Source: Alphaproteobacteria bacterium (GTDB lineage Bacteria > Pseudomonadota > Alphaproteobacteria > Reyranellales > Reyranellaceae). Taken from it: a DNA stretch of 64,000 nucleotides. Of this stretch, positions 1 through 64,000 are shown in pieces (positions within the stretch are counted from its first letter, which is position 1; the number at the start of each line of letters is the position of its first letter). Below the pieces are notes generated by a model, which made no database searches, was not told the origin of the DNA, and was given only the letters and a program-made list of their open reading frames with translations. The translations under genes were made by a program, and so were the position numbers. The DNA lies in assembly GCA_016869975.1 (NCBI GenBank), contig VGCZ01000019.1:1-64000 (forward strand), read 5' to 3'.

Positions 1-210
1 CCGCCGACGGGAGCCTGCACGACGCGCTGCCGCGCGCCGATCAACCGGCCGATCGACGTACCGACGGGCTATTGCCAGTTCCCCAAGGAGATCCTGCGGC
101 CGCCGCGATCTTTGGCCGAACGCGTCTACAAGAACATCCAGCGCTGGAGCGTTCATCCGCGCGGTGGGCATTTCGCCGCGTTGGAACCGACCGAGACTCT
201 GGCACCCTAA
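1..210 (+). CDS. Epoxide hydrolase, C-terminal fragment
   Basis: The window opens inside a gene whose frame runs from base 1 to a TAA at 208-210. The last 69 residues carry FPKEILRPPR, a tryptophan-containing segment, and PRGGHFAALE close to the end. In EHN-domain epoxide hydrolases of the alpha/beta-hydrolase fold, that GGHFAALE block holds the catalytic histidine. The enzyme would open epoxide rings with water in the cytoplasm. The N-terminus, nucleophilic Asp and oxyanion region lie outside the window, so the substrate cannot be judged. Assignment rests on the C-terminal motif alone but the match to family style is good. Confidence 0.75.
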   Translation, partial: PPTGACTTRCRAPINRPIDVPTGYCQFPKEILRPPRSLAERVYKNIQRWSVHPRGGHFAALEPTETLAP

Positions 211-313
211 GCCCAGGCCTTCTTCCGTCTGCTGCGGCGTTGAGCGAGGTACGCGCCCGCCATGCGGCTGGTTGGCGTTGCCCGCCGGGTGAACCAGCGT
301 TTATATCGTCACC

Positions 314-2182
314 ATGACCGCCTCGATCCGCATCGACCCCGCCACTGGGCACAAGCTGTTCAACACCCGCGCCGCCAAGGCGACGGAGAAGATCGCCGGC
401 AAAGGCTATTCGCCCGTGGCCGATTTGGCCCTGAAGACCCTGCCCGAGCCGCCGCCGGGCGCGAAGTTCAACGCCGAGGAACAGGCGAAGTACCGCGCCA
501 ACAAGGAGGCGCGCCGCGGCGCCGCCGACTACATGGCGATGGACGGTGAGTTCGCGAAGTACCTGGAGGACGCCTACTCCGCGCCGCCGGTGGCGCGCGC
601 GGCGCTCACCGACGATTGTGAGGTCCTGGTGATCGGCGCCGGCTTCGGCGCGCTGGTGCTCTGGTACAAGCTCAAGGCCGCGGGCTTCACCGATGTGCGC
701 TTCTGCGAGAAGGGTGGCGATGTCGGCGGCACCTGGTACTGGAACCGCTATCCTGGCATCGCCTGCGACGTCGAATCCTACTCCTACCTGCCGCTCCTGG
801 AGGAGATGGGCTACTACCCCACGATGAAGTTCGCCTCGGGATTCGAGATCCTCGAATACTGCCAGGCGATGGCCGAGCGCTACGGTTTCTACGATCGCTG
901 CCTGTTCCACACCACGGTCAAGCGCACTACCTGGGACGAGGCCGCGGCGCGCTGGACGATCGAGACCGATCGCGGCGATCGCATGCGCGCGCGCTACGTC
1001 GTGCTGGCCAACGGTATCCTCACCACGCCCAAGCTGGCGCGCATCGAGGGCATGGAGAGCTTCGCCGGCAAGGCCTTCCACACCTCGCGCTGGGACTACA
1101 ATTACGACCTGGCGGGCAAGCGCGTCGGCATCATCGGCACCGGCGCCACCGCCGTGCAGGTGATCCCCGAGATCGCCAAGGTGGTGAAGGAGCTCTACGT
1201 CTTCCAGCGTACGCCCTCGACCATCGACGTTCGCGACCAGCGCGCCACGACACAGGAGGAGATCGAGACCTGGTCGAAGGAGCCGGGCTGGGCCAAGGCG
1301 CGACGCGAGCGCCTGGCCACGATCTCCTCGGGCCGTACCGCGTTGCAGGGCAACGACGATTTCCTCGCCGGCCGCGTCGCGCAGGTGAAGGAACGCAAGG
1401 TCTACGAGCGCCAGCTCTCGCCGCAGGAAATGATCCAGGCGCAGCTCAACACCAACTTCCGCATCATGGAGCAGATCCGCGCGCGCGTGGATCAAGTGGT
1501 GAAGGATCCCAAGACTGCCGCCGCGCTGAAGCCCTACTACCCCTATGGCTGCAAGCGCCCGACCTTCCACGACGAGTACCTGCCGAGCTTCAACCTGCCG
1601 CATGTGCATCTGATCGACACCGCGCCGCTTGGCGTCAGCAAGATCACGCCCAAGGGCGTCGTGCACGATGGCGTGGAGTACGAGCTGGACGCGCTGATCT
1701 ACGCCACCGGCTTCGAGTGGATGGCGACCGGCACGTTCAACATGATCGTCGGCCGCGAGGGCCGCACCTTGCGCGACAAGTGGCGCGGCGAAGGCGTGCG
1801 GACCTTCCTCGGCCTGCACAGCCAGGGATTCCCCAACATGTTCATCATGTCGGGTCCGCAGGGCGGCGGCGGCCAGTTCAACTTCACGCGTGGCCTGGAG
1901 GTTCACACCGACTACGTCGTGTGGATGCTGCGCACGATGCAGGAGCGCGGCGCGACGATCGTCGACGTCAAGAAGGACCCCGAAGTCGCCTACGCCCAGC
2001 ACTGTCGCGAAGCCGACATCATGTCTGCGCCGCTGCGCGACTGCCTGAGCTACTACAACGGCGACGGCAACGCCGAGCCCGGCAGCCTCGCCTATTACGG
2101 CGGCCCGGCGAAATGGAACCGCCTGCGCACCGAGGCGCAGGCGTCTCTGGAGCCGTATGTGTTCGAGGGGCTGCGGGCATAA
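314..2182 (+). CDS. Flavin-binding Baeyer-Villiger-type monooxygenase
   Basis: The 622-residue protein has about 100 N-terminal residues before a first Rossmann motif GAGFGA (about 107-112), then GGTWYWNRYPG, the Baeyer-Villiger fingerprint FxGxxxHTxxW as FAGKAFHTSRW (about 249-260), and a second nucleotide motif GTGATA near 275. These are hallmarks of type I FAD/NADPH monooxygenases that insert oxygen next to ketones. The N-terminal extension resembles that of the cyclohexanone/steroid monooxygenase group. It follows an epoxide hydrolase, which suggests oxygenated hydrophobic substrates, but the substrate is unknown. The ATG at 314 has no clear Shine-Dalgarno sequence. An inverted repeat follows the stop. 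Confidence 0.88.
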   Translation: MTASIRIDPATGHKLFNTRAAKATEKIAGKGYSPVADLALKTLPEPPPGAKFNAEEQAKYRANKEARRGAADYMAMDGEFAKYLEDAYSAPPVARAALTDDCEVLVIGAGFGALVLWYKLKAAGFTDVRFCEKGGDVGGTWYWNRYPGIACDVESYSYLPLLEEMGYYPTMKFASGFEILEYCQAMAERYGFYDRCLFHTTVKRTTWDEAAARWTIETDRGDRMRARYVVLANGILTTPKLARIEGMESFAGKAFHTSRWDYNYDLAGKRVGIIGTGATAVQVIPEIAKVVKELYVFQRTPSTIDVRDQRATTQEEIETWSKEPGWAKARRERLATISSGRTALQGNDDFLAGRVAQVKERKVYERQLSPQEMIQAQLNTNFRIMEQIRARVDQVVKDPKTAAALKPYYPYGCKRPTFHDEYLPSFNLPHVHLIDTAPLGVSKITPKGVVHDGVEYELDALIYATGFEWMATGTFNMIVGREGRTLRDKWRGEGVRTFLGLHSQGFPNMFIMSGPQGGGGQFNFTRGLEVHTDYVVWMLRTMQERGATIVDVKKDPEVAYAQHCREADIMSAPLRDCLSYYNGDGNAEPGSLAYYGGPAKWNRLRTEAQASLEPYVFEGLRA

Positions 2183-2188
2183 AGGCTG

Positions 2189-2249
2189 GGGGCGCGCCAC
2201 TCCAGCGGCGCGCTCGTTGCTGCCACGCGCCACTGGAGTGGCGCGCCCC
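2189..2249. repeat. Inverted repeat, family D (GGGGCGCGCCACTCCAG)
   Basis: A perfect 17-base inverted repeat: arms at 2189-2205 and 2233-2249, separated by 27 bases. It lies between two convergent genes (stops at 2182 and 2255), where it could end transcription from both sides, although no T-run follows. The same core returns at 6993-7037 and, as a half copy, near 23285-23302. Confidence 0.85.
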
Positions 2250-2254
2250 GACCT

Positions 2255-3046
2255 TCACACCGCCGGGCTCGTGCCGCCGTCGACGTTGATCGCGACTCCG
2301 GTGACATACGAGCCCGCGTCCGAGGCCAGGAAGCAGGCCATGTTGGCGAACTCCTGAGCGGTGCCCATGCGGCCCAACGGAATCTTGCGCGCGTCCGACA
2401 TGCCCTGCAGGAATTGCTCGTAGCTCTTGCCCTGCCCGGCGCCGGAATCGTAGCGGCGGCGCCACTGGTCGCTCTCGATCAGGCCGACCAGCATCGCGTT
2501 GACCAGCACGTTGTGCGGCGCGCCTTCGTGCGAGAGCGCCTTGGTCAGCGCCATGCCCGCTGCGCGCGACACGCTGGTCGGCGTCGAACTCGCCGTCGGC
2601 GCCTTGGCGCCGATGTTGAGCACGTTGATGATGCGGCCCCACTTGCGTTCCTTCATCCCGGGCAGCGCCAGGCGACAGAGTCGGATCGCCGGCCAGACCT
2701 TGACGTTGAAGTCGGCTTCCCACTCGGCGTCGGTCACGCTCTCGAACGGCTTGGCGGCCGAGGAGCCGGCGTTGTTCACCAGGATGTCGACCTTGCCGAA
2801 ATCGCGCACCACCTGCGCCCAGGCACCTTCGAGGTCCTGACGGTTGCTGACGTCGCAGCTATAGCCTTCGACCTTGGTGCTCGCGACCTTGGCGATCGCC
2901 GCCTTGGCCTCGGCCAGCTTCTCGGGCCGCCGCGCCAAGAGCGCCACGCTCGCGCCCGACCTGGCGAAGGTCTCGGCCATGGCGCGGCCCAGCCCCATGC
3001 TGGCGCCGGTGATCACCGCCACGCGCCCGTCCATCCGGCATTCCAT
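2255..3046 (-). CDS. SDR-family protein lacking the usual YxxxK
   Basis: A 263-residue protein with the classical short-chain dehydrogenase layout: TGASMGLG near the N-terminus, NNAG, and the C-terminal VDGGTSP. Where classical SDRs have a catalytic Ser and YxxxK, this one reads STPTSVSRAAGMALTK, so Tyr aligns with Thr and Lys with Arg, and the usual Ser is also not obvious. It may be a non-canonical SDR subfamily or a protein without reductase activity. The start at 3046 is chosen because GGGAG stands five bases upstream; an upstream ATG (3064) and a downstream one (3034) are possible. It follows a TauD-type dioxygenase on the same strand with a small palindrome between. Confidence 0.8.
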   Translation of the reverse strand: MECRMDGRVAVITGASMGLGRAMAETFARSGASVALLARRPEKLAEAKAAIAKVASTKVEGYSCDVSNRQDLEGAWAQVVRDFGKVDILVNNAGSSAAKPFESVTDAEWEADFNVKVWPAIRLCRLALPGMKERKWGRIINVLNIGAKAPTASSTPTSVSRAAGMALTKALSHEGAPHNVLVNAMLVGLIESDQWRRRYDSGAGQGKSYEQFLQGMSDARKIPLGRMGTAQEFANMACFLASDAGSYVTGVAINVDGGTSPAV

Positions 3047-3102
3047 CGTCTCTCTCCCGCTCATGAAACACGCGGGCGGACGTTAGCACGATGGCAATCA
3101 AC

Positions 3103-3135
3103 CCTGTCATCCCGAGCGCAGCGAGGGATGACAGG
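3103..3135. repeat. Short palindromic repeat, family C (CCTGTCATCCC)
   Basis: Perfect 11-base arms at 3103-3113 and 3125-3135 around a GAGCGCAGCGA centre. Close relatives sit at about 30488-30514 and 61074-61104. It lies between the dioxygenase stop and the SDR start on the same strand. Confidence 0.85.
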
Positions 3136-3142
3136 TATCCCG

Positions 3143-4039
3143 CTACGCCACCAGCCGCACGCCCTCGCGCTCGACGGTGGTGATTTCGTCCGACACCGTG
3201 CTGCGCTGGACGTCGCGTTTGTACTTGAGATCGTCGAACGGCCGGCCGCGATGCATGGTGCAGCGGTCGTCCCACATCACCAGGTCGTTGACCCGCCAGC
3301 GATGGGTGTAGACGAACTGCCGCTGCGTCGAATGCGTGATCAGCGCGGCGAGCAGCTTGCGGCCCTCCTCGAGCGGCCAGCCGATGATGTGGTCGGCGTG
3401 CGAGGCGAGATAGAGCGTGCGCCGCTTGGAGCCGGGATGCGTGCGCACCACGACCTGCGGCACCGGCGGCAGCTGCTCGCGCTCCTCCTTGGAGAAATCG
3501 GTGAAGCCGGTCTTGGCGCGTGAGCAGAAGATGGAGTGCTCGGCCACCAGCCCCTCGAGCTTGCGTTTCACGTCGTCGGTCAGCGCGTCATAGGCGGCGC
3601 GCATGTCGGCGAACTCGGTGCAACCGCCATAAGGCGGCACCGCGCGCGCGTAGAGCAGCGAGGCGCGCGCCGGCACCTTCTTGAACGAGCTGTCGGTATG
3701 CCAGAGCTGGTTACCGAGGTTGTACATGCGGCGGCGGTCGTCGGCGCCCAGGATCTCGCTGTCCTCGTCGAGGTTGGAGACCTCGGCGAGGTCGGGCCGC
3801 AGGCGCGACTTGGTATCCCGGCGGATGGCCGTGACGCTGGTCTCCAGTGGCCCGAACAGCTTGCTGAAGTCGATCTGCTGCTGGTCGGTCAGCGCCTGCT
3901 CGACGAAGACCAGCACCGAGAAGCGATTGAGCGCGTCCTCGATGATCTCGAAATACCCCTCATCCAGCGGCCGGCGCAGATCGATGCCGGCGATCTCGGC
4001 GCCGAAGCCCGGAGTAAGCGGGCTGACAACGACGGTCAT
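3143..4039 (-). CDS. TauD/TfdA-family 2-oxoglutarate dioxygenase
   Basis: A 298-residue non-haem iron enzyme. The iron triad is visible as His114-x-Asp116 in LWHTDSSF and His263 in TMHRGRPF, followed by arginines near 275-279 that bind 2-oxoglutarate in this family. Length and motif spacing match TfdA/TauD enzymes, which hydroxylate sulfonates, phenoxyacids or related carboxylates with release of succinate and CO2. The ATG at 4039 has GAGGAAA a few bases upstream. The SDR-type protein lies downstream on the same strand, so the two may act in one pathway; the substrate is not evident. Confidence 0.88.
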   Translation of the reverse strand: MTVVVSPLTPGFGAEIAGIDLRRPLDEGYFEIIEDALNRFSVLVFVEQALTDQQQIDFSKLFGPLETSVTAIRRDTKSRLRPDLAEVSNLDEDSEILGADDRRRMYNLGNQLWHTDSSFKKVPARASLLYARAVPPYGGCTEFADMRAAYDALTDDVKRKLEGLVAEHSIFCSRAKTGFTDFSKEEREQLPPVPQVVVRTHPGSKRRTLYLASHADHIIGWPLEEGRKLLAALITHSTQRQFVYTHRWRVNDLVMWDDRCTMHRGRPFDDLKYKRDVQRSTVSDEITTVEREGVRLVA

Positions 4040-4099
4040 AGCGTTTCCTCATCGACTTCTTGTCGGTTGGCGGCAGGGTACGCCGGCCGACGCTCCGCT

Positions 4100-4564
4100 T
4101 CAATGGCGGCGCCGCGGCGGGATGTCGAAATGCAGCACGTCCTCGCGGACGCCCAGCTTGCTATAGAGCGCGATGGCGGGCTCGTCGCCGAGATCGGCCT
4201 GGACATAGACTACCCAGGCGTCGCGTCGCGCGGCGATATCCTGGAGCTCGGCGATCACCGCCGTGGCTACGCCCCGGCGTCGATACGGCTCGGCGACCGC
4301 CAGGTCGTAGATGTAGATCTCGCTGCGCGCCCGCTCGAATTTGTGCAGCTGGTAGGCCGCCAGCCCGCCGACCACGGCGCCGTCCACCAACGCCACGATG
4401 GTGATGAAGTCGTCACGCCCGAGCAGGCGGGCGAGATACGCGGCGCCGGGGCGCGCGGCGCCATAATGCTCCGGATCCTCGAAGGCCGCGCCGAAGACGT
4501 CGAGTAGCTGTTCCATCCGCGCGGTATCAGCGGGTGTGAGAACGCGAATCTCGGCGACGGACAT
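4100..4564 (-). CDS. GNAT acetyltransferase resembling AAC(3)-I
   Basis: A 154-residue GNAT protein. The segments RSEIYIYDLAV, YRRRGVATAVI, VYVQADLGDEPAIALY and KLGVREDVLHFDI follow the aminoglycoside 3-N-acetyltransferase AAC(3)-I family closely along the whole length, not only at the acetyl-CoA site (RRRGVA). Known AAC(3)-I enzymes acetylate the 3-amino group of gentamicin-type drugs. Whether this chromosomal relative does so, or has another amine substrate, cannot be read from the sequence. Its start is two bases past the stop of the pyrophosphatase gene, so the pair is almost certainly cotranscribed. No integron or insertion sequence features are seen nearby. Confidence 0.85.
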   Translation of the reverse strand: MSVAEIRVLTPADTARMEQLLDVFGAAFEDPEHYGAARPGAAYLARLLGRDDFITIVALVDGAVVGGLAAYQLHKFERARSEIYIYDLAVAEPYRRRGVATAVIAELQDIAARRDAWVVYVQADLGDEPAIALYSKLGVREDVLHFDIPPRRRH

Positions 4565-4566
4565 GG

Positions 4567-5097
4567 TCAGCCCTTCTTCGCCCGCGCGATGCCCTCGAGG
4601 ATCATCTGCGCTGCCTTCTCGGCGTCGCCCCAGCCCAGGGTGCGTGCCCATTTGCCGGGCTCGAGGTCCTTGTAGTGCTGGAAGAAATGCGCAACCTGCT
4701 GGGTGAGGATCGCCGGCAGCTGGTCGTAGTTCTTCACGCCGGTATAGAACGGATGCAGCGAGTCGACGGGCACGGCGATAATCTTCTCGTCACTGCCAGC
4801 GTTGTCCTCCATCAGCAGCACGCCCACCGGCCGGCAGCGGATCACCGCGCCCGGCACTACCGGCGTCTGGCCGACGACCACGACATCGACCGGGTCGCCG
4901 TCGCCAGAGAGTGTGTGCGGGATGAAGCCGTAGTTGCCGGGGTAGAACATTGCCGTATGCAGGAAGCGGTCGACGAAGATCGCGCCGGATTCCTTGTCGA
5001 GCTCGTACTTCACCGGCTCGCCGCCCTGCGGCACCTCGATCAGCGCGTTGACATCCCATGGAGGGTTGCGGCCGATGGGGATTTTCGACAGGTCCAT
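4567..5097 (-). CDS. ppa: Inorganic pyrophosphatase (family I)
   Basis: A 176-residue soluble pyrophosphatase. The metal-binding signature DGDPVDV is at about 66-72, with the family start IPIGRNPP, FYPGNYGFIPHT and a KNYDQLP segment. It hydrolyses pyrophosphate from biosynthetic reactions and so pulls them forward. The ATG at 5097 is favoured over longer frames because GGAGGAGAG stands directly upstream and the protein then has family length. It is followed after two bases by the AAC(3)-I-like gene. Confidence 0.96.
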   Translation of the reverse strand: MDLSKIPIGRNPPWDVNALIEVPQGGEPVKYELDKESGAIFVDRFLHTAMFYPGNYGFIPHTLSGDGDPVDVVVVGQTPVVPGAVIRCRPVGVLLMEDNAGSDEKIIAVPVDSLHPFYTGVKNYDQLPAILTQQVAHFFQHYKDLEPGKWARTLGWGDAEKAAQMILEGIARAKKG

Positions 5098-5160
5098 GGA
5101 TTTCTCTCCTCCTGCCTTCTCCCGGTGGCGGGTCGGGCCGTCGCTTATGGACTTGCATCT

Positions 5161-5183
5161 ACCTTCCCCCGGAGAGGGAAGGT
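5161..5183. repeat. Short hairpin repeat, family A (ACCTTCCC)
   Basis: Arms ACCTTCCC (5161-5168) and GGGAAGGT (5176-5183). It is a short member of a family found in many gaps of this window, here upstream of ppa and behind the antiporter gene. Confidence 0.75.
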
Positions 5184-5228
5184 AAGACCGATATAGGCGA
5201 TCGCCCCGCCCCTGTTGGAGGAGGGAAA

Positions 5229-6950
5229 TCAGTGCGGCGCTGAGGGGCGGTGCATGTCGGCGGCGGCGCGCGCGCGCGCGCGGGCCCGGCCGCTGGCCAT
5301 CTGATCGTACATGGCGAGCGCGATCTCGCGCTCGCCCATGACGATGGCGTGCGCGCCGCACTCCCTGAGATGCTCGGTCTCGGCGTCGGAATGGGCGCGC
5401 GCGACGATCTTCAGCTCGGGGTTGAGCGCCTTAGCCTGCACGACGATCTGGCCGGCGTCGAACCCGTTGGGGATGGCGACGAAGAGGTGCCTGGCGCCGG
5501 CGATGTTGGCGGCGGCCAGCACCTTGGGCATCTGCGCGTCACCCATGACCACCTCGATGCCGAACAGGCGCGCAGATTCAACGTAGTCGCGGCGCTCCTC
5601 GATCGCCAGCATCGCGGTGCCGTCCTTGCGCAGCGCCTCGGCGATCACGCTGCCCACCCGGCCGAAGCCGATGATCACCGCGTGGTCCGTCAGGGTGGTG
5701 ACCGGTGGATCATCCTCGTCGGGACCGGCCACCGGCGCCGCGGGCTGTGGCTGGGCCCGCGCGCGCAGCCGATCGAGCGCGATGAAGAATACCGGGTTGA
5801 CCAGGATCGACAGCACGGCCACCGCGATGATCACGTCCTGCGCCGCCTTGGGCAGCACGCCCAAGGCCAGGCCGACGCCGGCGAGGATGAAGGAGAACTC
5901 GCCGACATGCGCCAGCCCGGCGGAGATGGTGAGCGCCGAGCCGATCGAGCGCTTGAGCGCGCGCACCACGACATAAGCGGCGGCCGACTTGGCCGCCAGG
6001 ACGATCACCAGGCTGGCGAGCACCGCCACGGGCTGCTTCAGCAGGACGGCCGGATCGAACATCATGCCCAGCGCGACGAAGAACAGCACGCCGAAGGCGT
6101 TGCGCATCGGCAGGGTCTCGGTCGCCGCCTGCAGGCTGAGCTCGGATTCGGCCAGCACCACGCCGGCCAGGAAGGCGCCCAGCGCGAAGGACACGCCGAA
6201 CAGCCACGACGCGCCGAACGCCAGCGCCAGCGCGATGGCCAGCACCGCCAGCCGCGAGAGCTCGCGCGAGCCGCTCAAAGACACGCGATGGAGTAGCGCC
6301 GGGATCAGCCGACGACCGACCGCGAGCATGACCACGACGAAGACGGCGATCTTGCCGATGGCCAGTGCCAGCGCGAAAAGAATCGCCCAGCCGCCCTTCC
6401 ATAGGCCGGCGGCGTGGTCGGCGCTGTTGACGGCGTGTACCAGCGCCGGCAGCAGCAGCAGCACCAGCACGATTACCACGTCCTCGACGACGACGGCGCC
6501 AACGGCAACGCGGCCACGCTCGGCCTGCATCATCCGCCGTTCCTCGAGCGTGCGCAGCAGCACGATGGTGCTGGCCACCGACAACGCCAGGCCGAAGATC
6601 ACGCCGGCGACCACGCCCCAGCCCATGGCAAGCGACAGCGCCAGACCCAGCGCGGTGCCGGCGGCGATCTGCGCCAGGCCACCGGGCAGCGCCACGCGTT
6701 TGACCGCCTGCAGGTCCCTAAGCGAAAAGCGCAGGCCGACGCCGAACATCAGCAGAATGACACCGATCTCGGCCAGCTCGCCAGCGAGCTGGTCGCCGAC
6801 ATGCCCGGCCATGAACGGGCCGACGACGAGACCTGCGACCAGATAGCCGATCAGTGGCGACAGGCGCAGCCGGTTGGCGATCACCCCCAGCAGGAAGGCG
6901 ATGCCGATACCGGCGACGATGGTCGCGATCAGGGGCGTGTGGTGCGGCAT
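5229..6950 (-). CDS. ybaL: YbaL-type CPA2 cation:proton antiporter
   Basis: A 573-residue inner-membrane protein with about a dozen hydrophobic helices in the first 400 residues (Na+/H+-exchanger fold), then a charged linker and a TrkA-N nucleotide-binding domain with GFGRVG near residues 425-431. The N-terminus (HHTPLIATIV, NRLRLSPLIGYLVAG) closely follows E. coli YbaL, a KefB relative. Members exchange K+ or Na+ for protons and the cytosolic domain gates transport in response to NAD(H) or related ligands. The C-terminus ends in an alanine/arginine-rich tail. The gene is divergent from the flavoprotein at 7056, with a palindrome between them. Confidence 0.93.
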   Translation of the reverse strand: MPHHTPLIATIVAGIGIAFLLGVIANRLRLSPLIGYLVAGLVVGPFMAGHVGDQLAGELAEIGVILLMFGVGLRFSLRDLQAVKRVALPGGLAQIAAGTALGLALSLAMGWGVVAGVIFGLALSVASTIVLLRTLEERRMMQAERGRVAVGAVVVEDVVIVLVLLLLPALVHAVNSADHAAGLWKGGWAILFALALAIGKIAVFVVVMLAVGRRLIPALLHRVSLSGSRELSRLAVLAIALALAFGASWLFGVSFALGAFLAGVVLAESELSLQAATETLPMRNAFGVLFFVALGMMFDPAVLLKQPVAVLASLVIVLAAKSAAAYVVVRALKRSIGSALTISAGLAHVGEFSFILAGVGLALGVLPKAAQDVIIAVAVLSILVNPVFFIALDRLRARAQPQPAAPVAGPDEDDPPVTTLTDHAVIIGFGRVGSVIAEALRKDGTAMLAIEERRDYVESARLFGIEVVMGDAQMPKVLAAANIAGARHLFVAIPNGFDAGQIVVQAKALNPELKIVARAHSDAETEHLRECGAHAIVMGEREIALAMYDQMASGRARARARAAADMHRPSAPH

Positions 6951-6992
6951 GTCTGGAATGGTCCCCGCCCCGTTTATAGCGAAGTTGCGGCC

Positions 6993-7037
6993 GGGGCGCG
7001 CCAGTCCCGTAACGCGCCGCTGGAGTGGCGCGCGCCC
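6993..7037. repeat. Inverted repeat, family D
   Basis: Arms GGGGCGCGCCA (6993-7003) and TGGCGCGCGCCC (7026-7037), with CTGGAG before the second arm as in the copy at 2189-2249. It sits in the 105-base divergent promoter gap between the antiporter and the flavin monooxygenase, where it might affect either promoter. Confidence 0.7.
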
Positions 7038-7055
7038 AGCCCCTAGGGTCGGTGC

Positions 7056-8477
7056 ATGACCCTATCCGGCCTCGCCGCTCTCGAAGCGCAAATAGCGCGT
7101 GACCACGCGCTGATCTGCTTCCCCGAACCACGCTGGGTTCCGCCGCGCCGCACGGCGACCGGCGAGCCCGTCCTCGACGTGTTGGTCGTCGGCGCCGGCC
7201 AGGGCGGCCAGGCGGTGGCGACCCAGCTCAAACGCGAGCGGGTCGACAACATCCTGGTCGTCGACCGCGCGCCCGAGGGCGGCGAAGGCCCGTGGCGGAG
7301 CTTCGCGCGCATGCAGACGCTCAGGACCTGGAAGACGGTCACCGGCCCCGACCTCGGCATGCCCAGCCTGACCTTCCAGGCCTGGTTCGAGGCACAGCAT
7401 GGCGCGGCCGCCTTCGCGGCCCTGGGCAAGATCGCCAAGGAGCTATGGCACGACTACCTGCTGTGGCTGCGCCGCGTGCTCGATCTGCCGGTACGCAACG
7501 GCGTCGAGCTGCTGCGGGTGCGGCCGGCCGATGGCTACCTCGAAGCCATCGTGCGCGAGAACGGCGGCGAGCGCCCGCTCTTCGCCCGCAAGGTCGTGCT
7601 GGCGATGGGCATCGAGAAGAGCGGCCGCTGGTATATGCCGCCGGAGATCGTCGCCCTGCCCGCCCACCTGCGCGCCCACAGCGCCGACGCCATCGACTTC
7701 GCGGCCTTGCGCGGCAAGCGCGTCGCCGTGCTGGGCGCTGGCGCCTCGGCTTTCGACAACGCCGCCACAGCGCTGGAGGCCGGCGCGTCCGAGGTCCGGA
7801 TGTACTGCCGGCGGCCCGAGCTGCAGCGCGTGCAGCCCTACAAGGCGATCTCCTCATCGGGCTTCCTGCGCCATTTCGGCACGCTCGACGACGCCACGCG
7901 CTGGCGCTTCATGCGTCACCTGCTGTCCATACGAGAGGCGCTGCCGGTCGAGACCTGGAACCGCGTCACGCGGCACGCGAATTTCCACCTCCATACCGGC
8001 AGCCCATGGCTCGATGCCCGCGTCGTCGCGGGCGCCATCGCGATCACTACGCCTAAAGGCACGCACGCCGCCGATTTCGCGATATCAGGCACCGGTTTCG
8101 ACATGGACATCACCGCGCGCGCCGAGATCGCCGCGGCGATCCCCCACATCGCCACCTGGGCCGACCGCTACACGCCGCCCGCCGGCGAGGCCGACGCCCG
8201 GCTGGGCCGCTACCCCTATCTCGGCCCCGGCTTCGAGCTGGTCGAGAAAACATCAGGCGCCGCGCCCTGGCTGAAGGACATCCACGTCTTCGACTTCGGC
8301 ACGATGATGAGCTTCGGCCCCTCGGGCTCATCGATCAACGGCATGAAGTTCGCCGCGCCGCGTCTCGCCTTCGCCATCACCCGCGACCTGTTCACCGCGG
8401 ACATCGAGCACCACTACGCGACGATGATGGCCTATGACACGCCCGAGTTCCCGCTGACCTTCGCGCGCGACACTTAA
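7056..8477 (+). CDS. FAD/NAD(P)-binding flavin monooxygenase-like protein
   Basis: A 473-residue two-dinucleotide-domain flavoprotein. The FAD motif GAGQGG lies near residues 46-51, an FMO-like segment ARMQTLRTWKTVTGPDLG follows, and a second Rossmann motif GAGASA stands near 229. It looks like the SidA/FMO-related oxidoreductases that use NADPH and oxygen on soft nucleophiles or ketones, but lacks the Baeyer-Villiger fingerprint seen in the gene at 314. A C-terminal GSSINGMKFAAPRLAFAI segment is likely part of the flavin pocket. Cytoplasmic; substrate unknown. The ATG at 7056 follows closely on a family D palindrome. Confidence 0.82.
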   Translation: MTLSGLAALEAQIARDHALICFPEPRWVPPRRTATGEPVLDVLVVGAGQGGQAVATQLKRERVDNILVVDRAPEGGEGPWRSFARMQTLRTWKTVTGPDLGMPSLTFQAWFEAQHGAAAFAALGKIAKELWHDYLLWLRRVLDLPVRNGVELLRVRPADGYLEAIVRENGGERPLFARKVVLAMGIEKSGRWYMPPEIVALPAHLRAHSADAIDFAALRGKRVAVLGAGASAFDNAATALEAGASEVRMYCRRPELQRVQPYKAISSSGFLRHFGTLDDATRWRFMRHLLSIREALPVETWNRVTRHANFHLHTGSPWLDARVVAGAIAITTPKGTHAADFAISGTGFDMDITARAEIAAAIPHIATWADRYTPPAGEADARLGRYPYLGPGFELVEKTSGAAPWLKDIHVFDFGTMMSFGPSGSSINGMKFAAPRLAFAITRDLFTADIEHHYATMMAYDTPEFPLTFARDT

Positions 8478-8733
8478 GTCCCCGCCATCCCGTCGCGGCC
8501 GGGTCCTTCGTGCCCGTCACGGCGCGACCGACACAGAGCTCGAGCCGCTCCGATATCCGGGCGTCGGTCGAGCATGGCTTCACCGGAACCCGGCCGGCTG
8601 ATAGCATTCGCCACGCTGTGCCTGGGCGAACCATAGAAGAGGCTGGCGCGCGTGCGTGATGCCTGGTCGGTCGTCCGGAAGCAGCGGCGATCCGCGCGCG
8701 CGACAAGGTGCTCGGCCACTGTTGAGATGCTCG

Positions 8734-9630
8734 ATGACCGCGACGCCTCCAAGCTCTTCCCGTCCCAACCGAATCGAAACCTTGCTCCCGCCGGAAACCG
8801 CGCTCGCATGCGAGACCGCGGGTGTCGCCAAGGCTGGCCGCGATGTGATCGCTCTTCTCGTCCTCGGGCTTCTCGCCGGCGCATTCATCGCGCTCGGCGC
8901 GGTCTTCATGACCGTTGTTCTGACGGGAGCCGGCGGGCTGCCCTGGGGCGTGGCGCGCCTTCTCGCCGGGGTGGCTTTTTCGCTCGGCCTCGTCCTGGTC
9001 ATTGTCGGCGGCGCCGAGCTCTTCACCGGTGATTCGTTGATGATAGTCGCCTGCGCCAGTCGGCGGATCACGGTCGGCGCGCTCCTGCGCGCATGGTCGC
9101 TGGTCTATGCCGGCAATATCGTCGGCGCCGTCGGCACGGCCGCCCTCGTGTTTCTCTCCGGACAGTACGAATTCGCCGGCGGCGCTGTCGGCAAGACGGC
9201 CCTGGCCGTCGCGTCAAGCAAGGCCGCCCTACCGACGGTCCAGCTGTTCTTTCTGGCCGTGCTTTGCAACGTGTTGGTCTGCCTCGCGGTGTGGATGTCT
9301 TTCGGGGCGCGAAGCGTCGCCGACAAAGTCCTGGTCATTGTCCCGCCCATCGCGGCCTTCGTGGCCGCTGGCTTCGAGCACTCGATCGCCAATATGTATC
9401 TCCTGCCCTACGCCCTCGCGATCAAAGCCTGGGCCGGGGCGGAGTTCTGGACGGTCATCGGGCAGAACGCCTCGCAGTACTCGGGACTGACCGTCGCCAG
9501 CGCTCTGCACAACATCATCGTCGCGACACTGGGCAATCTTCTCGGTGGCAGCCTGATGGTTGGCGCCATCTATTGGTTTGTCTATCTGCGTCGCCGTCCG
9601 CGGGAGGGCGAACCGAACCAGGGTCGGTGA
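8734..9630 (+). CDS. Formate/nitrite transporter family channel
   Basis: A 298-residue membrane protein with six hydrophobic helices. GGAELFTGDSLM, WSLVYAGNIVGA, LCNVLVCLAVWMS and the C-terminal LGNLLGGSLMVG are typical of the FocA/NirC family, pentameric channels for formate, nitrite or hydrosulfide. The ATG at 8734 is chosen because residues before it are not family-like. No formate dehydrogenase or nitrite reductase gene is adjacent, so the ion is not predicted. The roughly 250-base gap upstream shows no other feature. Confidence 0.9.
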   Translation: MTATPPSSSRPNRIETLLPPETALACETAGVAKAGRDVIALLVLGLLAGAFIALGAVFMTVVLTGAGGLPWGVARLLAGVAFSLGLVLVIVGGAELFTGDSLMIVACASRRITVGALLRAWSLVYAGNIVGAVGTAALVFLSGQYEFAGGAVGKTALAVASSKAALPTVQLFFLAVLCNVLVCLAVWMSFGARSVADKVLVIVPPIAAFVAAGFEHSIANMYLLPYALAIKAWAGAEFWTVIGQNASQYSGLTVASALHNIIVATLGNLLGGSLMVGAIYWFVYLRRRPREGEPNQGR

Positions 9631-9804
9631 ACGCGACAATTCATCGACGTCGCATCGCGGCCCTTCCTGGTCACCGTCGCCGAGATGCGCCGAGGCGGCG
9701 GTCGGCCGACTAGCGCCCGGACGACAGGCCCGCTGGCGCTGTCTCTCGTCCCGGTGTTCTGGTAACGGTGGAGCCAACAAGGACGAATACCGGGAGGGTT
9801 CACC

Positions 9805-10875
9805 ATGATCGGGCTGGATATCCCGAAGAATCCCGACGCCCTATCCGCCGAGTGGCTGAGCGCCGCATTGCGCGCCAACGTGGTCTCGTACGACTACGAG
9901 CCCATCGCCGCCGGTGTCGGCTTCCTTGGCAAGCTCGGACGGCTGCGGCTGCGCTACGACGGCGCCGCGCCCGACGCGCCGCGCACCCTGATCGCCAAGT
10001 TGCCGACCGAGGACGAGCGCTCGCGACAGCTCGCCATGATGTTCCGCTTCTACGACCGCGAGGTCAGCTTCTACCGCGATGTCGGCCCGACCGCCGGCAT
10101 CCGCGTGCCCAAGCTGCACTACGGCGCCTCCGATCCGGCCAGCGGCGATTTCATCATGCTGATGGAGGATCTCGCGCCGGCGCGCGTCGGCGATCAGCTC
10201 GAAGGCTGCGACGCCAGCCAGGCGCGCCTGGCGATCGAGGCCATCGCGCGCTGCCACGCCAGCTGGTGGAACAGTCCGCGCCTGAAGACGCTCGGCTGGC
10301 TGCCCGCCACCAACGATCCGGTGCATCACTTCGCCCAGCCGGCCTACCAGGGATGCTGGGCGCCCTTCGTGCAATTCGTCGGCGACAAGCTCTCGCCGCA
10401 GATGAAACGCGCCGGCGAGGAACTCGGCGCCAAGGTCATCCGCATGCTCGATGGCGTCGCCAACCGGACGCCGACCTTGCTGCACGGCGACTATCGCGCC
10501 GACAACCTGTTCTTCGGCGGCTCCGCGCCGATCGCCGCCGTCGACTGGCAAGTCAGCTCGGCCGGCGGCGGCGCGTTCGACGTCGCGTACTTCGTGTCGG
10601 GCAACGTCGATCCGGCGACACGCCGCGCGCACGGGATGGACTGGCTCAAGCTCTATGTCCAGACGCTGAAGGACAACGGCGTGCGCGACTACGGCTTCGA
10701 CGACTGCCTCGAGGATTATCGCGCCGACGTGCTCTACTGCCTGGTCTACGCGGTCATCATCATCGGCACGCTCGACCCGTCCAACGAGCGTGGGCTGCGG
10801 CTGTTCCAGACCATCGTCGAGCGTGTGCTGACGGCGATCGCCGATCTCGACGCGACCGCCAAGATGCCGGCCTGA
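9805..10875 (+). CDS. APH-like phosphotransferase
   Basis: A 356-residue protein with the kinase-like APH fold: HGDYRADN at about 227-234 is the catalytic loop and AVDWQ about 15 residues later supplies the metal-binding Asp. The length and the LMEDLAP hinge region resemble the ecdysteroid-kinase-like/EcKinase branch rather than drug-resistance APH enzymes. Such proteins phosphorylate small hydroxylated molecules with ATP in the cytoplasm. A good GGGAGGG stands upstream of the ATG. The downstream epimerase starts one base after the stop, so the two genes form an operon. Confidence 0.8.
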   Translation: MIGLDIPKNPDALSAEWLSAALRANVVSYDYEPIAAGVGFLGKLGRLRLRYDGAAPDAPRTLIAKLPTEDERSRQLAMMFRFYDREVSFYRDVGPTAGIRVPKLHYGASDPASGDFIMLMEDLAPARVGDQLEGCDASQARLAIEAIARCHASWWNSPRLKTLGWLPATNDPVHHFAQPAYQGCWAPFVQFVGDKLSPQMKRAGEELGAKVIRMLDGVANRTPTLLHGDYRADNLFFGGSAPIAAVDWQVSSAGGGAFDVAYFVSGNVDPATRRAHGMDWLKLYVQTLKDNGVRDYGFDDCLEDYRADVLYCLVYAVIIIGTLDPSNERGLRLFQTIVERVLTAIADLDATAKMPA

Positions 10876-10876
10876 C

Positions 10877-11821
10877 ATGCGCGTCCTGATCATCGGTGGC
10901 GCCGGCTTCGTCGGCCTCTCGATCACCGAGGCGCTGCTGGCGCGGGGCGACGCCGTGACGCTGTTCGACGCGCGCGCACCCTACGCCGCCCTGCCTGGCG
11001 GTCCCTCCGTCGTCACCGGCGACGTGCGGCGCGACGACGACGTGGCGCGCGCCTTCGCCGCCAACCCCGATACCACGATCTACGGCGCCGCCATCACCGC
11101 CGACGCCACGCGCGACGCGGCCGAGCCGCAGCGCGTGCTCGATGTGAATCTCGGCGGCCTGCCGCGCGCCATGGCGGCGGCGCGCGCGGTGGGCGTCAAG
11201 CGCTTCATCCTTCTGAGCTCGGCCTCGGCGTTCGGCGACGCCGCGTTCCGCGACGCGCCGCTGGCGGAGGACGATCCGGCGCCGGCGCCGTCGAGCCTGT
11301 ACTCGATCACCAAGTTCGCCGGCGAAGGCGTGGCCCGGCGGCTGGGCGCGCTGTGGTCGATGGACGTGCGCATGGTGCGGCTGTCGGCGGTGTTCGGGCC
11401 GTGGGAGCACGCCACCGGCGCGCGCGACACGCTCAGCCCGCCTTTCCAGGTCGCGCAACTGGCGCACGCAGGCAAGGCGGTCGTCCTGCCGCGCGATCCG
11501 CCGCGCGACTGGGTCTATTCGCGCGACGTCGCCAACGCGGTGCTGGCGCTGATCGACAAGACCAGCCCCCGTTTCGACCTCTATCACATCGGCCCGGGCA
11601 CGTCGTGGAAGCTGTCGGAATGGGCCGCCACGCTGGGCGCAACCGTGCGCGTCGGCACGCCGCCCAATGTCGACCTGTTCGGCGACCGCGACCGCGCCAT
11701 GCTGGCGATCGGGCGGCTGGTCGACGATCTCGGCTATCGCCCGCGTTTCACATCGGCCGAGTCATGCGCCGAAGACTATCTGCGCTGGTTCAATCGAGAA
11801 TCCGGCGGAACGTCAAGTTGA
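10877..11821 (+). CDS. NAD-dependent epimerase/dehydratase
   Basis: A 314-residue extended SDR. GGAGFVG opens the protein, SSASAFG carries the catalytic serine region and YSITKFAGE is the active YxxxK. Such enzymes act on nucleotide sugars or on other carbonyl/hydroxyl compounds with bound NAD. It is translated directly after the APH-like kinase with one base between stop and start. Its last 32 bases overlap, tail to tail, with the end of the AlkB-like gene on the other strand, so both C-termini are encoded by the same DNA. Confidence 0.85.
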   Translation: MRVLIIGGAGFVGLSITEALLARGDAVTLFDARAPYAALPGGPSVVTGDVRRDDDVARAFAANPDTTIYGAAITADATRDAAEPQRVLDVNLGGLPRAMAAARAVGVKRFILLSSASAFGDAAFRDAPLAEDDPAPAPSSLYSITKFAGEGVARRLGALWSMDVRMVRLSAVFGPWEHATGARDTLSPPFQVAQLAHAGKAVVLPRDPPRDWVYSRDVANAVLALIDKTSPRFDLYHIGPGTSWKLSEWAATLGATVRVGTPPNVDLFGDRDRAMLAIGRLVDDLGYRPRFTSAESCAEDYLRWFNRESGGTSS

Positions 11822-12395
11822 CGCGCGGGCCGCAGGGTCGGCGTTCCTTGGCGATGGCGTGGCGCCAGTTGCGCTGGGTGTCGCCCTTCATCACCAGCAG
11901 GCTGCCGGATTCGAGCGCGATGCGCATGGGCTCCCAGTCCTTTCGCGTCTTCGGCTTGAAGGTCAGCGTGCGCGTCTCGCCCAGGCTGATCGAAGCGATG
12001 GTCGGCGTCGCGCCCAGCTCGGGCTCGTCATCCGAATGGAGTCCGACGCTGTCGTTGTGGTCGCGGTAGTAGTTCAGCAGCACGCTGTTGAAGCGCGCAT
12101 CGGCGACGCCCTCGGCCATGGCGCGCAAGAGATCCAGGTCGTCGGTCCAGGGCAGCGGATCGAGGGTGAGTCCCGAGTATGTGTAGCTTCGGCCGGGATC
12201 GCCGTACCAGGCGGTCAGGCGCGGCTGCGGCACGCTCCTGCCCCACAGCACGATGTTGTCCCGACGCCAGGGGATCCGCTCGATCAGGCGACGCAGCATG
12301 TCGCCGGCGCCCGATGCGGGCAGGAAGCGCCGGTGATAGACGACATCCGCGCCCGGGATGCGCAGGCGCTCGGTGTCGGGCAAGAGGTCGCTCAT
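11790..12395 (-). CDS. AlkB-like 2-oxoglutarate/Fe(II) dioxygenase
   Basis: A 201-residue protein of the ALKBH2/3-like branch of AlkB. The iron ligands HSD in GLHSDDEPELG and the His in WRHAIAKE are present, and RVNLTFR near the end is the RxNxTxR block that binds 2-oxoglutarate and substrate. It probably removes alkyl groups from damaged DNA or RNA bases by oxidative demethylation. It stands alone, not fused to Ada, and its 3' end overlaps the convergent epimerase gene. Confidence 0.92.
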   Translation of the reverse strand: MSDLLPDTERLRIPGADVVYHRRFLPASGAGDMLRRLIERIPWRRDNIVLWGRSVPQPRLTAWYGDPGRSYTYSGLTLDPLPWTDDLDLLRAMAEGVADARFNSVLLNYYRDHNDSVGLHSDDEPELGATPTIASISLGETRTLTFKPKTRKDWEPMRIALESGSLLVMKGDTQRNWRHAIAKERRPCGPRVNLTFRRILD

Positions 12396-12407
12396 CGCGC
12401 CGGCTTT

Positions 12408-12434
12408 ACCTTCCCCCGCCTTGCGGGGGAAGGT
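12408..12434. repeat. Hairpin repeat, family A
   Basis: Perfect 12-base arms ACCTTCCCCCGC (12408-12419) and GCGGGGGAAGGT (12423-12434) with a CTT loop. It lies immediately past the korB-like stop (12437) and before the AlkB-like start (12395), so it could act as a transcription stop for the Kor operon. Confidence 0.88.
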
Positions 12435-12436
12435 CG

Positions 12437-13492
12437 TTAGCGCAGCGAGGCGTTGAGCTTGTCGAGGGCGGCCTGGCCGGGGCAGAGGTCGGGCGCGTTC
12501 AAGGTGTTGAGCGGCGCGTCGACGGTGTTGAGGTTGGCGTGCAGGTCCTTGGGCATCGGCTCGACATAGAGCAGCCCGGTCAGCACCTCGCCGGCGGCCT
12601 CGGCCTGCTGCACGCGCGCCAGTGCCTCGCCCTTGTTGCTGGGATCGTAGCTTTCGTCGAGCTTGCGCAGGCGCAGGATCGAGCCGTCATGCTGGGCCAC
12701 CTCCTGCAGCGCGCCGGGCGCGTATTCGGTGGTGATCTCGGCTTTGCTCTCAATGAAGTCGACGCGATTGACCGCCTCGTTGTGCTCGCGCACGTAGTCG
12801 TAGCTCTTGGTCGAGCCCGGGTGGTTGTTGAAGGCCACGCAGGGGCTAATGACGTCGAGGAAAGCCGCGCCGCGATGCTGGATCGCCGCCTTGATCAGCG
12901 GCACCAGCTGCTGCTTGTCTCCCGAGAACGAGCGGCCGACGAAGGTCGCGCCCATCAGGATGGCGACCGAGACCATGTCGATCGAGGAGTCGGAGTTCGC
13001 TACGCCCTTCTTGCTCACCGAGCCGCGGTCGGCAGTAGCCGAGAACTGGCCCTTGGTCAGGCCGTACACGCCGTTGTTCATGACGATGTAGGTCATGTTC
13101 ACGCCGCGACGCATGACATGGGCGAACTGGCCGAAGCCGATCGAGGCCGAGTCGCCGTCACCCGAGACACCGAGATAGATCAGGTCGCGATTGGCGAGGT
13201 TGGCGCCGGTCATCACCGAGGGCATGCGGCCATGCACGGTGTTGAAGCCGTGGCTGCCGCCCAGGAAGTAGGTCGGCGCCTTCGACGAGCAGCCGATGCC
13301 CGAGAGCTTGGCGACCTGGTGCGGCAGGATGTCGAGCTCGAAACAGGCCTGCACGATGGTGGCGCTGATCGAATCGTGGCCGCATCCCGCGCAGAGCGTC
13401 GAGATCGCGCCGTCGTAGTCGCGCCGCGTGTAGCCCGCCTTGTTCTTCAGCAAGGTCGGGTGATGCAGCTTGGGCTTGGCGATGTAGGTCAT
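12437..13492 (-). CDS. korB: 2-oxoacid:ferredoxin oxidoreductase, beta (TPP) subunit
   Basis: A 351-residue TPP subunit. CAGCGHD places Cys34 and Cys37, GIGCSS gives Cys68 and ISPC supplies a fourth cysteine, the set that binds one [4Fe-4S] cluster in this family. GDGDSAS at 111-117 with MNN at 138-140 is the TPP/Mg2+ site. With the alpha subunit it would decarboxylate a 2-oxoacid (2-oxoglutarate is the usual Kor substrate) with CoA and pass electrons to ferredoxin. It is the last gene of the three-gene operon, 20 bases behind korA, and ends at a hairpin. Confidence 0.9.
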   Translation of the reverse strand: MTYIAKPKLHHPTLLKNKAGYTRRDYDGAISTLCAGCGHDSISATIVQACFELDILPHQVAKLSGIGCSSKAPTYFLGGSHGFNTVHGRMPSVMTGANLANRDLIYLGVSGDGDSASIGFGQFAHVMRRGVNMTYIVMNNGVYGLTKGQFSATADRGSVSKKGVANSDSSIDMVSVAILMGATFVGRSFSGDKQQLVPLIKAAIQHRGAAFLDVISPCVAFNNHPGSTKSYDYVREHNEAVNRVDFIESKAEITTEYAPGALQEVAQHDGSILRLRKLDESYDPSNKGEALARVQQAEAAGEVLTGLLYVEPMPKDLHANLNTVDAPLNTLNAPDLCPGQAALDKLNASLR

Positions 13493-13512
13493 GGCCTGAC
13501 TCCGGCGATCCT

Positions 13513-15345
13513 CTACTCGGCCGCCATGCGGCGCGGTGGGGCGAGGTGGTCTCCGATCGCCCTTGTGATGAAGCGCGCCGTGATCGGCGTGCCGTCGTAG
13601 TGCAGGATGGCGACGATCTTGTTCGGATCGACGTTCATCTGGTCGATCAGCAGCATGCGCAGCTGGCCGTCGCGATTCTGCTCGACGAAGTAGACGACGT
13701 CGTGGCTGTCGACGAAGTCGACGACCTCCTGGCCGAACGGATAGGCGCGCACGCGCAGCGCGTCGAGCACGACGCCCTTCTCCTCGAGCTGGTCGAGCGC
13801 CTCGCTCATCGCCGGGCTGGTCGAGCCGAAATAGATCACGCCCAGCTTGGTCGGCTTCTTCGCTTTGCGCTCGATCGCCTTGGGCACGATCTTCTTGGCG
13901 GTGTCGAACTTCTTCTCCAGCCGCTCCATGTTGCGGACGTAGACCGGCCCCTCTTCCGAGTAGCGCGCGAATTCGTCCTTGGTCGTGCCGCGGGTGAAGA
14001 ACGAGCCCTTGGTTGGATGCGTGCCGGGATAGGTGCGGTAGGGAATGCCGTCGTCGTCGACATCGAGATAGCGACCGAACTTCTTGCCCGCCTCGAGCTC
14101 CTCAGCCGTCATCACCTTGCCGCGGTCATAGGCCTTGCTCTCGTCCCATTTGAACGGCCGGCACAGCCGGTGGTTCATGCCGATATCGAGATCGGTCATC
14201 AGGAACACCGGCGTCTGCAGCCGGTCGGCGAGGTTCAGCGACTCGGCGCCGAACTCGAAGCCCTCGGCCGGATCCTCGGGGAACAGCAGCACGTGCTTGG
14301 TGTCGCCGTTCGAGGCCAGCGCGCAGCCCAATATATCGGCTTGCTGCGTGCGCGTCGGCATGCCGGTCGACGGCCCGCCGCGCTGCACGTTGATGATCAC
14401 CGCCGGGATCTCGGCGAAGTACGCCAGGCCGATGAACTCGGTCATCAGCGAGATGCCGGGGCCAGACGTCGCGGTGAAGGCGCGCGCGCCGTTCCAGGCG
14501 GCGCCGATCACCATGCCGATCGAGGCCAGCTCGTCCTCTGCCTGCACGATCGCGTACTTGGCCTTGCCGGTCTCCTTGTCGTGGCGGTAGCGCTTGCAAT
14601 GCGCCTGGAAGGCCTCGGCCAGCGACGAGCTGGGCGTGATCGGATACCAGGCGCACACGGTGGCGCCGCCATAGACGCAGCCCAGGGCCGTGGCGCTGTT
14701 GCCCTCGACGAAGATGCGGTCGCCGACATTGTCGGCGCGGCGCACCTTCAGCTTGACCGAGGCCGGATCGAGGTGACGCAAAACCCAGTCGCGGCCGAGG
14801 TTGAGCGCCTTGACGTTGCTGTCGAGCAGCTTCTCCTTGCCCTTGAACTGCTCGCCGAACAGCCGGGTGATCTCCTTGGGATCGATGTCGAGCAGCACCG
14901 AGAGCGCGCCGACATAAATGATGTTCTTGAACAACTGACGCTGCCGGGCGTCGGTGTAGGTGGCGTTGGTGATTGCCGTCAGCGGCACGCCGACCAGGTT
15001 GATGTCGGGGCGGAAGGCCGAGGCCGGCATCGGCTTGGTGCTGTCGTAGAACAGGTAGCCGCCGGGCTCGATCTCCTTGACGTCCTCGGCCCAGGTCTGC
15101 GGGTTCATCGCCACCATCAGGTCGACGCCGCCGCGACGGCCGAGATAGCCCTTCTCGGTGACGCGCACCTCGTACCAGGTCGGCAGGCCCTGGATGTTCG
15201 AGGGGAAGATGTTGCGCGGGCTGACCGGCACGCCCATGCGCAGGATCGATCGGGCGAACAGCTCGTTGGCCGAGGCCGAACCCGAGCCGTTGACGTTGGC
15301 GAATTTGACGACGAAGTCGTTCACCGCCTCTATCGCGTTTGGCAT
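13513..15345 (-). CDS. korA: 2-oxoacid:ferredoxin oxidoreductase, fused gamma-alpha subunit
   Basis: A 610-residue protein with an N-terminal gamma domain (about 1-190; SPRNIFPSNIQG, GGVDLMVAMN) joined to the alpha domain, whose YPITPSS motif is at 234-240 and which continues to the C-terminal transketolase-like domain. This gamma-alpha fusion is normal in the KorA type. The ATG at 15345 is preferred to a much longer frame because it gives the family N-terminus. It overlaps the end of the upstream korC-like gene by 16 bases, which implies coupled translation. The partner is the TPP subunit just downstream. Confidence 0.9.
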   Translation of the reverse strand: MPNAIEAVNDFVVKFANVNGSGSASANELFARSILRMGVPVSPRNIFPSNIQGLPTWYEVRVTEKGYLGRRGGVDLMVAMNPQTWAEDVKEIEPGGYLFYDSTKPMPASAFRPDINLVGVPLTAITNATYTDARQRQLFKNIIYVGALSVLLDIDPKEITRLFGEQFKGKEKLLDSNVKALNLGRDWVLRHLDPASVKLKVRRADNVGDRIFVEGNSATALGCVYGGATVCAWYPITPSSSLAEAFQAHCKRYRHDKETGKAKYAIVQAEDELASIGMVIGAAWNGARAFTATSGPGISLMTEFIGLAYFAEIPAVIINVQRGGPSTGMPTRTQQADILGCALASNGDTKHVLLFPEDPAEGFEFGAESLNLADRLQTPVFLMTDLDIGMNHRLCRPFKWDESKAYDRGKVMTAEELEAGKKFGRYLDVDDDGIPYRTYPGTHPTKGSFFTRGTTKDEFARYSEEGPVYVRNMERLEKKFDTAKKIVPKAIERKAKKPTKLGVIYFGSTSPAMSEALDQLEEKGVVLDALRVRAYPFGQEVVDFVDSHDVVYFVEQNRDGQLRMLLIDQMNVDPNKIVAILHYDGTPITARFITRAIGDHLAPPRRMAAE

Positions 15346-17141
15346 GCGTGCTCCGCGTGCGTCATCTCGACATAGTACTTGCGCATGTCCCAGGCGCCGG
15401 TCGGGCAGCGCTCGGCGCACAGCCCGCAATGCAGGCAGACATCCTCGTCCTTGACCATGATCCGATGCGTCTTCAGCGGGCCCGAGACGTAGAGATCCTG
15501 GGTCGCGTTCAGCGCCGGCGCATTGAGCCTGCCCCGTAGCTCCTTCTCGTCGCCGTTCGCGGTGAAGGTGATGCAGTCCATCGGGCAGATGTCGACGCAG
15601 GCGTCGCACTCGATGCAGAGGTTATCGGTGAAGACCGTCTGCACGTCGCAGTTCAGGCAGCGCTGGGCTTCCTTCCAGGCGAGGTCGGGATCGAAGCCGA
15701 GCTCGACCTCGGCCATGATATCCTTGAGCGCCTCTTCCTTCTTGCGATGCGGCACCTTGAAGCGCGACACGACCGAGATGTCGTTGTCGTAGCTCCACTC
15801 GTGGATGCCCATCTTCTGGCTGACGATGTTGACGCCGGGCGCCGGCCGCAGGCCGACCGCGCCGCCGCTGCACAACGCGTGGATCGAGATCGCCGCCTCG
15901 TGCCCGTGCGCCGCCGCCCAGATGATGTTCTTGGGCCCGAACGCCGCGTCGCCGCCGAAGAACACCTTGGGATGGGTCGAGCCGAAGGTCTTCTCGTCGA
16001 CGACAGGCATGCCCCATTTGTCGAACTCGACGCCGGCATCCTTCTCGATCCACGGGAAGGCGTTCTCCTGGCCGATGGCCACCAGCACGTCGTCGCACTC
16101 GTAGAACGGATCGGGCTCGCCTGTCGGCACGAGGTTGCGACGCCCCTTGGCGTCGTACTCGGCCTTCACCTTCTCGAACAGCACGCCCTTGATCTTGCCG
16201 TTCTCGTGCTTCACTTCCTTCGGCACGAGGAAGTTGATGATCGGGATATCCTCGTGCATGGCGTCTTCCTTTTCCCAGGGAGACGCCTTCATTTCCTCGA
16301 AGCCGGAGCGGACGATGACCTTGACGTCTTCGCCGCCCAGACGACGCGCGGTGCGGCAGCAGTCCATCGCCGTGTTGCCGCCGCCCAGCACGATGACGCG
16401 CTTGCCGACCTTGCTGATATGGCCGAAGGACACCGACGACAGCCAGTCGATGCCGATATGGATGTTGGCGGCAGCCTCCTTGCGGCCGGGCACGTCCAGC
16501 TCGCGGCCGCGCGGCGCGCCGGAGCCAACGAACACCGCGTCATAGTTCTCGGCCAGCACCGCCTTCAGCGAATCGATGCGCTTGTGCACGAAGTTCACGT
16601 TGCCGATGCCGGTGATGTAGCCGACTTCCTCGTCGATCACCGATTCGGGCAGACGGAAATGCGGGATCTGGGTCCGGATGAAGCCGCCGAGCTTGGGATC
16701 CTGATCGTAGATCGTGATCTCGTAGCCCAGCACCGCGAGGTCGCGCGCCACGGTCAGCGAGGCCGGGCCGCCGCCGACGCAGGCGATGTGCTTGCCGTTC
16801 TTGGCCGGCGCCTTGGGCATGCGCCCGAGGATGTCGTCGTCCTTGTAGTCGGCGGCGACGCGCTTGAGCCGGCAGATCGCCACCGGCTCGCGCTTGCCCT
16901 TGACCATGGTCTCGTCCTCGACCCGGGTGCGGCGGCAGGCCGGCTCGCAGGGACGGTCGCAGGTGCGGCCGAGGATTCCCGGGAAGACGTTGGACTTCCA
17001 GTTGATCATGTAGGCGTCGGAGAACCGACCATGCGCGATCAAGCGAATGTATTCGGGTACGGGCGTGTGGGCAGGACACGCCCACTGACAATCCACGACT
17101 TTATGAAAGTAGTCCGGATTGCCGATGTCAGTCGGCTTCAA
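15330..17141 (-). CDS. GltD-like NAD(P) oxidoreductase with C-terminal ferredoxin domain
   Basis: A 603-residue protein built like a glutamate synthase small subunit: N-terminal cysteines (18, 22, 61, 65, 69) for Fe-S clusters, FAD motif GGGPAS at 123-128, and an NADP motif GGGNTAMD near 245-260. It ends in an 8Fe-ferredoxin-like domain with CIECDACVDICP and CLHCGLCAERCP. In Kor operons of aromatic degraders such a protein passes electrons between ferredoxin and NAD(P). The start is a TTG with GGGAGGG six bases upstream. It is first in the operon with korA and korB. Calling it KorC is by analogy. Confidence 0.85.
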   Translation of the reverse strand: MKPTDIGNPDYFHKVVDCQWACPAHTPVPEYIRLIAHGRFSDAYMINWKSNVFPGILGRTCDRPCEPACRRTRVEDETMVKGKREPVAICRLKRVAADYKDDDILGRMPKAPAKNGKHIACVGGGPASLTVARDLAVLGYEITIYDQDPKLGGFIRTQIPHFRLPESVIDEEVGYITGIGNVNFVHKRIDSLKAVLAENYDAVFVGSGAPRGRELDVPGRKEAAANIHIGIDWLSSVSFGHISKVGKRVIVLGGGNTAMDCCRTARRLGGEDVKVIVRSGFEEMKASPWEKEDAMHEDIPIINFLVPKEVKHENGKIKGVLFEKVKAEYDAKGRRNLVPTGEPDPFYECDDVLVAIGQENAFPWIEKDAGVEFDKWGMPVVDEKTFGSTHPKVFFGGDAAFGPKNIIWAAAHGHEAAISIHALCSGGAVGLRPAPGVNIVSQKMGIHEWSYDNDISVVSRFKVPHRKKEEALKDIMAEVELGFDPDLAWKEAQRCLNCDVQTVFTDNLCIECDACVDICPMDCITFTANGDEKELRGRLNAPALNATQDLYVSGPLKTHRIMVKDEDVCLHCGLCAERCPTGAWDMRKYYVEMTHAEHACQTR

Positions 17142-17154
17142 CAGAGCCCTCCCG

Positions 17155-17166
17155 AACGGTACCGTT
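17155..17166. promoter_or_regulatory. Palindrome AACGGTACCGTT in the Kor operon leader
   Basis: A perfect 12-base palindrome between the candidate promoter and the TTG start of the korC-like gene. Its place suggests an operator, but no regulator gene is adjacent and a chance origin is possible. Confidence 0.3.
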
Positions 17167-17188
17167 TCCTGTCATTCAGAGGCCCGGA

Positions 17189-17216
17189 TTGATACCCCTC
17201 AGCCTATCCCTGTCAA
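17189..17216 (-). promoter_or_regulatory. Candidate sigma-70 promoter for the Kor operon
   Basis: Read on the minus strand: TTGACA (17216-17211), a 16-base spacer, then TATCAA (17194-17189). The -35 is consensus and the -10 matches at four of six positions. It would start transcripts roughly 40 bases upstream of the korC-like TTG codon. Inferred from sequence only. Confidence 0.45.
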
Positions 17217-17362
17217 GGATATGCGGCGCATTCCGCAGCTAGGAATAGCGGCGGAATCGTGTCTCAGCCGCAATATGTACCCCTACCCACCAAATGGTTA
17301 TTCAAGGGACATCACCGCTGCAACTGGCGTTCAGGCGGACGCCGTGCGAGGTAACGCCGGTC

Positions 17363-18079
17363 ATGCGCGATCCCATCCCCTCCCTCGCCGAGCGCGTGCT
17401 CTATCGCGACGGGCTGGTCCTGGTGATCGACAAGCCCGCAGGCCTTCCGGTGCATGCCGGTCCGGGCGGCGGCCCCAACCTCGAGGCCGGTTTCGACGCG
17501 CTGCGCTACGGCCTGCCCAAACCGCCGGCGCTGGCCCACCGTCTCGATCGCGACACCTCGGGCTGCCTCGTGCTCGGCCGTCACCCCAAGGCGCTGCGTC
17601 GTCTAGGCCGGCTGTTCAGCGAGGGCCTCGCGGGCAAGACCTACTGGGCGGTCGTGACCGGCGCACCGCCGCAGGACAGCGGCACGATCGAGCTGGCGCT
17701 GCGCAAAGAGAGCCGCAAGGAGACCGGCTGGAAGATGGTGCCGGATCCCGCGGGCCAGAGCGCCGTCACCGACTACGAGGTGAAAGGCCGCGGTGCCGAT
17801 CTCACCTGGATCGAGTTCCGCCCGCGCACCGGCCGCACCCATCAGATCCGCGTGCACGCTGCCGCGCTGGGCTGCCCGGTGCTGGGCGATCCGGTCTACG
17901 GCCCCAAGCCGCCGCGCGCGCCGCTGCACCTGCACAGCCGCGCCATCCGCCTGCCGCTCTATCCCGCCAAGCCACCGATCGACGTGACAGCCCCGCCCCC
18001 GCGCCACATGCTCGACGCGCTGCACGCCTGTGGCTACTCAGATTCCCTCTCCCCGCACGCGGGGAGAGGGTTAGGGTGA
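17363..18079 (+). CDS. RluA-family RNA pseudouridine synthase
   Basis: A 238-residue protein with HRLDRDTSG at 59-67, in which Asp62 is the catalytic residue of RluA-type pseudouridine synthases, and RTGRTHQIRVH further on. It isomerises uridine to pseudouridine in rRNA or tRNA; which site is not predictable. The ATG at 17363 is chosen because the preceding in-frame residues from 17294 are not conserved-looking. Its last dozen residues (DSLSPHAGRGLG) are read from a dispersed hairpin repeat, which also provides the TGA stop. Confidence 0.87.
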   Translation: MRDPIPSLAERVLYRDGLVLVIDKPAGLPVHAGPGGGPNLEAGFDALRYGLPKPPALAHRLDRDTSGCLVLGRHPKALRRLGRLFSEGLAGKTYWAVVTGAPPQDSGTIELALRKESRKETGWKMVPDPAGQSAVTDYEVKGRGADLTWIEFRPRTGRTHQIRVHAAALGCPVLGDPVYGPKPPRAPLHLHSRAIRLPLYPAKPPIDVTAPPPRHMLDALHACGYSDSLSPHAGRGLG

Positions 18080-18160
18080 GGGGCCGCATCAAGTGACGCA
18101 CGCAACCTGAATCAGCCCCTCACCCCGACCCTCTCCCCGCACGCCGGGAGAGGGAGAGAC
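18045..18160. repeat. Composite palindromic element, family B
   Basis: Two hairpins (18045-18070 and 18129-18154) with arms CCCTCTCCCC/GGGGAGAGGG or close variants, joined by TGAGGGGC and GCCCCTCA that also pair. The centre GGGGCCGCATCAAGT then ACGCA recurs, with changes, in the element at 45788-45911. The left hairpin forms the end of the RluA-type gene and the right end lies just ahead of the UraD-UraH start. Confidence 0.85.
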
Positions 18161-18167
18161 CGATGTC

Positions 18168-19052
18168 ATGCCCCTCACCCTCGATGCCCTCAACGCCATG
18201 TCGCGCGACGACTTCATCACCGCGCTCGGCTCCATCTTCGAGCATGCGCCGTGGGTGGCCGAAGGCGCCGCCGGCAAACGACCCTTCGCCACCGTCGCCG
18301 ACCTGCATCGCGCCATGCTCGATGTCGTCGAAGCTGCGTCAGCCGATACGCAAACAATGTTTCTGCGTGGCCATCCCGACCTCGCCGGCAAGGCGGCGCG
18401 CGACGGCGCGCTGACGGCGGACTCCACCGCAGAGCAGGCCGGCGCCGGGCTCGATCGTCTGAGCGAAACCCAATACGCGCGCTTCCACCAGCTCAACACC
18501 GCCTACACCCAGCGCTTCGGCATCCCTTTCATCGTCTGCGTGCGCCGCCATACGCGCGGCTCGATCCTGCGCCAGTTCGAGCGCCGCCTGACCAACGACG
18601 CGGCCGCCGAACGCGCCACGGCATTGCGCGAGATCGGCCTGATCACCCGCCTGCGTGTCGACGGCGCGGTCGAAGGGTCGGGCAAACCGAACGTCAACGG
18701 CCGCCTCTCGACGCACGTGCTCGATACGCACATGGGCAGGCCCGCCGAAGGCGTGCGTATCGATCTCTTCGAGATGCAGGACGACGGCCCCGAGACCAAG
18801 CTCGCGACGACCACGACCAACGCCGACGGCCGCACCGACAAGCCGCTGATCGGCGGCCAGCCACTACGCATCGGCGTCTACGAGCTGCGCTTCCACATCG
18901 GAGCCCATTTCGCGCGCCGCGGCGTGCCGGCGGCCGACACGCCGTTCCTCGACATCGTGCCGCTGCGCTTCGGCATCGCCGATCCCGAGGGCCACTACCA
19001 CGTGCCGCTGCTGGCGACGCCGTGGAGCTATTCGACGTACCGGGGGAGCTGA
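18168..19052 (+). CDS. Fused OHCU decarboxylase-HIU hydrolase (UraD-UraH)
   Basis: A 294-residue bifunctional enzyme of urate breakdown. Residues 1 to about 165 form the UraD domain: FLRGHPDL puts the catalytic His at 69 and LSETQYARFHQLN and FGIPFIVCV are typical. Residues from about 175 form 5-hydroxyisourate hydrolase: STHVLD (His183), GHYHVPLL and the diagnostic C-terminal YRGS. HIU hydrolase acts first and UraD second, giving S-allantoin, so the fusion holds two successive steps in reversed order. No urate oxidase gene lies in the window. A repeat supplies the purine-rich stretch upstream of the ATG. Confidence 0.94.
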   Translation: MPLTLDALNAMSRDDFITALGSIFEHAPWVAEGAAGKRPFATVADLHRAMLDVVEAASADTQTMFLRGHPDLAGKAARDGALTADSTAEQAGAGLDRLSETQYARFHQLNTAYTQRFGIPFIVCVRRHTRGSILRQFERRLTNDAAAERATALREIGLITRLRVDGAVEGSGKPNVNGRLSTHVLDTHMGRPAEGVRIDLFEMQDDGPETKLATTTTNADGRTDKPLIGGQPLRIGVYELRFHIGAHFARRGVPAADTPFLDIVPLRFGIADPEGHYHVPLLATPWSYSTYRGS

Positions 19053-19065
19053 GCGAGAAGGCCCG

Positions 19066-19428
19066 CTAGTCCGGATTGATCTCGTAGCGACACGCGTCAG
19101 GCGCAGTGTTGCGCAACGTCAGTACTCTCGGCCCCTTTCCGGCGGGGACATTAAGGCCGAGTTCGATCTTTGTGCCGACGCGCGTTTCCCGGCGGAATTT
19201 GTGATCGACAGCACTTCCATCCGGCGACGCTGCTTCTTCGAGCTTTAGTGTGCCGTCACGCTCAGTCAGAGACAGCCTGCATCCGGGCGCGGGGCAAATC
19301 TTGGTGTCTCGCGTCATACCTGCAGCGGTGGCTCTCCACTCGCCATTGTCGGACGCAGGGATGACGAACACGGCCAGGGCGACGACCAACAGAAGGGCAA
19401 CGAGCAGGAGAGCTGTCGGCCGTGACAT
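19066..19428 (-). CDS. Small exported or membrane-anchored protein, function unknown
   Basis: A 120-residue protein that begins with a strongly hydrophobic segment (about 5-24, ALLLVALLLVVALAVFVI), a signal anchor or uncleaved signal peptide. The rest is hydrophilic with three cysteines, two of them in CPAPGC, and a C-terminal pattern of beta-strand-like stretches. No family is recognised. It starts 12 bases after the stop of the ABC permease gene and is probably the last gene of that operon, so it may be an accessory exported factor. Confidence 0.65.
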   Translation of the reverse strand: MSRPTALLLVALLLVVALAVFVIPASDNGEWRATAAGMTRDTKICPAPGCRLSLTERDGTLKLEEAASPDGSAVDHKFRRETRVGTKIELGLNVPAGKGPRVLTLRNTAPDACRYEINPD

Positions 19429-19440
19429 CTTGTCAATGGG

Positions 19441-20436
19441 CTACGCCCTCACCTCCTGCCGCTGGAACGAGACGTAGCCCAGCGTGAAGATCACGATCGC
19501 ACCGGCGACCATGAAGGTGAATTGCGGCCAGACCATCAGCAGGCTCTGGCCGAACGACAGCGGCGAGCCGGGGATGACGCGGTGGCCCAGGCGCGGGTCC
19601 AGCCGGATGCGCATGATCTGCTGCTCGGTGAACTGGTCGGGGCTGAAGACGCCGAGCCAGGCCTCCTGGAACACCACCGTCGGCGAGAAGCGCATGATGA
19701 GCTGCTGCACATCGAGCAGGCCGGCGACGTCGTCGGCGGTGGCGCTGCCGGCGAGCACGCGTTGCGGAGCGATCAGCGGCAGGATGCCGTCGAAAATCGC
19801 CGGCGCGATCACCGGCCAGAGGAACGAGAAGAACAGCCAGATGCCCAGCGCCGTCAGCGCCGAGGTGGCGGCCGAGCGGAAGATGATCGAGCACAGCATG
19901 GCGATCGCCAGCCAGACGCCGCCATAGGCCGTGGCGATGACCAGAAAGGCCAGGCCGCGCGCGACTTCCTCGCCGCTGGGCGGCACGCCCAGCACGATCA
20001 GCCCGCCGCCCATCACCAGCAGCCACAGCGCGATCAGACCTGTGGCGAGCGTGGCGAGACCGGCGAGGAACTTGCCGATCAAGAGCGCGTCGCGATAGAT
20101 CGGTTGCGACAGCACGCGGCTCATGGTCCTGCGGTTGAACTCGCCGTTGATGGCGTCGAAGCCCAGGCCGATGGCGACCAGCGGGATCAGGAAGGTCAGC
20201 AGGCCGGCGAAGTTCACCGGGTTGGACTCGGGCGCGTAGGTGAATAGCCGCAGAAAGATGAACTGGTCCTGCGTGACCTTGTCCTTGAGGTCGCGCATGG
20301 CGACCCAGACCACGACCACGCCGACGATGACGACCAGCGCCTCGATGACGCGCATGCGCGCGCTGCCGAGATGGTCGGCGTACTCCTTGGCGAACACCGC
20401 CCCGGTGCCGGTGAACGGCGAGCCTTCACGCCGCAT
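19441..20436 (-). CDS. ABC-2 type transporter permease
   Basis: A 331-residue membrane protein with a helix near residues 33-48, a large loop, and then five or so further helices, ending in a last span near the C-terminus. The [26 protein letters not shown] segment is typical of ABC-2/NosY-type permeases, in which it contacts the ATPase. Its start overlaps the end of the ATPase gene by 11 bases. With the ATPase and the NEW3-domain protein upstream it should form an exporter or a membrane-remodelling complex; the cargo is unknown. Confidence 0.86.
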
Positions 20437-21376
20437 CCTTCACTCCCTCGAAGTAGCGGTTGTAGATCGCCTGGAGGCTGGGCTCGATCGCCCGGATCTG
20501 CCGCAGGCGGCCGCCGTCGCGCGTCGCGGCGGCGACGACCTCGGCGGTCACGTCGCGATCGGCGCGCACCAGCAGGCCGCGTCCCGAACCGGGTGGCTCG
20601 ACCGCGCTCACGCCCTCGATCTTGCCGAGCCGCGCGGCGATGTCCTGGCCGTCGGCCTCGACCAGCAGGTCGTGGCGCAGGCCCAGCACTTGCTCGCCGA
20701 GCTCCTCGACGGTGCCCTGCAGCGCGATCTTGCCCTTGTTGAACAGCGCGACGCGGTCGCACACGCTCTGCACCTGCTCGAGCGCGTGCGAGGAGACCAG
20801 CACGGCCACGCCGTCGGCCTTCAAGCCGCGGATCATTTCCAGGAACTCGAACGTGGCGTGCGGATCGAGGCCCGATGTCGGCTCGTCGAGAATGGCGATC
20901 TCGGCGCGCTTCATCAGGATCTCGGCCAGGCCCAAACGCTGGCGCATGCCCCGCGAGTAGGTTGCGACGCGGTTGTCCAGCACGTCGGTCAGGCGCACGC
21001 GCGCCATCGATTCCTCGATGCGCTTGCCGGCCTCGGCCTTGTCGATGCCGGCGAGGCGCGCGGTGAAGATCAGGTTCTCGCGCGCGCTGAGATTGTCGTA
21101 GAAGCCCACCGAGTCGGGCAGATAGCCGACGCGGCGCTTGACCTGCAGCGGCTCGCGCAGCGGGTCGTGGCCCAGCACCGAGACGGTGCCCTCGGTCGAC
21201 TCGGTGAGGCCCAGGACCATCAGGATGGTCGTGGTCTTGCCCGCGCCGTTGGGCCCGAGCAGGCCGAATATCTCACCCTTCTTGATGGCGAGGTCGATAT
21301 GGTCGACGGCGAGCGTGGGCCCGCGGCCATAGCGCCGCGTCAGCCCTTTCGCCTCGATGACGAGGTCGTCGCTCAT
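20426..21376 (-). CDS. ABC transporter ATP-binding protein
   Basis: A 316-residue ATPase. Walker A is GPNGAGKT at 41-48, the signature reads [12 protein letters not shown] and Walker B is [20 protein letters not shown] follows as the H-loop. The roughly 90-residue C-terminal extension with [10 protein letters not shown] is the DUF4162-like tail found in exporters of the CcmA/NatA group. It sits between the NEW3-domain gene (13 bases upstream) and the permease (overlapping downstream). Confidence 0.93.
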
Positions 21377-21389
21377 CGACGGCCCCGGC

Positions 21390-22562
21390 TCATCGACGAC
21401 CGAATCGCGCCACCGCGCCGACCAGCACCAGCAGCGCCACGGCGATCACGCCGATGCCGACAATGCCCCACAGAGTCGAGGTGGTGACGGCGACGCGGAA
21501 ATCGGCCGACGCCGAGTCGCCGGCCTTGGCCGCGGCGCGCAGGGTGGCGATGTAGTCGCCGGCCAGCGCCTTGGCGGTGGGCTTGATCTGCGCCGTGACT
21601 TCCTTCTTCTCGCCCGGCGGCAGCTTGTCGATCAGCTTGGGCTCGAACTCGACCGTCCAGCCCGAGGGCATGGTGCCGGTAAGCTCGATGTCTTCGGCCA
21701 CCGCGCTGCCTTCGTTGCTCACGATCATGATCACGGGCGACGCGGTGCCGGCCTCGGCCGCGCCGCTCAGCCGCCCGTCGCGGCCCGAGACGCGCAGGGT
21801 CGGCGTGCCGACGATCTGCAACGTGACCGGCGTTTCCGCCGTGACGTTCTCGGCCGTGGCGCGCACCTTCACGGTGTAGTCGCCGGCGGCCACGTCGCGC
21901 GGCAGGCCGACGCGCACCTTGATGTCCTTGGTCTGGCCGGCCTCGATCGGGATCTGGTTGATCTCGTTGCTACCGAAGGCCTCGGTGAAGGTCGGCTGGA
22001 AGCCGCGCGGGCCATCGGCGGCGAAGCGCACGACCAGATCCTTGCCTGAGTCGTTGGACACCGTGAAGGTGTATTCGAAGCTCGACTTGGGCGTGCCGCG
22101 CAGCGCCGGCAGGCGGGTCTTCATCGACAGCTTGGCGGCGACGTCGCCGCCCACCGTGATGGCGAGCTTCAGCTCGGCGTTGTTGGTCGCGCCCTTGGCG
22201 TTCACCGTTACCGGATAGGTGCCGGGCGCGGTGTTGGCCGGCAGCTCCAGGCGCAGGTTGAGCGTCACCGATTCGTTGATCGCCGGCATCGCCGCGCCGA
22301 CCACCTGGCCGCCGCCGAGGATATCGACCTTCCAGCCCTGCGGCACGTTGGCGACCGACAGCGCCAAAGCCTCGGGCGCCAGGCCGGCGTTCTGCAGCTT
22401 GAGCTTCACCGTGGTGGTCTCGCCCGGCTTGGCGACGGTCGAGGGATACTCGGTAATCAGCCACAGCCCGGTGACCCTGGGCTGCGCCGGCGGATCGGCC
22501 GCGAGCGCGGGGAAGATGGTGATCGACAGCAGGGATACGAGAAGCACGAGCGCGCGGCGCAT
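21390..22562 (-). CDS. Exported NEW3-domain protein, membrane-anchored
   Basis: A 390-residue protein with a signal peptide (MRRALVLLV to PALA before ADPP), three or more beta-sandwich repeats of the NEW3/CARDB type (recurrent [27 protein letters not shown], and [14 protein letters not shown]-like strands), and a C-terminal hydrophobic span followed by RFGRR. It would sit in the periplasm tethered to the inner membrane. Genes of this type next to an ABC-2 ATPase and permease are a recurring arrangement, suggesting that it is the extracytoplasmic part of the transporter. The ATG at 22562 is chosen for the signal peptide. Confidence 0.85.
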
Positions 22563-22604
22563 GATGGGGTCCGTCTTTCGAAGCGCAGTCGATGGAATGC
22601 CCGA

Positions 22605-22621
22605 CACCCCTGCCCGGGGTG
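22605..22621. other. Small hairpin upstream of the NEW3-domain gene
   Basis: CACCCC (22605-22610) and GGGGTG (22616-22621) around TGCCC, about 45 bases upstream of the NEW3-domain start. It may belong to the leader of that operon. Function not shown. Confidence 0.35.
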
Positions 22622-22796
22622 CCTGACCGGACGCTGAAATGGCCCGGTATGCCCGTTTCCGTCAAGGGTCCGACGCGCCACGGCGGCGTCACGCTCTGGG
22701 TTCCTCTCGTCTCCTCTCCTGTCGTCTCCTGTCCTGTCGCCCGTTCCAGAACGCGGACGGAGATGTCCCAGCGACGGTCCGGAACGGTGTCGGGCC

Positions 22797-23192
22797 TCAG
22801 CGCGCCACGAGGCACTGCGCCCCGACCAGCACCAGCCCCAGGGTGGCGATATTCCAGCTGAAGGTGCGCAACCAGGGCACGCCCAGCGCGTAGAGCGGCA
22901 GGAAGACGAGGCGGCCGGCGAGATACAGACCGCAGCCCAAGAGGCTCAGCGTGCCCGAGGCGTCGAGCAGGCGCACGATCAGCGCGCAGGCCGCGAAATA
23001 CGGGAAGGTCTCGAGGAAATTGAGGTTCGCGCGGTGCAGGCGGGCGGCGACCCCGGTCGGCCGCAGTTCCTCGTCGCGCGGCCCGACCGTGTAGCGGTTG
23101 CCGACCTGGGCTTTGAACGAGAACGACGCCGCCGAGAGGTGCACCAGGCCGAGCAGCACCGCGGCCAGCAGCGCGTAGAGTTCCCACGTCAT
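22797..23192 (-). CDS. MAPEG-family membrane protein
   Basis: A 131-residue protein with four hydrophobic helices. RLHRANLNFLETFPYFAACALI is the MAPEG signature region with the Arg/Asn/Glu residues that bind glutathione in the eukaryotic relatives, and the length is that of the bacterial branch (compare YecN and MGST-like proteins). It sits in the inner membrane; bacterial members are mostly uncharacterised and may conjugate or reduce lipid peroxides. GGGAGG just upstream supports the ATG at 23192. It is transcribed away from the K+ channel gene. Confidence 0.85.
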   Translation of the reverse strand: MTWELYALLAAVLLGLVHLSAASFSFKAQVGNRYTVGPRDEELRPTGVAARLHRANLNFLETFPYFAACALIVRLLDASGTLSLLGCGLYLAGRLVFLPLYALGVPWLRTFSWNIATLGLVLVGAQCLVAR

Positions 23193-23237
23193 GTCGCCTC
23201 CCGACCCTCGCAGGGCTATCGCACAAAGGGGTTTTCC

Positions 23238-23266
23238 TCCCTCTCCCCGCACGCGGGGACAGGGAG
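23238..23266. repeat. Hairpin repeat, family B
   Basis: TCCCTCTCCCCGC (23238-23250) facing GCGGGGACAGGGA (about 23253-23265), with one change. It lies in the divergent gap between the MAPEG and K+ channel genes. A half copy of family D (GGTGGCGCGCCCC) follows at about 23290-23302. Confidence 0.75.
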
Positions 23267-23327
23267 TCATACAGGACTCTAGCCGCTGCGGTGGCGCGCC
23301 CCTAGGCTTGGCCGCTAGACTGGCCGG

Positions 23328-24455
23328 GTGCGCCAGACCATCCGCCAGATCATCAGTCGTCACGGCCGCACGTCGGCGGCAAGACGATTTCGCATCGCCT
23401 ATTTCGCGACGGTCACGATCGGCCTCGTCGCCGTCGTGCTCTACACCCTGTCCGGCCTGCCGGACTGGGCTCATACGCTGACCTCGCGCACCACCTTCGT
23501 TGTCGCCGCCCTCTACGTCGTGGAATGGCTGACGCGCATCTGGGTGGCACCCGAGGGATCGGCGACGCCGGCCTGGCGCGCGCGGCTGCGCTACGTGCTG
23601 TCGCCCGCCGGCGTCTCGGACTTCGCCGCCATGCTGGCGCTGCCGATCGGCCTCAACGTCGATTTGACCGGCGACGACAAGTCGCTGTTCTGCGTGGTGT
23701 GGTCGCTGAAACTCGTGCGCTACTCCGAGGGCCTGGCGATGCTCGGCCGGGTGATCGTCAACCAGCGCGCCTCGCTAATCAGCGTGCTCACCGTCTTCGC
23801 CATCGTGCTGCTGCTATCGGCGACCCTGGTCTACGTGCTGGAGCGCCACGTCCAGCCCGACGTCTTCCACAGCATCCCCGCGGCTATGTGGTGGGCGATT
23901 GTGACCCTGACCACGACCGGCTACGGCGACGTCACGCCGCAAACCGTGGGCGGGCGCATGATCGCTGGCGTGGTGATGGTCAGCGGCATCGCCGTCTTCG
24001 CCATAAGGGCCGGCATTCTCGCCAACGGCTTTTCGGTCGAGCTGCGTCGGCGCGACTTCCTGCGCACCTGGGACCTGTGCTCGCGCGTGCCGCTGTTTCG
24101 CGACGGCGGCGTCGAGCTGATCGCGACCATCGTGCATCTGCTGCGCATCGACGACGCGCGGCCCGGCGAGGTGCTGATGCGACGCGGCCAGGATGGCGAT
24201 TGCATGTACTTCATCGTCTCCGGGCGCGTGCGTGTCGAGGCCGGGCGAGCCGACATCGAGCTCGGGCCGGGCGATTTCTTCGGCGAGATGGCGCTGCTGT
24301 CGGGAGACGCGCGCAGCGCCACGGTCACCGTGATCGACACCGCCGAGCTGCTCGTGCTCGACATCGCCGATTTCCGCGACCTCGCCGGCAAGCGCCCCGA
24401 CCTCATCCGCTCGATCAGCGAGGTCGCCCAGCGACGCGGCCACGTCACTGCCTGA
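23328..24455 (+). CDS. Cyclic-nucleotide-gated potassium channel (MloK1-like)
   Basis: A 375-residue protein with six hydrophobic segments, the K+ selectivity filter TTTGYGD at about 195-201 between the last two, and a C-terminal cyclic-nucleotide-binding domain (about 250-370). The phosphate-binding cassette FFGEMALLSGDARSATV carries Glu and Arg in the positions that bind cAMP in MloK1. The S4-like segment has few arginines (SLKLVRYSEGLAMLGRV), as in weakly voltage-sensitive relatives. It should open an inner-membrane K+ path in response to cAMP or cGMP. The start is a GTG. Confidence 0.92.
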   Translation: MRQTIRQIISRHGRTSAARRFRIAYFATVTIGLVAVVLYTLSGLPDWAHTLTSRTTFVVAALYVVEWLTRIWVAPEGSATPAWRARLRYVLSPAGVSDFAAMLALPIGLNVDLTGDDKSLFCVVWSLKLVRYSEGLAMLGRVIVNQRASLISVLTVFAIVLLLSATLVYVLERHVQPDVFHSIPAAMWWAIVTLTTTGYGDVTPQTVGGRMIAGVVMVSGIAVFAIRAGILANGFSVELRRRDFLRTWDLCSRVPLFRDGGVELIATIVHLLRIDDARPGEVLMRRGQDGDCMYFIVSGRVRVEAGRADIELGPGDFFGEMALLSGDARSATVTVIDTAELLVLDIADFRDLAGKRPDLIRSISEVAQRRGHVTA

Positions 24456-24544
24456 TCACGTCGCCGTCCGAGCCCGCGCGCCGGCGCTGAAACCGGGCCT
24501 CGAATCGCTATGATGGCGCCGGGACTCATCCGGGGACGCGCGAC

Positions 24545-27202
24545 GTGGGGATACTGGGCTTCAGACGCAAGGTCGTCGCCACCGCGCCGCCGAAGTTCAT
24601 CGTCTGGCATACCGACGAGCCGCCGTGGATGGTACGGCGCACGCTGCGGCGTCTGCGCGGGTGGGGCCTGCCGGCATCGTCCGCGCCGATCGCCGGGCTC
24701 GCCGACGCGATCGCAGGCGAGCGCGCCGCCTGGCTGCTGCGCGCCGGCACGCTGCTACCCGACCGCGCCATGCTGCGGCTCGGCCGCGGTTCGCCGACCA
24801 TCCTGATCGGCCCGCCCCTCGACGAGGTGGGCCTGCCCGACGACGCATGGCGAGATGTCTTCGAGCGTCGGGCCGGCCAGCTCGGCGATGGCGCCGAGAG
24901 GCTTCCTGAACCGGCGATCGTCGCGGTCGGCCAGCCCGCTGCCCTGGCTGGTCACTTGCGCATGTCGTCCGGTCTGATGGCCGCCATCGCACGGTGCGCC
25001 GACACACACGCGCTGGTGCCCGCCTCCGGGCTGGGCGCGTCGCGCGACCCGCATCCGCGCTTGGCGATCTGCATCAGCGCGCTGCATGTCGGCGGCGCCG
25101 AGAAAGTCGCGGCCGATCTCGCCCGGCTGCTGCCCGGGCAGCGCGTCACGACGCGCCTGTTCGTTCTAGATCGGCCGCAACGCGAGGCGCTGGACGCCGG
25201 CGCGGCCGCGTTCCTCGCCTACGAAGGCGCGACGCGGGGCAAGGACCGGCTCGATCGTCTGGCGAACGCGCTACGCGCCTGGGGCGCCGACGCGCTCAGC
25301 CTGCACCTGTTGTCGTCGACCGCGATGGGCGTGCTCGCCGATCCCGATCGGCCCTCTTTGCTCACCCTGCACAACGACCGCGAAGGATGGCCACCGTCTT
25401 ACGAGGAGGCGGCGCGGCGGATGGCGCTCATCATCGGCTGCTCGGTCGGCGTTTCGCGACAGGCGCGCGCTGCCGGCCTGCATCCGGTGCGCACGGCGTG
25501 GAATGGCGTCGCCGAGCGAAAGCGAGCGGCGCCGGTCGCGCGCGCGCCGCTCACGCGCCAGTCCCTGGACATCGCGCCCGAGGCGCTGGTTCTGCTGAGC
25601 GTCGCCAACGACCGGCCGCAGAAACGGCTGGAGCGAATCGCGCCGATCGTCGCGTGCTTGCGCGCCACCGGCGTCGACGCCCATGCCATCGTCGTCGGCC
25701 ATCGCCTCGCCGACGGCGCTTCGGCCGAGGCCCGCGGCTTCGTCCACCGGATCGGCCCGGTCGAGGATATCGAGCCGTGGCTGCGCCTCGCCGACGTGTA
25801 CCTCGCCACCAGCGCCTATGAAGGGCTGAGCCTGTCGCAGATCGAGGCGGCGCGTGCCGGCCTGCCGATCGTGGCGACGCGGACCAACGGCGCCGAGGAG
25901 CTCGAACGCGGCTTCGCACATTGCCGCTTCGTCGATGTCGACGCCGACGACCAAACCATCGCCGACGCCATCCTGGCGATGCACGCCAAGGGCCGCGCAC
26001 CGCCGGTGAGCGGCGATGGCAATTACTCCGCGGCGGCGATGTCGAGGCGCTATGCGACCCTAGTCCGCCGTGCGCTGGCGGGCGGACCGTCGAGGGATGG
26101 CGTCCTCTTCGTGTGCAACGACTTCGCTGTCGGCGGCGCCCAGGCCAGCCTGGCGCGGCTGATGGGCGAGATGCGTCGCCGCGGCGTGCGCTGCGCAGCC
26201 TTCCTCGTCGGCGAGACCCGGGAACGGCCCAGCCCCGGCACAGCGCGCCTGCAGCGGGCAGGTCACTCCATCCAGGCGATGCCGGCCGCCATCCAGCGCG
26301 ACCTCCCTGCTCTAGCCGCGCATGCCTGCGCCTTTGCCGACGATGGCCGCTACGCCAGCATCGTGTTCTGGAACGCCATCACCGAGATGAAGCTGCGCAT
26401 CGCCGATCTTGCCGTCGGCTATCGCGTCGTCGACGTCAGCCCCGGCGAGATGTACTTCCGATCGCTCGACCGTTATTTCACCGCACCGGCGACCGCGCTG
26501 CCCTTCCTGTCCGCCCACGACTATGGCGGCGTGCTGGATGGCATCGTGGTGAAGTACGCGCGCGAGGCGGCGGTCGCGACGGCGGCGCTTGGTCGCCCCG
26601 TGCATGTCATCGCTAACGGCGTGCCACAACGTCCTGCGGCGACGCCGACGCCGGGCGCGCGCTTGCGGCTCGGCACGCTCTGCCGCATCGCGCCCGACAA
26701 GAAGCTCGAGCAGCTCCTGAACGCCGTGCGCCACCTGCGCTCGCGTCACGACACGTTCGAGCTGCTGGTCGGCGGTGCGCCCGACATCGGACAGGAGGCT
26801 TACGCGACCGAACTCAGGCGGTCGGCCGCCGACCTGCCCGTCCGCTGGCTCGGCCATGTCGAGGCCGACGACTTCCTGCCCGGGCTCGACGCCTTTGCGC
26901 TGGTCGCCGAACCCGCCGGTTGTCCCAACGCGTCGCTCGAGGCGATGGCGCACGGTCTCGCCGTCGTCGCCACCGATGTCGGCGGGATGAACGACCAGAT
27001 CGTCGATGGCGTGACCGGTCGACTCGTCGCGCGCGGCGACTCCCATGGCCTCGCGGGCGCGCTGGAAACTTTGCTCGCCGCGCCACGGCTTCGCGCCGAC
27101 ATGGGGCGCGAGGGCCGGCTGCGGGCGCGGCGCGAGTTCAGCCTCGAGCGGATGGCCGACAGCTATATGCGGGTCCTTGGCCTCGATCCCGGTCCGGCGT
27201 AG
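24545..27202 (+). CDS. Double-domain GT4 glycosyltransferase
   Basis: An 885-residue cytoplasmic protein with two GT-B glycosyltransferase modules in tandem. After about 165 N-terminal residues of unknown type, the first module starts with ALHVGGAEKVAADL and carries its donor site as YEGLSLSQIEAARAGLPIVA; the second starts with DFAVGGAQASLARLM and carries CPNASLEAMAHGLAVVA. Both keep the E-x7-E-like spacing that binds the nucleotide sugar. Two modules suggest that two sugars are added in turn. The GTG start has GGGGA six bases upstream. The serine-rich protein gene follows after 29 bases on the same strand. No other polysaccharide gene is near. Confidence 0.88.
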   Translation: MGILGFRRKVVATAPPKFIVWHTDEPPWMVRRTLRRLRGWGLPASSAPIAGLADAIAGERAAWLLRAGTLLPDRAMLRLGRGSPTILIGPPLDEVGLPDDAWRDVFERRAGQLGDGAERLPEPAIVAVGQPAALAGHLRMSSGLMAAIARCADTHALVPASGLGASRDPHPRLAICISALHVGGAEKVAADLARLLPGQRVTTRLFVLDRPQREALDAGAAAFLAYEGATRGKDRLDRLANALRAWGADALSLHLLSSTAMGVLADPDRPSLLTLHNDREGWPPSYEEAARRMALIIGCSVGVSRQARAAGLHPVRTAWNGVAERKRAAPVARAPLTRQSLDIAPEALVLLSVANDRPQKRLERIAPIVACLRATGVDAHAIVVGHRLADGASAEARGFVHRIGPVEDIEPWLRLADVYLATSAYEGLSLSQIEAARAGLPIVATRTNGAEELERGFAHCRFVDVDADDQTIADAILAMHAKGRAPPVSGDGNYSAAAMSRRYATLVRRALAGGPSRDGVLFVCNDFAVGGAQASLARLMGEMRRRGVRCAAFLVGETRERPSPGTARLQRAGHSIQAMPAAIQRDLPALAAHACAFADDGRYASIVFWNAITEMKLRIADLAVGYRVVDVSPGEMYFRSLDRYFTAPATALPFLSAHDYGGVLDGIVVKYAREAAVATAALGRPVHVIANGVPQRPAATPTPGARLRLGTLCRIAPDKKLEQLLNAVRHLRSRHDTFELLVGGAPDIGQEAYATELRRSAADLPVRWLGHVEADDFLPGLDAFALVAEPAGCPNASLEAMAHGLAVVATDVGGMNDQIVDGVTGRLVARGDSHGLAGALETLLAAPRLRADMGREGRLRARREFSLERMADSYMRVLGLDPGPA

Positions 27203-27231
27203 CGTCGGCTGGCATCAGGGGGATCACCGGC

Positions 27232-27990
27232 ATGGCATATTCCGAGTCGGGATATGAGTCCGACATCCAGTCGGCTGAGTCGACATCGACGAGCGTCAGC
27301 GAGTCGGCGGAAAGCGCCTCGCCATCGAGCGACACCGAGAGCATCAAGGTCGGCGAGTCCGCCGACCGGCCGAGCCGCGGCGATAATCGCTATCGCACCA
27401 GGGTCTGGCGCGACGACGGTTCCTCGCGCACGCCCTATGCCACCGACAGCGACTGGAACGACCGGTACCAGCGCGAGCATGCGACCACGAACTACGGGCC
27501 GCTCTGGTCGTTGAGGCAATTCTTCCGCCGCCTGTTCGGCCAACCCGAGGAAGCCCTGCCCGGCAACGCCGACGCGGCGGCGGGCCATCTCGCGGCGTTG
27601 GCGCGCGAGAGCCTCGGCCTCCATCCGCATTACGGCAACCAGTCCGTGGCCCATGTCGCCGAGCGCATGGGCTTCGCCGAGCTCGGCGGCAAGATGGCCT
27701 ATGAGCAGGTGGACCACATGCTGCGAAACTGGAGCACGCTCGCCAACGCGCGCACGGCGCAGGATCGGGCCAACGCCGGCGGCCTCGTCGTCGCCGGCTC
27801 GGCCGGCGCCACCCAAGCCCATACGGCGATCGTCACGCCCGGGCCGGGCGCCACGACGCCGGACGGCGCCTTCTATCCCAACGTCGCCTGTGGCGGGCTG
27901 GGCGGCCGACGCAGCGACGGCTCGCGGACCGTCGCCGATGTCTGGCCGCCATCCGAGCGCGGCAGCGTCCAGTACTTCGTGCCGCGGTAG
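27232..27990 (+). CDS. Serine-rich N-terminus with unknown C-terminal domain
   Basis: A 252-residue protein. The first 50 residues are rich in Ser, Glu and Thr (SESGYESD, STSTSVSESAESAS) and look disordered. Residues from about 110 form a compact region; the last 70 residues contain GLVVAG, HTAIVTPGPG, YPNVACGGLGG and RGSVQYFVPR, a pattern that recalls NlpC/P60-clan hydrolases, but the only cysteine comes after the histidine, so an active site is doubtful. No family is firmly recognised. AGGGGG lies upstream of the ATG. Its place directly behind a glycosyltransferase raises the possibility that the serine-rich part is glycosylated. Confidence 0.65.
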   Translation: MAYSESGYESDIQSAESTSTSVSESAESASPSSDTESIKVGESADRPSRGDNRYRTRVWRDDGSSRTPYATDSDWNDRYQREHATTNYGPLWSLRQFFRRLFGQPEEALPGNADAAAGHLAALARESLGLHPHYGNQSVAHVAERMGFAELGGKMAYEQVDHMLRNWSTLANARTAQDRANAGGLVVAGSAGATQAHTAIVTPGPGATTPDGAFYPNVACGGLGGRRSDGSRTVADVWPPSERGSVQYFVPR

Positions 27991-27992
27991 CG

Positions 27993-29165
27993 CTACACCG
28001 CCTGCTTGGCGCCCCACGCCATCATCCGGCGCATGAAGGTCTCGCACGCCGTGATCTGCGACTTGAGGATGAACTCGTTGGGCTGATGCGCCTGGGCGAT
28101 GTCGCCGGGGCCGCAGATCACCGTGGGAATGCCCATCGCACGGAAGATGCCGGCTTCGGTGCCATAGGGCACGGCGTAGGTGCGGTTGGTGTTGGTCCAG
28201 TGCAGCGCCAGCTGCTCGGCCTCGCGGTTCTCGTCGGGCTTGATGCCCGGCACCATCGAGCGGCGCTTGGTCTCGATGTTCGCCGCGGGGTGGCGCTTGC
28301 GCATCGCCGGCAGGAGCGTGTCGGTGAGATAGGCCACCGCGCGGCGCTGTACCTCCCACTCGTCGTCGCCCGGCAGGGTGCGATAGCCCCAGTTCAAGAC
28401 GCATTGCCGCGCCAGGATGTTGCCCGCGGTGCCGCCGTTGATCACGCCGACGTTGATCGTGGTGTGGTTGGGCATGGTGTCGAGATGCGGATGCTTGTGT
28501 TCGGCCAGCTCGTCCTGCAGGCGATTGAGGAAGGCGATGAACTCGCCGGCGAAGTGGATGGCGCTGACGCCCAGATGGGTCATCGACGAGTGCGCCTCGA
28601 AGCCGGTGAAGGTCGTGATCAGCCCGCCGCCCCAGTTCTGCGCGTTGACCACGCCCATCATCGTGGGCTCGCCGACGATCACCGCGCGCGGCCGGGGCAC
28701 ATCGCCCATCAGCCGCTCGACCAGCGAATGGGCGCCCAGGCAGCCGACCTCCTCGTCGTAGGAGAGCGCCAGATGCACCGGCACCTTCATGCCGGATCTC
28801 TGGAACTCCGGCAGCAGGGCCAAGGCCACGGCCGAGAAGGCCTTCATGTCGCAGGTGCCGCGGCCGAACCAGCGATCGCCGCCATCGCGCAGAGCGAACG
28901 GATCGGCGTCCCAGGGCTGGCCGTCAACCGGCACGACGTCGGTATGGCCCGAGAGCACGATGCCGCCTTCGACCATCGGCCCGATCGTGGCGTAGAGATT
29001 GGCCTTGGTGCCCTCCTCGTTAGGCACGACGGTCGAGGCGACCCCGTGGTCGGCGAGATAGGCTTTCACGTAGTCGATCAACGCCAGGTTCGAGTCGCGC
29101 GACGTGGTGTCGAAGCCTACCAGGCGTCGCAGCATCTCGGTCGAATCGACGATCTCGCCAGCCAT
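27993..29165 (-). CDS. argE: Acetylornithine deacetylase-like M20 peptidase
   Basis: A 390-residue M20 metallohydrolase. SGHTDVVPVDGQPW has the first zinc ligand His and the following Asp, GRGTCDMKAF the bridging Asp, SYDEEVGCLGA the catalytic Glu pair, and VGEPTMM and CGPGDIAQAHQPNE the remaining ligands. The sequence style is that of ArgE, which removes the acetyl group from N-acetylornithine in arginine synthesis; related amidohydrolases cannot be ruled out. The ATG at 29165 is preferred to an upstream one for family length. It ends three bases from the stop of the convergent serine-rich protein gene. Confidence 0.9.
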   Translation of the reverse strand: MAGEIVDSTEMLRRLVGFDTTSRDSNLALIDYVKAYLADHGVASTVVPNEEGTKANLYATIGPMVEGGIVLSGHTDVVPVDGQPWDADPFALRDGGDRWFGRGTCDMKAFSAVALALLPEFQRSGMKVPVHLALSYDEEVGCLGAHSLVERLMGDVPRPRAVIVGEPTMMGVVNAQNWGGGLITTFTGFEAHSSMTHLGVSAIHFAGEFIAFLNRLQDELAEHKHPHLDTMPNHTTINVGVINGGTAGNILARQCVLNWGYRTLPGDDEWEVQRRAVAYLTDTLLPAMRKRHPAANIETKRRSMVPGIKPDENREAEQLALHWTNTNRTYAVPYGTEAGIFRAMGIPTVICGPGDIAQAHQPNEFILKSQITACETFMRRMMAWGAKQAV

Positions 29166-29429
29166 TACCAACGCTCCCCTAAACGCCCGGATTCGATCCC
29201 GCCTATTCCAAAAGAGGGGGGCGGTGGCGCCGATCGCGCCCATGTGGTCTTGGCACGCGCCGCCGCGGCGCACAATCAGCCGTCGATCGAGGGCGCCCGC
29301 GCGCATCGCGATATCGATCGCACCGCGCCGAGCCACGGCCACGCCGTCGTTTGAATCGATCAGCCTTGCCATGTCGCTGAACCGGTCGTCGACGATCCGA
29401 AAAAAGATCCGAGATCATGGGGAACGCGG

Positions 29430-29680
29430 ACAAATACAGCCCACATGCGATTTTAGTTAAAGGATTATTTCTAGTGCATTGAATATGCTGACTCAATTAT
29501 CGTAAATTTATCGTCAATAACAACTCATGCCTCAGAGGCGTGACATATTTATCTCAATAAAATCAATGATGTGACTTTGCGTTTGACAGCGAGAGCCGAG
29601 GCGATCAAAGTCTCGCCCATCACGCAAGTTTAACGCGTGACGCCAAGGATACGAAACTTAATTACAAGTATGTCTGATTT
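29430..29680. other. AT-rich island
   Basis: Base content changes sharply: the 60 bases at 29461-29520 contain only 17 G or C, in a window that is otherwise about two-thirds G+C. It includes TTATCGTAAATTTATCGT (a near-direct repeat) and a small palindrome GCCTCAGAGGC (29529-29539). It could be a promoter or protein-binding region, or a remnant of transferred DNA. No gene is visible in it. Confidence 0.7.
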
Positions 29681-29802
29681 GGCCCGGGCTCTCTTCTGGC
29701 TCTCTCCGACCCGGGGTGACTTGGAAGGAATTAAGTCAAAGTATTTGGAAAGCTTGGATAAATGAGTTGACCCAAGGACGCGCCGCCTCATGTGGCACGT
29801 CA

Positions 29803-29979
29803 GATCCCAGCGGTACAGCACGACGTTTCGGCCGGTGAGCGGAAGGGCTTGCGCCCACCGGGATCGACAAGTGCGCGCCGCGACAGACCGGGCACCCGGG
29901 GGGAGACCAGCCGCGAGGTTGGTCGTGGAAGACGGGGCACGGTCGAGGCGGCGACAGGCGACGTGCATCCGCTGGGATC
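29803..29979 (+). ncRNA. Candidate structured RNA of about 177 nt
   Basis: Nested helices can be drawn: 29803-29813 with 29969-29979 (11 perfect pairs), 29818-29822 with 29962-29966 (5 pairs), and 29829-29833 with 29941-29945 (5 pairs, one G-U). Inside lie a GGTG...CACC hairpin with an inner GGGC/GCCC stem and a 12-base apical stem, 29878-29889 with 29917-29928 (one mismatch, two G-U). The G-U pairs favour the plus strand. A TTGACC at 29767-29772 stands at a fitting distance for a -35 box, but the -10 region is poor. The closed rod with a central bubble recalls 6S RNA; that identity is a guess. Confidence 0.4.
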
Positions 29980-30088
29980 GTGGTCGACCGCTTGGAACGA
30001 CGAAGTCTGGGAAGTTCACGGAAGATCGAAACAGCGAACATATCTTGTCTTGGTGAAGAGTTCTGTCGGGGGACAGCGCGAGGAGCAA

Positions 30089-30127
30089 CGGCGGCGGGTT
30101 CTTGGGGGAAACACGAACCCGCCGCCG
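30089..30127. promoter_or_regulatory. Strong hairpin in the leader of the small membrane protein genes
   Basis: Perfect 13-base arms CGGCGGCGGGTTC (30089-30101) and GAACCCGCCGCCG (30115-30127) with a 13-base purine-rich loop, no T-run behind it, 44 bases before the first small gene. It could act on mRNA stability or translation. It is not a member of the dispersed repeat families. Confidence 0.5.
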
Positions 30128-30171
30128 CCTCGACGACACAGGATCGCCGCGCGATCAAACGGGGAATGACC

Positions 30172-30315
30172 ATGTACCGCTCCGGTTTCGAGGCGCTCTG
30201 CGACGCCATCGCCAACATGCAGACCTCACTCGGCGAGGGTGTGCAGTGGGCCCTGGGCGCCCTGTGCTTCGGCTTCGCCGCGACGCTGCTCGTGCACAGC
30301 CTCGTCGGCGCGTAA
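30172..30315 (+). CDS. Single-helix membrane microprotein
   Basis: A 47-residue protein: a short amphipathic N-terminal part (MYRSGFEALCDAIANMQTS), then a hydrophobic helix WALGALCFGFAATLLVHSLVGA to the end. GGGGA stands six bases before this ATG; an ATG two codons upstream would add MT. Topology suggests a small inner-membrane protein. No family is recognised. A second microprotein of similar plan starts 31 bases after its stop on the same strand. Real coding is supported by the Shine-Dalgarno sequence, the clean transmembrane profile and the paired neighbour, not by homology. Confidence 0.55.
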   Translation: MYRSGFEALCDAIANMQTSLGEGVQWALGALCFGFAATLLVHSLVGA

Positions 30316-30346
30316 CCCACCCCGTCCAGCCGCGAAAGCTCGCGTC

Positions 30347-30478
30347 ATGTCCGACAAGATCCGCGACGCTGCGGCGGACGCGCTCGACGCGTTCCACGAC
30401 TACGGCCATTGGGTACTCGCCGCCGTCCTGGTCGGTGCCGCCGTGTTCATCGTCGTCCGCACCTTTGTGACGCCATAG
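30347..30478 (+). CDS. Second single-helix membrane microprotein
   Basis: A 43-residue protein with a charged N-terminal helix (MSDKIRDAAADALDAFHDYG) and a hydrophobic helix (WVLAAVLVGAAVFIVVRTFV) ending in TP. The plan repeats that of the gene at 30172: about 20 polar residues, then one helix that runs to the C-terminus. The two share little identity, so common origin is uncertain. It may be a membrane regulator or part of a small complex. No toxin-antitoxin partner is evident. A family C repeat follows the stop, then the MFS gene. Confidence 0.55.
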   Translation: MSDKIRDAAADALDAFHDYGHWVLAAVLVGAAVFIVVRTFVTP

Positions 30479-30487
30479 GCCGCCTCG

Positions 30488-30514
30488 ATCCCTCGCTGCG
30501 CTCGGGGTGACAGG
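30488..30514. repeat. Half copy of repeat family C
   Basis: ATCCCTCGCTGCGCTCGGGG followed by TGACAGGG: the right half and centre of the palindrome seen whole at 3103-3135. It lies between the second microprotein and the MFS carrier. Confidence 0.75.
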
Positions 30515-30542
30515 GACATCGCCGCCTGTATAGTGCGGGGCC

Positions 30543-31745
30543 TTGTCGAGTCCCGCGTCCTCTCCCGCCGATCCGCCGACACCGGTGCGCGCGCTGACCG
30601 TGCTGGCGCTCGCCGGCTTCGCCAGTTCCGCCTCCATCCGCATAGCCGATCCGCTGCTGCCGCAGGTCGCGCAGGATTTCGCCGTCGCCACGGGCGAGGC
30701 GGCGATGATGGTGACCGCCTTCGGCCTGGGCTATGGCGGCCTCCAAATCGTCTACGGCCCGATCGGCGACCGCTACGGCAAGTACCAGACCGTCGCCGTG
30801 ATCTGCCTGCTGGCGGCGATCGGCTCCTATGCCTGCGCCATCGTCGACGATCTCTGGGGCCTGTCGGTCGCGCGATTCGTATCGGGGGCGGTGTCAGCGG
30901 CGATCGTGCCCATGGCCTTCGCCTGGATCGGCGACGTGATTCCCTTCCATCGCCGCCAGCCGATCTTCGCACGCTATCTCTCCGGCCAGATCATGGGCCA
31001 GATCGCCGGCCAGGCGATGGGCGGCGTGCTCGGTGAGTGGCTGGGCTGGCGCCAGGTCTTTGTCGTGCTGGCGGTGATCCACCTGATCGCCGCCGCCGCG
31101 ATGCTGCTGGAGCTGAAGCTCAGCCCGGCGACGCGCAACGCCAGTGTCGGCCAGTCGCGCGGTCTGATGGAGGCGCTGCGCCTCTACCCCGCGATTCTCG
31201 CGCGACCGCAGGCGCGCATGGTGCTGTCGATCATCACCGTCGAGGGCGGCCTGATGTTCGGCACCGTGGCCTTCGTCGGCGCCGACCTGCACGCCAGGCT
31301 GGGCGCCAGCTTCTCGGTCGTCGGCCTGTCGCTGATGGCCTTCGGCGGCGGCGGCCTGATCTACACGCTCAACGCGCCATTCCTGTTCAACCTGCTGGGC
31401 GAGCGCGGCCTGGCGCGGATCGGCGGCGCCGTCCTCGGCGCCGGCTACATCCTGCTGGCGCTGTCGCCGAGCCTGGCCATGGCGATCCCCTGCATCGCCG
31501 CCATGGGGTTGGGCTTCTTCATGATGCACAACACGCTGCAGACCCAGGGCACGCAGATGGCGCCCGAGGCGCGCGGCACGGCGCTGTCGATGTTCGGCTT
31601 CGCCTTCTTCACCGGTCAGGCGATCGGCGTGGCGCTGGGCGCCTGGATCGTCGACCGCTGGGGCGCGCCACCGCTGTTCATCGGCGCGGGCGTGGGATTG
31701 ATGATGGTAGGCCTCGTCTTCTCCCGCCGCCTGCCGCGACGCTAA
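30543..31745 (+). CDS. Major facilitator superfamily transporter
   Basis: A 400-residue inner-membrane protein with twelve hydrophobic spans. GPIGDRYGKYQTV after the second span is the MFS loop 2-3 signature, and ARYLSGQIMGQIAGQAMGG is in the span 5 region often seen in proton-driven exporters. The substrate is unknown; drug or metabolite efflux is the usual role in this branch. The start is taken as a TTG with GGGG just upstream; a slightly later GTG is possible. The chromate transporter pair follows on the same strand. Confidence 0.85.
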   Translation: MSSPASSPADPPTPVRALTVLALAGFASSASIRIADPLLPQVAQDFAVATGEAAMMVTAFGLGYGGLQIVYGPIGDRYGKYQTVAVICLLAAIGSYACAIVDDLWGLSVARFVSGAVSAAIVPMAFAWIGDVIPFHRRQPIFARYLSGQIMGQIAGQAMGGVLGEWLGWRQVFVVLAVIHLIAAAAMLLELKLSPATRNASVGQSRGLMEALRLYPAILARPQARMVLSIITVEGGLMFGTVAFVGADLHARLGASFSVVGLSLMAFGGGGLIYTLNAPFLFNLLGERGLARIGGAVLGAGYILLALSPSLAMAIPCIAAMGLGFFMMHNTLQTQGTQMAPEARGTALSMFGFAFFTGQAIGVALGAWIVDRWGAPPLFIGAGVGLMMVGLVFSRRLPRR

Positions 31746-31757
31746 ACTCATGTGCCG

Positions 31758-31777
31758 TTCGGGCCGCGCGGCCCGAA
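31758..31777. repeat. Perfect 20-base palindrome, relative of the 36158-36239 repeat
   Basis: TTCGGGCCGCGCGGCCCGAA is its own reverse complement. With the GTGCCG before it, it equals the outer arms of the long repeat at 36158-36239 with the middle removed. It lies in the gap between the MFS gene and the first chromate transporter gene. Confidence 0.85.
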
Positions 31778-31794
31778 GACAAGACGATCGCCCT

Positions 31795-32355
31795 TTGACC
31801 GAGTCCCTTCCCTCACCACGCCGCATCACGCCGCTCGAGCTGTTCATCGGCTTCGCCGGCATCGCGCTGTCGGGGTTCGGAGGGGTGATGCCGTTCGCTC
31901 GGCGCATGATGGTCGAGCGGCGGCAGTGGCTCACGGCGGCGGAGTTCACCGACCTGGTGTCGCTGGGCCAGATCCTGCCCGGCCCCAATATCGTCAACGT
32001 CTCGATCTGCGTGGGCTGGCGCTTCGCCGGCGCAGCCGGGATCTTCGCCGCGCTCGCCGGCCTCGTCTTCGTACCGTTCTGGATCGTGATCGGCTTCGGC
32101 ATCATCCACGCCACCTACGGCGAGGTGCCGCGCGTGCAGGGCGCCTTCATGGGCATCGCCGCCGCCGGCGCCGGGCTGGTGATCGCCACCGGACTCAAGA
32201 TGGCGCGGCCGATGATCGGCAGCATCCAGGCGCTGATCTTCATCGTGCTCGGCTTTGGCGCCATCGCCATCATGCGCTGGCCGCTGATGCCGGTGGTGCT
32301 GGTGCTGGCGACCTTGTCGATTCTGGTCACGGCGTGGATACGTGGGCGGCGATGA
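31795..32355 (+). CDS. Chromate transporter, first half-size subunit
   Basis: A 186-residue membrane protein with the ChrA domain: FIGFAGIALSGFGGVMPF, then LVSLGQILPGPNIVNVSICVGWRFAG, the PGPN signature. Full-length ChrA has two such domains; here they are separate genes, with the second starting inside the TGA of the first. Such short-chain pairs need both halves to export chromate in characterised cases. The start is a TTG at 31795, because an upstream ATG lies within the palindrome. Sulfate- or chromate-related genes are not adjacent. Confidence 0.88.
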   Translation: MTESLPSPRRITPLELFIGFAGIALSGFGGVMPFARRMMVERRQWLTAAEFTDLVSLGQILPGPNIVNVSICVGWRFAGAAGIFAALAGLVFVPFWIVIGFGIIHATYGEVPRVQGAFMGIAAAGAGLVIATGLKMARPMIGSIQALIFIVLGFGAIAIMRWPLMPVVLVLATLSILVTAWIRGRR

Positions 32356-32882
32356 AGACGACCGACACCCTGCTTCTGATGCTCGGCCAGTTCGCGCTGA
32401 TGTCGCTGTTCGCCATCGGCGGCGCCAACTCGGTGCTGCCCGAAATGCACCGCTTCGTCGTTGAGCAGCAGGGCTGGCTGACGCACCAGAAATTCGCCGA
32501 GCTGTTTGGCCTGGCGCAAGGCGTGCCCGGGCCAAACATGCTGGTCGTGGCGCTGATCGGCTATCACGTCGCCGGCCTGCCCGGCGCGCTGGTCTGCACC
32601 ATCGGCCTGATCGGACCGTCGAGCCTGCTGACCTTCCTCGTCTATCGCGTCTGGGACCGCTTCCGCGGTTCGGCCTGGCAAGAGCTGATCCAGGCCGCCG
32701 CGGCGCCGGTCACTGTCGGGCTGGTGCTGGCCACCGGCTATATCGTCACTATGGCGGCCGACGAGACCTGGCAGGCTTTCGCCGTCACGGCTGGTGTCGC
32801 GATCCTCACCGTCACCACCCGCGCCCATCCGCTCATCTGGCTGGCCATCGCCGCCGCGCTGGGCGCGCTCGGTCTGCTATAG
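32352..32882 (+). CDS. Chromate transporter, second half-size subunit
   Basis: A 176-residue membrane protein with the second ChrA domain: LMSLFAIGGANSVLPEMHRFV and FGLAQGVPGPNMLVVALIGYHVAG. The start ATG overlaps the stop of the first half (ATGA), so the two are made together. The halves are likely to sit in opposite orientation in the membrane, as known for such pairs. The Bug-type receptor gene begins ten bases after its stop. Confidence 0.88.
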   Translation: MKTTDTLLLMLGQFALMSLFAIGGANSVLPEMHRFVVEQQGWLTHQKFAELFGLAQGVPGPNMLVVALIGYHVAGLPGALVCTIGLIGPSSLLTFLVYRVWDRFRGSAWQELIQAAAAPVTVGLVLATGYIVTMAADETWQAFAVTAGVAILTVTTRAHPLIWLAIAAALGALGLL

Positions 32883-32892
32883 GATCGGCGCC

Positions 32893-33864
32893 ATGCATCG
32901 CCGCACCGCCCTCGCCCTGCTCGCCACCACTCCTTTGGCAACAGCGGTGCGCGCGCAGGAAAAATATCCGTCGCGGCCGATCACCCTGGTGGTCGCCTAC
33001 ACGCCGGGCGGCGGCACCGACGCGGTGGCGCGCGTCTTGGCGGCGCGGCTCGGCCAGGTTCTCGGCGGCCAGATCATCGTCGACAACAAGCCCGGCGCCG
33101 GCAGCAACCTCGCCACTGAGATGGTCGCGCGCGCCAGACCCGACGGATACACCCTGCTGGTCGGCAACCAGGGACCGATGGTGGTGAACCCGCACCTCTT
33201 TCCCAGCATGCCGGCTGATCCAGAGACGACGCTCGATCCCATCGCGCTGATCGCGGACACCACGCTGGTGGTCGTGGTCGGCCCACGCCTGCCCGGCGTG
33301 AAGACGCTCGCCGCGTTGATCGAGGACGGCCGGAAGCGTCCGGGTGCGCTGACCTACGCCTCGGCGTCGAATGCCTCGGCCAGCCACCTCGCCGCCGCGC
33401 TGCTGTGCGAGGTCGCCGGCGTCAGCGCGCGCCACGTGCCCTATCGCGGCGCCGCGCCGGCGCTCAACGACGTGGTCGGCGGCCATGTCGATTTCATGAT
33501 CACCACGGTGCCGTCCGCGACCGGCCTCATCGAAGGCGGCAAGCTGACAGCGCTCGCCGTCACCGGCCAGCAGCGCGCGGCATTGCTGCCGTCGGTGCCG
33601 ACAGCGCTCGAAGCCGGCGTCATCGGTTACACTGCCTCGGCGTGGTACGGACTGCTGGCGCCCAAGGGCCTGCCGCCCGATATCCTCGCACGCCTCGAAT
33701 CCGCGACCGCCGAAAGCCTCGGCGACGCGCAGGTTCAAACACGGCTGAAGGCCGACGGCGCGTCACCGATCGCGATGGGCAGCGCCGCCTTCGGCGCCTT
33801 CATGAAACGCGAACGCGCCCGATGGGGCGAGGTGGTGCGCAAGGCGCGCATCACGGTGGATTGA
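32893..33864 (+). CDS. Bug/TctC-family periplasmic solute-binding protein
   Basis: A 323-residue exported receptor with a short signal peptide (MHRRTALALLATTPLATAVRA, probably cut before QEKYP). KYPSRPITLVVAYTPGGGTD is the typical opening and PGAGSNLATEMVARARPDGYTLL the typical second loop of the tripartite tricarboxylate transporter (TTT) receptors, which clasp carboxylates. The TctA/TctB membrane genes are not in the window, as is common for Bug proteins that are found orphaned in large number. The ligand is not predicted. It may be cotranscribed with the chromate transporter genes. Confidence 0.92.
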   Translation: MHRRTALALLATTPLATAVRAQEKYPSRPITLVVAYTPGGGTDAVARVLAARLGQVLGGQIIVDNKPGAGSNLATEMVARARPDGYTLLVGNQGPMVVNPHLFPSMPADPETTLDPIALIADTTLVVVVGPRLPGVKTLAALIEDGRKRPGALTYASASNASASHLAAALLCEVAGVSARHVPYRGAAPALNDVVGGHVDFMITTVPSATGLIEGGKLTALAVTGQQRAALLPSVPTALEAGVIGYTASAWYGLLAPKGLPPDILARLESATAESLGDAQVQTRLKADGASPIAMGSAAFGAFMKRERARWGEVVRKARITVD

Positions 33865-33869
33865 GTCAT

Positions 33870-34003
33870 TACCTTCCCCCGGAGGGGGAAGGCGCCCGAA
33901 GGGCGGATGGGGGATGTCGAAGACGAACACCGCGTGCGTTGAGGCATCTCCCATCCGGCGCTGCGCGCCACCTTGCCCCTCCGGGGAAAGGTAGAAGAGT
34001 AAT
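33870..34003. repeat. Composite palindromic element, family A
   Basis: A 134-base imperfect palindrome. The left end TACCTTCCCCCGGAGG pairs with the right end near 33980-34003 (two mismatches in 23), and GGCGGATGGGGGATG pairs with CATCTCCCATCCGGC (one mismatch). It fills the gap between the Bug receptor and the amidase gene and resembles a small non-autonomous mobile element. Confidence 0.8.
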
Positions 34004-34017
34004 GAGGAGTCGAAGAG

Positions 34018-35451
34018 ATGACCGAACCCTGTGATCTCAGCGCCGTCGAACTGCGCCGGTTGATCGGCACGCGCAAGCTGTCGCCGATCGAGCTGCTGAA
34101 CTCGTGCTTCAAGCGCATTGATCAGGTGAATCCCAGGCTCAACGCTTTCGTCGCGATGTGCGAGGACCGCGCGCAGGCCGAGGCGCGCGCGGCCGAGCGT
34201 GCGGTGATGGCCGGCGACCCGCTCGGCCCGCTGCATGGCCTGCCGGTGGGCATCAAGGATCTGCAGGAGACCGAAGGGCTGCGCACCGTCTTCGGCTCGC
34301 CGTTGATGGCCGACAACGTCCCCAACAAGGACGAGCGCACGGTGGCGGCGATCCGCGACGCCGGCGCCATCGTCGTAGGCAAGACCAACACGCCGGAATT
34401 CGGCGCCGGCGCCAACACCACCAACCCGGTCTATGGCCTGACGCGCAACCCCTTCGATCCGACGCGCATCTGCGGCGGCTCCTCGGGCGGCTCGGCGGTG
34501 GCGCTGGCGACCTCGATGGTGCCGATCTGCAGCGGCTCCGACACCGGCGGCTCGCTGCGTATCCCCGCCGCCTTCTGCGGCATCGTGGGATTCCGCCCCT
34601 CGCCCGGCGTGGTGCCCAGCGAACGCCGCGGGCTGGGCTGGACGCCGCTCTCGGTGCTCGGGCCGATGGGCCGCGATGTCGCCGACACGGCGCTCCTGAT
34701 GAGCGCAATGGCCGCCTACGATCCGCGCGATCCGTTGTCCATGCCGGTCGACGCCGCCACGTTCGCCGCGCTCAAGCCGGTCGACCTGTCGTCGCTGCGC
34801 GTCGCCTTCTCGACCGATCTCGGCTGCGCCATCGTCGATCATCGCATCCGCGACGCCTTCAAGCATCGCGCCGAGAAGCTGGCGCCGGTGTTCCGCGCCG
34901 CCCAGTGGCGCGACCCCGACATGGGCCGCGCCAACGATGTGTTCGAGGCATTGCGCGCCATGAACTTCATGACCGCGCATTTGAAGCGCTACCAGGAGCA
35001 CTACGACAAGCTCGGCCCCAACATCCGCGCCAATGTCGAGCAGGGAATGAAGATGAGCCTGGCCGACGCCGCGGCGGCGCATGCCGAGCAGACCCGCGTG
35101 TTCCGCGCCTTCCAGGATTTCTTCCGCGACGTCGACGTGCTGATCACGCCCACCGTGGCGGTGCCGCCCTTCCCGGTCGAGCAGCTCACCATCAAGGAGA
35201 TCAACGGCGAGCCGTTGCGCACCTATTTCCATTGGCTGGCGATGACCTACGCCATCACCAACACCGGCCACCCGGCAATCTCGATTCCCAGCGGCCTCGA
35301 TTCCACCGGCACGCCGCTCGGCCTGCAGATCGTCGGCCCGCACCACGGCGACAAGTTCGTGCTTGATGTCGCCGCGGCGCTGGAGGCGCATCTGGCGAGC
35401 GATCCCTCGATCGCGCGGCCGGTGCCCGAGCTCGCGCGCTTGGCGTCCTGA
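34018..35451 (+). CDS. Amidase-signature hydrolase
   Basis: A 477-residue amidase-signature enzyme with the full Ser-cisSer-Lys triad: Lys in LPVGIKDLQETEG, the cis-serine in CGGSSGGSAVA, and the nucleophile in SDTGGSLRIPA. It hydrolyses small amides in the cytoplasm. It resembles GatA in fold but no gatB or gatC is near, so a catabolic role is more likely. It starts 15 bases after the composite repeat; GGAGTCGAAGAG lies upstream of the ATG. Confidence 0.9.
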   Translation: MTEPCDLSAVELRRLIGTRKLSPIELLNSCFKRIDQVNPRLNAFVAMCEDRAQAEARAAERAVMAGDPLGPLHGLPVGIKDLQETEGLRTVFGSPLMADNVPNKDERTVAAIRDAGAIVVGKTNTPEFGAGANTTNPVYGLTRNPFDPTRICGGSSGGSAVALATSMVPICSGSDTGGSLRIPAAFCGIVGFRPSPGVVPSERRGLGWTPLSVLGPMGRDVADTALLMSAMAAYDPRDPLSMPVDAATFAALKPVDLSSLRVAFSTDLGCAIVDHRIRDAFKHRAEKLAPVFRAAQWRDPDMGRANDVFEALRAMNFMTAHLKRYQEHYDKLGPNIRANVEQGMKMSLADAAAAHAEQTRVFRAFQDFFRDVDVLITPTVAVPPFPVEQLTIKEINGEPLRTYFHWLAMTYAITNTGHPAISIPSGLDSTGTPLGLQIVGPHHGDKFVLDVAAALEAHLASDPSIARPVPELARLAS

Positions 35452-35476
35452 GAACGGCGTTCCGTCGTCGCGCCGA

Positions 35477-36091
35477 TCAGGCCACCGGTCGTGCCCCCCG
35501 ATGCTCCTCCCGCGCTGCGTTCCAGACGGTTCGGGCGGCGTCGGCGTTGAGGTAGGCGATGGCGACACCGACGATCAGGTCAGGCCACATCGAGCGCCAC
35601 AGATAGGCGGTGACGAGGCCGGCGGCGATGATCGCCAGGTTTGCGAATGTGTCGTTGCGTGCCGAGAGGAACGCCGCCTGCGTCAGGCTCCCACCATGCG
35701 AGCGGTAGGCCGACAGCAGCAACGCGCAGAAGAGATTGACGAACAGCGCGCCGAGGCCGGTGAGGCTCAGCACGACGGCTTCCGGTGGAACCGGCGTGGC
35801 GAGCTTCTGCGCGACGGTCCATAGGCCGGCGAGCGCTGGCAGCAGCAGGATTCCCGTGAGGACCATGCCGACTCGCGCCCGCGTTCGCGCCGACCACGCT
35901 AGGGCGAAGAAGACCAACAGGTTGACCGAGGCGTCCTCGAAGAAGTCGACGCTGTCGGCGAACAGCGAGACCGAGCCGATGCCGAAGGCGATGTGGAACT
36001 CGGCCACGCCGAAGGCGAGGTTGAGCAGAGCGACGATGAGAACGGCACGGCGCAGGCCGCGCCGGTCGGCGGGTTCATCGGGTGTAGGCAT
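35477..36091 (-). CDS. Cation-diffusion-facilitator-type transporter
   Basis: A 204-residue membrane protein with five or six spans and no C-terminal metal-binding domain. The first metal site reads ADSVDFFED in place of the more common DxxHxxxD, so Asp stands where many CDF proteins have His, as in YiiP-like Zn/Cd/Fe carriers; the second site in TM5 reads SARNDTFANLA, without the usual HxxxD. It probably exports divalent metal ions, with altered selectivity. The ATG at 36091 is chosen for a compact N-terminus. It runs opposite to the amidase, tail to tail. Confidence 0.8.
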   Translation of the reverse strand: MPTPDEPADRRGLRRAVLIVALLNLAFGVAEFHIAFGIGSVSLFADSVDFFEDASVNLLVFFALAWSARTRARVGMVLTGILLLPALAGLWTVAQKLATPVPPEAVVLSLTGLGALFVNLFCALLLSAYRSHGGSLTQAAFLSARNDTFANLAIIAAGLVTAYLWRSMWPDLIVGVAIAYLNADAARTVWNAAREEHRGARPVA

Positions 36092-36157
36092 CGGCGTCAG
36101 GCTAGAGCAATGTCCGGGTGGACAGAATAGCCGCTCCCCGGACGGCAAAACTCCTGT

Positions 36158-36239
36158 GCCGTTCGGGCCGCGCCGCTCCAGCAACGCTCCTGGTATAAGG
36201 GAGCGAAGAGCGCCGCTGGAGCGGCGTGGCCCGAACGGC
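36158..36239. repeat. Long inverted repeat with nested hairpin
   Basis: Arms of 25 bases at 36158-36182 and 36215-36239 pair with one mismatch. The 32-base centre holds its own CGCTCC/GGAGCG hairpin (36185-36190 with 36200-36205). It lies in the divergent gap between the CDF and the acyl-CoA synthetase genes. A shortened copy is at 31758-31777, and the CGCCGCTCCAGC part recalls family D. Confidence 0.88.
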
Positions 36240-36270
36240 TACAAGCCGCGTTATGAGACACGAGGTTCCC

Positions 36271-37797
36271 ATGGCCGCTGACACGGTTCTAGACCTGCTG
36301 GCGCGCGGCGCCGACTCGGCGCCGGCGATCGGCGCGCCGGAACACAAGCCGCTCACCTTCGCGAGGCTGCGCGAGCTGGCGGCCCGGACCATGGCTGATC
36401 TCAACGCCATGGGCATCGGCCGCGACGACCGCGTCGCCATCGTGCTGCCCAACGGGCCGGAGATGGCCGCCGCCTTCGTCGTGGTGGCGTCCTGCGCCAC
36501 GACCGCGCCGCTGAACCCGGCCTATCGCGCCGACGAGTTCGAGTTCTACCTCACCGACCTGAAAGCCAAGGCGCTCCTGGTCCAGCAGGGTGAGGACACG
36601 CCGGCGCGCGCCGTGGCGCGAAAGCTCGGCGTGCCGCTGGTCGAGGTCGTGCCGGATCGCGGCAAAGGCGCGGGCTTCTTCATGTTGAAACCCGAGAAGC
36701 CGATGGCTGGCAAGCCCGCGAAGTCAGGCAAGGCCGGGCCCGACGACATCGCGCTGGTGCTGCACACGTCTGGGACCACGTCGCGACCCAAGATCGTGCC
36801 GCTGGCGCAGCGCAATGTCTGTGCATCGGCGCGGCATATCACGCAGACCCTGTCGCTGACGCCTTCAGACGCCTGCCTCAACATCATGCCGCTGTTCCAC
36901 ATCCACGGCCTGATCGCCGCGGTGCTGTCCTCGCTGGCGGCCGGCGGCTCGGTGGTCTGTACGCCGGGCTTCAACGCCCTGCGCTTCTTCGCCTGGCTCG
37001 ATGAGGTGAAGCCCAGTTGGTACACGGCGGTTCCGACCATGCACCAGACCATCCTGGCGCGCGCCGAGCGCAACACCGAGATCATCGCCCGCGCCAAGTT
37101 GCGCCTGATCCGCTCCTCCTCGGCGTCGCTGCCGCCGCAAGTGATGACCGAGCTGGAGAAGGTTTTTGGCGCGCCGGTGATCGAGAGCTACGGCATGACC
37201 GAGGCGGCGCACCAGATGGCGTCCAACCCGCTACCGCCGCGCGCGCGCAAGCCCGGCTCGGTCGGCATCGCCGCCGGGCCGGAGGTCGCGATCATGGACC
37301 AGGAGGGCAACATCCTGCCCAAAGGCGCGCTGGGCGAGATTGTCATCAAGGGACCGAACGTCACGGCGGGCTACGAAGCCAACCCCGCCGCCAACGCCAG
37401 TGCGTTCAGCAACGGCTGGTTCCGCACCGGCGATCAAGGGACGATGGACGAGGAAGGCTACCTGCGCATCACCGGCCGGCTGAAGGAGCTGATCAATCGC
37501 GGCGGCGAGAAGGTGAGCCCGCTGGAGGTCGACGAGACCATCATGGATCACCCGGCGGTGGCGCAGGTCGTGACCTTCGCTATGCCGCACGACAAGCTCG
37601 GCGAGGAAGTCGCCGCCGCCATCGTGCTGCGCGAGGGTCAGAGCGCCACCGAGCGCGAGATAAGGGACTTCGCCGCGAAAAAGCTCGCCGACTTCAAGGT
37701 GCCCAGGAAGGTCGTGTTCCTGGCCGAGATCCCCAAGGGTGCGACCGGCAAGCTGCAGCGCATCGGCCTGGCGGAGAAGCTCGGCCTCGGAGCCTGA
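36271..37797 (+). CDS. Acyl-CoA synthetase (AMP-forming), oxalate-CoA ligase-like
   Basis: A 508-residue adenylate-forming enzyme. LVLHTSGTTSRPKIVPL is the P-loop, ESYGMTEAAHQM the A5 motif, GWFRTGDQGTMDEEGYL and GRLKELINRGGEKVSPLEV the hinge region, and GKLQR carries the catalytic lysine. The TSRPK form of the P-loop and the ESYGMTEAAHQM motif are those of the AAE3/Pcs60 group, known as oxalyl-CoA synthetases, but the substrate remains inferred. GAGG five bases before ATG 36271 favours this start over 36253. The ketopantoate reductase-like gene follows after two bases. Confidence 0.88.
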   Translation: MAADTVLDLLARGADSAPAIGAPEHKPLTFARLRELAARTMADLNAMGIGRDDRVAIVLPNGPEMAAAFVVVASCATTAPLNPAYRADEFEFYLTDLKAKALLVQQGEDTPARAVARKLGVPLVEVVPDRGKGAGFFMLKPEKPMAGKPAKSGKAGPDDIALVLHTSGTTSRPKIVPLAQRNVCASARHITQTLSLTPSDACLNIMPLFHIHGLIAAVLSSLAAGGSVVCTPGFNALRFFAWLDEVKPSWYTAVPTMHQTILARAERNTEIIARAKLRLIRSSSASLPPQVMTELEKVFGAPVIESYGMTEAAHQMASNPLPPRARKPGSVGIAAGPEVAIMDQEGNILPKGALGEIVIKGPNVTAGYEANPAANASAFSNGWFRTGDQGTMDEEGYLRITGRLKELINRGGEKVSPLEVDETIMDHPAVAQVVTFAMPHDKLGEEVAAAIVLREGQSATEREIRDFAAKKLADFKVPRKVVFLAEIPKGATGKLQRIGLAEKLGLGA

Positions 37798-37799
37798 TC

Positions 37800-38774
37800 G
37801 TGCGCGTGCTGATCTTCGGCGCCGGCGCGATCGGCGGCTATCTCGGCGCCAAGATGGCCATGGCCGGCACCGACGTGACGTTCTTCGCGCGCGGACCACA
37901 CCTGCAGGCGATGAAGGTCAATGGGCTGACACTGATCAGCGAAGGCCAGACGCACAATATCAAGGTGCCCTGCACCGACGATCCCGCCGCGGCCGGCCCG
38001 CAGGACTATGTCGTGGTCAGCCTCAAGGCGCACGGGCTGACGGCGGCGCTGCCGCAGATCGAGAGACTGCTCGGACCCGACACCGCCATCGTCACGGCGA
38101 TGAACGGCGTGCCGTGGTGGTATTTCTACAAGCACGGCGGCGAGTACGACGATCTGCGCCTGAAAAGCGTCGACCCCGACGGTTCACTATGGGAGCGCCT
38201 GCATCCGCGCCGCGCCATCGGCTGTATCGTCTACCCCGCCGCGACCATCACCGCGCCCGGCGTGATCGAGCACACCTACTCCAACCGATTCACCTTGGGC
38301 GAACCAGACGGCTCACGCAGCGAGCGCATCACCGCGCTGTCGCAGGCGATGATCAAGGCGGGCCTGCGCGCGCCGGCGCGTCCGCGCATCCGCGACGAGA
38401 TCTGGATCAAATTGTGGGGCAACCTCTCGCTCAATCCCGTCTCGGCGCTGACCCACGCCACGCTCGACGTGATCACGAGCGATCCCGGCACGCGCGCGGT
38501 GATCCGCGCCATGATGGTCGAGGCGCAGGCGGTGGCGGAGAAGACCGGCATCAAGTTCGCCATCGACGTCGACAAGCGCATCGAAGGCGCCAACGAGGTT
38601 GGCGCGCACAAGACCTCGATGCTGCAGGACCTCGAGGCCGGCAAGCCCATGGAGATCGAGGCGCTGCTCGGCGCCGTGGTCGAGATGGGCCGGATCACCG
38701 GTCTGCCGACGCCGACCTGCGATACCGTGCTGGCGTTGGTGCGTCAGCGCGCCAAGGTTGCGGGTGTGGCATAG
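37800..38774 (+). CDS. panE: Ketopantoate reductase-family dehydrogenase
   Basis: A 324-residue PanE/ApbA-type protein. GAGAIGG opens the NADPH-binding domain, SLKAHGL and EIWIKLWGNLSLNP (with the catalytic Lys and Asn) are family blocks, and the C-terminal half carries HKTSMLQDLEAGKPMEIEALLGAV, which binds the substrate in ketopantoate reductases. It reduces 2-dehydropantoate to pantoate in pantothenate synthesis, or a related 2-oxoacid, since paralogues with other substrates are frequent. The start is a GTG two bases after the upstream stop. The gene pair with an acyl-CoA synthetase is not a pantothenate cluster. Confidence 0.85.
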   Translation: MRVLIFGAGAIGGYLGAKMAMAGTDVTFFARGPHLQAMKVNGLTLISEGQTHNIKVPCTDDPAAAGPQDYVVVSLKAHGLTAALPQIERLLGPDTAIVTAMNGVPWWYFYKHGGEYDDLRLKSVDPDGSLWERLHPRRAIGCIVYPAATITAPGVIEHTYSNRFTLGEPDGSRSERITALSQAMIKAGLRAPARPRIRDEIWIKLWGNLSLNPVSALTHATLDVITSDPGTRAVIRAMMVEAQAVAEKTGIKFAIDVDKRIEGANEVGAHKTSMLQDLEAGKPMEIEALLGAVVEMGRITGLPTPTCDTVLALVRQRAKVAGVA

Positions 38775-38787
38775 TTCGTCTCTTCTG

Positions 38788-38809
38788 CCTTCCCTCAGAG
38801 GGGGGAAGG
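38788..38809. repeat. Hairpin repeat, family A (short form)
   Basis: CCTTCCCTC and GGGGGAAGG around CAGAG. It lies between the ketopantoate reductase and MFS genes and would place a stem at the end of the first transcript. Confidence 0.7.
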
Positions 38810-38832
38810 TGAGATGGAGAGTCAGAGGGAGC

Positions 38833-40065
38833 TTGACCGAGTCCATAGCCAGTAAACCCCAGGGCATCGACGGCCCCGCCGCGTGGCGGACGGCGTGGAT
38901 CGTGCTCGGCATCCTGTCGATCTCCTTCGGCTCACCGCTCTTGATCATCGTCGGCATGAAGCCGATCCAGCTCGCGCTGGGCACGGACCGCTCGACCGTG
39001 GCGCTGGCCGGCTCGTTCGCCTGGTTCGGCACCGCCGCCGGCGGCATCCTGATGGGCTGGCTGGCCGACAAGATCGGCGTGCGCGCGATCCTGGCCTTCG
39101 GCACCGTGATGGTGGCCTGCGGCCTGGCGGTCTCCTCGCTCGGGCCTATCTGGACGCTTTATCTCGGCCATGGGCTGATGCTGGGCCTGCTGGGCAATGG
39201 CGCGATCTACGCACCGCTACTGGTCTATGTCAGCCGCTGGTTCGAGCGCAGGCGCGGCACGGCGATCGCGCTGATCTCCTCCGGCCAGTACATCGCCGGC
39301 ATCGTCTGGCCCTCGCTGTTCGAGGGCGCGATCGGCGCCTGGGGTTGGCAGGTGGTGATGCTGATCTACGCCGCGATCATGCTCGCCGTGATCCTGCCGG
39401 CGACCTTCCTTCTGAAGCCCTTGCCGGTCGCGGCCGTTGCGCATGCCGCACGCGGCGGTGCGGGTGGCGGCCATCGCATCGCCGGCATGAATCCCAACGT
39501 CGCGCAGGTCATGCTCTGCGTCGCCGGCTTCTGCTGCTGCATCCCGATGGCCGTGCCGCAGGCGCATCTCGTCGCCTTCTGCAGCGACATCGGTCTCGCC
39601 GCCGGTCGCGGCGCCGCCATGCTCTCGGTGATGCTCGCCGCCGCATTCGTCTCGCGCCAGCTCTGGGGTGTGCTGGCCGACCGCATCGGCGGATTGCGCA
39701 CGGTGCTGGCGGGCGCGATCTGCCAGGCGATCTGTATCTCGGGCTTCCTGCTGACCCAGGATGAGGCCGGCCTGTTCTTCGTCGCCGCCGCCTTCGGCCT
39801 GGGATTCTCCGGCATCATCCCGGCCTACTCCGTGGCGGTGCGCGATCTCTTCTCCGCAGCGCAGGCCTCGTGGCGCATCCCGCTCACGCTGTCGACGGCG
39901 CAGATCGGCATGGCCTTCGGCGCCTGGTTCGCCGGCCGGCTGCACGACAGCTACGGCTACTATGCGCCGGCTTTCGCCAGCGGCATCGCCTTCAACCTGC
40001 TGAATATCCTGATCGTCGGATCGCTGATCGTGATGCTGGTGAACGCGAAGCGGAAGGCGGCTTGA
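38833..40065 (+). CDS. Major facilitator superfamily transporter (monocarboxylate-like)
   Basis: A 410-residue membrane protein with twelve spans. GWLADKIGVRAIL is the loop 2-3 signature and YVSRWFERRRGTAIALISSGQYIAG is typical of the oxalate/formate antiporter and monocarboxylate group (OFA-like). Given the oxalate-CoA ligase-like gene upstream, oxalate or another small carboxylate is a possible substrate; this is inference. The start is taken as a TTG with AGAGGGAG just upstream, giving a short N-terminus. The stop is followed by a gap of 80 bases to the convergent caspase-like gene. Confidence 0.84.
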   Translation: MTESIASKPQGIDGPAAWRTAWIVLGILSISFGSPLLIIVGMKPIQLALGTDRSTVALAGSFAWFGTAAGGILMGWLADKIGVRAILAFGTVMVACGLAVSSLGPIWTLYLGHGLMLGLLGNGAIYAPLLVYVSRWFERRRGTAIALISSGQYIAGIVWPSLFEGAIGAWGWQVVMLIYAAIMLAVILPATFLLKPLPVAAVAHAARGGAGGGHRIAGMNPNVAQVMLCVAGFCCCIPMAVPQAHLVAFCSDIGLAAGRGAAMLSVMLAAAFVSRQLWGVLADRIGGLRTVLAGAICQAICISGFLLTQDEAGLFFVAAAFGLGFSGIIPAYSVAVRDLFSAAQASWRIPLTLSTAQIGMAFGAWFAGRLHDSYGYYAPAFASGIAFNLLNILIVGSLIVMLVNAKRKAA

Positions 40066-40145
40066 CGGTGGCCATGGCGAACTGAGCGCCAGCACGGCGG
40101 CGAGCTACCACCGCCTCGCCACCCTACTCATCCAACGGTCGCGGG

Positions 40146-41849
40146 TCAGTAGGTGCCGGCCCAAGTGCACCCCAGATTGCCGACGTTCGTGACGCTTATG
40201 AAGCGACCGCGGGTATTGCCCTTCACCTGGAGGTTCACGTTCGTTCTCGGGCTCGCCGCCCCGCCGAACGACCCGTCGCTGGAGACGGAAAAGTCCTGCC
40301 AGCCGGTGCTGAAGCGAATGCGGAACCTATCGGGATACACTTCGATGCCATAGCTCACCGACCGATCACACTGCGAGTTGCTGTTGGCCGTCACCGGGAG
40401 CGTCACCCTGGTCGTTGTCGGTGGTGCGGCCGCCGGCGGCGCCGCGACCTGCGGCGGTGGCGGCGGTGGCGCGGGCGGCGTTGCCTTCTGGCGCTCGGCC
40501 TCGGCCTTGCGGCGATCATCCTCGAGCTTGGCGAGCACAACCTCGCCGTCGCGCGACAACAGCGCGGCCTGGGCCGCGGTGAGGAAGCCGCTCGGCGACT
40601 CGTTGCGGCTACGCTGCCAGTTGGCGATCATCTGCCGCGTGCGCGGCCCGAAGGCGCCGTCGGTACCCAAGGTGTCGAATCCCTTCGCAGTCAACGCCGC
40701 CTGGACCCGTCTCCGGTCGATGTCGGCCAGCTTGAGCGCCGCTTCGACGGTCTCGTGGTTCTTCCTGTCGTCCTCGACCGCCGCGCTACGACGCTTGGCG
40801 TCTTCGGCATCCGCCTTGCGCTTGGCCTCTTCGGCGGCGGGATCCGCCCGAGCCGTCCCGGCGGCCGCGCGCCGCGCCTCCGCCGCCTTCAGCTGCTCGA
40901 GCCTGGCGCGCGCGAATTCGGCGTAGACGCCGTTGGGAAAGCGCTGGAGGAACACCTCGAATACCGCCGGGTTGTCGCTATTGGCGATCGCCACCCAGGT
41001 CGTCTGCTCGACCGCGTCTTGCGGCGCGGCTGACGATGGCGGCGCGGCCGACGATGGCGGCGCGGCCGGCGATGGCAGCGCGGGTTGCGCCGCCACCGCC
41101 GCGGCCTTGAACACGAAGTCCCCGCGGAACGACGAACTAACCCAGGGAATCTGCTTGTTGCCGGAGGTTCGCGCCACGCCGTCGAGCGTGCGCTTGAAGA
41201 CCTCCTCGATCTTCAGTCCCGGCACCACCATCGCCTTCAGAAGCTCGGTCGTATACAGGCCGTTCTCGCCATCGCCGTCGGCCGCGCTTTCGCCCGGCGC
41301 CGTGGCGTAGGCGATCACCGTGCCGCGCGGCGCGTCGGTCTGCGCCAGGCCGCGAGCCGTCGAGCGAAAGCGGCGCGCGAAGGGATTGTCGCGGCAGGCG
41401 TCGAGAATCACCAGGCTCAGCCGCGCGCGCGCTTCGTCGAGGCGCAAGAGCACATCGTTGACATCGATCGTCTCGTACTTCAGCTCGTCCTCACCCGACA
41501 GCGCCGCGTCGATGGGCACGAGATAGTTGAGACCGCGGACCTGGACGCCGTGGCCGGCGTAGAAAAAGAGACCGACGCCGCCGGGGACCAGCTTGCCCGA
41601 GAACTCGCGCAACGCGTCGGTCATCACGCGACGCGTCGCGTTCTCGCGCAAGATCACCTCGAAGCCAGAGTCGCGCAGCGCCTTGGCCATTGCGCGCGCG
41701 TCGTTGACCGGGTTCCTCAGCGGCTCGGCGTGCTGGTAGGCGCCATTGCCCACCACCAGCGCGACCCGCATTTCGCCCTGCGCCAGGGCGGCCGATGCCC
41801 ACAGCGACGCGGCCAGGGCGACCAACCAAAGCGCACAACGCCTCGTCAC
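40146..41849 (-). CDS. Exported caspase-like (C14) protein with peptidoglycan-binding-type domain
   Basis: A 567-residue protein. A signal peptide (about 1-23, ending ALA) is followed by a caspase-type domain with the catalytic dyad His100 in YAGHG and Cys152 in DACRDNPF. A proline/alanine linker and an Arg/Ala-rich helical stretch lead to a segment RRRVQAALTAKGFDTLGTDG...FGPRTRQMI that looks like a PG_binding_1 domain (about 385-440), and a final beta-rich domain with two cysteines. The protein should act in the periplasm. The Arg-His specificity pocket is not predicted. It stands alone; no toxin or effector partner gene is adjacent. Confidence 0.88.
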   Translation of the reverse strand: MTRRCALWLVALAASLWASAALAQGEMRVALVVGNGAYQHAEPLRNPVNDARAMAKALRDSGFEVILRENATRRVMTDALREFSGKLVPGGVGLFFYAGHGVQVRGLNYLVPIDAALSGEDELKYETIDVNDVLLRLDEARARLSLVILDACRDNPFARRFRSTARGLAQTDAPRGTVIAYATAPGESAADGDGENGLYTTELLKAMVVPGLKIEEVFKRTLDGVARTSGNKQIPWVSSSFRGDFVFKAAAVAAQPALPSPAAPPSSAAPPSSAAPQDAVEQTTWVAIANSDNPAVFEVFLQRFPNGVYAEFARARLEQLKAAEARRAAAGTARADPAAEEAKRKADAEDAKRRSAAVEDDRKNHETVEAALKLADIDRRRVQAALTAKGFDTLGTDGAFGPRTRQMIANWQRSRNESPSGFLTAAQAALLSRDGEVVLAKLEDDRRKAEAERQKATPPAPPPPPPQVAAPPAAAPPTTTRVTLPVTANSNSQCDRSVSYGIEVYPDRFRIRFSTGWQDFSVSSDGSFGGAASPRTNVNLQVKGNTRGRFISVTNVGNLGCTWAGTY

Positions 41850-41958
41850 GCCACGCTCCCCACCAGCGTTTGTCGACGCGGGAGTCTTCCTATCGGTGGT
41901 GGCTTTGTCAATCAGGCGCCGGCAACCACTGGAGATTATCGCCGGCGCCCCCGCACCA

Positions 41959-42639
41959 TCACAGATTCCTGGGGTTGCCCTTGAGGATCTTCAGGCGGAT
42001 GCCGGTGCCGGACTTCTCGGTGAAGGTGACGTCGTCGCCCGCCACCTCGACGGCAAAGCACGCCTTGTCTTCCTTCGGGTAGACGAAGCACACCTGGTCG
42101 CCCTCGACCGACCACTTGCCTGTTGTCAGCACGCTGTCTTCCATCGTCTTGACGGTGCCGTCGGCCAGGTAGAACTCGGCGTAGTCCTTGCCGTCGATCT
42201 TGCCGGCAACGGTGTTGCCGATCAGCTGGCTCCATGCCGCGATACCGGTGACCTTGGCCGCCGGCGCGGGGACTGGCGTTGGCGCGGGCGCGGGTGCCGG
42301 CGTCATCACGAGCTGCATGCAGCCCTGCACGACACCGCGCAGCCCTTCCAGCGCCTTGGCCTGCTCGGGCGGCAGAGTCGCGGGATCGAGGCGGCCGCCC
42401 TTGGCGCGCGCTTCGTCCGACGCCTTCATCACCGTGACGGTGAGCGAGCGATCGGCGGCCGCGACCTTCTCGCCGATGCAGCCACAGAACTTCGGCACGT
42501 CGGGGAACGTCTTCGCCGCCGGGTCTTTGCCGATGCTGGTCTGACAGTACTCCACCACCTCATTGGCGCCGGCCGTCGCCGACAGCCCGACCGCCAGCAC
42601 ACCGGCGGCCAGCGCCAGCACCCATCGTTGCATCTGCAT
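41959..42639 (-). CDS. Exported protein with two small domains, function unknown
   Basis: A 226-residue protein with a signal peptide (QRWVLALAAGVLAVGLSATAGA). Residues about 30-110 are helical with four cysteines (YCQTS, FCGCIGE, GCMQL), then a proline/alanine linker (PAPAPAPTPVPAP), and a beta-rich C-terminal domain with GKIDGKDYAEFYLADGTVKT and KWSVEGDQVCFVYPKEDKACF that looks like a lipocalin-type or DUF995-like small barrel. AGGGAG seven bases before the ATG at 42639 supports this start. It lies upstream of the caspase-like gene on the same strand and might be cotranscribed. Confidence 0.7.
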   Translation of the reverse strand: MQMQRWVLALAAGVLAVGLSATAGANEVVEYCQTSIGKDPAAKTFPDVPKFCGCIGEKVAAADRSLTVTVMKASDEARAKGGRLDPATLPPEQAKALEGLRGVVQGCMQLVMTPAPAPAPTPVPAPAAKVTGIAAWSQLIGNTVAGKIDGKDYAEFYLADGTVKTMEDSVLTTGKWSVEGDQVCFVYPKEDKACFAVEVAGDDVTFTEKSGTGIRLKILKGNPRNL

Positions 42640-42706
42640 GATCACGCTCCCTGTTACCAGGCCGACGCTGCCCGTGAAGCGCAGGCCGATCAAGTGTCGC
42701 AAAAAG

Positions 42707-44158
42707 TCAGGGCAACGTCAGATCGGCGTAAGGGTAGAAGCGCTTGAGGTCGACGTTCTCGTACGGCAGCCCCTCGAGCCGCACCGTGCCGAGGAACGGC
42801 TCGGTCGGCTCGACCAGCAGGATGGTCTTGGCGAAGCCGCTGTCGTCGAAGCCGCGCCGGAAGTGCACGCGCGACTTGATGGCGAAGACCTTGAATGCCG
42901 CCGGATCGAGATTCATCAGGCCGAGATGCGACAGCTCGGTCACCTGCACCAGGTAGGGACTCAGCACGAGCACGTTGCCCCGACCGAACTCAATCGTGGC
43001 GCCGCGCGCTGCGGCCTCGCGCACCTTGCCGACCACCCGCACCGGCGCGCCGGCCGATTCGTCGACGCGGCCACCGACCTCCATGTCGAACGGGTCGCCG
43101 GGCTTGGCGGCCTTGATCGCCTCGACGGCTTTGGCGTCGGCGATCGTGGCGATCACCACGTCGTGCAGGTCCTGCGCGATGATCTCCCGCAAGAGCCAGG
43201 TCGCGTAGCCTGACCGGTCGCTGTGGTCGGCGAGCACGATCGGCGTGTCGCCGCGGTCCAGCGCCCGCTTGGCCAGCGCCACGCCCTCGGGGATCAGGTG
43301 CACCTTGGCGGCGTTGACCAGCTCCTTGCGCCGGCGCCACGCGGATTGCGCCATGTCGTCGGCGATCTTCTTCGCCAGTTCCGGCTTGCCGTTGGTCAGC
43401 ACCTGGAAAGTCATGCCGACATCGGGCACGTCGGCCCACGGAAATCCGAACATGAAGTTGACGTAGACGTCGGGCTCGCGCGCCTCCCAGGTCAGGGCGC
43501 GCTGTACCAGGTCCATCCAGGGCGAGGCGCCGGTCCATTGCAGCACCGTGGCGGTGATGATCGGCACCTTCACCGTCGCCGTGGCGGGCTTGTAGTCGCC
43601 GCGGATGGCGCGCACCAGCATGCGCGCAGCGCGCTCGCCCTGCAGATGCATGTCGTAGTGCGGGAAGTACTTCACGCAGAACGCCATGTCGGCGTGGCGC
43701 AGGAACTCCTCGTCCTCGTTGGCGTGCGGATCGAAGGTCGCGGCGATGAAGGCCTTGGGTCCGATCACCGCCCGTACGCGCCGGGCCAGCTCAGCTTCCG
43801 GTCGCGGCACGCCGCGCACCGCCATGGCGCCGTGGATACAGAGATACGCGCCATCGAACGGCCCCCGCGTCTTGAGTTCCTCGACCATGCGCCCGGTGAA
43901 GCGCTCGAACGCCTCCTGGGTGACCCAGCCCGAACCGGTGCCGGTGCGCGGAAAGCCCGGCGACTCGATGCCGACAAGCTCGACACCGGCATGCTCGCGC
44001 GCGACCTGGACGAAGCCGCCCATGTAGCCCTTGGGATCGTGCGACAGGAGCGCCTCGTCGCGCATCGGCGAGCCGGGATAGATGAAGTCCTCAACCGTGG
44101 TGTCGTTGTTCAGGAACGACACCGTCTCGTGCGAGAAGTACAGGACCGCGATGCGCAT
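42707..44158 (-). CDS. M81-family metallopeptidase (MlrC-like)
   Basis: A 483-residue protein of the MlrC family. TFDPHANEDEEF and YFPHYDMHLQG hold the Asp and His residues that bind zinc in this family, and FSHETVSF near the start is typical. MlrC itself cleaves the linear product of microcystin breakdown, but most members occur in species that do not meet microcystin, and act on other peptides or amides. It starts two bases after the stop of the MaoC gene, as the last gene of the acyl-CoA cluster. Confidence 0.88.
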   Translation of the reverse strand: MRIAVLYFSHETVSFLNNDTTVEDFIYPGSPMRDEALLSHDPKGYMGGFVQVAREHAGVELVGIESPGFPRTGTGSGWVTQEAFERFTGRMVEELKTRGPFDGAYLCIHGAMAVRGVPRPEAELARRVRAVIGPKAFIAATFDPHANEDEEFLRHADMAFCVKYFPHYDMHLQGERAARMLVRAIRGDYKPATATVKVPIITATVLQWTGASPWMDLVQRALTWEAREPDVYVNFMFGFPWADVPDVGMTFQVLTNGKPELAKKIADDMAQSAWRRRKELVNAAKVHLIPEGVALAKRALDRGDTPIVLADHSDRSGYATWLLREIIAQDLHDVVIATIADAKAVEAIKAAKPGDPFDMEVGGRVDESAGAPVRVVGKVREAAARGATIEFGRGNVLVLSPYLVQVTELSHLGLMNLDPAAFKVFAIKSRVHFRRGFDDSGFAKTILLVEPTEPFLGTVRLEGLPYENVDLKRFYPYADLTLP

Positions 44159-44160
44159 GA

Positions 44161-44679
44161 TCAGTAATCCGCCTTGTCGTCGACCGCGTGGCCGCGCTTG
44201 GGCACCAGGATCGTGCGCTCGAAGGTCATGAAGACGGTGCCATCGGCCTTCTTGCCGATCGTGCGCACGGTGACCACGCCCTGGGTCGGCCGCTTCGCCG
44301 ACTCGCGTTTGTCGAGCACCTCGGACTCGGCGTAGATCGTATCGCCGACGAAGACCGGCTTGCTGAGCTTAATGTCAGTCCAGCCGAGATTGCCAATCGC
44401 CTTCTGGCTCACATCGCTGACGCTCATGCCGGCGACGATCGACAGGGTCAGGCAGGAATTCACCACAGGCCGGCCGAACTCCGACTTCGCGGCATAGGCC
44501 TTGTCGAAATGCAGCGGGTGCTGGTTCATCGTCAGCAGGGTGAACCAGGTGTTGTCGCTCTCGGTGATGGTGCGGCCGGGACGATGCTCGTAGACGTCGC
44601 CCTTCTGGAAATCCTCGTAATAGCGACCGAACTGTTCGCGGTAGCGATTCGGCCCGACCTGTTTCGACGCTACGACCAT
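44161..44679 (-). CDS. MaoC-family acyl-CoA hydratase
   Basis: A 172-residue hotdog-fold protein. The hydratase motif is seen as TMNQHPLHFDKAYA (Asp/His dyad of the MaoC (R)-hydratases, where D-x4-H is usual but here Asn and His are found) and FGRPVVNSCLTLSIVAGM. It hydrates enoyl-CoA compounds; mesaconyl-CoA hydratase-type enzymes have a similar size and sit near CoA transferases. The first ten bases overlap the end of the CoA transferase gene upstream. Confidence 0.86.
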   Translation of the reverse strand: MVVASKQVGPNRYREQFGRYYEDFQKGDVYEHRPGRTITESDNTWFTLLTMNQHPLHFDKAYAAKSEFGRPVVNSCLTLSIVAGMSVSDVSQKAIGNLGWTDIKLSKPVFVGDTIYAESEVLDKRESAKRPTQGVVTVRTIGKKADGTVFMTFERTILVPKRGHAVDDKADY

Positions 44680-45773
44680 CCCTTGCCTCCATGCTCACCC
44701 AGCAGCGGCTCGCGATAGGTCACCCGCGAGGGCTCCTCCTTGAACCGCACGACAGGCGCGAAATGCCTGCGGCCCATGTCGTCGGTCACGATCATGCCGC
44801 GCTTCTTCAGGTTGGCGTCCTCGATCGCCTCCGGCAGCGTATTCACCGGGCCGTAGCAGACATCGAGCTTCGACAGATACTCCATCCAGTGCCGTAGCGA
44901 CTTCGAACGGAAGGTCGCTTCGAGGAATTCCATGACAGGCTTCTGGTGCGCGCCGGGCCATTCGCAGAGCGGCGCGAAGTCCGGCCGTCCCAGCGCGCCC
45001 AGCAGGTTCTGCACGAACTTCATCTCCTGCCCGGCGAGCACGAGCTGGCGGCCATCGGACGTGTCGTAGATGCGATAGAAGGCCGAGCCGCCCGTCGTGC
45101 GCTGGGTCTTCACGTCGGGCTGCGTGCCGTCGGTGAACGGCGCGCCGACCACGTTGGCGCACGACGCCATCAGCGCCTCGTGCATCGACACGTCGATGTA
45201 GTCGCCCTTGCCCGTGCTGACGCGGCGCAGCAGTGCCATCAGCACGCCGGCCAGCCCGTGCAGGCCGCTCACCACGTCGGCGGCGGGAATGCCGGGGATC
45301 GCCGGCCGCCCGTCGTCGCCCAGGGTCAGGCTCAGCACGCCGGTCATCGCCTCGAGCGCGAGATCGTGCGCGGCGCGGCCGGGATAGGCGCCGTCCTGGC
45401 CGAAGGCGGAGATCGAGCAATAGACGATGCCCGGGTTCCGGGCCTTCACCGCCTCGTAACCGACGCCGAAGCGCGCGGCGACGCCGGGGCGGAACGACTC
45501 CACCAGCACGTCGGCTTCGCAGGCGAGGCGAAAGAGGTCCGCCCTACCCTGCTCGCTCTTGAGGTCGAGGACGACGCTCCTCTTGCCGCGCGCCATGTTG
45601 CGGAAGAACACCGATGTGCGCTGGTCGGGCGGCAGGATGTGACGGCCGGGGTCGCCCTCGCCCGGCGGCTCGACCTTGATCACCGTGGCGCCGTGATCGG
45701 CCAGCGCCGTCGTGAGATACGGCCCCGGCAGGAACCAGGAGAGATCGACGACCTTGATGCCTTCGAGCTTCAT
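44670..45773 (-). CDS. CaiB/BaiF-family CoA transferase (I)
   Basis: A 367-residue family III CoA transferase. The catalytic Asp166 lies in AADVVSGLHG, and VKVEPPGEGDPGRH and SISAFGQDG are family blocks. These enzymes move CoA between carboxylic acids through a covalent aspartyl-CoA intermediate. It is followed with overlap by a MaoC hydratase. A 126-base composite repeat separates it from the second CoA transferase gene on the same strand. Substrates are not predicted. Confidence 0.92.
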   Translation of the reverse strand: MKLEGIKVVDLSWFLPGPYLTTALADHGATVIKVEPPGEGDPGRHILPPDQRTSVFFRNMARGKRSVVLDLKSEQGRADLFRLACEADVLVESFRPGVAARFGVGYEAVKARNPGIVYCSISAFGQDGAYPGRAAHDLALEAMTGVLSLTLGDDGRPAIPGIPAADVVSGLHGLAGVLMALLRRVSTGKGDYIDVSMHEALMASCANVVGAPFTDGTQPDVKTQRTTGGSAFYRIYDTSDGRQLVLAGQEMKFVQNLLGALGRPDFAPLCEWPGAHQKPVMEFLEATFRSKSLRHWMEYLSKLDVCYGPVNTLPEAIEDANLKKRGMIVTDDMGRRHFAPVVRFKEEPSRVTYREPLLGEHGGKGWS

Positions 45774-45787
45774 GACTTCGCACCTTA

Positions 45788-45911
45788 TCTCCCTCTCCCC
45801 GCTTGCGGGGAGAGGGTCGGGGTGAGGGGCCGCATCGAGTTACGCACAACGACCGCGCGTCACCTGAAGCAACCCCTCACCCTAACCCTCTCCCCGCCGG
45901 CGGGGAGAGGG
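45788..45911. repeat. Composite palindromic element, family B
   Basis: Two hairpins (45791-45816 and 45886-45911) with CCCTCTCCCC/GGGGAGAGGG arms and a centre GGTGAGGGGCCGCATCGAGT. The element has the same plan as 18045-18160. It separates two co-directional CoA transferase genes, so it is likely transcribed and may form a strong RNA structure that uncouples the two parts of the cluster. Confidence 0.88.
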
Positions 45912-45918
45912 AACTTGC

Positions 45919-47052
45919 TCATGAGACGTATGTGATGGTGTCGGCGCCCAGCGATGAGCATGCCGTCTGTGATGGCCGCTCGCCGTCGATGCGCAGGGGA
46001 TTGGCGATGACGCGCAGTCGGCCCTTGGTCGGATGCGGCACGTCGGAGACCATGCCCGCATTGCGCACGAACGGACTGTCGAGCGCCTGATCGAGGCGAT
46101 AGACTGGCGCGGCCGGCAGCAGGCCGTTGAGCAGCGACAGCCACTCTGCGGTCGTGCGCGTCTGGAACGTGGGATCCAGCGCGTCGGACAGCGCCGCGCG
46201 GTTGACGGCGCGGGTGTTGGGATCGGGGAAGCGCGGGTCGTTCAGCAAGTCTTGGCGACCGATCACGTCGACCAGCGCCAGCCAGAATTTCTGCGTCATG
46301 CACATGACGAAGATCCAGCCATCCTTCGTCGGGAAGGTCTGCACCGGCGCCAGCGCCAGATGCGCGCTGCGCGGCACACGCGGCGAGACATCGCCCTCGT
46401 TAAGATACCAGGTGCCGGGATAGGTGAGCTGGTGCAGCGCCACGTCGAACAGGCAGGTCTCGACGTCGCAGCCCTGCCCCGTGCCGCGCGCGCGCAGCAG
46501 GCAGGACAGCAGGCCGACCGTGCCGGTGAGCCCGCTCATGCTGTCGATCAGCGAGACACCGACGCGCGTCGGCGCTCCATCGGGGTCGCCGGTGAGCTCC
46601 ATCAGCCCGGCTTCGGCCTGCATCAGGAAGTCGTAGCCCGGCCAGTCCGCGCGCTCGCCGGAGCGGCCATAGGCCGAGATGTGCAGGCAGACGATCGAAG
46701 GCTTCAGGTGCTTGAGCGCCGCGTAGTCGATGCCGAGCTTGGCCGGCTGCGTGCCGCGCAGATTGTTGACCACGCAATCGGCGGTCCTCACCAGCGCCTC
46801 GAATTGCCGCCTGCCCTCGGCGCTTTTGATGTCGAGCGTCACGCTCTTCTTGCCGAGGTTCCAGGCCTGGAAGTACTGGCTGTCGTCCTTGCCCAGCTTG
46901 TGCGGCCCGACCTGGCGCGATGGATCACCCTCGGGTGGCTCGATCTTGATCACCTCGGCGCCCAGCTCGGCCAGGAACATCGTGCCGTAGGGCCCCGCGC
47001 CAAACTGCTCCAGGGTCAGGACCCGCACGCCGGTCAGCGGCTTGGCGTTCAT
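45919..47052 (-). CDS. CaiB/BaiF-family CoA transferase (II)
   Basis: A 377-residue family III CoA transferase. Catalytic Asp170 lies in SLIDSMSG; EQFGAGPYGTMFLAELGAEVIKIEPPEGD and WNLGKKSVTLD are family blocks. The start overlaps the stop of the acyl-CoA dehydrogenase gene (ATGA), so the two are surely cotranscribed. Length is normal. It is about as different from CoA transferase I as family members usually are, so the two probably have different acids. Confidence 0.92.
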   Translation of the reverse strand: MNAKPLTGVRVLTLEQFGAGPYGTMFLAELGAEVIKIEPPEGDPSRQVGPHKLGKDDSQYFQAWNLGKKSVTLDIKSAEGRRQFEALVRTADCVVNNLRGTQPAKLGIDYAALKHLKPSIVCLHISAYGRSGERADWPGYDFLMQAEAGLMELTGDPDGAPTRVGVSLIDSMSGLTGTVGLLSCLLRARGTGQGCDVETCLFDVALHQLTYPGTWYLNEGDVSPRVPRSAHLALAPVQTFPTKDGWIFVMCMTQKFWLALVDVIGRQDLLNDPRFPDPNTRAVNRAALSDALDPTFQTRTTAEWLSLLNGLLPAAPVYRLDQALDSPFVRNAGMVSDVPHPTKGRLRVIANPLRIDGERPSQTACSSLGADTITYVS

Positions 47053-48224
47053 ACGCTGGCGGTCCGGCGTGCCCATTGGCGGGCGATGATCAGGCGCTGC
47101 ATCTCGTTGGTGCCCTCGCCGATGCAGGTCAGCGGCGCGTCGCGATAGAGCCGCTCGATGTCGTATTCCTTGGAGTAGCCGTAGGCGCCGTGGATGCGCA
47201 TCGACTCGGTGCTGTTCTCCAGCGCCGCTTCGGAGGCGAAATATTTCGCCATGCCCGCCTCCATGTCGCAGCGATCGCCGCGATCGAAGGCGGCGGCGGC
47301 GTCGAGGGTCAGCAGCCGCGCGGCGCGCGCCCGCGTCGCCATCTCGCCGATCTTCAGCGCGATCGCCTGGTGCTCGATGATCGGCTTGCCGAAGGTCTGG
47401 CGGATCTGCGCGTAGTCGGTGGCGAGCTTCAGCGCGCCCTCGGCGATGCCGACGCCGCGCGCCGCGACGTTGATGCGCCCCAGCTCCAGCCCGCCGGCAA
47501 CCTGGGTGAAGCCGCGGCCCTCGACCTCGCCGATCAGATGGTCAGCGGGAACGCGGTAGTCCTGGAAGATCAGCTCGCCGGAATCGATCGACTTGTAGCC
47601 CAGCTTCTCCAGCTTGCGGCCGACGGTGAAGCCCGGCCCCTTGGGCGCGATGAACAGGCTCATGCCGGTGTAGCGCGGGCTAGCCTCGGCGTTGGTCTTC
47701 ACCAAAAGCGCGAAGCACGAGCCCTCGATGCCGTTGCTGATCCAGGTCTTGGTGCCGTTGATGACGTAGTCGCCGCGCTCGCGCCGCGCGGTCATGCGGA
47801 TCGCCTGCAGATCGGTGCCGGCGTTGGGCTCGGTCAGCGCCAGCCCGCCCCTGATCTCGCCGCTGGCGAATTTGGGCAGCCATTGGCGACGCTGCGGCTC
47901 GGTGCCGAACTTCTCGACCGCCAGCGCCAGCATCAGATGCGAGTTGAAGATGCCGGTGAGCGCCATCCACACCGAGGAGATGCGCATGACGATCTTGGCG
48001 TAGGTCGTCGCCGGCAGGCCGAGCCCGCCATACTCGGGGCTGACCGTGGCGCCGAACAGGCCGAGTTCCTTCATCTGCTCGACCAGCTCGGCCGGCCAGC
48101 GATCGGCGTGGTCGAACTCCTTCACCCGCGGCGCCACCTCGCGGTCGACCCATTTGTCGATCGTCGCCAGAAGCTGCGCCTCGTCGGCCTGATCGATGCT
48201 GCGCACCCGTTCGGCGGCGTCCAT
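47049..48224 (-). CDS. Acyl-CoA dehydrogenase
   Basis: A 391-residue flavoprotein with the typical helical N-domain, the FAD/substrate block ALTEPNAGTDLQAIRMTA, NGTKTWISNG, and the catalytic Glu370 in CIGEGTNEMQ. It oxidises acyl-CoA to trans-2-enoyl-CoA and gives electrons to ETF. The ATG at 48224 has GAGGAGGG upstream. Its ATGA overlap with the CoA transferase suggests activation of an acid by CoA transfer, then dehydrogenation and hydration by the MaoC protein. Confidence 0.93.
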   Translation of the reverse strand: MDAAERVRSIDQADEAQLLATIDKWVDREVAPRVKEFDHADRWPAELVEQMKELGLFGATVSPEYGGLGLPATTYAKIVMRISSVWMALTGIFNSHLMLALAVEKFGTEPQRRQWLPKFASGEIRGGLALTEPNAGTDLQAIRMTARRERGDYVINGTKTWISNGIEGSCFALLVKTNAEASPRYTGMSLFIAPKGPGFTVGRKLEKLGYKSIDSGELIFQDYRVPADHLIGEVEGRGFTQVAGGLELGRINVAARGVGIAEGALKLATDYAQIRQTFGKPIIEHQAIALKIGEMATRARAARLLTLDAAAAFDRGDRCDMEAGMAKYFASEAALENSTESMRIHGAYGYSKEYDIERLYRDAPLTCIGEGTNEMQRLIIARQWARRTASV

Positions 48225-48315
48225 CGGCGTTCCCTCCTCAACTACTGCGGCGACCAATCTAGCATTCACCCGCTTTCGCCCGCATCATATGCCGCGCCTC
48301 ACGCGGAGGAGAGCA

Positions 48316-48999
48316 ATGGCTCCCAATCTCGAGACGATCGCCAAGAAGATGTCTGAGTGCGCCGCGAACATTGGCGAGGTCAGAGTCCAGGCGGGTTCGG
48401 AACACCAGAATGGAGTGTGGAGGTTTTACGCGCACCTGCCTGAGATCCTTCCCAAGGACACAGCGATATCGCTCTGCCGAGGTTGGGCTCAAATTCTCCG
48501 AGAGGCCCTGCCGGAAAGACATGACGACTGGTCGAGCATAGTTGAGGTTTGGACGCCACTGCTCATGACGATGGGGGTGTACTGTATCGGTCGTGTCGGT
48601 CATGAGGACACTTGGGTGGCGCCTGGTTTGTCGGAAGAAGGGGTCAACCCACAGGAGTGGGAGATCCTCTATCAGCAATTTGATGCGTACCTTCACGTTC
48701 GCGGCAAAAGCGATTGGCAGGGAGGTGGTGACTACTATCTTTTCGACGAATGGAGTGGCTACGCGGACCACTCCATCACGATCTATCGGATCGAGTTTCT
48801 CACGCCTGACCTGGTGAGCGGGATACAAGGCTTCCTTAGGGACAGCTATGCGAGCTGGATGGTTTACATCGTCCTGGATCTGCTGCCTCCCGTCGAAGGC
48901 ATTTCATCCGATGGACTGGAAATCCATGCCGATCGCATCGTCGAAAAGTGGGATCGCGCTTTCATGGTTGAACGGCTGGGCGAGCGGCTGAAGGTCTAG
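48316..48999 (+). CDS. Hypothetical protein of lower G+C content
   Basis: A 227-residue protein of no recognised family. It is soluble, acidic and rich in Trp and Tyr (GVWRFYAHLP, WSGYADHSITIYRIEF, YASWMVYIVLD), as in small intracellular alpha/beta proteins or immunity-like proteins. GGAGGAG lies upstream of the ATG. Base use differs from its neighbours: one line at 48541-48600 has 34 of 60 G or C, compared with about 40 for typical genes here, and synonymous sites use more A/T. It is flanked by an acyl-CoA dehydrogenase (divergent) and the nucleoside transporter 16 bases downstream. It may have been acquired. Confidence 0.7.
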   Translation: MAPNLETIAKKMSECAANIGEVRVQAGSEHQNGVWRFYAHLPEILPKDTAISLCRGWAQILREALPERHDDWSSIVEVWTPLLMTMGVYCIGRVGHEDTWVAPGLSEEGVNPQEWEILYQQFDAYLHVRGKSDWQGGGDYYLFDEWSGYADHSITIYRIEFLTPDLVSGIQGFLRDSYASWMVYIVLDLLPPVEGISSDGLEIHADRIVEKWDRAFMVERLGERLKV

Positions 49000-49015
49000 G
49001 ACGGGAGAACCTCAG

Positions 49016-50257
49016 ATGTGGCAGAGCCTGCTAGGTCTGATCGTGCTGACCGCGCTTGCATGGGCGCTGAGCGAGAACCGGCGCGCTGTCGCATGGCGGC
49101 CAGTGCTGATCGGCATCGCGCTGCAGGTCGCGCTCGCCGTGCTGTTCCTCCATGTGCCGCCGCTGCGCGAGGGCCTGTCGGCGCTGACCGGCGCGGTCGA
49201 CGCGCTGGCGGCGGCGACGCGGGCCGGCACGGCGCTGGTCTTCGGCTATCTCGGCGGCGCGCCCCTGCCCTTCGCCGAGAGCTTTCCCGGCGGCGGCTTC
49301 ATCCTCGCCTTCCAGGCGCTGCCGCTGGTGCTGGTGATCTCCGCGCTCTCGAGCCTGCTGTTCCATTGGGGCGTGCTGCCGGCCTTGGTGCGCGGCCTGT
49401 CCTGGGCGCTGGAGCGCACCATGAAGGTCGGCGGCGCGGTCGGCCTGTCGACGGCGGCCAATATCTTCGTCGGCATGGTCGAGGCGCCGCTGTTCATCCG
49501 GCCCTACCTGAAGCGGGTGAGCCGCAGCGAGTTGTTCGTGATCATGACATCGGGCATGGCCGGCGTCGCCGGCACGGTCATGGTGCTCTACGCCCTGATC
49601 CTCGGCACGGCGGTGCCCGGCGCGCTGGGCCACATCCTGCTGTCCTCGCTGCTGACCGCGCCGGCGGCGATCGTTGTGGCGCTACTGATGGTGCCTGATG
49701 ACCGGCCGCCGACCGGCGCCACGCTCGACACGGGCGAAGGCCGCGCCCATGGCAGCGTGGACGCCATCGTGCGCGGTACGGTGGGCGGGCTGGAGCTGCT
49801 GCTCAACATCATCGCCATGCTGATCGTGTTCGTGGCGCTGGTGGCGCTGGCGAACCTGATCCTCGGCCTGCTGCCCGACATCTGGGGTGCCAAGATCACG
49901 CTGCAGCGGGTGCTGGGCTGGGCGATGGCCCCGATCTGCTGGCTGATGGGCGTTCCCTGGGCAGAGGCCACCACCGCCGGCGGGCTGATGGGCGTCAAGA
50001 TCGTGCTCAACGAGTTCGTCGCCTATCTCGAGCTGGCGAAGCTGCCCGCCGGCGCCCTGTCGGAGCGCTCCAAGCTGATCATGACCTACGCGCTCTGCGG
50101 CTTCGCCAATTTCGGCAGCCTCGGCATCATGATCGGCGGCATCTCGGCCATGGCCCCCGAACGCCGCGCCGAGATCGTCGCGCTGGGGCCACGCACGATC
50201 GTGTCAGGCACCTTGGCCACCTGCATGACCGCAGCGCTGGTGGGGGTGCTGGTGTGA
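49016..50257 (+). CDS. Concentrative nucleoside transporter (NupC/CNT family)
   Basis: A 413-residue membrane protein with about ten helices. GLSTAANIFVGMVEAPLFIRPYL is the CNT signature, with the Asn and Glu that bind the nucleoside, and KIVLNEFVAYLELA and YALCGFANFGSLGIMIGGI are the second set of binding motifs. It brings nucleosides into the cell with Na+ or H+. No nucleosidase or phosphorylase gene is near. The ATG is preceded by GGGAG. A family A hairpin lies behind the stop. Confidence 0.94.
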   Translation: MWQSLLGLIVLTALAWALSENRRAVAWRPVLIGIALQVALAVLFLHVPPLREGLSALTGAVDALAAATRAGTALVFGYLGGAPLPFAESFPGGGFILAFQALPLVLVISALSSLLFHWGVLPALVRGLSWALERTMKVGGAVGLSTAANIFVGMVEAPLFIRPYLKRVSRSELFVIMTSGMAGVAGTVMVLYALILGTAVPGALGHILLSSLLTAPAAIVVALLMVPDDRPPTGATLDTGEGRAHGSVDAIVRGTVGGLELLLNIIAMLIVFVALVALANLILGLLPDIWGAKITLQRVLGWAMAPICWLMGVPWAEATTAGGLMGVKIVLNEFVAYLELAKLPAGALSERSKLIMTYALCGFANFGSLGIMIGGISAMAPERRAEIVALGPRTIVSGTLATCMTAALVGVLV

Positions 50258-50262
50258 GCGCC

Positions 50263-50290
50263 TCCCTTCCCTCGCCAGCGGGGGAAGGGA
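50263..50290. repeat. Hairpin repeat, family A
   Basis: TCCCTTCCCTCGC and GCGGGGGAAGGGA around CA, with near-perfect pairing. It lies six bases past the nucleoside transporter stop and 58 bases before the DppB-like start. Confidence 0.82.
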
Positions 50291-50347
50291 TACCGGACGG
50301 CATGTCGCTTGCAACGGAGGGGCCGCGCTCGATAGGCTGACGTCGAC

Positions 50348-51265
50348 ATGCTCCGTTTCCTCCTCCGCCGCTTTGTCGTCGCGCTGCTGGTCGCCGCCAC
50401 GGTGCTGACGCTCGCGTTCATGCTGACGCGGCTGTCGGGCGACCTGGCGATTTCGATCGCCGGCGCCAACGCGACGCAGGCCGATGTTGAGCTGATCCGC
50501 AAGGCCTATGGGCTGGACCGCCCGGTGATCGTGCAGTTCTTCGACTGGGTCGGCCGCGCGATGATCGGCGATTTCGGCGAGAGCTATTTCTTCAAGGCAC
50601 GCACCGCCGCGCTGATCGGCGAGCGCATGCCGGTGACCATCACCCTGGGCCTCACCGGCCTCTTGATCGCGCTGTTCGTGTCGATCCCGATGGGCATCGC
50701 CGCCGCGGTCAACGAAGGCGCCTGGGTCGACCGCGTGGTGCAGTTCATCGCCCTGCTCGGCCAGGCCATGCCGGGCTTCTGGCTCGGCCTGATCCTGATG
50801 ATCACTTTCGGCCTGCAGCTCGGCTGGCTGCCGATTTCCGGCACCGGCTCGTGGCAGCACTACGTGATGCCGGGCATCGTGCTGGCCTTCACCGCGATCC
50901 CCGCGCTCACGCGGCTGACCCGCGCCGGCATGATCCAGGCCATGAGCTCCGACTATATCCGCACGGCGCGCGCCAAGGGCCTGTCGCGCGCCTCGATCCT
51001 GCTCAAGCACGCGCTGCGCAACGCCGCGATCCCCGTCGTCGCCATCGCTGCCGTGCAATTGGGCTTCATGCTCGGTGGCTCGATCGTCATCGAATCGGTC
51101 TTCGCCCTGCACGGCGTCGGCTTCCTGGCCTGGGAGAGCATCGGCAAGAACGACTTCCCCGTCGTGCAGGCGGTGGTGCTGGTGCTGGCGGTGATCTACG
51201 TCGCGCTCACCATGCTGGCCGACATCCTCAACGCCGTACTCGACCCCCGGCTGCGCACCGCATGA
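50348..51265 (+). CDS. Peptide-type ABC permease (DppB family)
   Basis: A 305-residue membrane protein with six spans. RLSGDLAISIAGANATQADVE is the periplasmic loop after span 1, and the EAA-like loop is seen as YIRTARAKGLSRASILLKHALRN before the last spans. It forms the channel of a peptide/nickel/opine-type importer with the DppC-like protein, whose ATG lies in its TGA stop. It is the first gene of a four-gene operon that lacks its own binding-protein gene. Confidence 0.93.
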   Translation: MLRFLLRRFVVALLVAATVLTLAFMLTRLSGDLAISIAGANATQADVELIRKAYGLDRPVIVQFFDWVGRAMIGDFGESYFFKARTAALIGERMPVTITLGLTGLLIALFVSIPMGIAAAVNEGAWVDRVVQFIALLGQAMPGFWLGLILMITFGLQLGWLPISGTGSWQHYVMPGIVLAFTAIPALTRLTRAGMIQAMSSDYIRTARAKGLSRASILLKHALRNAAIPVVAIAAVQLGFMLGGSIVIESVFALHGVGFLAWESIGKNDFPVVQAVVLVLAVIYVALTMLADILNAVLDPRLRTA

Positions 51266-52122
51266 CCACGATGACCACCATCGCCGCGCCCCGGCGCGGC
51301 TGGCGCGCGGCCGGCACCTGGATCGGCGCGGTGATCGTCGGCCTGACGCTGTTCGCGGCAATCTTCGCGCCCTGGATCACGCCGCACGATCCCTACGCGC
51401 AGGACCTCGGCAAGCGCCTGCTGCCGCCGTTCTGGATGGACGGCCACAACCCGATGCACTTGCTCGGCACCGACCAGATCGGCCGCGACTATCTCTCGCG
51501 GCTGATCTACGGCGCGCGCATCTCCATGCTGATCGGCATCGGCGTCACCATCACCTCGGCGATCATCGGCATCGCCATGGGCGTGCTGGGCGGCTTCGTC
51601 GGCGGCAAGGTCGACGACGCGGTGCTCTTCGCCATCACCACGCGGCTGTCGATCCCCGTCGTGCTCGTCGCCCTGGCCGTGGTCGGCCTGATGGGCAGCT
51701 CCTTCACCCTGCTGGTGCTGACCCTGGGCCTGCTGCTGTGGGACCGCTTCGCCGTGGTGGCGCGCAGCACCACCATGCAGGTGCGCAACCTCGACTTCGT
51801 CTCGGCCGCCTGGTGCGCCGGCTGCTCGCGCTTCCACATCCTGTGGCGCGAGGTGCTGCCCAACATCGCGAGCCACCTCGTTGTCGTCGCCACCTTGGAA
51901 ATCGCGCTCGCCATCCTGCTCGAGGCGGCCTTGTCCTTCCTCGGCCTGGGCGTGCCGCCGCCGCTGCCGTCCTGGGGCCTGATGATCTCCGAGGCCAAGG
52001 AATACATGTATTTCAGCCCCTGGGTGATCATGATCCCCGGCATCGCGCTGTTCGTGCTGGTCCTGGGCATCAACCTGCTGGGCGACGGGCTGCGCGATCA
52101 CTTCGGCACGGGCACGCAGTGA
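51262..52122 (+). CDS. Peptide-type ABC permease (DppC family)
   Basis: A 286-residue membrane protein with five or six spans. HLLGTDQIGRDYLSRLIYGARISM is the DppC signature, and FVSAAWCAGCSRFHILWREVLPN is the cytoplasmic coupling loop. The start ATG overlaps the stop of the DppB-like gene. It pairs with DppB to form the translocation path. A family A hairpin lies between its stop and the DppD gene. Confidence 0.93.
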   Translation: MTTMTTIAAPRRGWRAAGTWIGAVIVGLTLFAAIFAPWITPHDPYAQDLGKRLLPPFWMDGHNPMHLLGTDQIGRDYLSRLIYGARISMLIGIGVTITSAIIGIAMGVLGGFVGGKVDDAVLFAITTRLSIPVVLVALAVVGLMGSSFTLLVLTLGLLLWDRFAVVARSTTMQVRNLDFVSAAWCAGCSRFHILWREVLPNIASHLVVVATLEIALAILLEAALSFLGLGVPPPLPSWGLMISEAKEYMYFSPWVIMIPGIALFVLVLGINLLGDGLRDHFGTGTQ

Positions 52123-52152
52123 TGCGGCGCGGTTATACGGGCCGTCCGCAGA

Positions 52153-52180
52153 TACCTTCCCCCGCCAGCGGGAGAAGGTA
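52153..52180. repeat. Hairpin repeat, family A
   Basis: TACCTTCCCCCGC and GCGGGAGAAGGTA around CA, with one mismatch. It is within the Dpp operon, eight bases before the DppD start, and its right arm gives the purine-rich sequence where a ribosome binding site is expected. Confidence 0.85.
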
Positions 52181-52188
52181 GGTACACC

Positions 52189-53165
<977 letters not shown>

Positions 53166-53169
<4 letters not shown>

Positions 53170-54128
53170 CCCCCGCCATCGAAGTGCGCGGCGCGCGGCG
53201 CACGTTCCGGGTGAAGGGCGCGATGTTTCAGCCCGACAAGCACGTCGTGGCAGTCGACGACGTGTCCTTCGCCGTGCCGGTCGGCGGCGTGCTGGGCGTG
53301 GTGGGTGAGTCCGGCTGTGGGAAGTCGACCTTGGCGCGGCTGATCCTCGGCCTGTTGCCGCCGGAGGCCGGCGAGATCCTGGTCGACGGTCAGCGCGTGC
53401 TGCAGATGGACCGCAAGGCGCGCGCGCGGCTGATCCAGCCGGTGTTCCAGGACCCCTTCGCCTCGCTCAACCCGCTACGCCGCGTGCGCGACATCGTCGG
53501 CTTGCCGCTGGCGGCGCAGGGCGGCATGAGCAGCGCCGAGATGGCCAAGCGCGTCGACGAGATGCTGGTGCGCGTCGGCCTCACGGTGGAGATGGGCGAG
53601 CGCCAGCCGGCGCAGCTTTCCGGCGGCCAGCGCCAGCGCGTCGCCATCGCCCGCGCCCTGGTGCTGCGGCCCCGCATCGTGGTGTGTGACGAGCCGACCT
53701 CGGCGCTCGATGTCTCGGTGCAGGCGCAGATCCTCAACCTGCTGGCCGAGCTGCGCCGCGACCTCAATCTCACCTACCTGTTCATCAGCCACAACCTCGC
53801 GGTGGTCGAGCACGTCGCCACCGAGGTGGCGGTGATGTATCTCGGCCGCATCGTCGAGCGCGCGCCCACCGACACGCTGTTCCACGCGCCCGAGCATCCC
53901 TACACCAAGGCGCTGCTCGCCTCGGTGCTGACGCCGGAGCCGGGGCTCGGCGTGCCCGATGTCGGCCTGGGCGATTCCCTGCCCGATCCCTCAAACATCC
54001 CGCCGGGCTGCCGCTTCCACCCGCGCTGCCCGGTGGCCATCGAGCGTTGCGCCAGCGTGGCGCCGGCGACCACGCCGAGGAACGCCGGTATCGTGGAGTG
54101 TCACCTCGTCCCGACGATCGCGGCCTGA
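53166..54128 (+). CDS. Peptide ABC ATPase (DppF family)
   Basis: A 320-residue ATPase. GESGCGKSTLARL, LSGGQRQRVAIARAL and VVCDEPTSALD are the expected motifs; CRFHPRCPVAIERC is the C-terminal cysteine motif. Its start overlaps the DppD stop. It is the last gene of the operon; the amidase gene is transcribed toward it, stop to stop, with 11 bases between. The cluster fits peptide, opine or related uptake. Confidence 0.95.
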
Positions 54129-54139
54129 TTGGATGATCT

Positions 54140-55618
54140 TCACGCCTTCTGCGCGACGTGCACCGCCGGCTTGCGGCCAGCGGTCCACTTGCCATCGATG
54201 GCGCGTTCGATCTGCGCGGCGAGCTGCAGCAGCAGGCCGTCGGCGCCCTGCTTGGCCTGCGCCTGGATGCCCAGCGGCAGGCCATTCTCCTGCGCCGCCA
54301 GCGGCAGCGAGATGCCGGGGACGCCGGTGAGATTGGCCAACGGCGTGTAGGCGAAAATGCGCCAGAGATTGGCGAACCAGTCATGCACCGACGGGTTGTC
54401 GCTGATCGTCAGGTACTCCCTGGTGCCGACGCGCGGCGTCGGCAGCGCCATGACGGGCGTGAGGATGATGTCCCACTCCTCGAAGAAAGTGCCGAAGCCG
54501 CGCGACGTGGCGTTGAAGGTCGCCTGCATGCGCGCGCGCTCGCTGTAGCTGGTGTTGATGCCGGCTTCCCAGATGCGGATGTTGATCGGCTCGATCAGAT
54601 CCCGGGGCGGCTTGTCGAGCCCGCGCGGCGCCAGCAGGTTGGAGATCGTCTGCGCGAAATTGCTGATGTAACAGGCGGTCTGGGCCGCGAAGGCCGCGCG
54701 CAGATCGACCTTGGGCAGCGCCCAGTCGACGGTGTGGCCCAGCCCTTCGAGGAACTTGCCGACGCGCTCCAGCTCCTTCACGAAATGCGGCACCGCCTTG
54801 TAGTCGCCCCACTCGTGCGACAGCGCGATCCTCAGACGGCCGGGATCGCGCTTGATCAGTTGCCCGTAGGGCTCGGCCGGCTGCCAGAACGGCATGAACT
54901 CGCCCGGCGCGCCGCCGCGGCAGGAATCGACGAACGCCGCCGTGTCGCGCACCGAGCGCGTGTGGCAGCCCTGGGTCGAGACCAGGCCGGTGAGGTCGGA
55001 GGCCAGCGGCGCGAGTGAGAACACGCCGCGCGAGGGCTTCAGCCCGATATTGCCGTTGGCGCCAGCCGGCAGGCGGATCGAGCCGCCGCCATCCGACGCA
55101 TGCGAGATCGGCACCGCGCCGCAGGCCACCATCGCCGCCGTGCCGGCCGAGGAGCCGAGCGTGGTGAAATCCGTGTTCCAGGGATTGCGCGTGACATAAA
55201 CCTCGGGGTTCTCGGCCGAGGAGCAGCAGCCGAACTCCGGCGTTGTCGTGCGACCCATGATGTTGAGGCCGGCGCCCCGGATGCGGCCGGTGAGATAGGT
55301 GTCGGCCGCCGCGCGATTGCCGCGCATCAGCGTGGAGCCCATCTCCTGCAGCCGGCCCTTCAGGGTCGGGCCGAGGTCCTTCATCAAATAGGGCACGCCG
55401 GCGAACGGGCCGTCGAGATTGGCGCCATCTCGCGCCGGATCGGCGACGACGTCGTCGAACACCTCGACCACGGCGCTGAGCTTCGGGTTCGTCTTCTCGA
55501 TCGCCGCCGCGGCCTGCGCCGCGAGCTCGGTCGGCGTCAGCTTCTTCGCCCGCACCAGATCCGCCAGAGCGACGGCATCAGCCTTCGCCCACTCGTCCCA
55601 ACTCATCGCCACTGTCAT
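54140..55618 (-). CDS. Amidase-signature hydrolase (II)
   Basis: A 492-residue amidase-signature enzyme with Lys in VPYLMKDLGPTLKG, the cis-serine region TLGSSAGTAAM (the usual GGSSGGS is changed to GSSAGT) and the nucleophile in ASDGGGSIRLPA. The triad is kept although two glycines of the loop are different. It hydrolyses an amide. Placement opposite the Dpp importer operon suggests that its substrate may be imported by that system. The ATG at 55618 has GGTGG upstream; one at 55606 is possible. Confidence 0.88.
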   Translation of the reverse strand: MTVAMSWDEWAKADAVALADLVRAKKLTPTELAAQAAAAIEKTNPKLSAVVEVFDDVVADPARDGANLDGPFAGVPYLMKDLGPTLKGRLQEMGSTLMRGNRAAADTYLTGRIRGAGLNIMGRTTTPEFGCCSSAENPEVYVTRNPWNTDFTTLGSSAGTAAMVACGAVPISHASDGGGSIRLPAGANGNIGLKPSRGVFSLAPLASDLTGLVSTQGCHTRSVRDTAAFVDSCRGGAPGEFMPFWQPAEPYGQLIKRDPGRLRIALSHEWGDYKAVPHFVKELERVGKFLEGLGHTVDWALPKVDLRAAFAAQTACYISNFAQTISNLLAPRGLDKPPRDLIEPINIRIWEAGINTSYSERARMQATFNATSRGFGTFFEEWDIILTPVMALPTPRVGTREYLTISDNPSVHDWFANLWRIFAYTPLANLTGVPGISLPLAAQENGLPLGIQAQAKQGADGLLLQLAAQIERAIDGKWTAGRKPAVHVAQKA

Positions 55619-55713
55619 GATCCACCATGCCCCGCGCCTGAAACCCGCGGGCCTATAGTCGCGCCGCGCCTGGGATTGCACAATCGTCGACACGTGCGGC
55701 GTCGCTCATGACG

Positions 55714-55739
55714 CCCTCTCCCCGCGTGCGGGCAGAGGG
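55714..55739. repeat. Hairpin repeat, family B
   Basis: CCCTCTCCCCGC and GCGGGCAGAGGG around GT, with one mismatch. It lies in the divergent gap between the amidase and the LLM oxidoreductase genes. Confidence 0.8.
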
Positions 55740-55827
55740 AGGAAAACGCCACACGCGATCGACGGCTGGTTGCTCTCGGCGCTCCTCCCCGGCAGGCTCA
55801 GCCCCGAACCGGCCAAGGAAGGGGACC

Positions 55828-56862
55828 ATGGAATTCGACGTCATGACGCGGGCCACCACGTGGCAGAACGTGGCCGATCTCGCCCGCCGGGTGGAGGCCC
55901 TGGGATTCTCCGGCATGCTGTTCACCGAGGGCCATCAGGTGCCGTGGATGAACATCGCCGCAGCGTCGCTGGCGGCGCCCTCGCTGCACTTCTCCACCGG
56001 CATCGCGATCGCCTTCGCGCGCAGCCCCATGGTCTCGGCCGAGATCGCCTGGGAGCTGGCGCAGAACACCGGTGGCAAGTTCCGCCTGGGCCTGGGCAGC
56101 CAGGTGAAGGCCCATATCGAGCGGCGCTACGCCGGAACCTTCGACAAGCCCGCGCCGCAGATGAAGGACTATGTGCTGGCGGTGAAGGCCTGCCTCGCCG
56201 CCTTCCGCCGCGAGGCGCCGCTCAAGCACGAGGGCCCCTACTACAAGATGAGCCTGCTGCCCGAGCAGTGGACGCCGCCGCGCCACGCGCACGAGGACAT
56301 CAAGGTCGATATCTCCGCCGTCGGTCCCTACATGGTCCGCGTCGCGGGCGAAGTGGCCGACGGCGTGCACGTGCATCCCATGCACTCCCAGCACTACATC
56401 AGGAACCGCCTGCTGCCGGGCGTCGCCGAGGGCGCCAAGCGCGCCGGCCGCAACCCCAGCGCGGTCGACCTGATCGTGCCGGTGATCGTCGCGGCGGGCG
56501 ACACGCCGGAGGAGCGCGCCAAGCCCATCTCGGAGGCCAAGACCACGATCGGCTTCTACGGCGCGACACCCAACTACGCCTTCCAGTTCGACGACCTCGG
56601 CCATGTCGGCCTGCGCGACAAGCTGCGCGACGCGCTGCGCGCCAACGACAACGCGCGCACCCAGGCCCTGATCACCGACGAGGTCCTCGACCAGTTCGCC
56701 CTGGTCGCGAGATGGGACGACGTCGCCGACAAGATGATCCAGCGCTACAAGGGCGTCGCCTCGCGGCTGGTGATCTACCTCGCCTCGCACTGGCGCGAGA
56801 TCGACGGCAAAACCTTGGGGCGCTGGGGCGAGGTGGCGCGGGCGGTGAGGAAGGCCGGGTAG
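55828..56862 (+). CDS. LLM-class flavin-dependent oxidoreductase
   Basis: A 344-residue TIM-barrel protein of the luciferase-like group. LARRVEALGFSGMLFTEGH, FSTGIAIAFARSPMVSAEIAWELAQNTGGKFRLGLGSQ and HPMHSQHYIRNRLLPG are typical of the F420- or FMN-dependent subfamily TIGR03617. It oxidises or reduces small organic compounds using reduced flavin or F420; whether F420 is made by this species is unknown from the window. AAGGAAGGGG upstream of ATG 55828 supports the start. Confidence 0.88.
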   Translation: MEFDVMTRATTWQNVADLARRVEALGFSGMLFTEGHQVPWMNIAAASLAAPSLHFSTGIAIAFARSPMVSAEIAWELAQNTGGKFRLGLGSQVKAHIERRYAGTFDKPAPQMKDYVLAVKACLAAFRREAPLKHEGPYYKMSLLPEQWTPPRHAHEDIKVDISAVGPYMVRVAGEVADGVHVHPMHSQHYIRNRLLPGVAEGAKRAGRNPSAVDLIVPVIVAAGDTPEERAKPISEAKTTIGFYGATPNYAFQFDDLGHVGLRDKLRDALRANDNARTQALITDEVLDQFALVARWDDVADKMIQRYKGVASRLVIYLASHWREIDGKTLGRWGEVARAVRKAG

Positions 56863-56867
56863 TCGGA

Positions 56868-57251
56868 TTAGCGCCGCGTCGGCGCATCGAGTTCGGCGTA
56901 CCAGGCGCGCGCCTCGGCGACGCCGCGGAACATGCGGCACAGCCGCGACTCGGCGGTACGGCCGACGAAGTAGGCCGCCAGCTCGCGCTCGGCTTCCGAC
57001 GTGACCACCAACGCCACCGCGCCGTCGAAACCCTCGGGCTTGCGCGCGCGCACGACCTGGCTGAGCGCCGTCAGGTCGCCGGAGCGCAGATCGAGATGGG
57101 CGCGCGAGGCGTCGAAGATCGCGCGGTAGCCGACGGCGCCCTGCCCCACCAGGGCCGTGAGATAGGCATCGAGGTCCTGTCGTGTCAGCGACCCCGTCGC
57201 GATCGCCACGATCGTCCGCTCTCCATGATCGATCGTCCACGATAACGGCAC
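56868..57251 (-). CDS. Small STAS/SpoIIAA-like protein
   Basis: A 127-residue soluble protein of alternating strands and helices (GSLTRQDLDAYLTAL, YRAIFDASRAHLDL, DGAVALVVTSEAERELAAYFVG). The plan and size resemble the STAS/SEC14-like DUFs found in many Proteobacteria. The start is a GTG with GGAG nine bases upstream. It lies between two flavoprotein genes on the other strand. No partner kinase or phosphatase is adjacent, so its signalling role is unknown. Confidence 0.6.
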   Translation of the reverse strand: MPLSWTIDHGERTIVAIATGSLTRQDLDAYLTALVGQGAVGYRAIFDASRAHLDLRSGDLTALSQVVRARKPEGFDGAVALVVTSEAERELAAYFVGRTAESRLCRMFRGVAEARAWYAELDAPTRR

Positions 57252-57356
57252 GTTCGATCGCTCCTAACCGTGATGCGGAAGCCCTGCCATGGACGCCGCT
57301 GCCGCGTCCTATGCCATCATGATACCACGGCGTCACACGCAGGACAGGCTAGCTCC

Positions 57357-58304
57357 ATGTTCGAAGGCAACCGCGTCACCGCGCATACACGTTCGCGTTA
57401 CCCGATCTTCCAGTCACCGATGACCTGGATCGCGCGCGCACCCTTGGTCACCGCCGTATCCAAGGCCGGCGCCTTGGGCCTGCTCGAGAACTCTATCCGT
57501 GACCTCAGCGTCACCAAGCGCGAGTTCGCCGATGTCCGCGCCGCGACCAACGCGCCCTTCGGCGTCAACCTGCCGATCCGCTACCTGCAGATGGACCCCA
57601 AGGAGGAGGACGCGATCATCGGCTGGCTGCTCGACCAGGGCATCCACTTCGCCACCACCTCGGCCGGCGACCCGACGCGCTACACGCGGCGCCTGAAGGA
57701 CGCGGGCGTCGTCGTCTACCACGCCACCGCCACCCTGCGCGGCGCGGTCAAGGCGGTCGACGCCGGTGTCGACGGGCTGATCGTCGAGGGCGCCGAGAGC
57801 GCGGGCATCCGCAATCCCGAGGAGGTCCATACCTTCGCGCTCTTGCAGGCGGTACGCGAGGCGGTCGACGTGCCGATCGTCGCCGCCGGCGGCATCGTCG
57901 ACGGCCGCGGCATGGCGGCGGCCTTCGCGCTCGGCGCCGAGGGCGTCACCATGGGCACGCGCTTCGTCGCCTCGGTCGAAAGCCCGGTGCATATCAATTA
58001 CAAGCGCGCGATCGTCGATGCGCCGATCACCGGCACGATCATGACCGACAACCCGCCGCGCGCCCGCTCACGCGGTTTGCGGACGCCCTACTCCGTGGCG
58101 GTCGCCGAAGGCACGCGCGAGCGGGCGCTGCGCAGCTCGACGATCGAGATGCTCTACGTCCAGGGCGATGTCGAGAACACATCGGGCGCCGCCGGCGAAA
58201 GCGCCGGGCTGATCCACGACATCAAGCCGGTGCAGCAGATCGTCGACGAAACGATCAAAGGCTTCTGGCGCGAGATCGACCGGCTGGCGGCGTTGCGGCG
58301 GTAG
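57357..58304 (+). CDS. NPD-type FMN oxidoreductase without the catalytic His
   Basis: A 315-residue TIM-barrel flavoprotein related to nitronate monooxygenase (2-nitropropane dioxygenase) and FabK. FQSPMTWIARAPLVTAVSKAGALG and VAAGGIVDGRGMAAAFALGAEGVTMGTRF bind FMN. Where class I nitronate monooxygenases and FabK have a GGH segment after EG-x-E, this protein reads VEGAESAGIRNPEE, so the catalytic His is absent. It may act as a different reductase or oxygenase. ATG 57357 is chosen for the family N-terminus. Confidence 0.8.
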   Translation: MFEGNRVTAHTRSRYPIFQSPMTWIARAPLVTAVSKAGALGLLENSIRDLSVTKREFADVRAATNAPFGVNLPIRYLQMDPKEEDAIIGWLLDQGIHFATTSAGDPTRYTRRLKDAGVVVYHATATLRGAVKAVDAGVDGLIVEGAESAGIRNPEEVHTFALLQAVREAVDVPIVAAGGIVDGRGMAAAFALGAEGVTMGTRFVASVESPVHINYKRAIVDAPITGTIMTDNPPRARSRGLRTPYSVAVAEGTRERALRSSTIEMLYVQGDVENTSGAAGESAGLIHDIKPVQQIVDETIKGFWREIDRLAALRR

Positions 58305-58311
58305 ACAAGCC

Positions 58312-58338
58312 ACCTTCCCCCGCAAAGCGGGGGAAGGT
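58312..58338. repeat. Hairpin repeat, family A
   Basis: Perfect arms ACCTTCCCCCGC (58312-58323) and GCGGGGGAAGGT (58327-58338) around AAA. It lies between the stops of two convergent genes and could act as a two-way terminator. Confidence 0.9.
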
Positions 58339-58347
58339 AGTGGCGGG

Positions 58348-59874
58348 TCACTTCCACCCGTACATATAGAATCGCGGCAGCTCGTCGGCGTAGGGCGTGA
58401 AGTCGAGCTGCTTGGTGTGGGCGAAGGTGCTCACATAGGTGAACAGCGGCAGCCAGTAGGCGTTCTCGGTGGCGCGCTTGATCGCCGCCGAATAGGCCTT
58501 CTTGCGCACCGCCACGTCGCTGGTGCTGCCGCCTTCCTCGAGCAGCCGGATCATCTCAGGGTCGCGCGTGTAGTCGTCGTTCCCGCCGCCGAACATCACC
58601 GGCATGATCGCCGAGACGTCGTTGATCGAGTAGCTGCCCCAGCTGCCGTGATAGAGTGGGTTCTCGCCGCGCCACGCCTTCTGGATCGCCGCCGCGACCT
58701 GCAGTTGGGTGATCTTGGCGCGGATGCCCACGGCCTGGAGATAGTTCTGGATCGCGGCACTCCACTGCGTCGGCTGCACATAGGTCACGAGCTCGATCTC
58801 GAAGCCGTCGGGGAAGCCCGCCTCCTTCAGGAGCTCCTTGGCCTTGGCCGGGTTGTAGTCGTACTTCACCGCGGCGTCCTGATCGCAGCCGAACTGGCTG
58901 GGGAAGCATGGTGCGGCCGGCACGCGGCTGCCGCCGGTGATCAGCTTGTCGGCCATCTGCTGACGGTCGATGGCGTGCCAGATCGCCTGGCGCACCTTGA
59001 CGTTGGTCAGCGGATTGCCCGCGCCGCTGCGGCCGGCGCCGTCGATCGACAGGTAACCGATGCGCATCGACTCCTTGCGGATGGCCGTGAGCGTCGGCAC
59101 ACGGTTGACGTTGTCGAACTGATCGGGGTTGACGTTCCAGATCCAGTCGGCGCGGCCGCCCAGCAGCTCGGTCATCTGCGTCGCCGTCTCCGACACGAAG
59201 CGCACGTGCAGCTTGCCGATACGCGGCGTGCCCTTGGGGCTGCCCTTCCAGTAATCGGCGAAGCGCTCGAAATGGACCTCCTTAGCCTGCTCGAGCTTGA
59301 CGATCTTGTACGGCCCGGCGCCGACCGGCGCCTTGGCGAAGCCCTCGGCGCCGACCCGCTCGCGGTAGGCCTTGGGATGGATCGGTACGACCAGCGCGAA
59401 ATACTCCAGCGCCGCCGGCGTCGGCTTCTTCATCGACACGCGCACGGTCTTGTCGTCGACCTTCGTCGCCTTCTCGATCCAGGCGTAGTTGCTCGGTGTC
59501 GCCACCTTGCTCGCCGGGTCGGACGCCATGTTGATCGTGTAGACGACGTCGTCGGCGCTGAGCACGCTGCCGTCGTGGAACTTCACGCCGTCGCGGATGG
59601 TGAAGTCCAGGGTCTTGTCGTCGACCCACTTCCACGCCGTGGCCAGCGCCGGCTTGATCTCGAAGCTCACCGGATCGCGATGCACCAGCATGTCCCAGGC
59701 CTGGTGGCCGAGGATCAGCCCGGTGCGCTGCGCGTTGAAGTACGGATCGATGCTGGGCACCGCGTCGGTGAACAGGATCCGCAAGGTATCGTTGGATTTC
59801 TGCGCCAGAGCCGGCGGCGCCAGCGCCAGCATGCTCGTCGCCAGCAGGCCGGCGACCATCCCCCTGAACTGCAT
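58348..59874 (-). CDS. Peptide-type ABC substrate-binding protein (DppA family)
   Basis: A 508-residue exported receptor. The signal peptide ends near APPALA before QKSND; DPYFNAQRTGLILGHQAWDMLVHRDP, DGVKFHDGSVLSADDVVYT and VRQAIWHAIDRQQMAD are the typical SBP_bac_5 blocks. It binds peptides or other organic ligands and feeds a DppBCDF importer; the nearest is the operon at 50348-54128, some 4.2 kb away on the opposite strand. GGAGG before the ATG at 59874 sets the start. The gene is flanked by family A hairpins on both sides. Confidence 0.93.
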   Translation of the reverse strand: MQFRGMVAGLLATSMLALAPPALAQKSNDTLRILFTDAVPSIDPYFNAQRTGLILGHQAWDMLVHRDPVSFEIKPALATAWKWVDDKTLDFTIRDGVKFHDGSVLSADDVVYTINMASDPASKVATPSNYAWIEKATKVDDKTVRVSMKKPTPAALEYFALVVPIHPKAYRERVGAEGFAKAPVGAGPYKIVKLEQAKEVHFERFADYWKGSPKGTPRIGKLHVRFVSETATQMTELLGGRADWIWNVNPDQFDNVNRVPTLTAIRKESMRIGYLSIDGAGRSGAGNPLTNVKVRQAIWHAIDRQQMADKLITGGSRVPAAPCFPSQFGCDQDAAVKYDYNPAKAKELLKEAGFPDGFEIELVTYVQPTQWSAAIQNYLQAVGIRAKITQLQVAAAIQKAWRGENPLYHGSWGSYSINDVSAIMPVMFGGGNDDYTRDPEMIRLLEEGGSTSDVAVRKKAYSAAIKRATENAYWLPLFTYVSTFAHTKQLDFTPYADELPRFYMYGWK

Positions 59875-59962
59875 GTCGATCCTCCGTCGGTTCGGTGCGG
59901 GTACGCTATGACCGGCGGCACCGCCGCGCAAGCGGGGCGATCGATATAGATTGAAGGGTTTA

Positions 59963-59990
59963 CCTTCTCCCCGCCTTCGCGGGGAGAAGG
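59963..59990. repeat. Hairpin repeat, family A (variant)
   Basis: CCTTCTCCCCGC and GCGGGGAGAAGG around CTTC. It lies between the CtBP-type dehydrogenase stop and the receptor start, both on the minus strand, so it may separate their transcripts. Confidence 0.85.
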
Positions 59991-60000
59991 GAAAAACACG

Positions 60001-61008
60001 TCAGAACATATCCGGCGTGATGACGTTCTGCGGCCGTGGGCCGACCAGTGCCGCGTGCATGGTTTCCGCCGCCAGGCGGCGCGTGTCGTCCCAGGCCTCG
60101 GGTGTGAAGAAGGCGGAGTGCGGCGTGATGATCAGGCGGCCCTCGCACCACGGCTCGCGCGCACGGTAGGCGCGCAGGATCTCGGGGATGGGATCGACCG
60201 GCGGCTCCACCGGCAGCACGTCGAGACCGACGCCGGCGAGATGACCGCGCTTCAGCAGATCGGCGAGCGCGTCGACATCGACGATCGGCCCGCGCGCGGT
60301 GTTCACCACGACGCCGCCCTTGGGCATGCGCTCCAGCATGGTGCGCGAGATCATGCCGCGCGTCTCGGGCGTCAGTGGCGCGTGGATCGACAAGGTGTCG
60401 GTCTGCTCCATCAGCGCTTCGAGCGAGCGCACACGCTCGACGCCGACGCCCAGCTCGGTGCCGTTGGGCATATAGGGGTCATAGGCGACGACGCGGAACT
60501 GGAAGGCCTTGGCGCGCAGCGCGGCGGCCGTGCCGATGCGACCCAGGCCGACGATGCCGAAGGTCTGCACGCCGTTGCGCTTGAGCAGCGAGTCGCGCAC
60601 GTAGGCCCAGCGCGCCGGTTGCGGCCGGCGCTGCGCCTCCAGGTGCAGGGCGATGCCGCGCCGCAGCGACAGGGCCAGCGCCAGCGCGTGGTCGGCCACC
60701 TCCGTCGTGCCGTAATCCGGCACGTTGCACACCATCACCTTGCGCGCCTCGGCCGCCTTGCGGTCGATCTTGTCGTAGCCGACGCCCATACGCACGACGC
60801 AGGCGAGCTTGGGGAACTTGGCGAAATGCTCCGGGGTGACCGCGTGCCGCATCACCATCAGGCCGTCGACATCGGCGCAGTCGCGATCGTCCAGGAGCGA
60901 GAGGTTGTCGACGTTGCGCCACACCACGCGCACATCGGGGCCGAACACCGCGCGCTCGACCTTGTCGTCGTCGTAGAGCTTTTCCGCATACAGCACTGTC
61001 TTGACCAT
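60001..61008 (-). CDS. D-2-hydroxyacid dehydrogenase, CtBP family
   Basis: A 335-residue NAD-dependent dehydrogenase. VGLGRIG is the Rossmann motif, NTARGPIVD carries the substrate-binding arginine, and PHSAFFT the catalytic His; RMGVGYDKID is typical of the C-terminal-binding-protein branch. It reduces 2-oxoacids or oxidises D-2-hydroxyacids, similar to phosphoglycerate or glyoxylate dehydrogenases. The ATG at 61008 follows an AGGGGAGG sequence. It is upstream of the receptor gene on the same strand. Confidence 0.9.
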   Translation of the reverse strand: MVKTVLYAEKLYDDDKVERAVFGPDVRVVWRNVDNLSLLDDRDCADVDGLMVMRHAVTPEHFAKFPKLACVVRMGVGYDKIDRKAAEARKVMVCNVPDYGTTEVADHALALALSLRRGIALHLEAQRRPQPARWAYVRDSLLKRNGVQTFGIVGLGRIGTAAALRAKAFQFRVVAYDPYMPNGTELGVGVERVRSLEALMEQTDTLSIHAPLTPETRGMISRTMLERMPKGGVVVNTARGPIVDVDALADLLKRGHLAGVGLDVLPVEPPVDPIPEILRAYRAREPWCEGRLIITPHSAFFTPEAWDDTRRLAAETMHAALVGPRPQNVITPDMF

Positions 61009-61073
61009 GGCTTGGAAACCTCCCCTGCTGAGCGGCCCATCCTAGAGTGAGTTTCGGTAGGATTGCATCGCTC

Positions 61074-61104
61074 CTGTCGTCCCTCGCTGCGCTCGGGATG
61101 ACAG
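61074..61104. repeat. Short palindromic repeat, family C
   Basis: CTGTCGTCCCTCGC facing GCTCGGGATGACAG: the same palindrome as at 3103-3135 in the inverse form with a few changes. It lies in the divergent gap between the dehydrogenase and the GMC gene. Confidence 0.82.
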
Positions 61105-61194
61105 AGAACGGGTCGACAGGCTGGCGCCCGGCCGCGCATCGTCCTAAAGGTATGCGATCGCGAAGCCGGGGAACGGCGCGGGAGGGGACGGACT

Positions 61195-62796
61195 ATGTCG
61201 GCGTATGACTACATCGTTGTCGGGGCGGGTTCGGCGGGCTGCGTACTGGCCAACCGGCTGAGCGCGGATCCCACCAAGAAGGTGCTGCTGCTGGAAGCGG
61301 GCCGCAAGGACGACGGCTTTTGGATTCCGATCCCGGCGGGCTTCGCCAAGCTCCTGAACAACAAGGTCTACAACTGGAACTTCGCCACCGAGCCGGAGGA
61401 CAACGTCAAGGGCCGCTCGATCCCGATCCCGCGCGGCAAGACCCTGGGCGGCTCGAGCTCGATCAACGGTATGCTGTACGTCCGCGGACAGCCGCTCGAC
61501 TACGATACCTGGTCGCAGCTCGGCAATCGCGGCTGGTCGTACGAGTCGGTGCTGCCTTACTTCAAGCGGTCTGAGCACTTCGAGCGCGGCGGGGACGACA
61601 GCCGCGGCAAGACCGGCGAGCTCAACGTCGCCGACATGTACGAGAAGCACGAGATTCTCGACGCCTTCATCGACGCCGGCGTCGCCGAGGGCTATCCGCG
61701 CACCGTCGACTACAACGACGGCAACCAGGAAGGCTTCGGCTACTACCAGGTGACGCAGAAGAACGGACGACGCTGGTCGACGGCGCGCGCCTTCCTCGAC
61801 CCGGCGCGTGGGCGATCCAACCTGCAGATCGAGACCGACGCGCAATGCAGCGGGCTGATCCTGGAGGGCAAGCGCTGCGTCGGCGTGCGTTACCGCCAGC
61901 ACGGCCTGCCCAAGGAAGCGCGCGCCTCGGGCGAGGTGGTGCTTTGCGCCGGCGCGGTGCAGTCGCCCAACATCCTCGAGCTGTCGGGCATCGGCCAGCC
62001 CGAGCTGCTGAAGAAGCTCGGCATCGCCGTGACCCACGAGCTACCGGGTGTCGGCGAGAACTACCGCGACCACTACGCCACGCGCATGGGCTGGCGCGTG
62101 AAGCTGCCGATCACGCTCAACGAGCAGACGCGCGGCCTGAAATTCCTGACTGAGCTGGCGAAGTACTACCTCCAGGGCCGCGGCATCCTCACCTTGACCG
62201 CCGGTATCGTGCATGGCTTCGTCAAGACGCGGCCCGAGCTCGCCGGACCCGATATCCAGTATCACTTCGCGCACGCCAGCTACGGCAACGCCGCCGACCG
62301 CAAGCTGGAGAAGGAGCCCGGCATGACGGTGGCGGTGTGCCAGCTCAGGCCGGAATCGAAGGGCTCGATCCACGTGAAGTCCAACGATCCCTTCGCCGCG
62401 CCGGCGATCCGCCCGAACTTCCTCGCCGAGGAGGTCGATCGGCAATGCCTGATCGACGGCATGAAGATCGCGCGCCGCGTGATCGAGAACTCGAAGATGG
62501 ACAAGTACCGCGCCTTCGAGTTCCGCCCCGGCCCCGAGGTCAAAACCGACGCGCAGTGGCTCGATTTCGCGCGCATCAACGGCCAGACCGTGTTCCACCC
62601 GATCGGCACCTGCAAGATGGGCAACGATCCGATGGCGGTGGTCGACGACCAGCTGCGGGTGCATGGCATCGGAGGCCTGCGCGTCGCCGACGCCGCGATC
62701 ATGCCGACCCTGGTCAGCGGCAACACCAACGCCCCCTGCATCATGATCGGCGAGAAGGCCGCCGACATGATGAAGGAGGCGGCGAAGGTGGCGTGA
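61195..62796 (+). CDS. GMC-family FAD oxidoreductase (choline dehydrogenase-like)
   Basis: A 533-residue flavoprotein. YIVVGAGSAGC is the FAD motif, RGKTLGGSSSINGMLYVRG the GMC signature 1, FHPIGTCKMG holds the catalytic His near 468, and SGNTNAPCIMIGEKAADMM supplies the second active-site residue as Asn. It oxidises alcohols, with choline or polyethylene glycol-type compounds as the usual substrates in this branch. GGGAGGGG lies upstream of the ATG at 61195. The P1 peptidase gene follows after 31 bases. Confidence 0.92.
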   Translation: MSAYDYIVVGAGSAGCVLANRLSADPTKKVLLLEAGRKDDGFWIPIPAGFAKLLNNKVYNWNFATEPEDNVKGRSIPIPRGKTLGGSSSINGMLYVRGQPLDYDTWSQLGNRGWSYESVLPYFKRSEHFERGGDDSRGKTGELNVADMYEKHEILDAFIDAGVAEGYPRTVDYNDGNQEGFGYYQVTQKNGRRWSTARAFLDPARGRSNLQIETDAQCSGLILEGKRCVGVRYRQHGLPKEARASGEVVLCAGAVQSPNILELSGIGQPELLKKLGIAVTHELPGVGENYRDHYATRMGWRVKLPITLNEQTRGLKFLTELAKYYLQGRGILTLTAGIVHGFVKTRPELAGPDIQYHFAHASYGNAADRKLEKEPGMTVAVCQLRPESKGSIHVKSNDPFAAPAIRPNFLAEEVDRQCLIDGMKIARRVIENSKMDKYRAFEFRPGPEVKTDAQWLDFARINGQTVFHPIGTCKMGNDPMAVVDDQLRVHGIGGLRVADAAIMPTLVSGNTNAPCIMIGEKAADMMKEAAKVA

Positions 62797-62827
62797 CCCC
62801 TCGGGAGCGCCGGCATCCCGCCCGCTC

Positions 62828-63844
62828 ATGACGCGCGCGCGGGACCTCGGACTCGCCTGCGGCCGGCTGCCGCCGGGACCGCTCAACCTGATCAGCGATG
62901 TGCCCGGCGTGTCGGTCGGGCACGCGACGCTGGTGGACGACGACATCCGTACCGGCGTGACTGCCATCCGCCCGCACCCCGGCGATGTCTTCCGTGACCG
63001 TCCCATCGCCGCGGCCGACGTGCTCAACGGTTTCGGCAAGAGCATCGGGCTGATGCAGGTCGAGGAGCTCGGCCAGATCGAGACGCCGATCCTGCTCACC
63101 AATACGCTGTCGGTGGGCACCTGCGGCACGGCCCTGATCCGCCGCGCGATCGCCGAGAACCCGGACATCGGGCGGCGGACCAGCACGGTCAATCCCGTCG
63201 TGCTCGAGTGCAACGACGGCTACCTCAACGACATCCAGGCGCTCGCCGTCACCGAGGCCGACGCGCTCGGCGCAATCGACGCGGCGCGCACCGCGTTCGC
63301 AGTCGGCGCGGTGGGTGCCGGCACCGGCATGAGCTGCTTCGGCTTCAAGGGCGGCATCGGCAGCGCCTCGCGCAGGCTCACCCTCGATGGCGCTGTGTTC
63401 CATCTCGGCGCGCTTGTGCTGGCTAATTTCGGCCGTGCCGGCGACTTGCGCCTGCCCGACGGCCGCCGGGTCGCGCCACCGGATCACGTCACCACGCCCG
63501 AGCAAGGCTCGGTCATCGTGATCGTCGCAACGGATATCCCGCTGGAGCATCGCCAACTGCAGCGGGTCATCCGCCGCGCCGGCGCCGGCCTCGCGCGGCT
63601 GGGCTCGTTCTACGGCCATGGCAGCGGCGACATCTTCCTCGGCCTCACCACAGCCAACCGCACCCCGCACGACGCGACGTCCGACCTGCTGCCGATGCGC
63701 GTCATCGCCGAAAGCCGCATCGATCTTCTGTTCGAGGCGGTGGCCGACACCACCCAGGAGGCTGTGCTCGACGCATTGGTCGCCGCGCCCGATACGGTGG
63801 GCCGCGCCGGCCATCGGCGCTTCGGGCTGGCCAGCGCGCTGTAG
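62828..63844 (+). CDS. P1 family (DmpA-type) aminopeptidase
   Basis: A 338-residue Ntn-type hydrolase. ISDVPGVSVGHATLVDDDIRTGVTAI is the family opening, and EQGSVIVIVATDIPL contains the Gly227-Ser228 bond at which DmpA-type precursors cut themselves; the serine becomes the N-terminal nucleophile of the beta chain. The family includes D-aminopeptidases and beta-aminopeptidases. It should be a cytoplasmic heteromer of alpha and beta chains. It starts 31 bases after the GMC stop and probably shares its transcript. Confidence 0.92.
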   Translation: MTRARDLGLACGRLPPGPLNLISDVPGVSVGHATLVDDDIRTGVTAIRPHPGDVFRDRPIAAADVLNGFGKSIGLMQVEELGQIETPILLTNTLSVGTCGTALIRRAIAENPDIGRRTSTVNPVVLECNDGYLNDIQALAVTEADALGAIDAARTAFAVGAVGAGTGMSCFGFKGGIGSASRRLTLDGAVFHLGALVLANFGRAGDLRLPDGRRVAPPDHVTTPEQGSVIVIVATDIPLEHRQLQRVIRRAGAGLARLGSFYGHGSGDIFLGLTTANRTPHDATSDLLPMRVIAESRIDLLFEAVADTTQEAVLDALVAAPDTVGRAGHRRFGLASAL

Positions 63845-63935
63845 CCCGAACCGTCTCGGCGTGAGAATTGCTTTGCCCGCACCGGGGTGGTTTGATGCGA
63901 GCCTGTCCGACCGAACGGACCTGAGGGGATGTGAC

Positions 63936-64000
63936 ATGCGAAAACTAGGCTTGGCAGCGGCGGCGCTCGCCCTGTTCGTGGGCGCGGCCGCGGAGGCGCA
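63936..64000 (+). CDS. Start of an exported protein (cut by the window end)
   Basis: The first 21 residues, MRKLGLAAAALALFVGAAAEA, form a clear Sec signal peptide: two basic residues, a hydrophobic core and an Ala-rich cut site. GAGGGG stands about ten bases upstream of the ATG. The mature part lies beyond the window, so the function is unknown. Confidence 0.7.
   Translation, partial: MRKLGLAAAALALFVGAAAEA

Follow-up and report, generated by a model that had tools for sequence, protein, structure and literature searches.

Organization of the locus

The stretch of DNA analysed here (the window; 64,000 nt of a genome of the family Reyranellaceae, designated W) carries a candidate promoter, a long stretch of predicted RNA structure, two small ORFs encoding putative membrane proteins and, downstream of these, a gene for an MFS transporter. 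The segment at 29803-29979, hereafter called the element, had been singled out in an initial annotation as a candidate structured RNA resembling 6S RNA. The features of the locus are listed in Table 1. The genomes used for comparison were those of its congeners G001, G002 and G003 and that of G004, which represents a sister genus in the same family.

Table 1. Features of the locus and their coordinates in the window
Feature	Position	Strand	Remarks
Candidate promoter, TTGACA, 17-base spacer, CAAAGT (weak -10)	29583-29611	+	position shared by W, G001, G003 and G004
Palindrome TCACGC-N9-GCGTGA at expected transcript start	29620-29640	+	conserved in four genomes
Leader hairpin CCCGGG...CCCGGG, variable loop	29683-29715	+	kept in G001 and G003; similar CCGGGC...GCCCGG in G004
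Small hairpin just before element	29780-29798	+	three species retain it, with G-C, A-U or G-U at 29782/29796
Element, predicted three-way junction	29803-29979	+	z = -5.18; identity 87% in G001 and, where aligned, 81% in G003
P1, 11-bp closing helix	29803-29813/29969-29979	+	in MFE and centroid
P2	29818-29827/29957-29966	+	5 bp (29818-29822/29962-29966), then 4 bp (29824-29827/29957-29960); in MFE and centroid
P3, 5' hairpin of junction	29828-29867	+	kept in three species; U-A to C-G at 29836/29857
Long inner arm	29871-29962	+	P4 29876-29881/29948-29953, then 29886-29898/29933-29944, apical P5 29905-29924; G003 lacks the arm
Invariant stretch AACGACGAAGTCTGGG after element	29996-30011	+	three-locus alignment; partly repeated in G001
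Strong G+C hairpin, 3' end of conserved block	30089-30127	+	kept in three species; invariant GCGCGAGGAGCAAC before it; no U-tract
Likely Shine-Dalgarno GGGGA	30161-30165	+	before ATG in three species; GGGGGA in G001 and G003
Small membrane protein 1, 47 aa	30172-30315	+	W, G001, G003 and G004, no indels; frame +0 best of six
Small membrane protein 2, 43 aa	30347-30478	+	67% identical copy at the same place in G001

Sixty relatives were searched for related DNA at this locus. Clearly related DNA was found at the same place in G001 (85% identity over 229 bases) and G003 only, the rest giving short matches; none was found at the locus in the congener G002, whose assembly is 67% complete. Alignment of the three loci (W, G001 and G003) revealed a conserved block between the promoter and the small ORF, whereas the gene upstream of it differs in W from that in G001 and G003. 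The block extends from the TTGACA-type promoter and +1 palindrome (29583-29640) to the G+C hairpin (30089-30127); conservation drops after position 30127 and rises again at the Shine-Dalgarno sequence, the spacer before which is variable. Positions 29803 and 29979, which had been taken for the ends of the RNA, are only the ends of a helix, and the conserved RNA spans about 29620-30137. The literature library searched contained no work on RNAs of Reyranella.

Predicted fold of the element

The minimum free energy of the segment 29803-29979 was -98.9 kcal/mol, compared with a mean of -76.3 kcal/mol for shuffled sequences (z = -5.18), and none of the 200 shuffles was as stable. Both the minimum-energy (MFE) and the centroid structure are three-way junctions, in which P1 and P2 close the domain and the hairpin P3 and the long arm P4-P5 branch from it. 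The helices named in the initial annotation, that is the 11-bp and 5-bp closing helices, the helix following them (4 bp in the fold), the inner hairpin at 29828-29867 and the apical stem at 29905-29924, were recovered in both structures; the large internal bubble proposed with them was not. The sampled pairs of P1, P2, P3, P4 and P5 had probabilities of approximately 1.0 in the longer transcript.

When the 64 kb were scanned in 710 windows of 177 nt, z-scores of -5 or below were reached in only five, all of which are long palindromes; therefore a chance fold of the segment is unlikely, as had been argued before. These long, nearly perfect palindromes, located at 2071-2250, 18001-18177, 33841-34020, 36091-36270 and 45721-45900, fold more strongly than the element. 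They look like the interspersed palindromic repeats of alphaproteobacteria; one example has the form CCCTCTCCCCGC...GCGGGGAGAGGG with a second inner arm. The element was also considered as such a repeat, and this was rejected because it has no second genomic copy, giving a single match in its own genome.

A pairing of 29803-29808 with 29860-29865 was proposed by RNAalifold from a shortened alignment and was carried by a first covariance model, R1. It is not fully kept in G001 and G003 and has a probability of 0 in the full fold, so there is no evidence for a switch at these positions; the pairing was rejected and R1 was set aside.

Conservation and base-pair changes

The element is the best conserved segment of the region: its identity between W and G001 is 87%, compared with 70% in the leader on its 5' side and 83% on its 3' side. 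G003 is identical at 81% of the aligned positions and lacks an arm of about 91 bases; to judge from that sequence, the long inner arm is dispensable. Both congeners retain P1, P3 and the lower part of P2, with one or two P1 pairs broken in G003. A change of both partners occurs within P3 in G003, where 29836/29857 is C-G instead of U-A. In the long inner arm, W and G001 differ by two double changes (29893/29937 and 29897/29934), three G-U changes and two broken pairs. The pair 29782/29796 of the small upstream hairpin changes from G-C to A-U in G001, and G-U is also seen among the three species.

Between W and G001, four pairs of the element are broken, compared with 8.8 expected if the substitutions were placed at random (P = 0.007), and the joint probability of the breaks and double changes is about 0.001. 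The element of G003 alone gave P = 0.09 for breaks, which is suggestive in what is a weak comparison. Over the whole leader 94% of the cells pair, and seven pairs are changed on both sides, compared with 0-1 in slid controls. Each of the two orthologues folds better than its own shuffles (z = -3.8 and -2.4), but when G001 is folded by itself the region of P3 is rearranged in the lowest-energy structure. Since the comparison comprises three sequences and the structure was taken from one of them, that of W, the pair-preserving changes are supportive rather than conclusive. The helices are largely kept in G001 and G003 and the counts of pair changes are favourable, but the sequences number only three and G003 has lost the inner arm. 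The interpretation as a structured RNA is supported by the fold energy, by the pair-preserving changes and by the conservation of the segment at this locus in two congeners.

The minus strand of the element folds equally well (z = -5.88), and inside the element the other two species show four new G-U and four new A-C cells. The claim that G-U pairs favour the plus strand is not borne out by these values. Plus is nevertheless the likely strand, because the conserved promoter and the conserved ORF both lie on it. The upstream neighbour in G001 and G003 also reads on the plus strand, and a leader on the minus strand would therefore serve no gene in these two genomes.

The equal stability of the minus strand, together with the palindromic nature of the other strong folds in the window, could also mean that the segment is a palindromic element or a chance fold of G+C-rich DNA with no function as RNA. 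We consider this improbable, given that the segment is present in a single genomic copy, occupies the same locus in the congeners, is conserved more strongly than the rest of the region and has changed in ways that respect its pairs.

Relation to 6S RNA and known RNA families

None of the 4227 models of Rfam 15 matched the window at the gathering thresholds, and nothing credible appeared in the gap at a relaxed threshold of E <= 10; the comparison with 6S and other models that had been proposed as a check thus found nothing at either level. A known Rfam riboswitch or leader family was likewise rejected, as no model matches the element. A 6S gene was found in 29 of the 31 genomes searched, and that of the present genome is on another contig, C8 (55.6 bits, cut-off 46.4).

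The element shares with 6S RNA (RF00013) a long closing helix and a similar length, from which a diverged 6S RNA or a second 6S copy might be supposed. This is extremely unlikely: the very model that finds the true gene on C8 is silent here, the fold is branched and lacks the large single-stranded central bubble, the inner arm is variable and lost in G003, and an ordinary 6S gene is already present. The resemblance noted initially therefore does not hold, in view of the missing Rfam match, the branched fold and the bona fide 6S gene elsewhere in the genome.

Candidate promoter and proposed leader

The G004 version of the candidate promoter is TTGACT, 17 bases and TATAAA. The palindrome, located where the transcript is expected to start, occurs only once in its own genome even when three mismatches are allowed, and may be a 5'-terminal RNA hairpin or an operator; the sequence TTAACGCGTGA, which forms its right half and loop, does not vary among the four genomes. 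A TTGACC closer to the element (29769) had been noted in the initial annotation. G001 has TTAACC at this place and in G003 the motif could not be recognised, hence it is not a conserved promoter.

No plus-strand intrinsic (U-tract) terminator was found between the element and the small ORF, so that a promoter upstream and a coding sequence downstream stand on the same strand with no such terminator separating them, as in a 5' leader. The indels of the leader are mostly not multiples of three, which argues that it is noncoding; frameshifting indels throughout led us to reject the element and leader as coding sequence. The discrete transcript of 177 nt proposed originally is not what the locus suggests, since the TTGACC is not conserved, a plus-strand terminator is missing and the conserved block covers about 550 nt and leads into a conserved small ORF. 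In G001 the invariant stretch is partly repeated in tandem in the leader after the element (ACGAAGTCTGGGGAAATACGAAGTCTAGG).

Phylogenetic distribution

The promoter and palindrome are present in four of the 76 genomes of the order, namely W, G001, G003 and G004, and the 47-aa protein is encoded in exactly the same four. No further copy of the protein turned up among 385 sampled genomes of the class, and a collection of genome contigs returned G001 and G004 again and nothing further. In G004 the promoter and small protein are kept, the leader is shorter and the element is not recognised; the element is therefore not needed for the small gene in general.

A covariance model, R2, consisting of the upstream hairpin, the 5' strand of P1 and P3, scored 98-120 bits in the three members of the genus, whereas no score in the rest of the order exceeded 31 bits. 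The weak matches were not accepted as a wider spread, because those inspected lie in long ORFs as far as these could be read, and the two best are homologous coding sequence. On these matches, the known range of the RNA is one genus with three species, and that of the promoter and small protein extends to one sister genus.

Putative small membrane proteins

Small protein 1 has one hydrophobic segment as judged by eye. Substitutions in its ORF are not strongly biased to third positions, and the ORF is no better conserved than the element. Small protein 2 was not found at the G003 or G004 loci, and neither protein matched a Pfam or NCBIfam family. The similarity between the two is weak, small protein 2 aligning with the G004 copy of small protein 1 at 38% identity over 34 residues (E = 0.026); they are possibly tandem paralogues.

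Interpretation

With only slightly better than even confidence, we propose that the element is a folded domain within a plus-strand 5' untranslated leader of about 550 nt that belongs to the small membrane-protein genes and likely acts in cis. We infer transcription from the conserved promoter at 29583-29611; the leader would run into the Shine-Dalgarno sequence and the gene for the 47-aa membrane protein, with the second small ORF behind. Its 5' hairpin and compact domains would set mRNA stability and ribosome access to the small gene, so that the membrane protein would be made only under the right conditions. Because the Shine-Dalgarno sequence pairs only locally in the predicted fold, there is no sign that the element sequesters it directly; action on stability or ribosome loading, or by way of a trans-acting factor, appears more likely.

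The leader might perhaps also be the source of a processed sRNA, like UpsM in Rhodobacter sphaeroides. UpsM shows that an sRNA can be contained in the extended leader of an alphaproteobacterial transcript (PMC5089854). The 5' leader of the dcw cluster in that species is, as in the present case, an unusually long structured alphaproteobacterial leader upstream of membrane or envelope genes and a possible sRNA source; it differs in the genes downstream and in that UpsM has been shown experimentally, whereas the leader here is predicted. With this precedent, the principal product could instead be a stable noncoding RNA acting in trans, either processed from the leader as a 5'UTR-derived sRNA or about 500 nt long and ending at the 30089-30127 hairpin. 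The element being the most conserved part of the region, the conserved unpaired stretches and the fall of conservation between that hairpin and the Shine-Dalgarno sequence are all consistent with such an RNA, but it would have to end without a U-tract terminator, and the promoter is always accompanied by the small protein. We regard this explanation as quite possible, though not probable.

Since the conservation of the element equals or exceeds that of the small ORF, the RNA itself could be the main product. One could then picture a new structured noncoding RNA, specific to this lineage and about 500 nt long, with a three-way junction core, several conserved hairpins and invariant single-stranded motifs, which is bifunctional by having the tandem small membrane proteins on the same transcript; we think this unlikely.

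The arrangement, with small single-helix proteins encoded after a long structured leader, also brings to mind a type I toxin-antitoxin-like locus, in which translation of a toxic small membrane protein is held back by the leader. Such control is exemplified by tisB, whose mRNA is described as processed and highly structured (PMC7708055). The likeness consists in a structured leader before a very small membrane protein; the protein is different, and the antisense RNA, toxicity and standby site of tisB are not part of the case made here. Neither an antisense RNA nor a match to a toxin family was found at the locus and the Shine-Dalgarno pairing is only local in the predicted fold, which makes this analogy very unlikely to hold.

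Under the proposed leader function, as under its alternatives with an RNA product, the locus adds to the Reyranellaceae an undescribed conserved structured RNA, unmatched in Rfam 15, joined to an undescribed family of small membrane proteins; the general picture is unchanged. A long leader before a very small protein is easily overlooked, since annotation misses the one as well as the other.

Behind the second small ORF, a promoter-like sequence, GTGACA-16-TATAGT, is present at 30507-30534 before the MFS transporter gene, and TATAGTGCGGGGCC is also present in G001. The transporter gene may therefore be transcribed separately.
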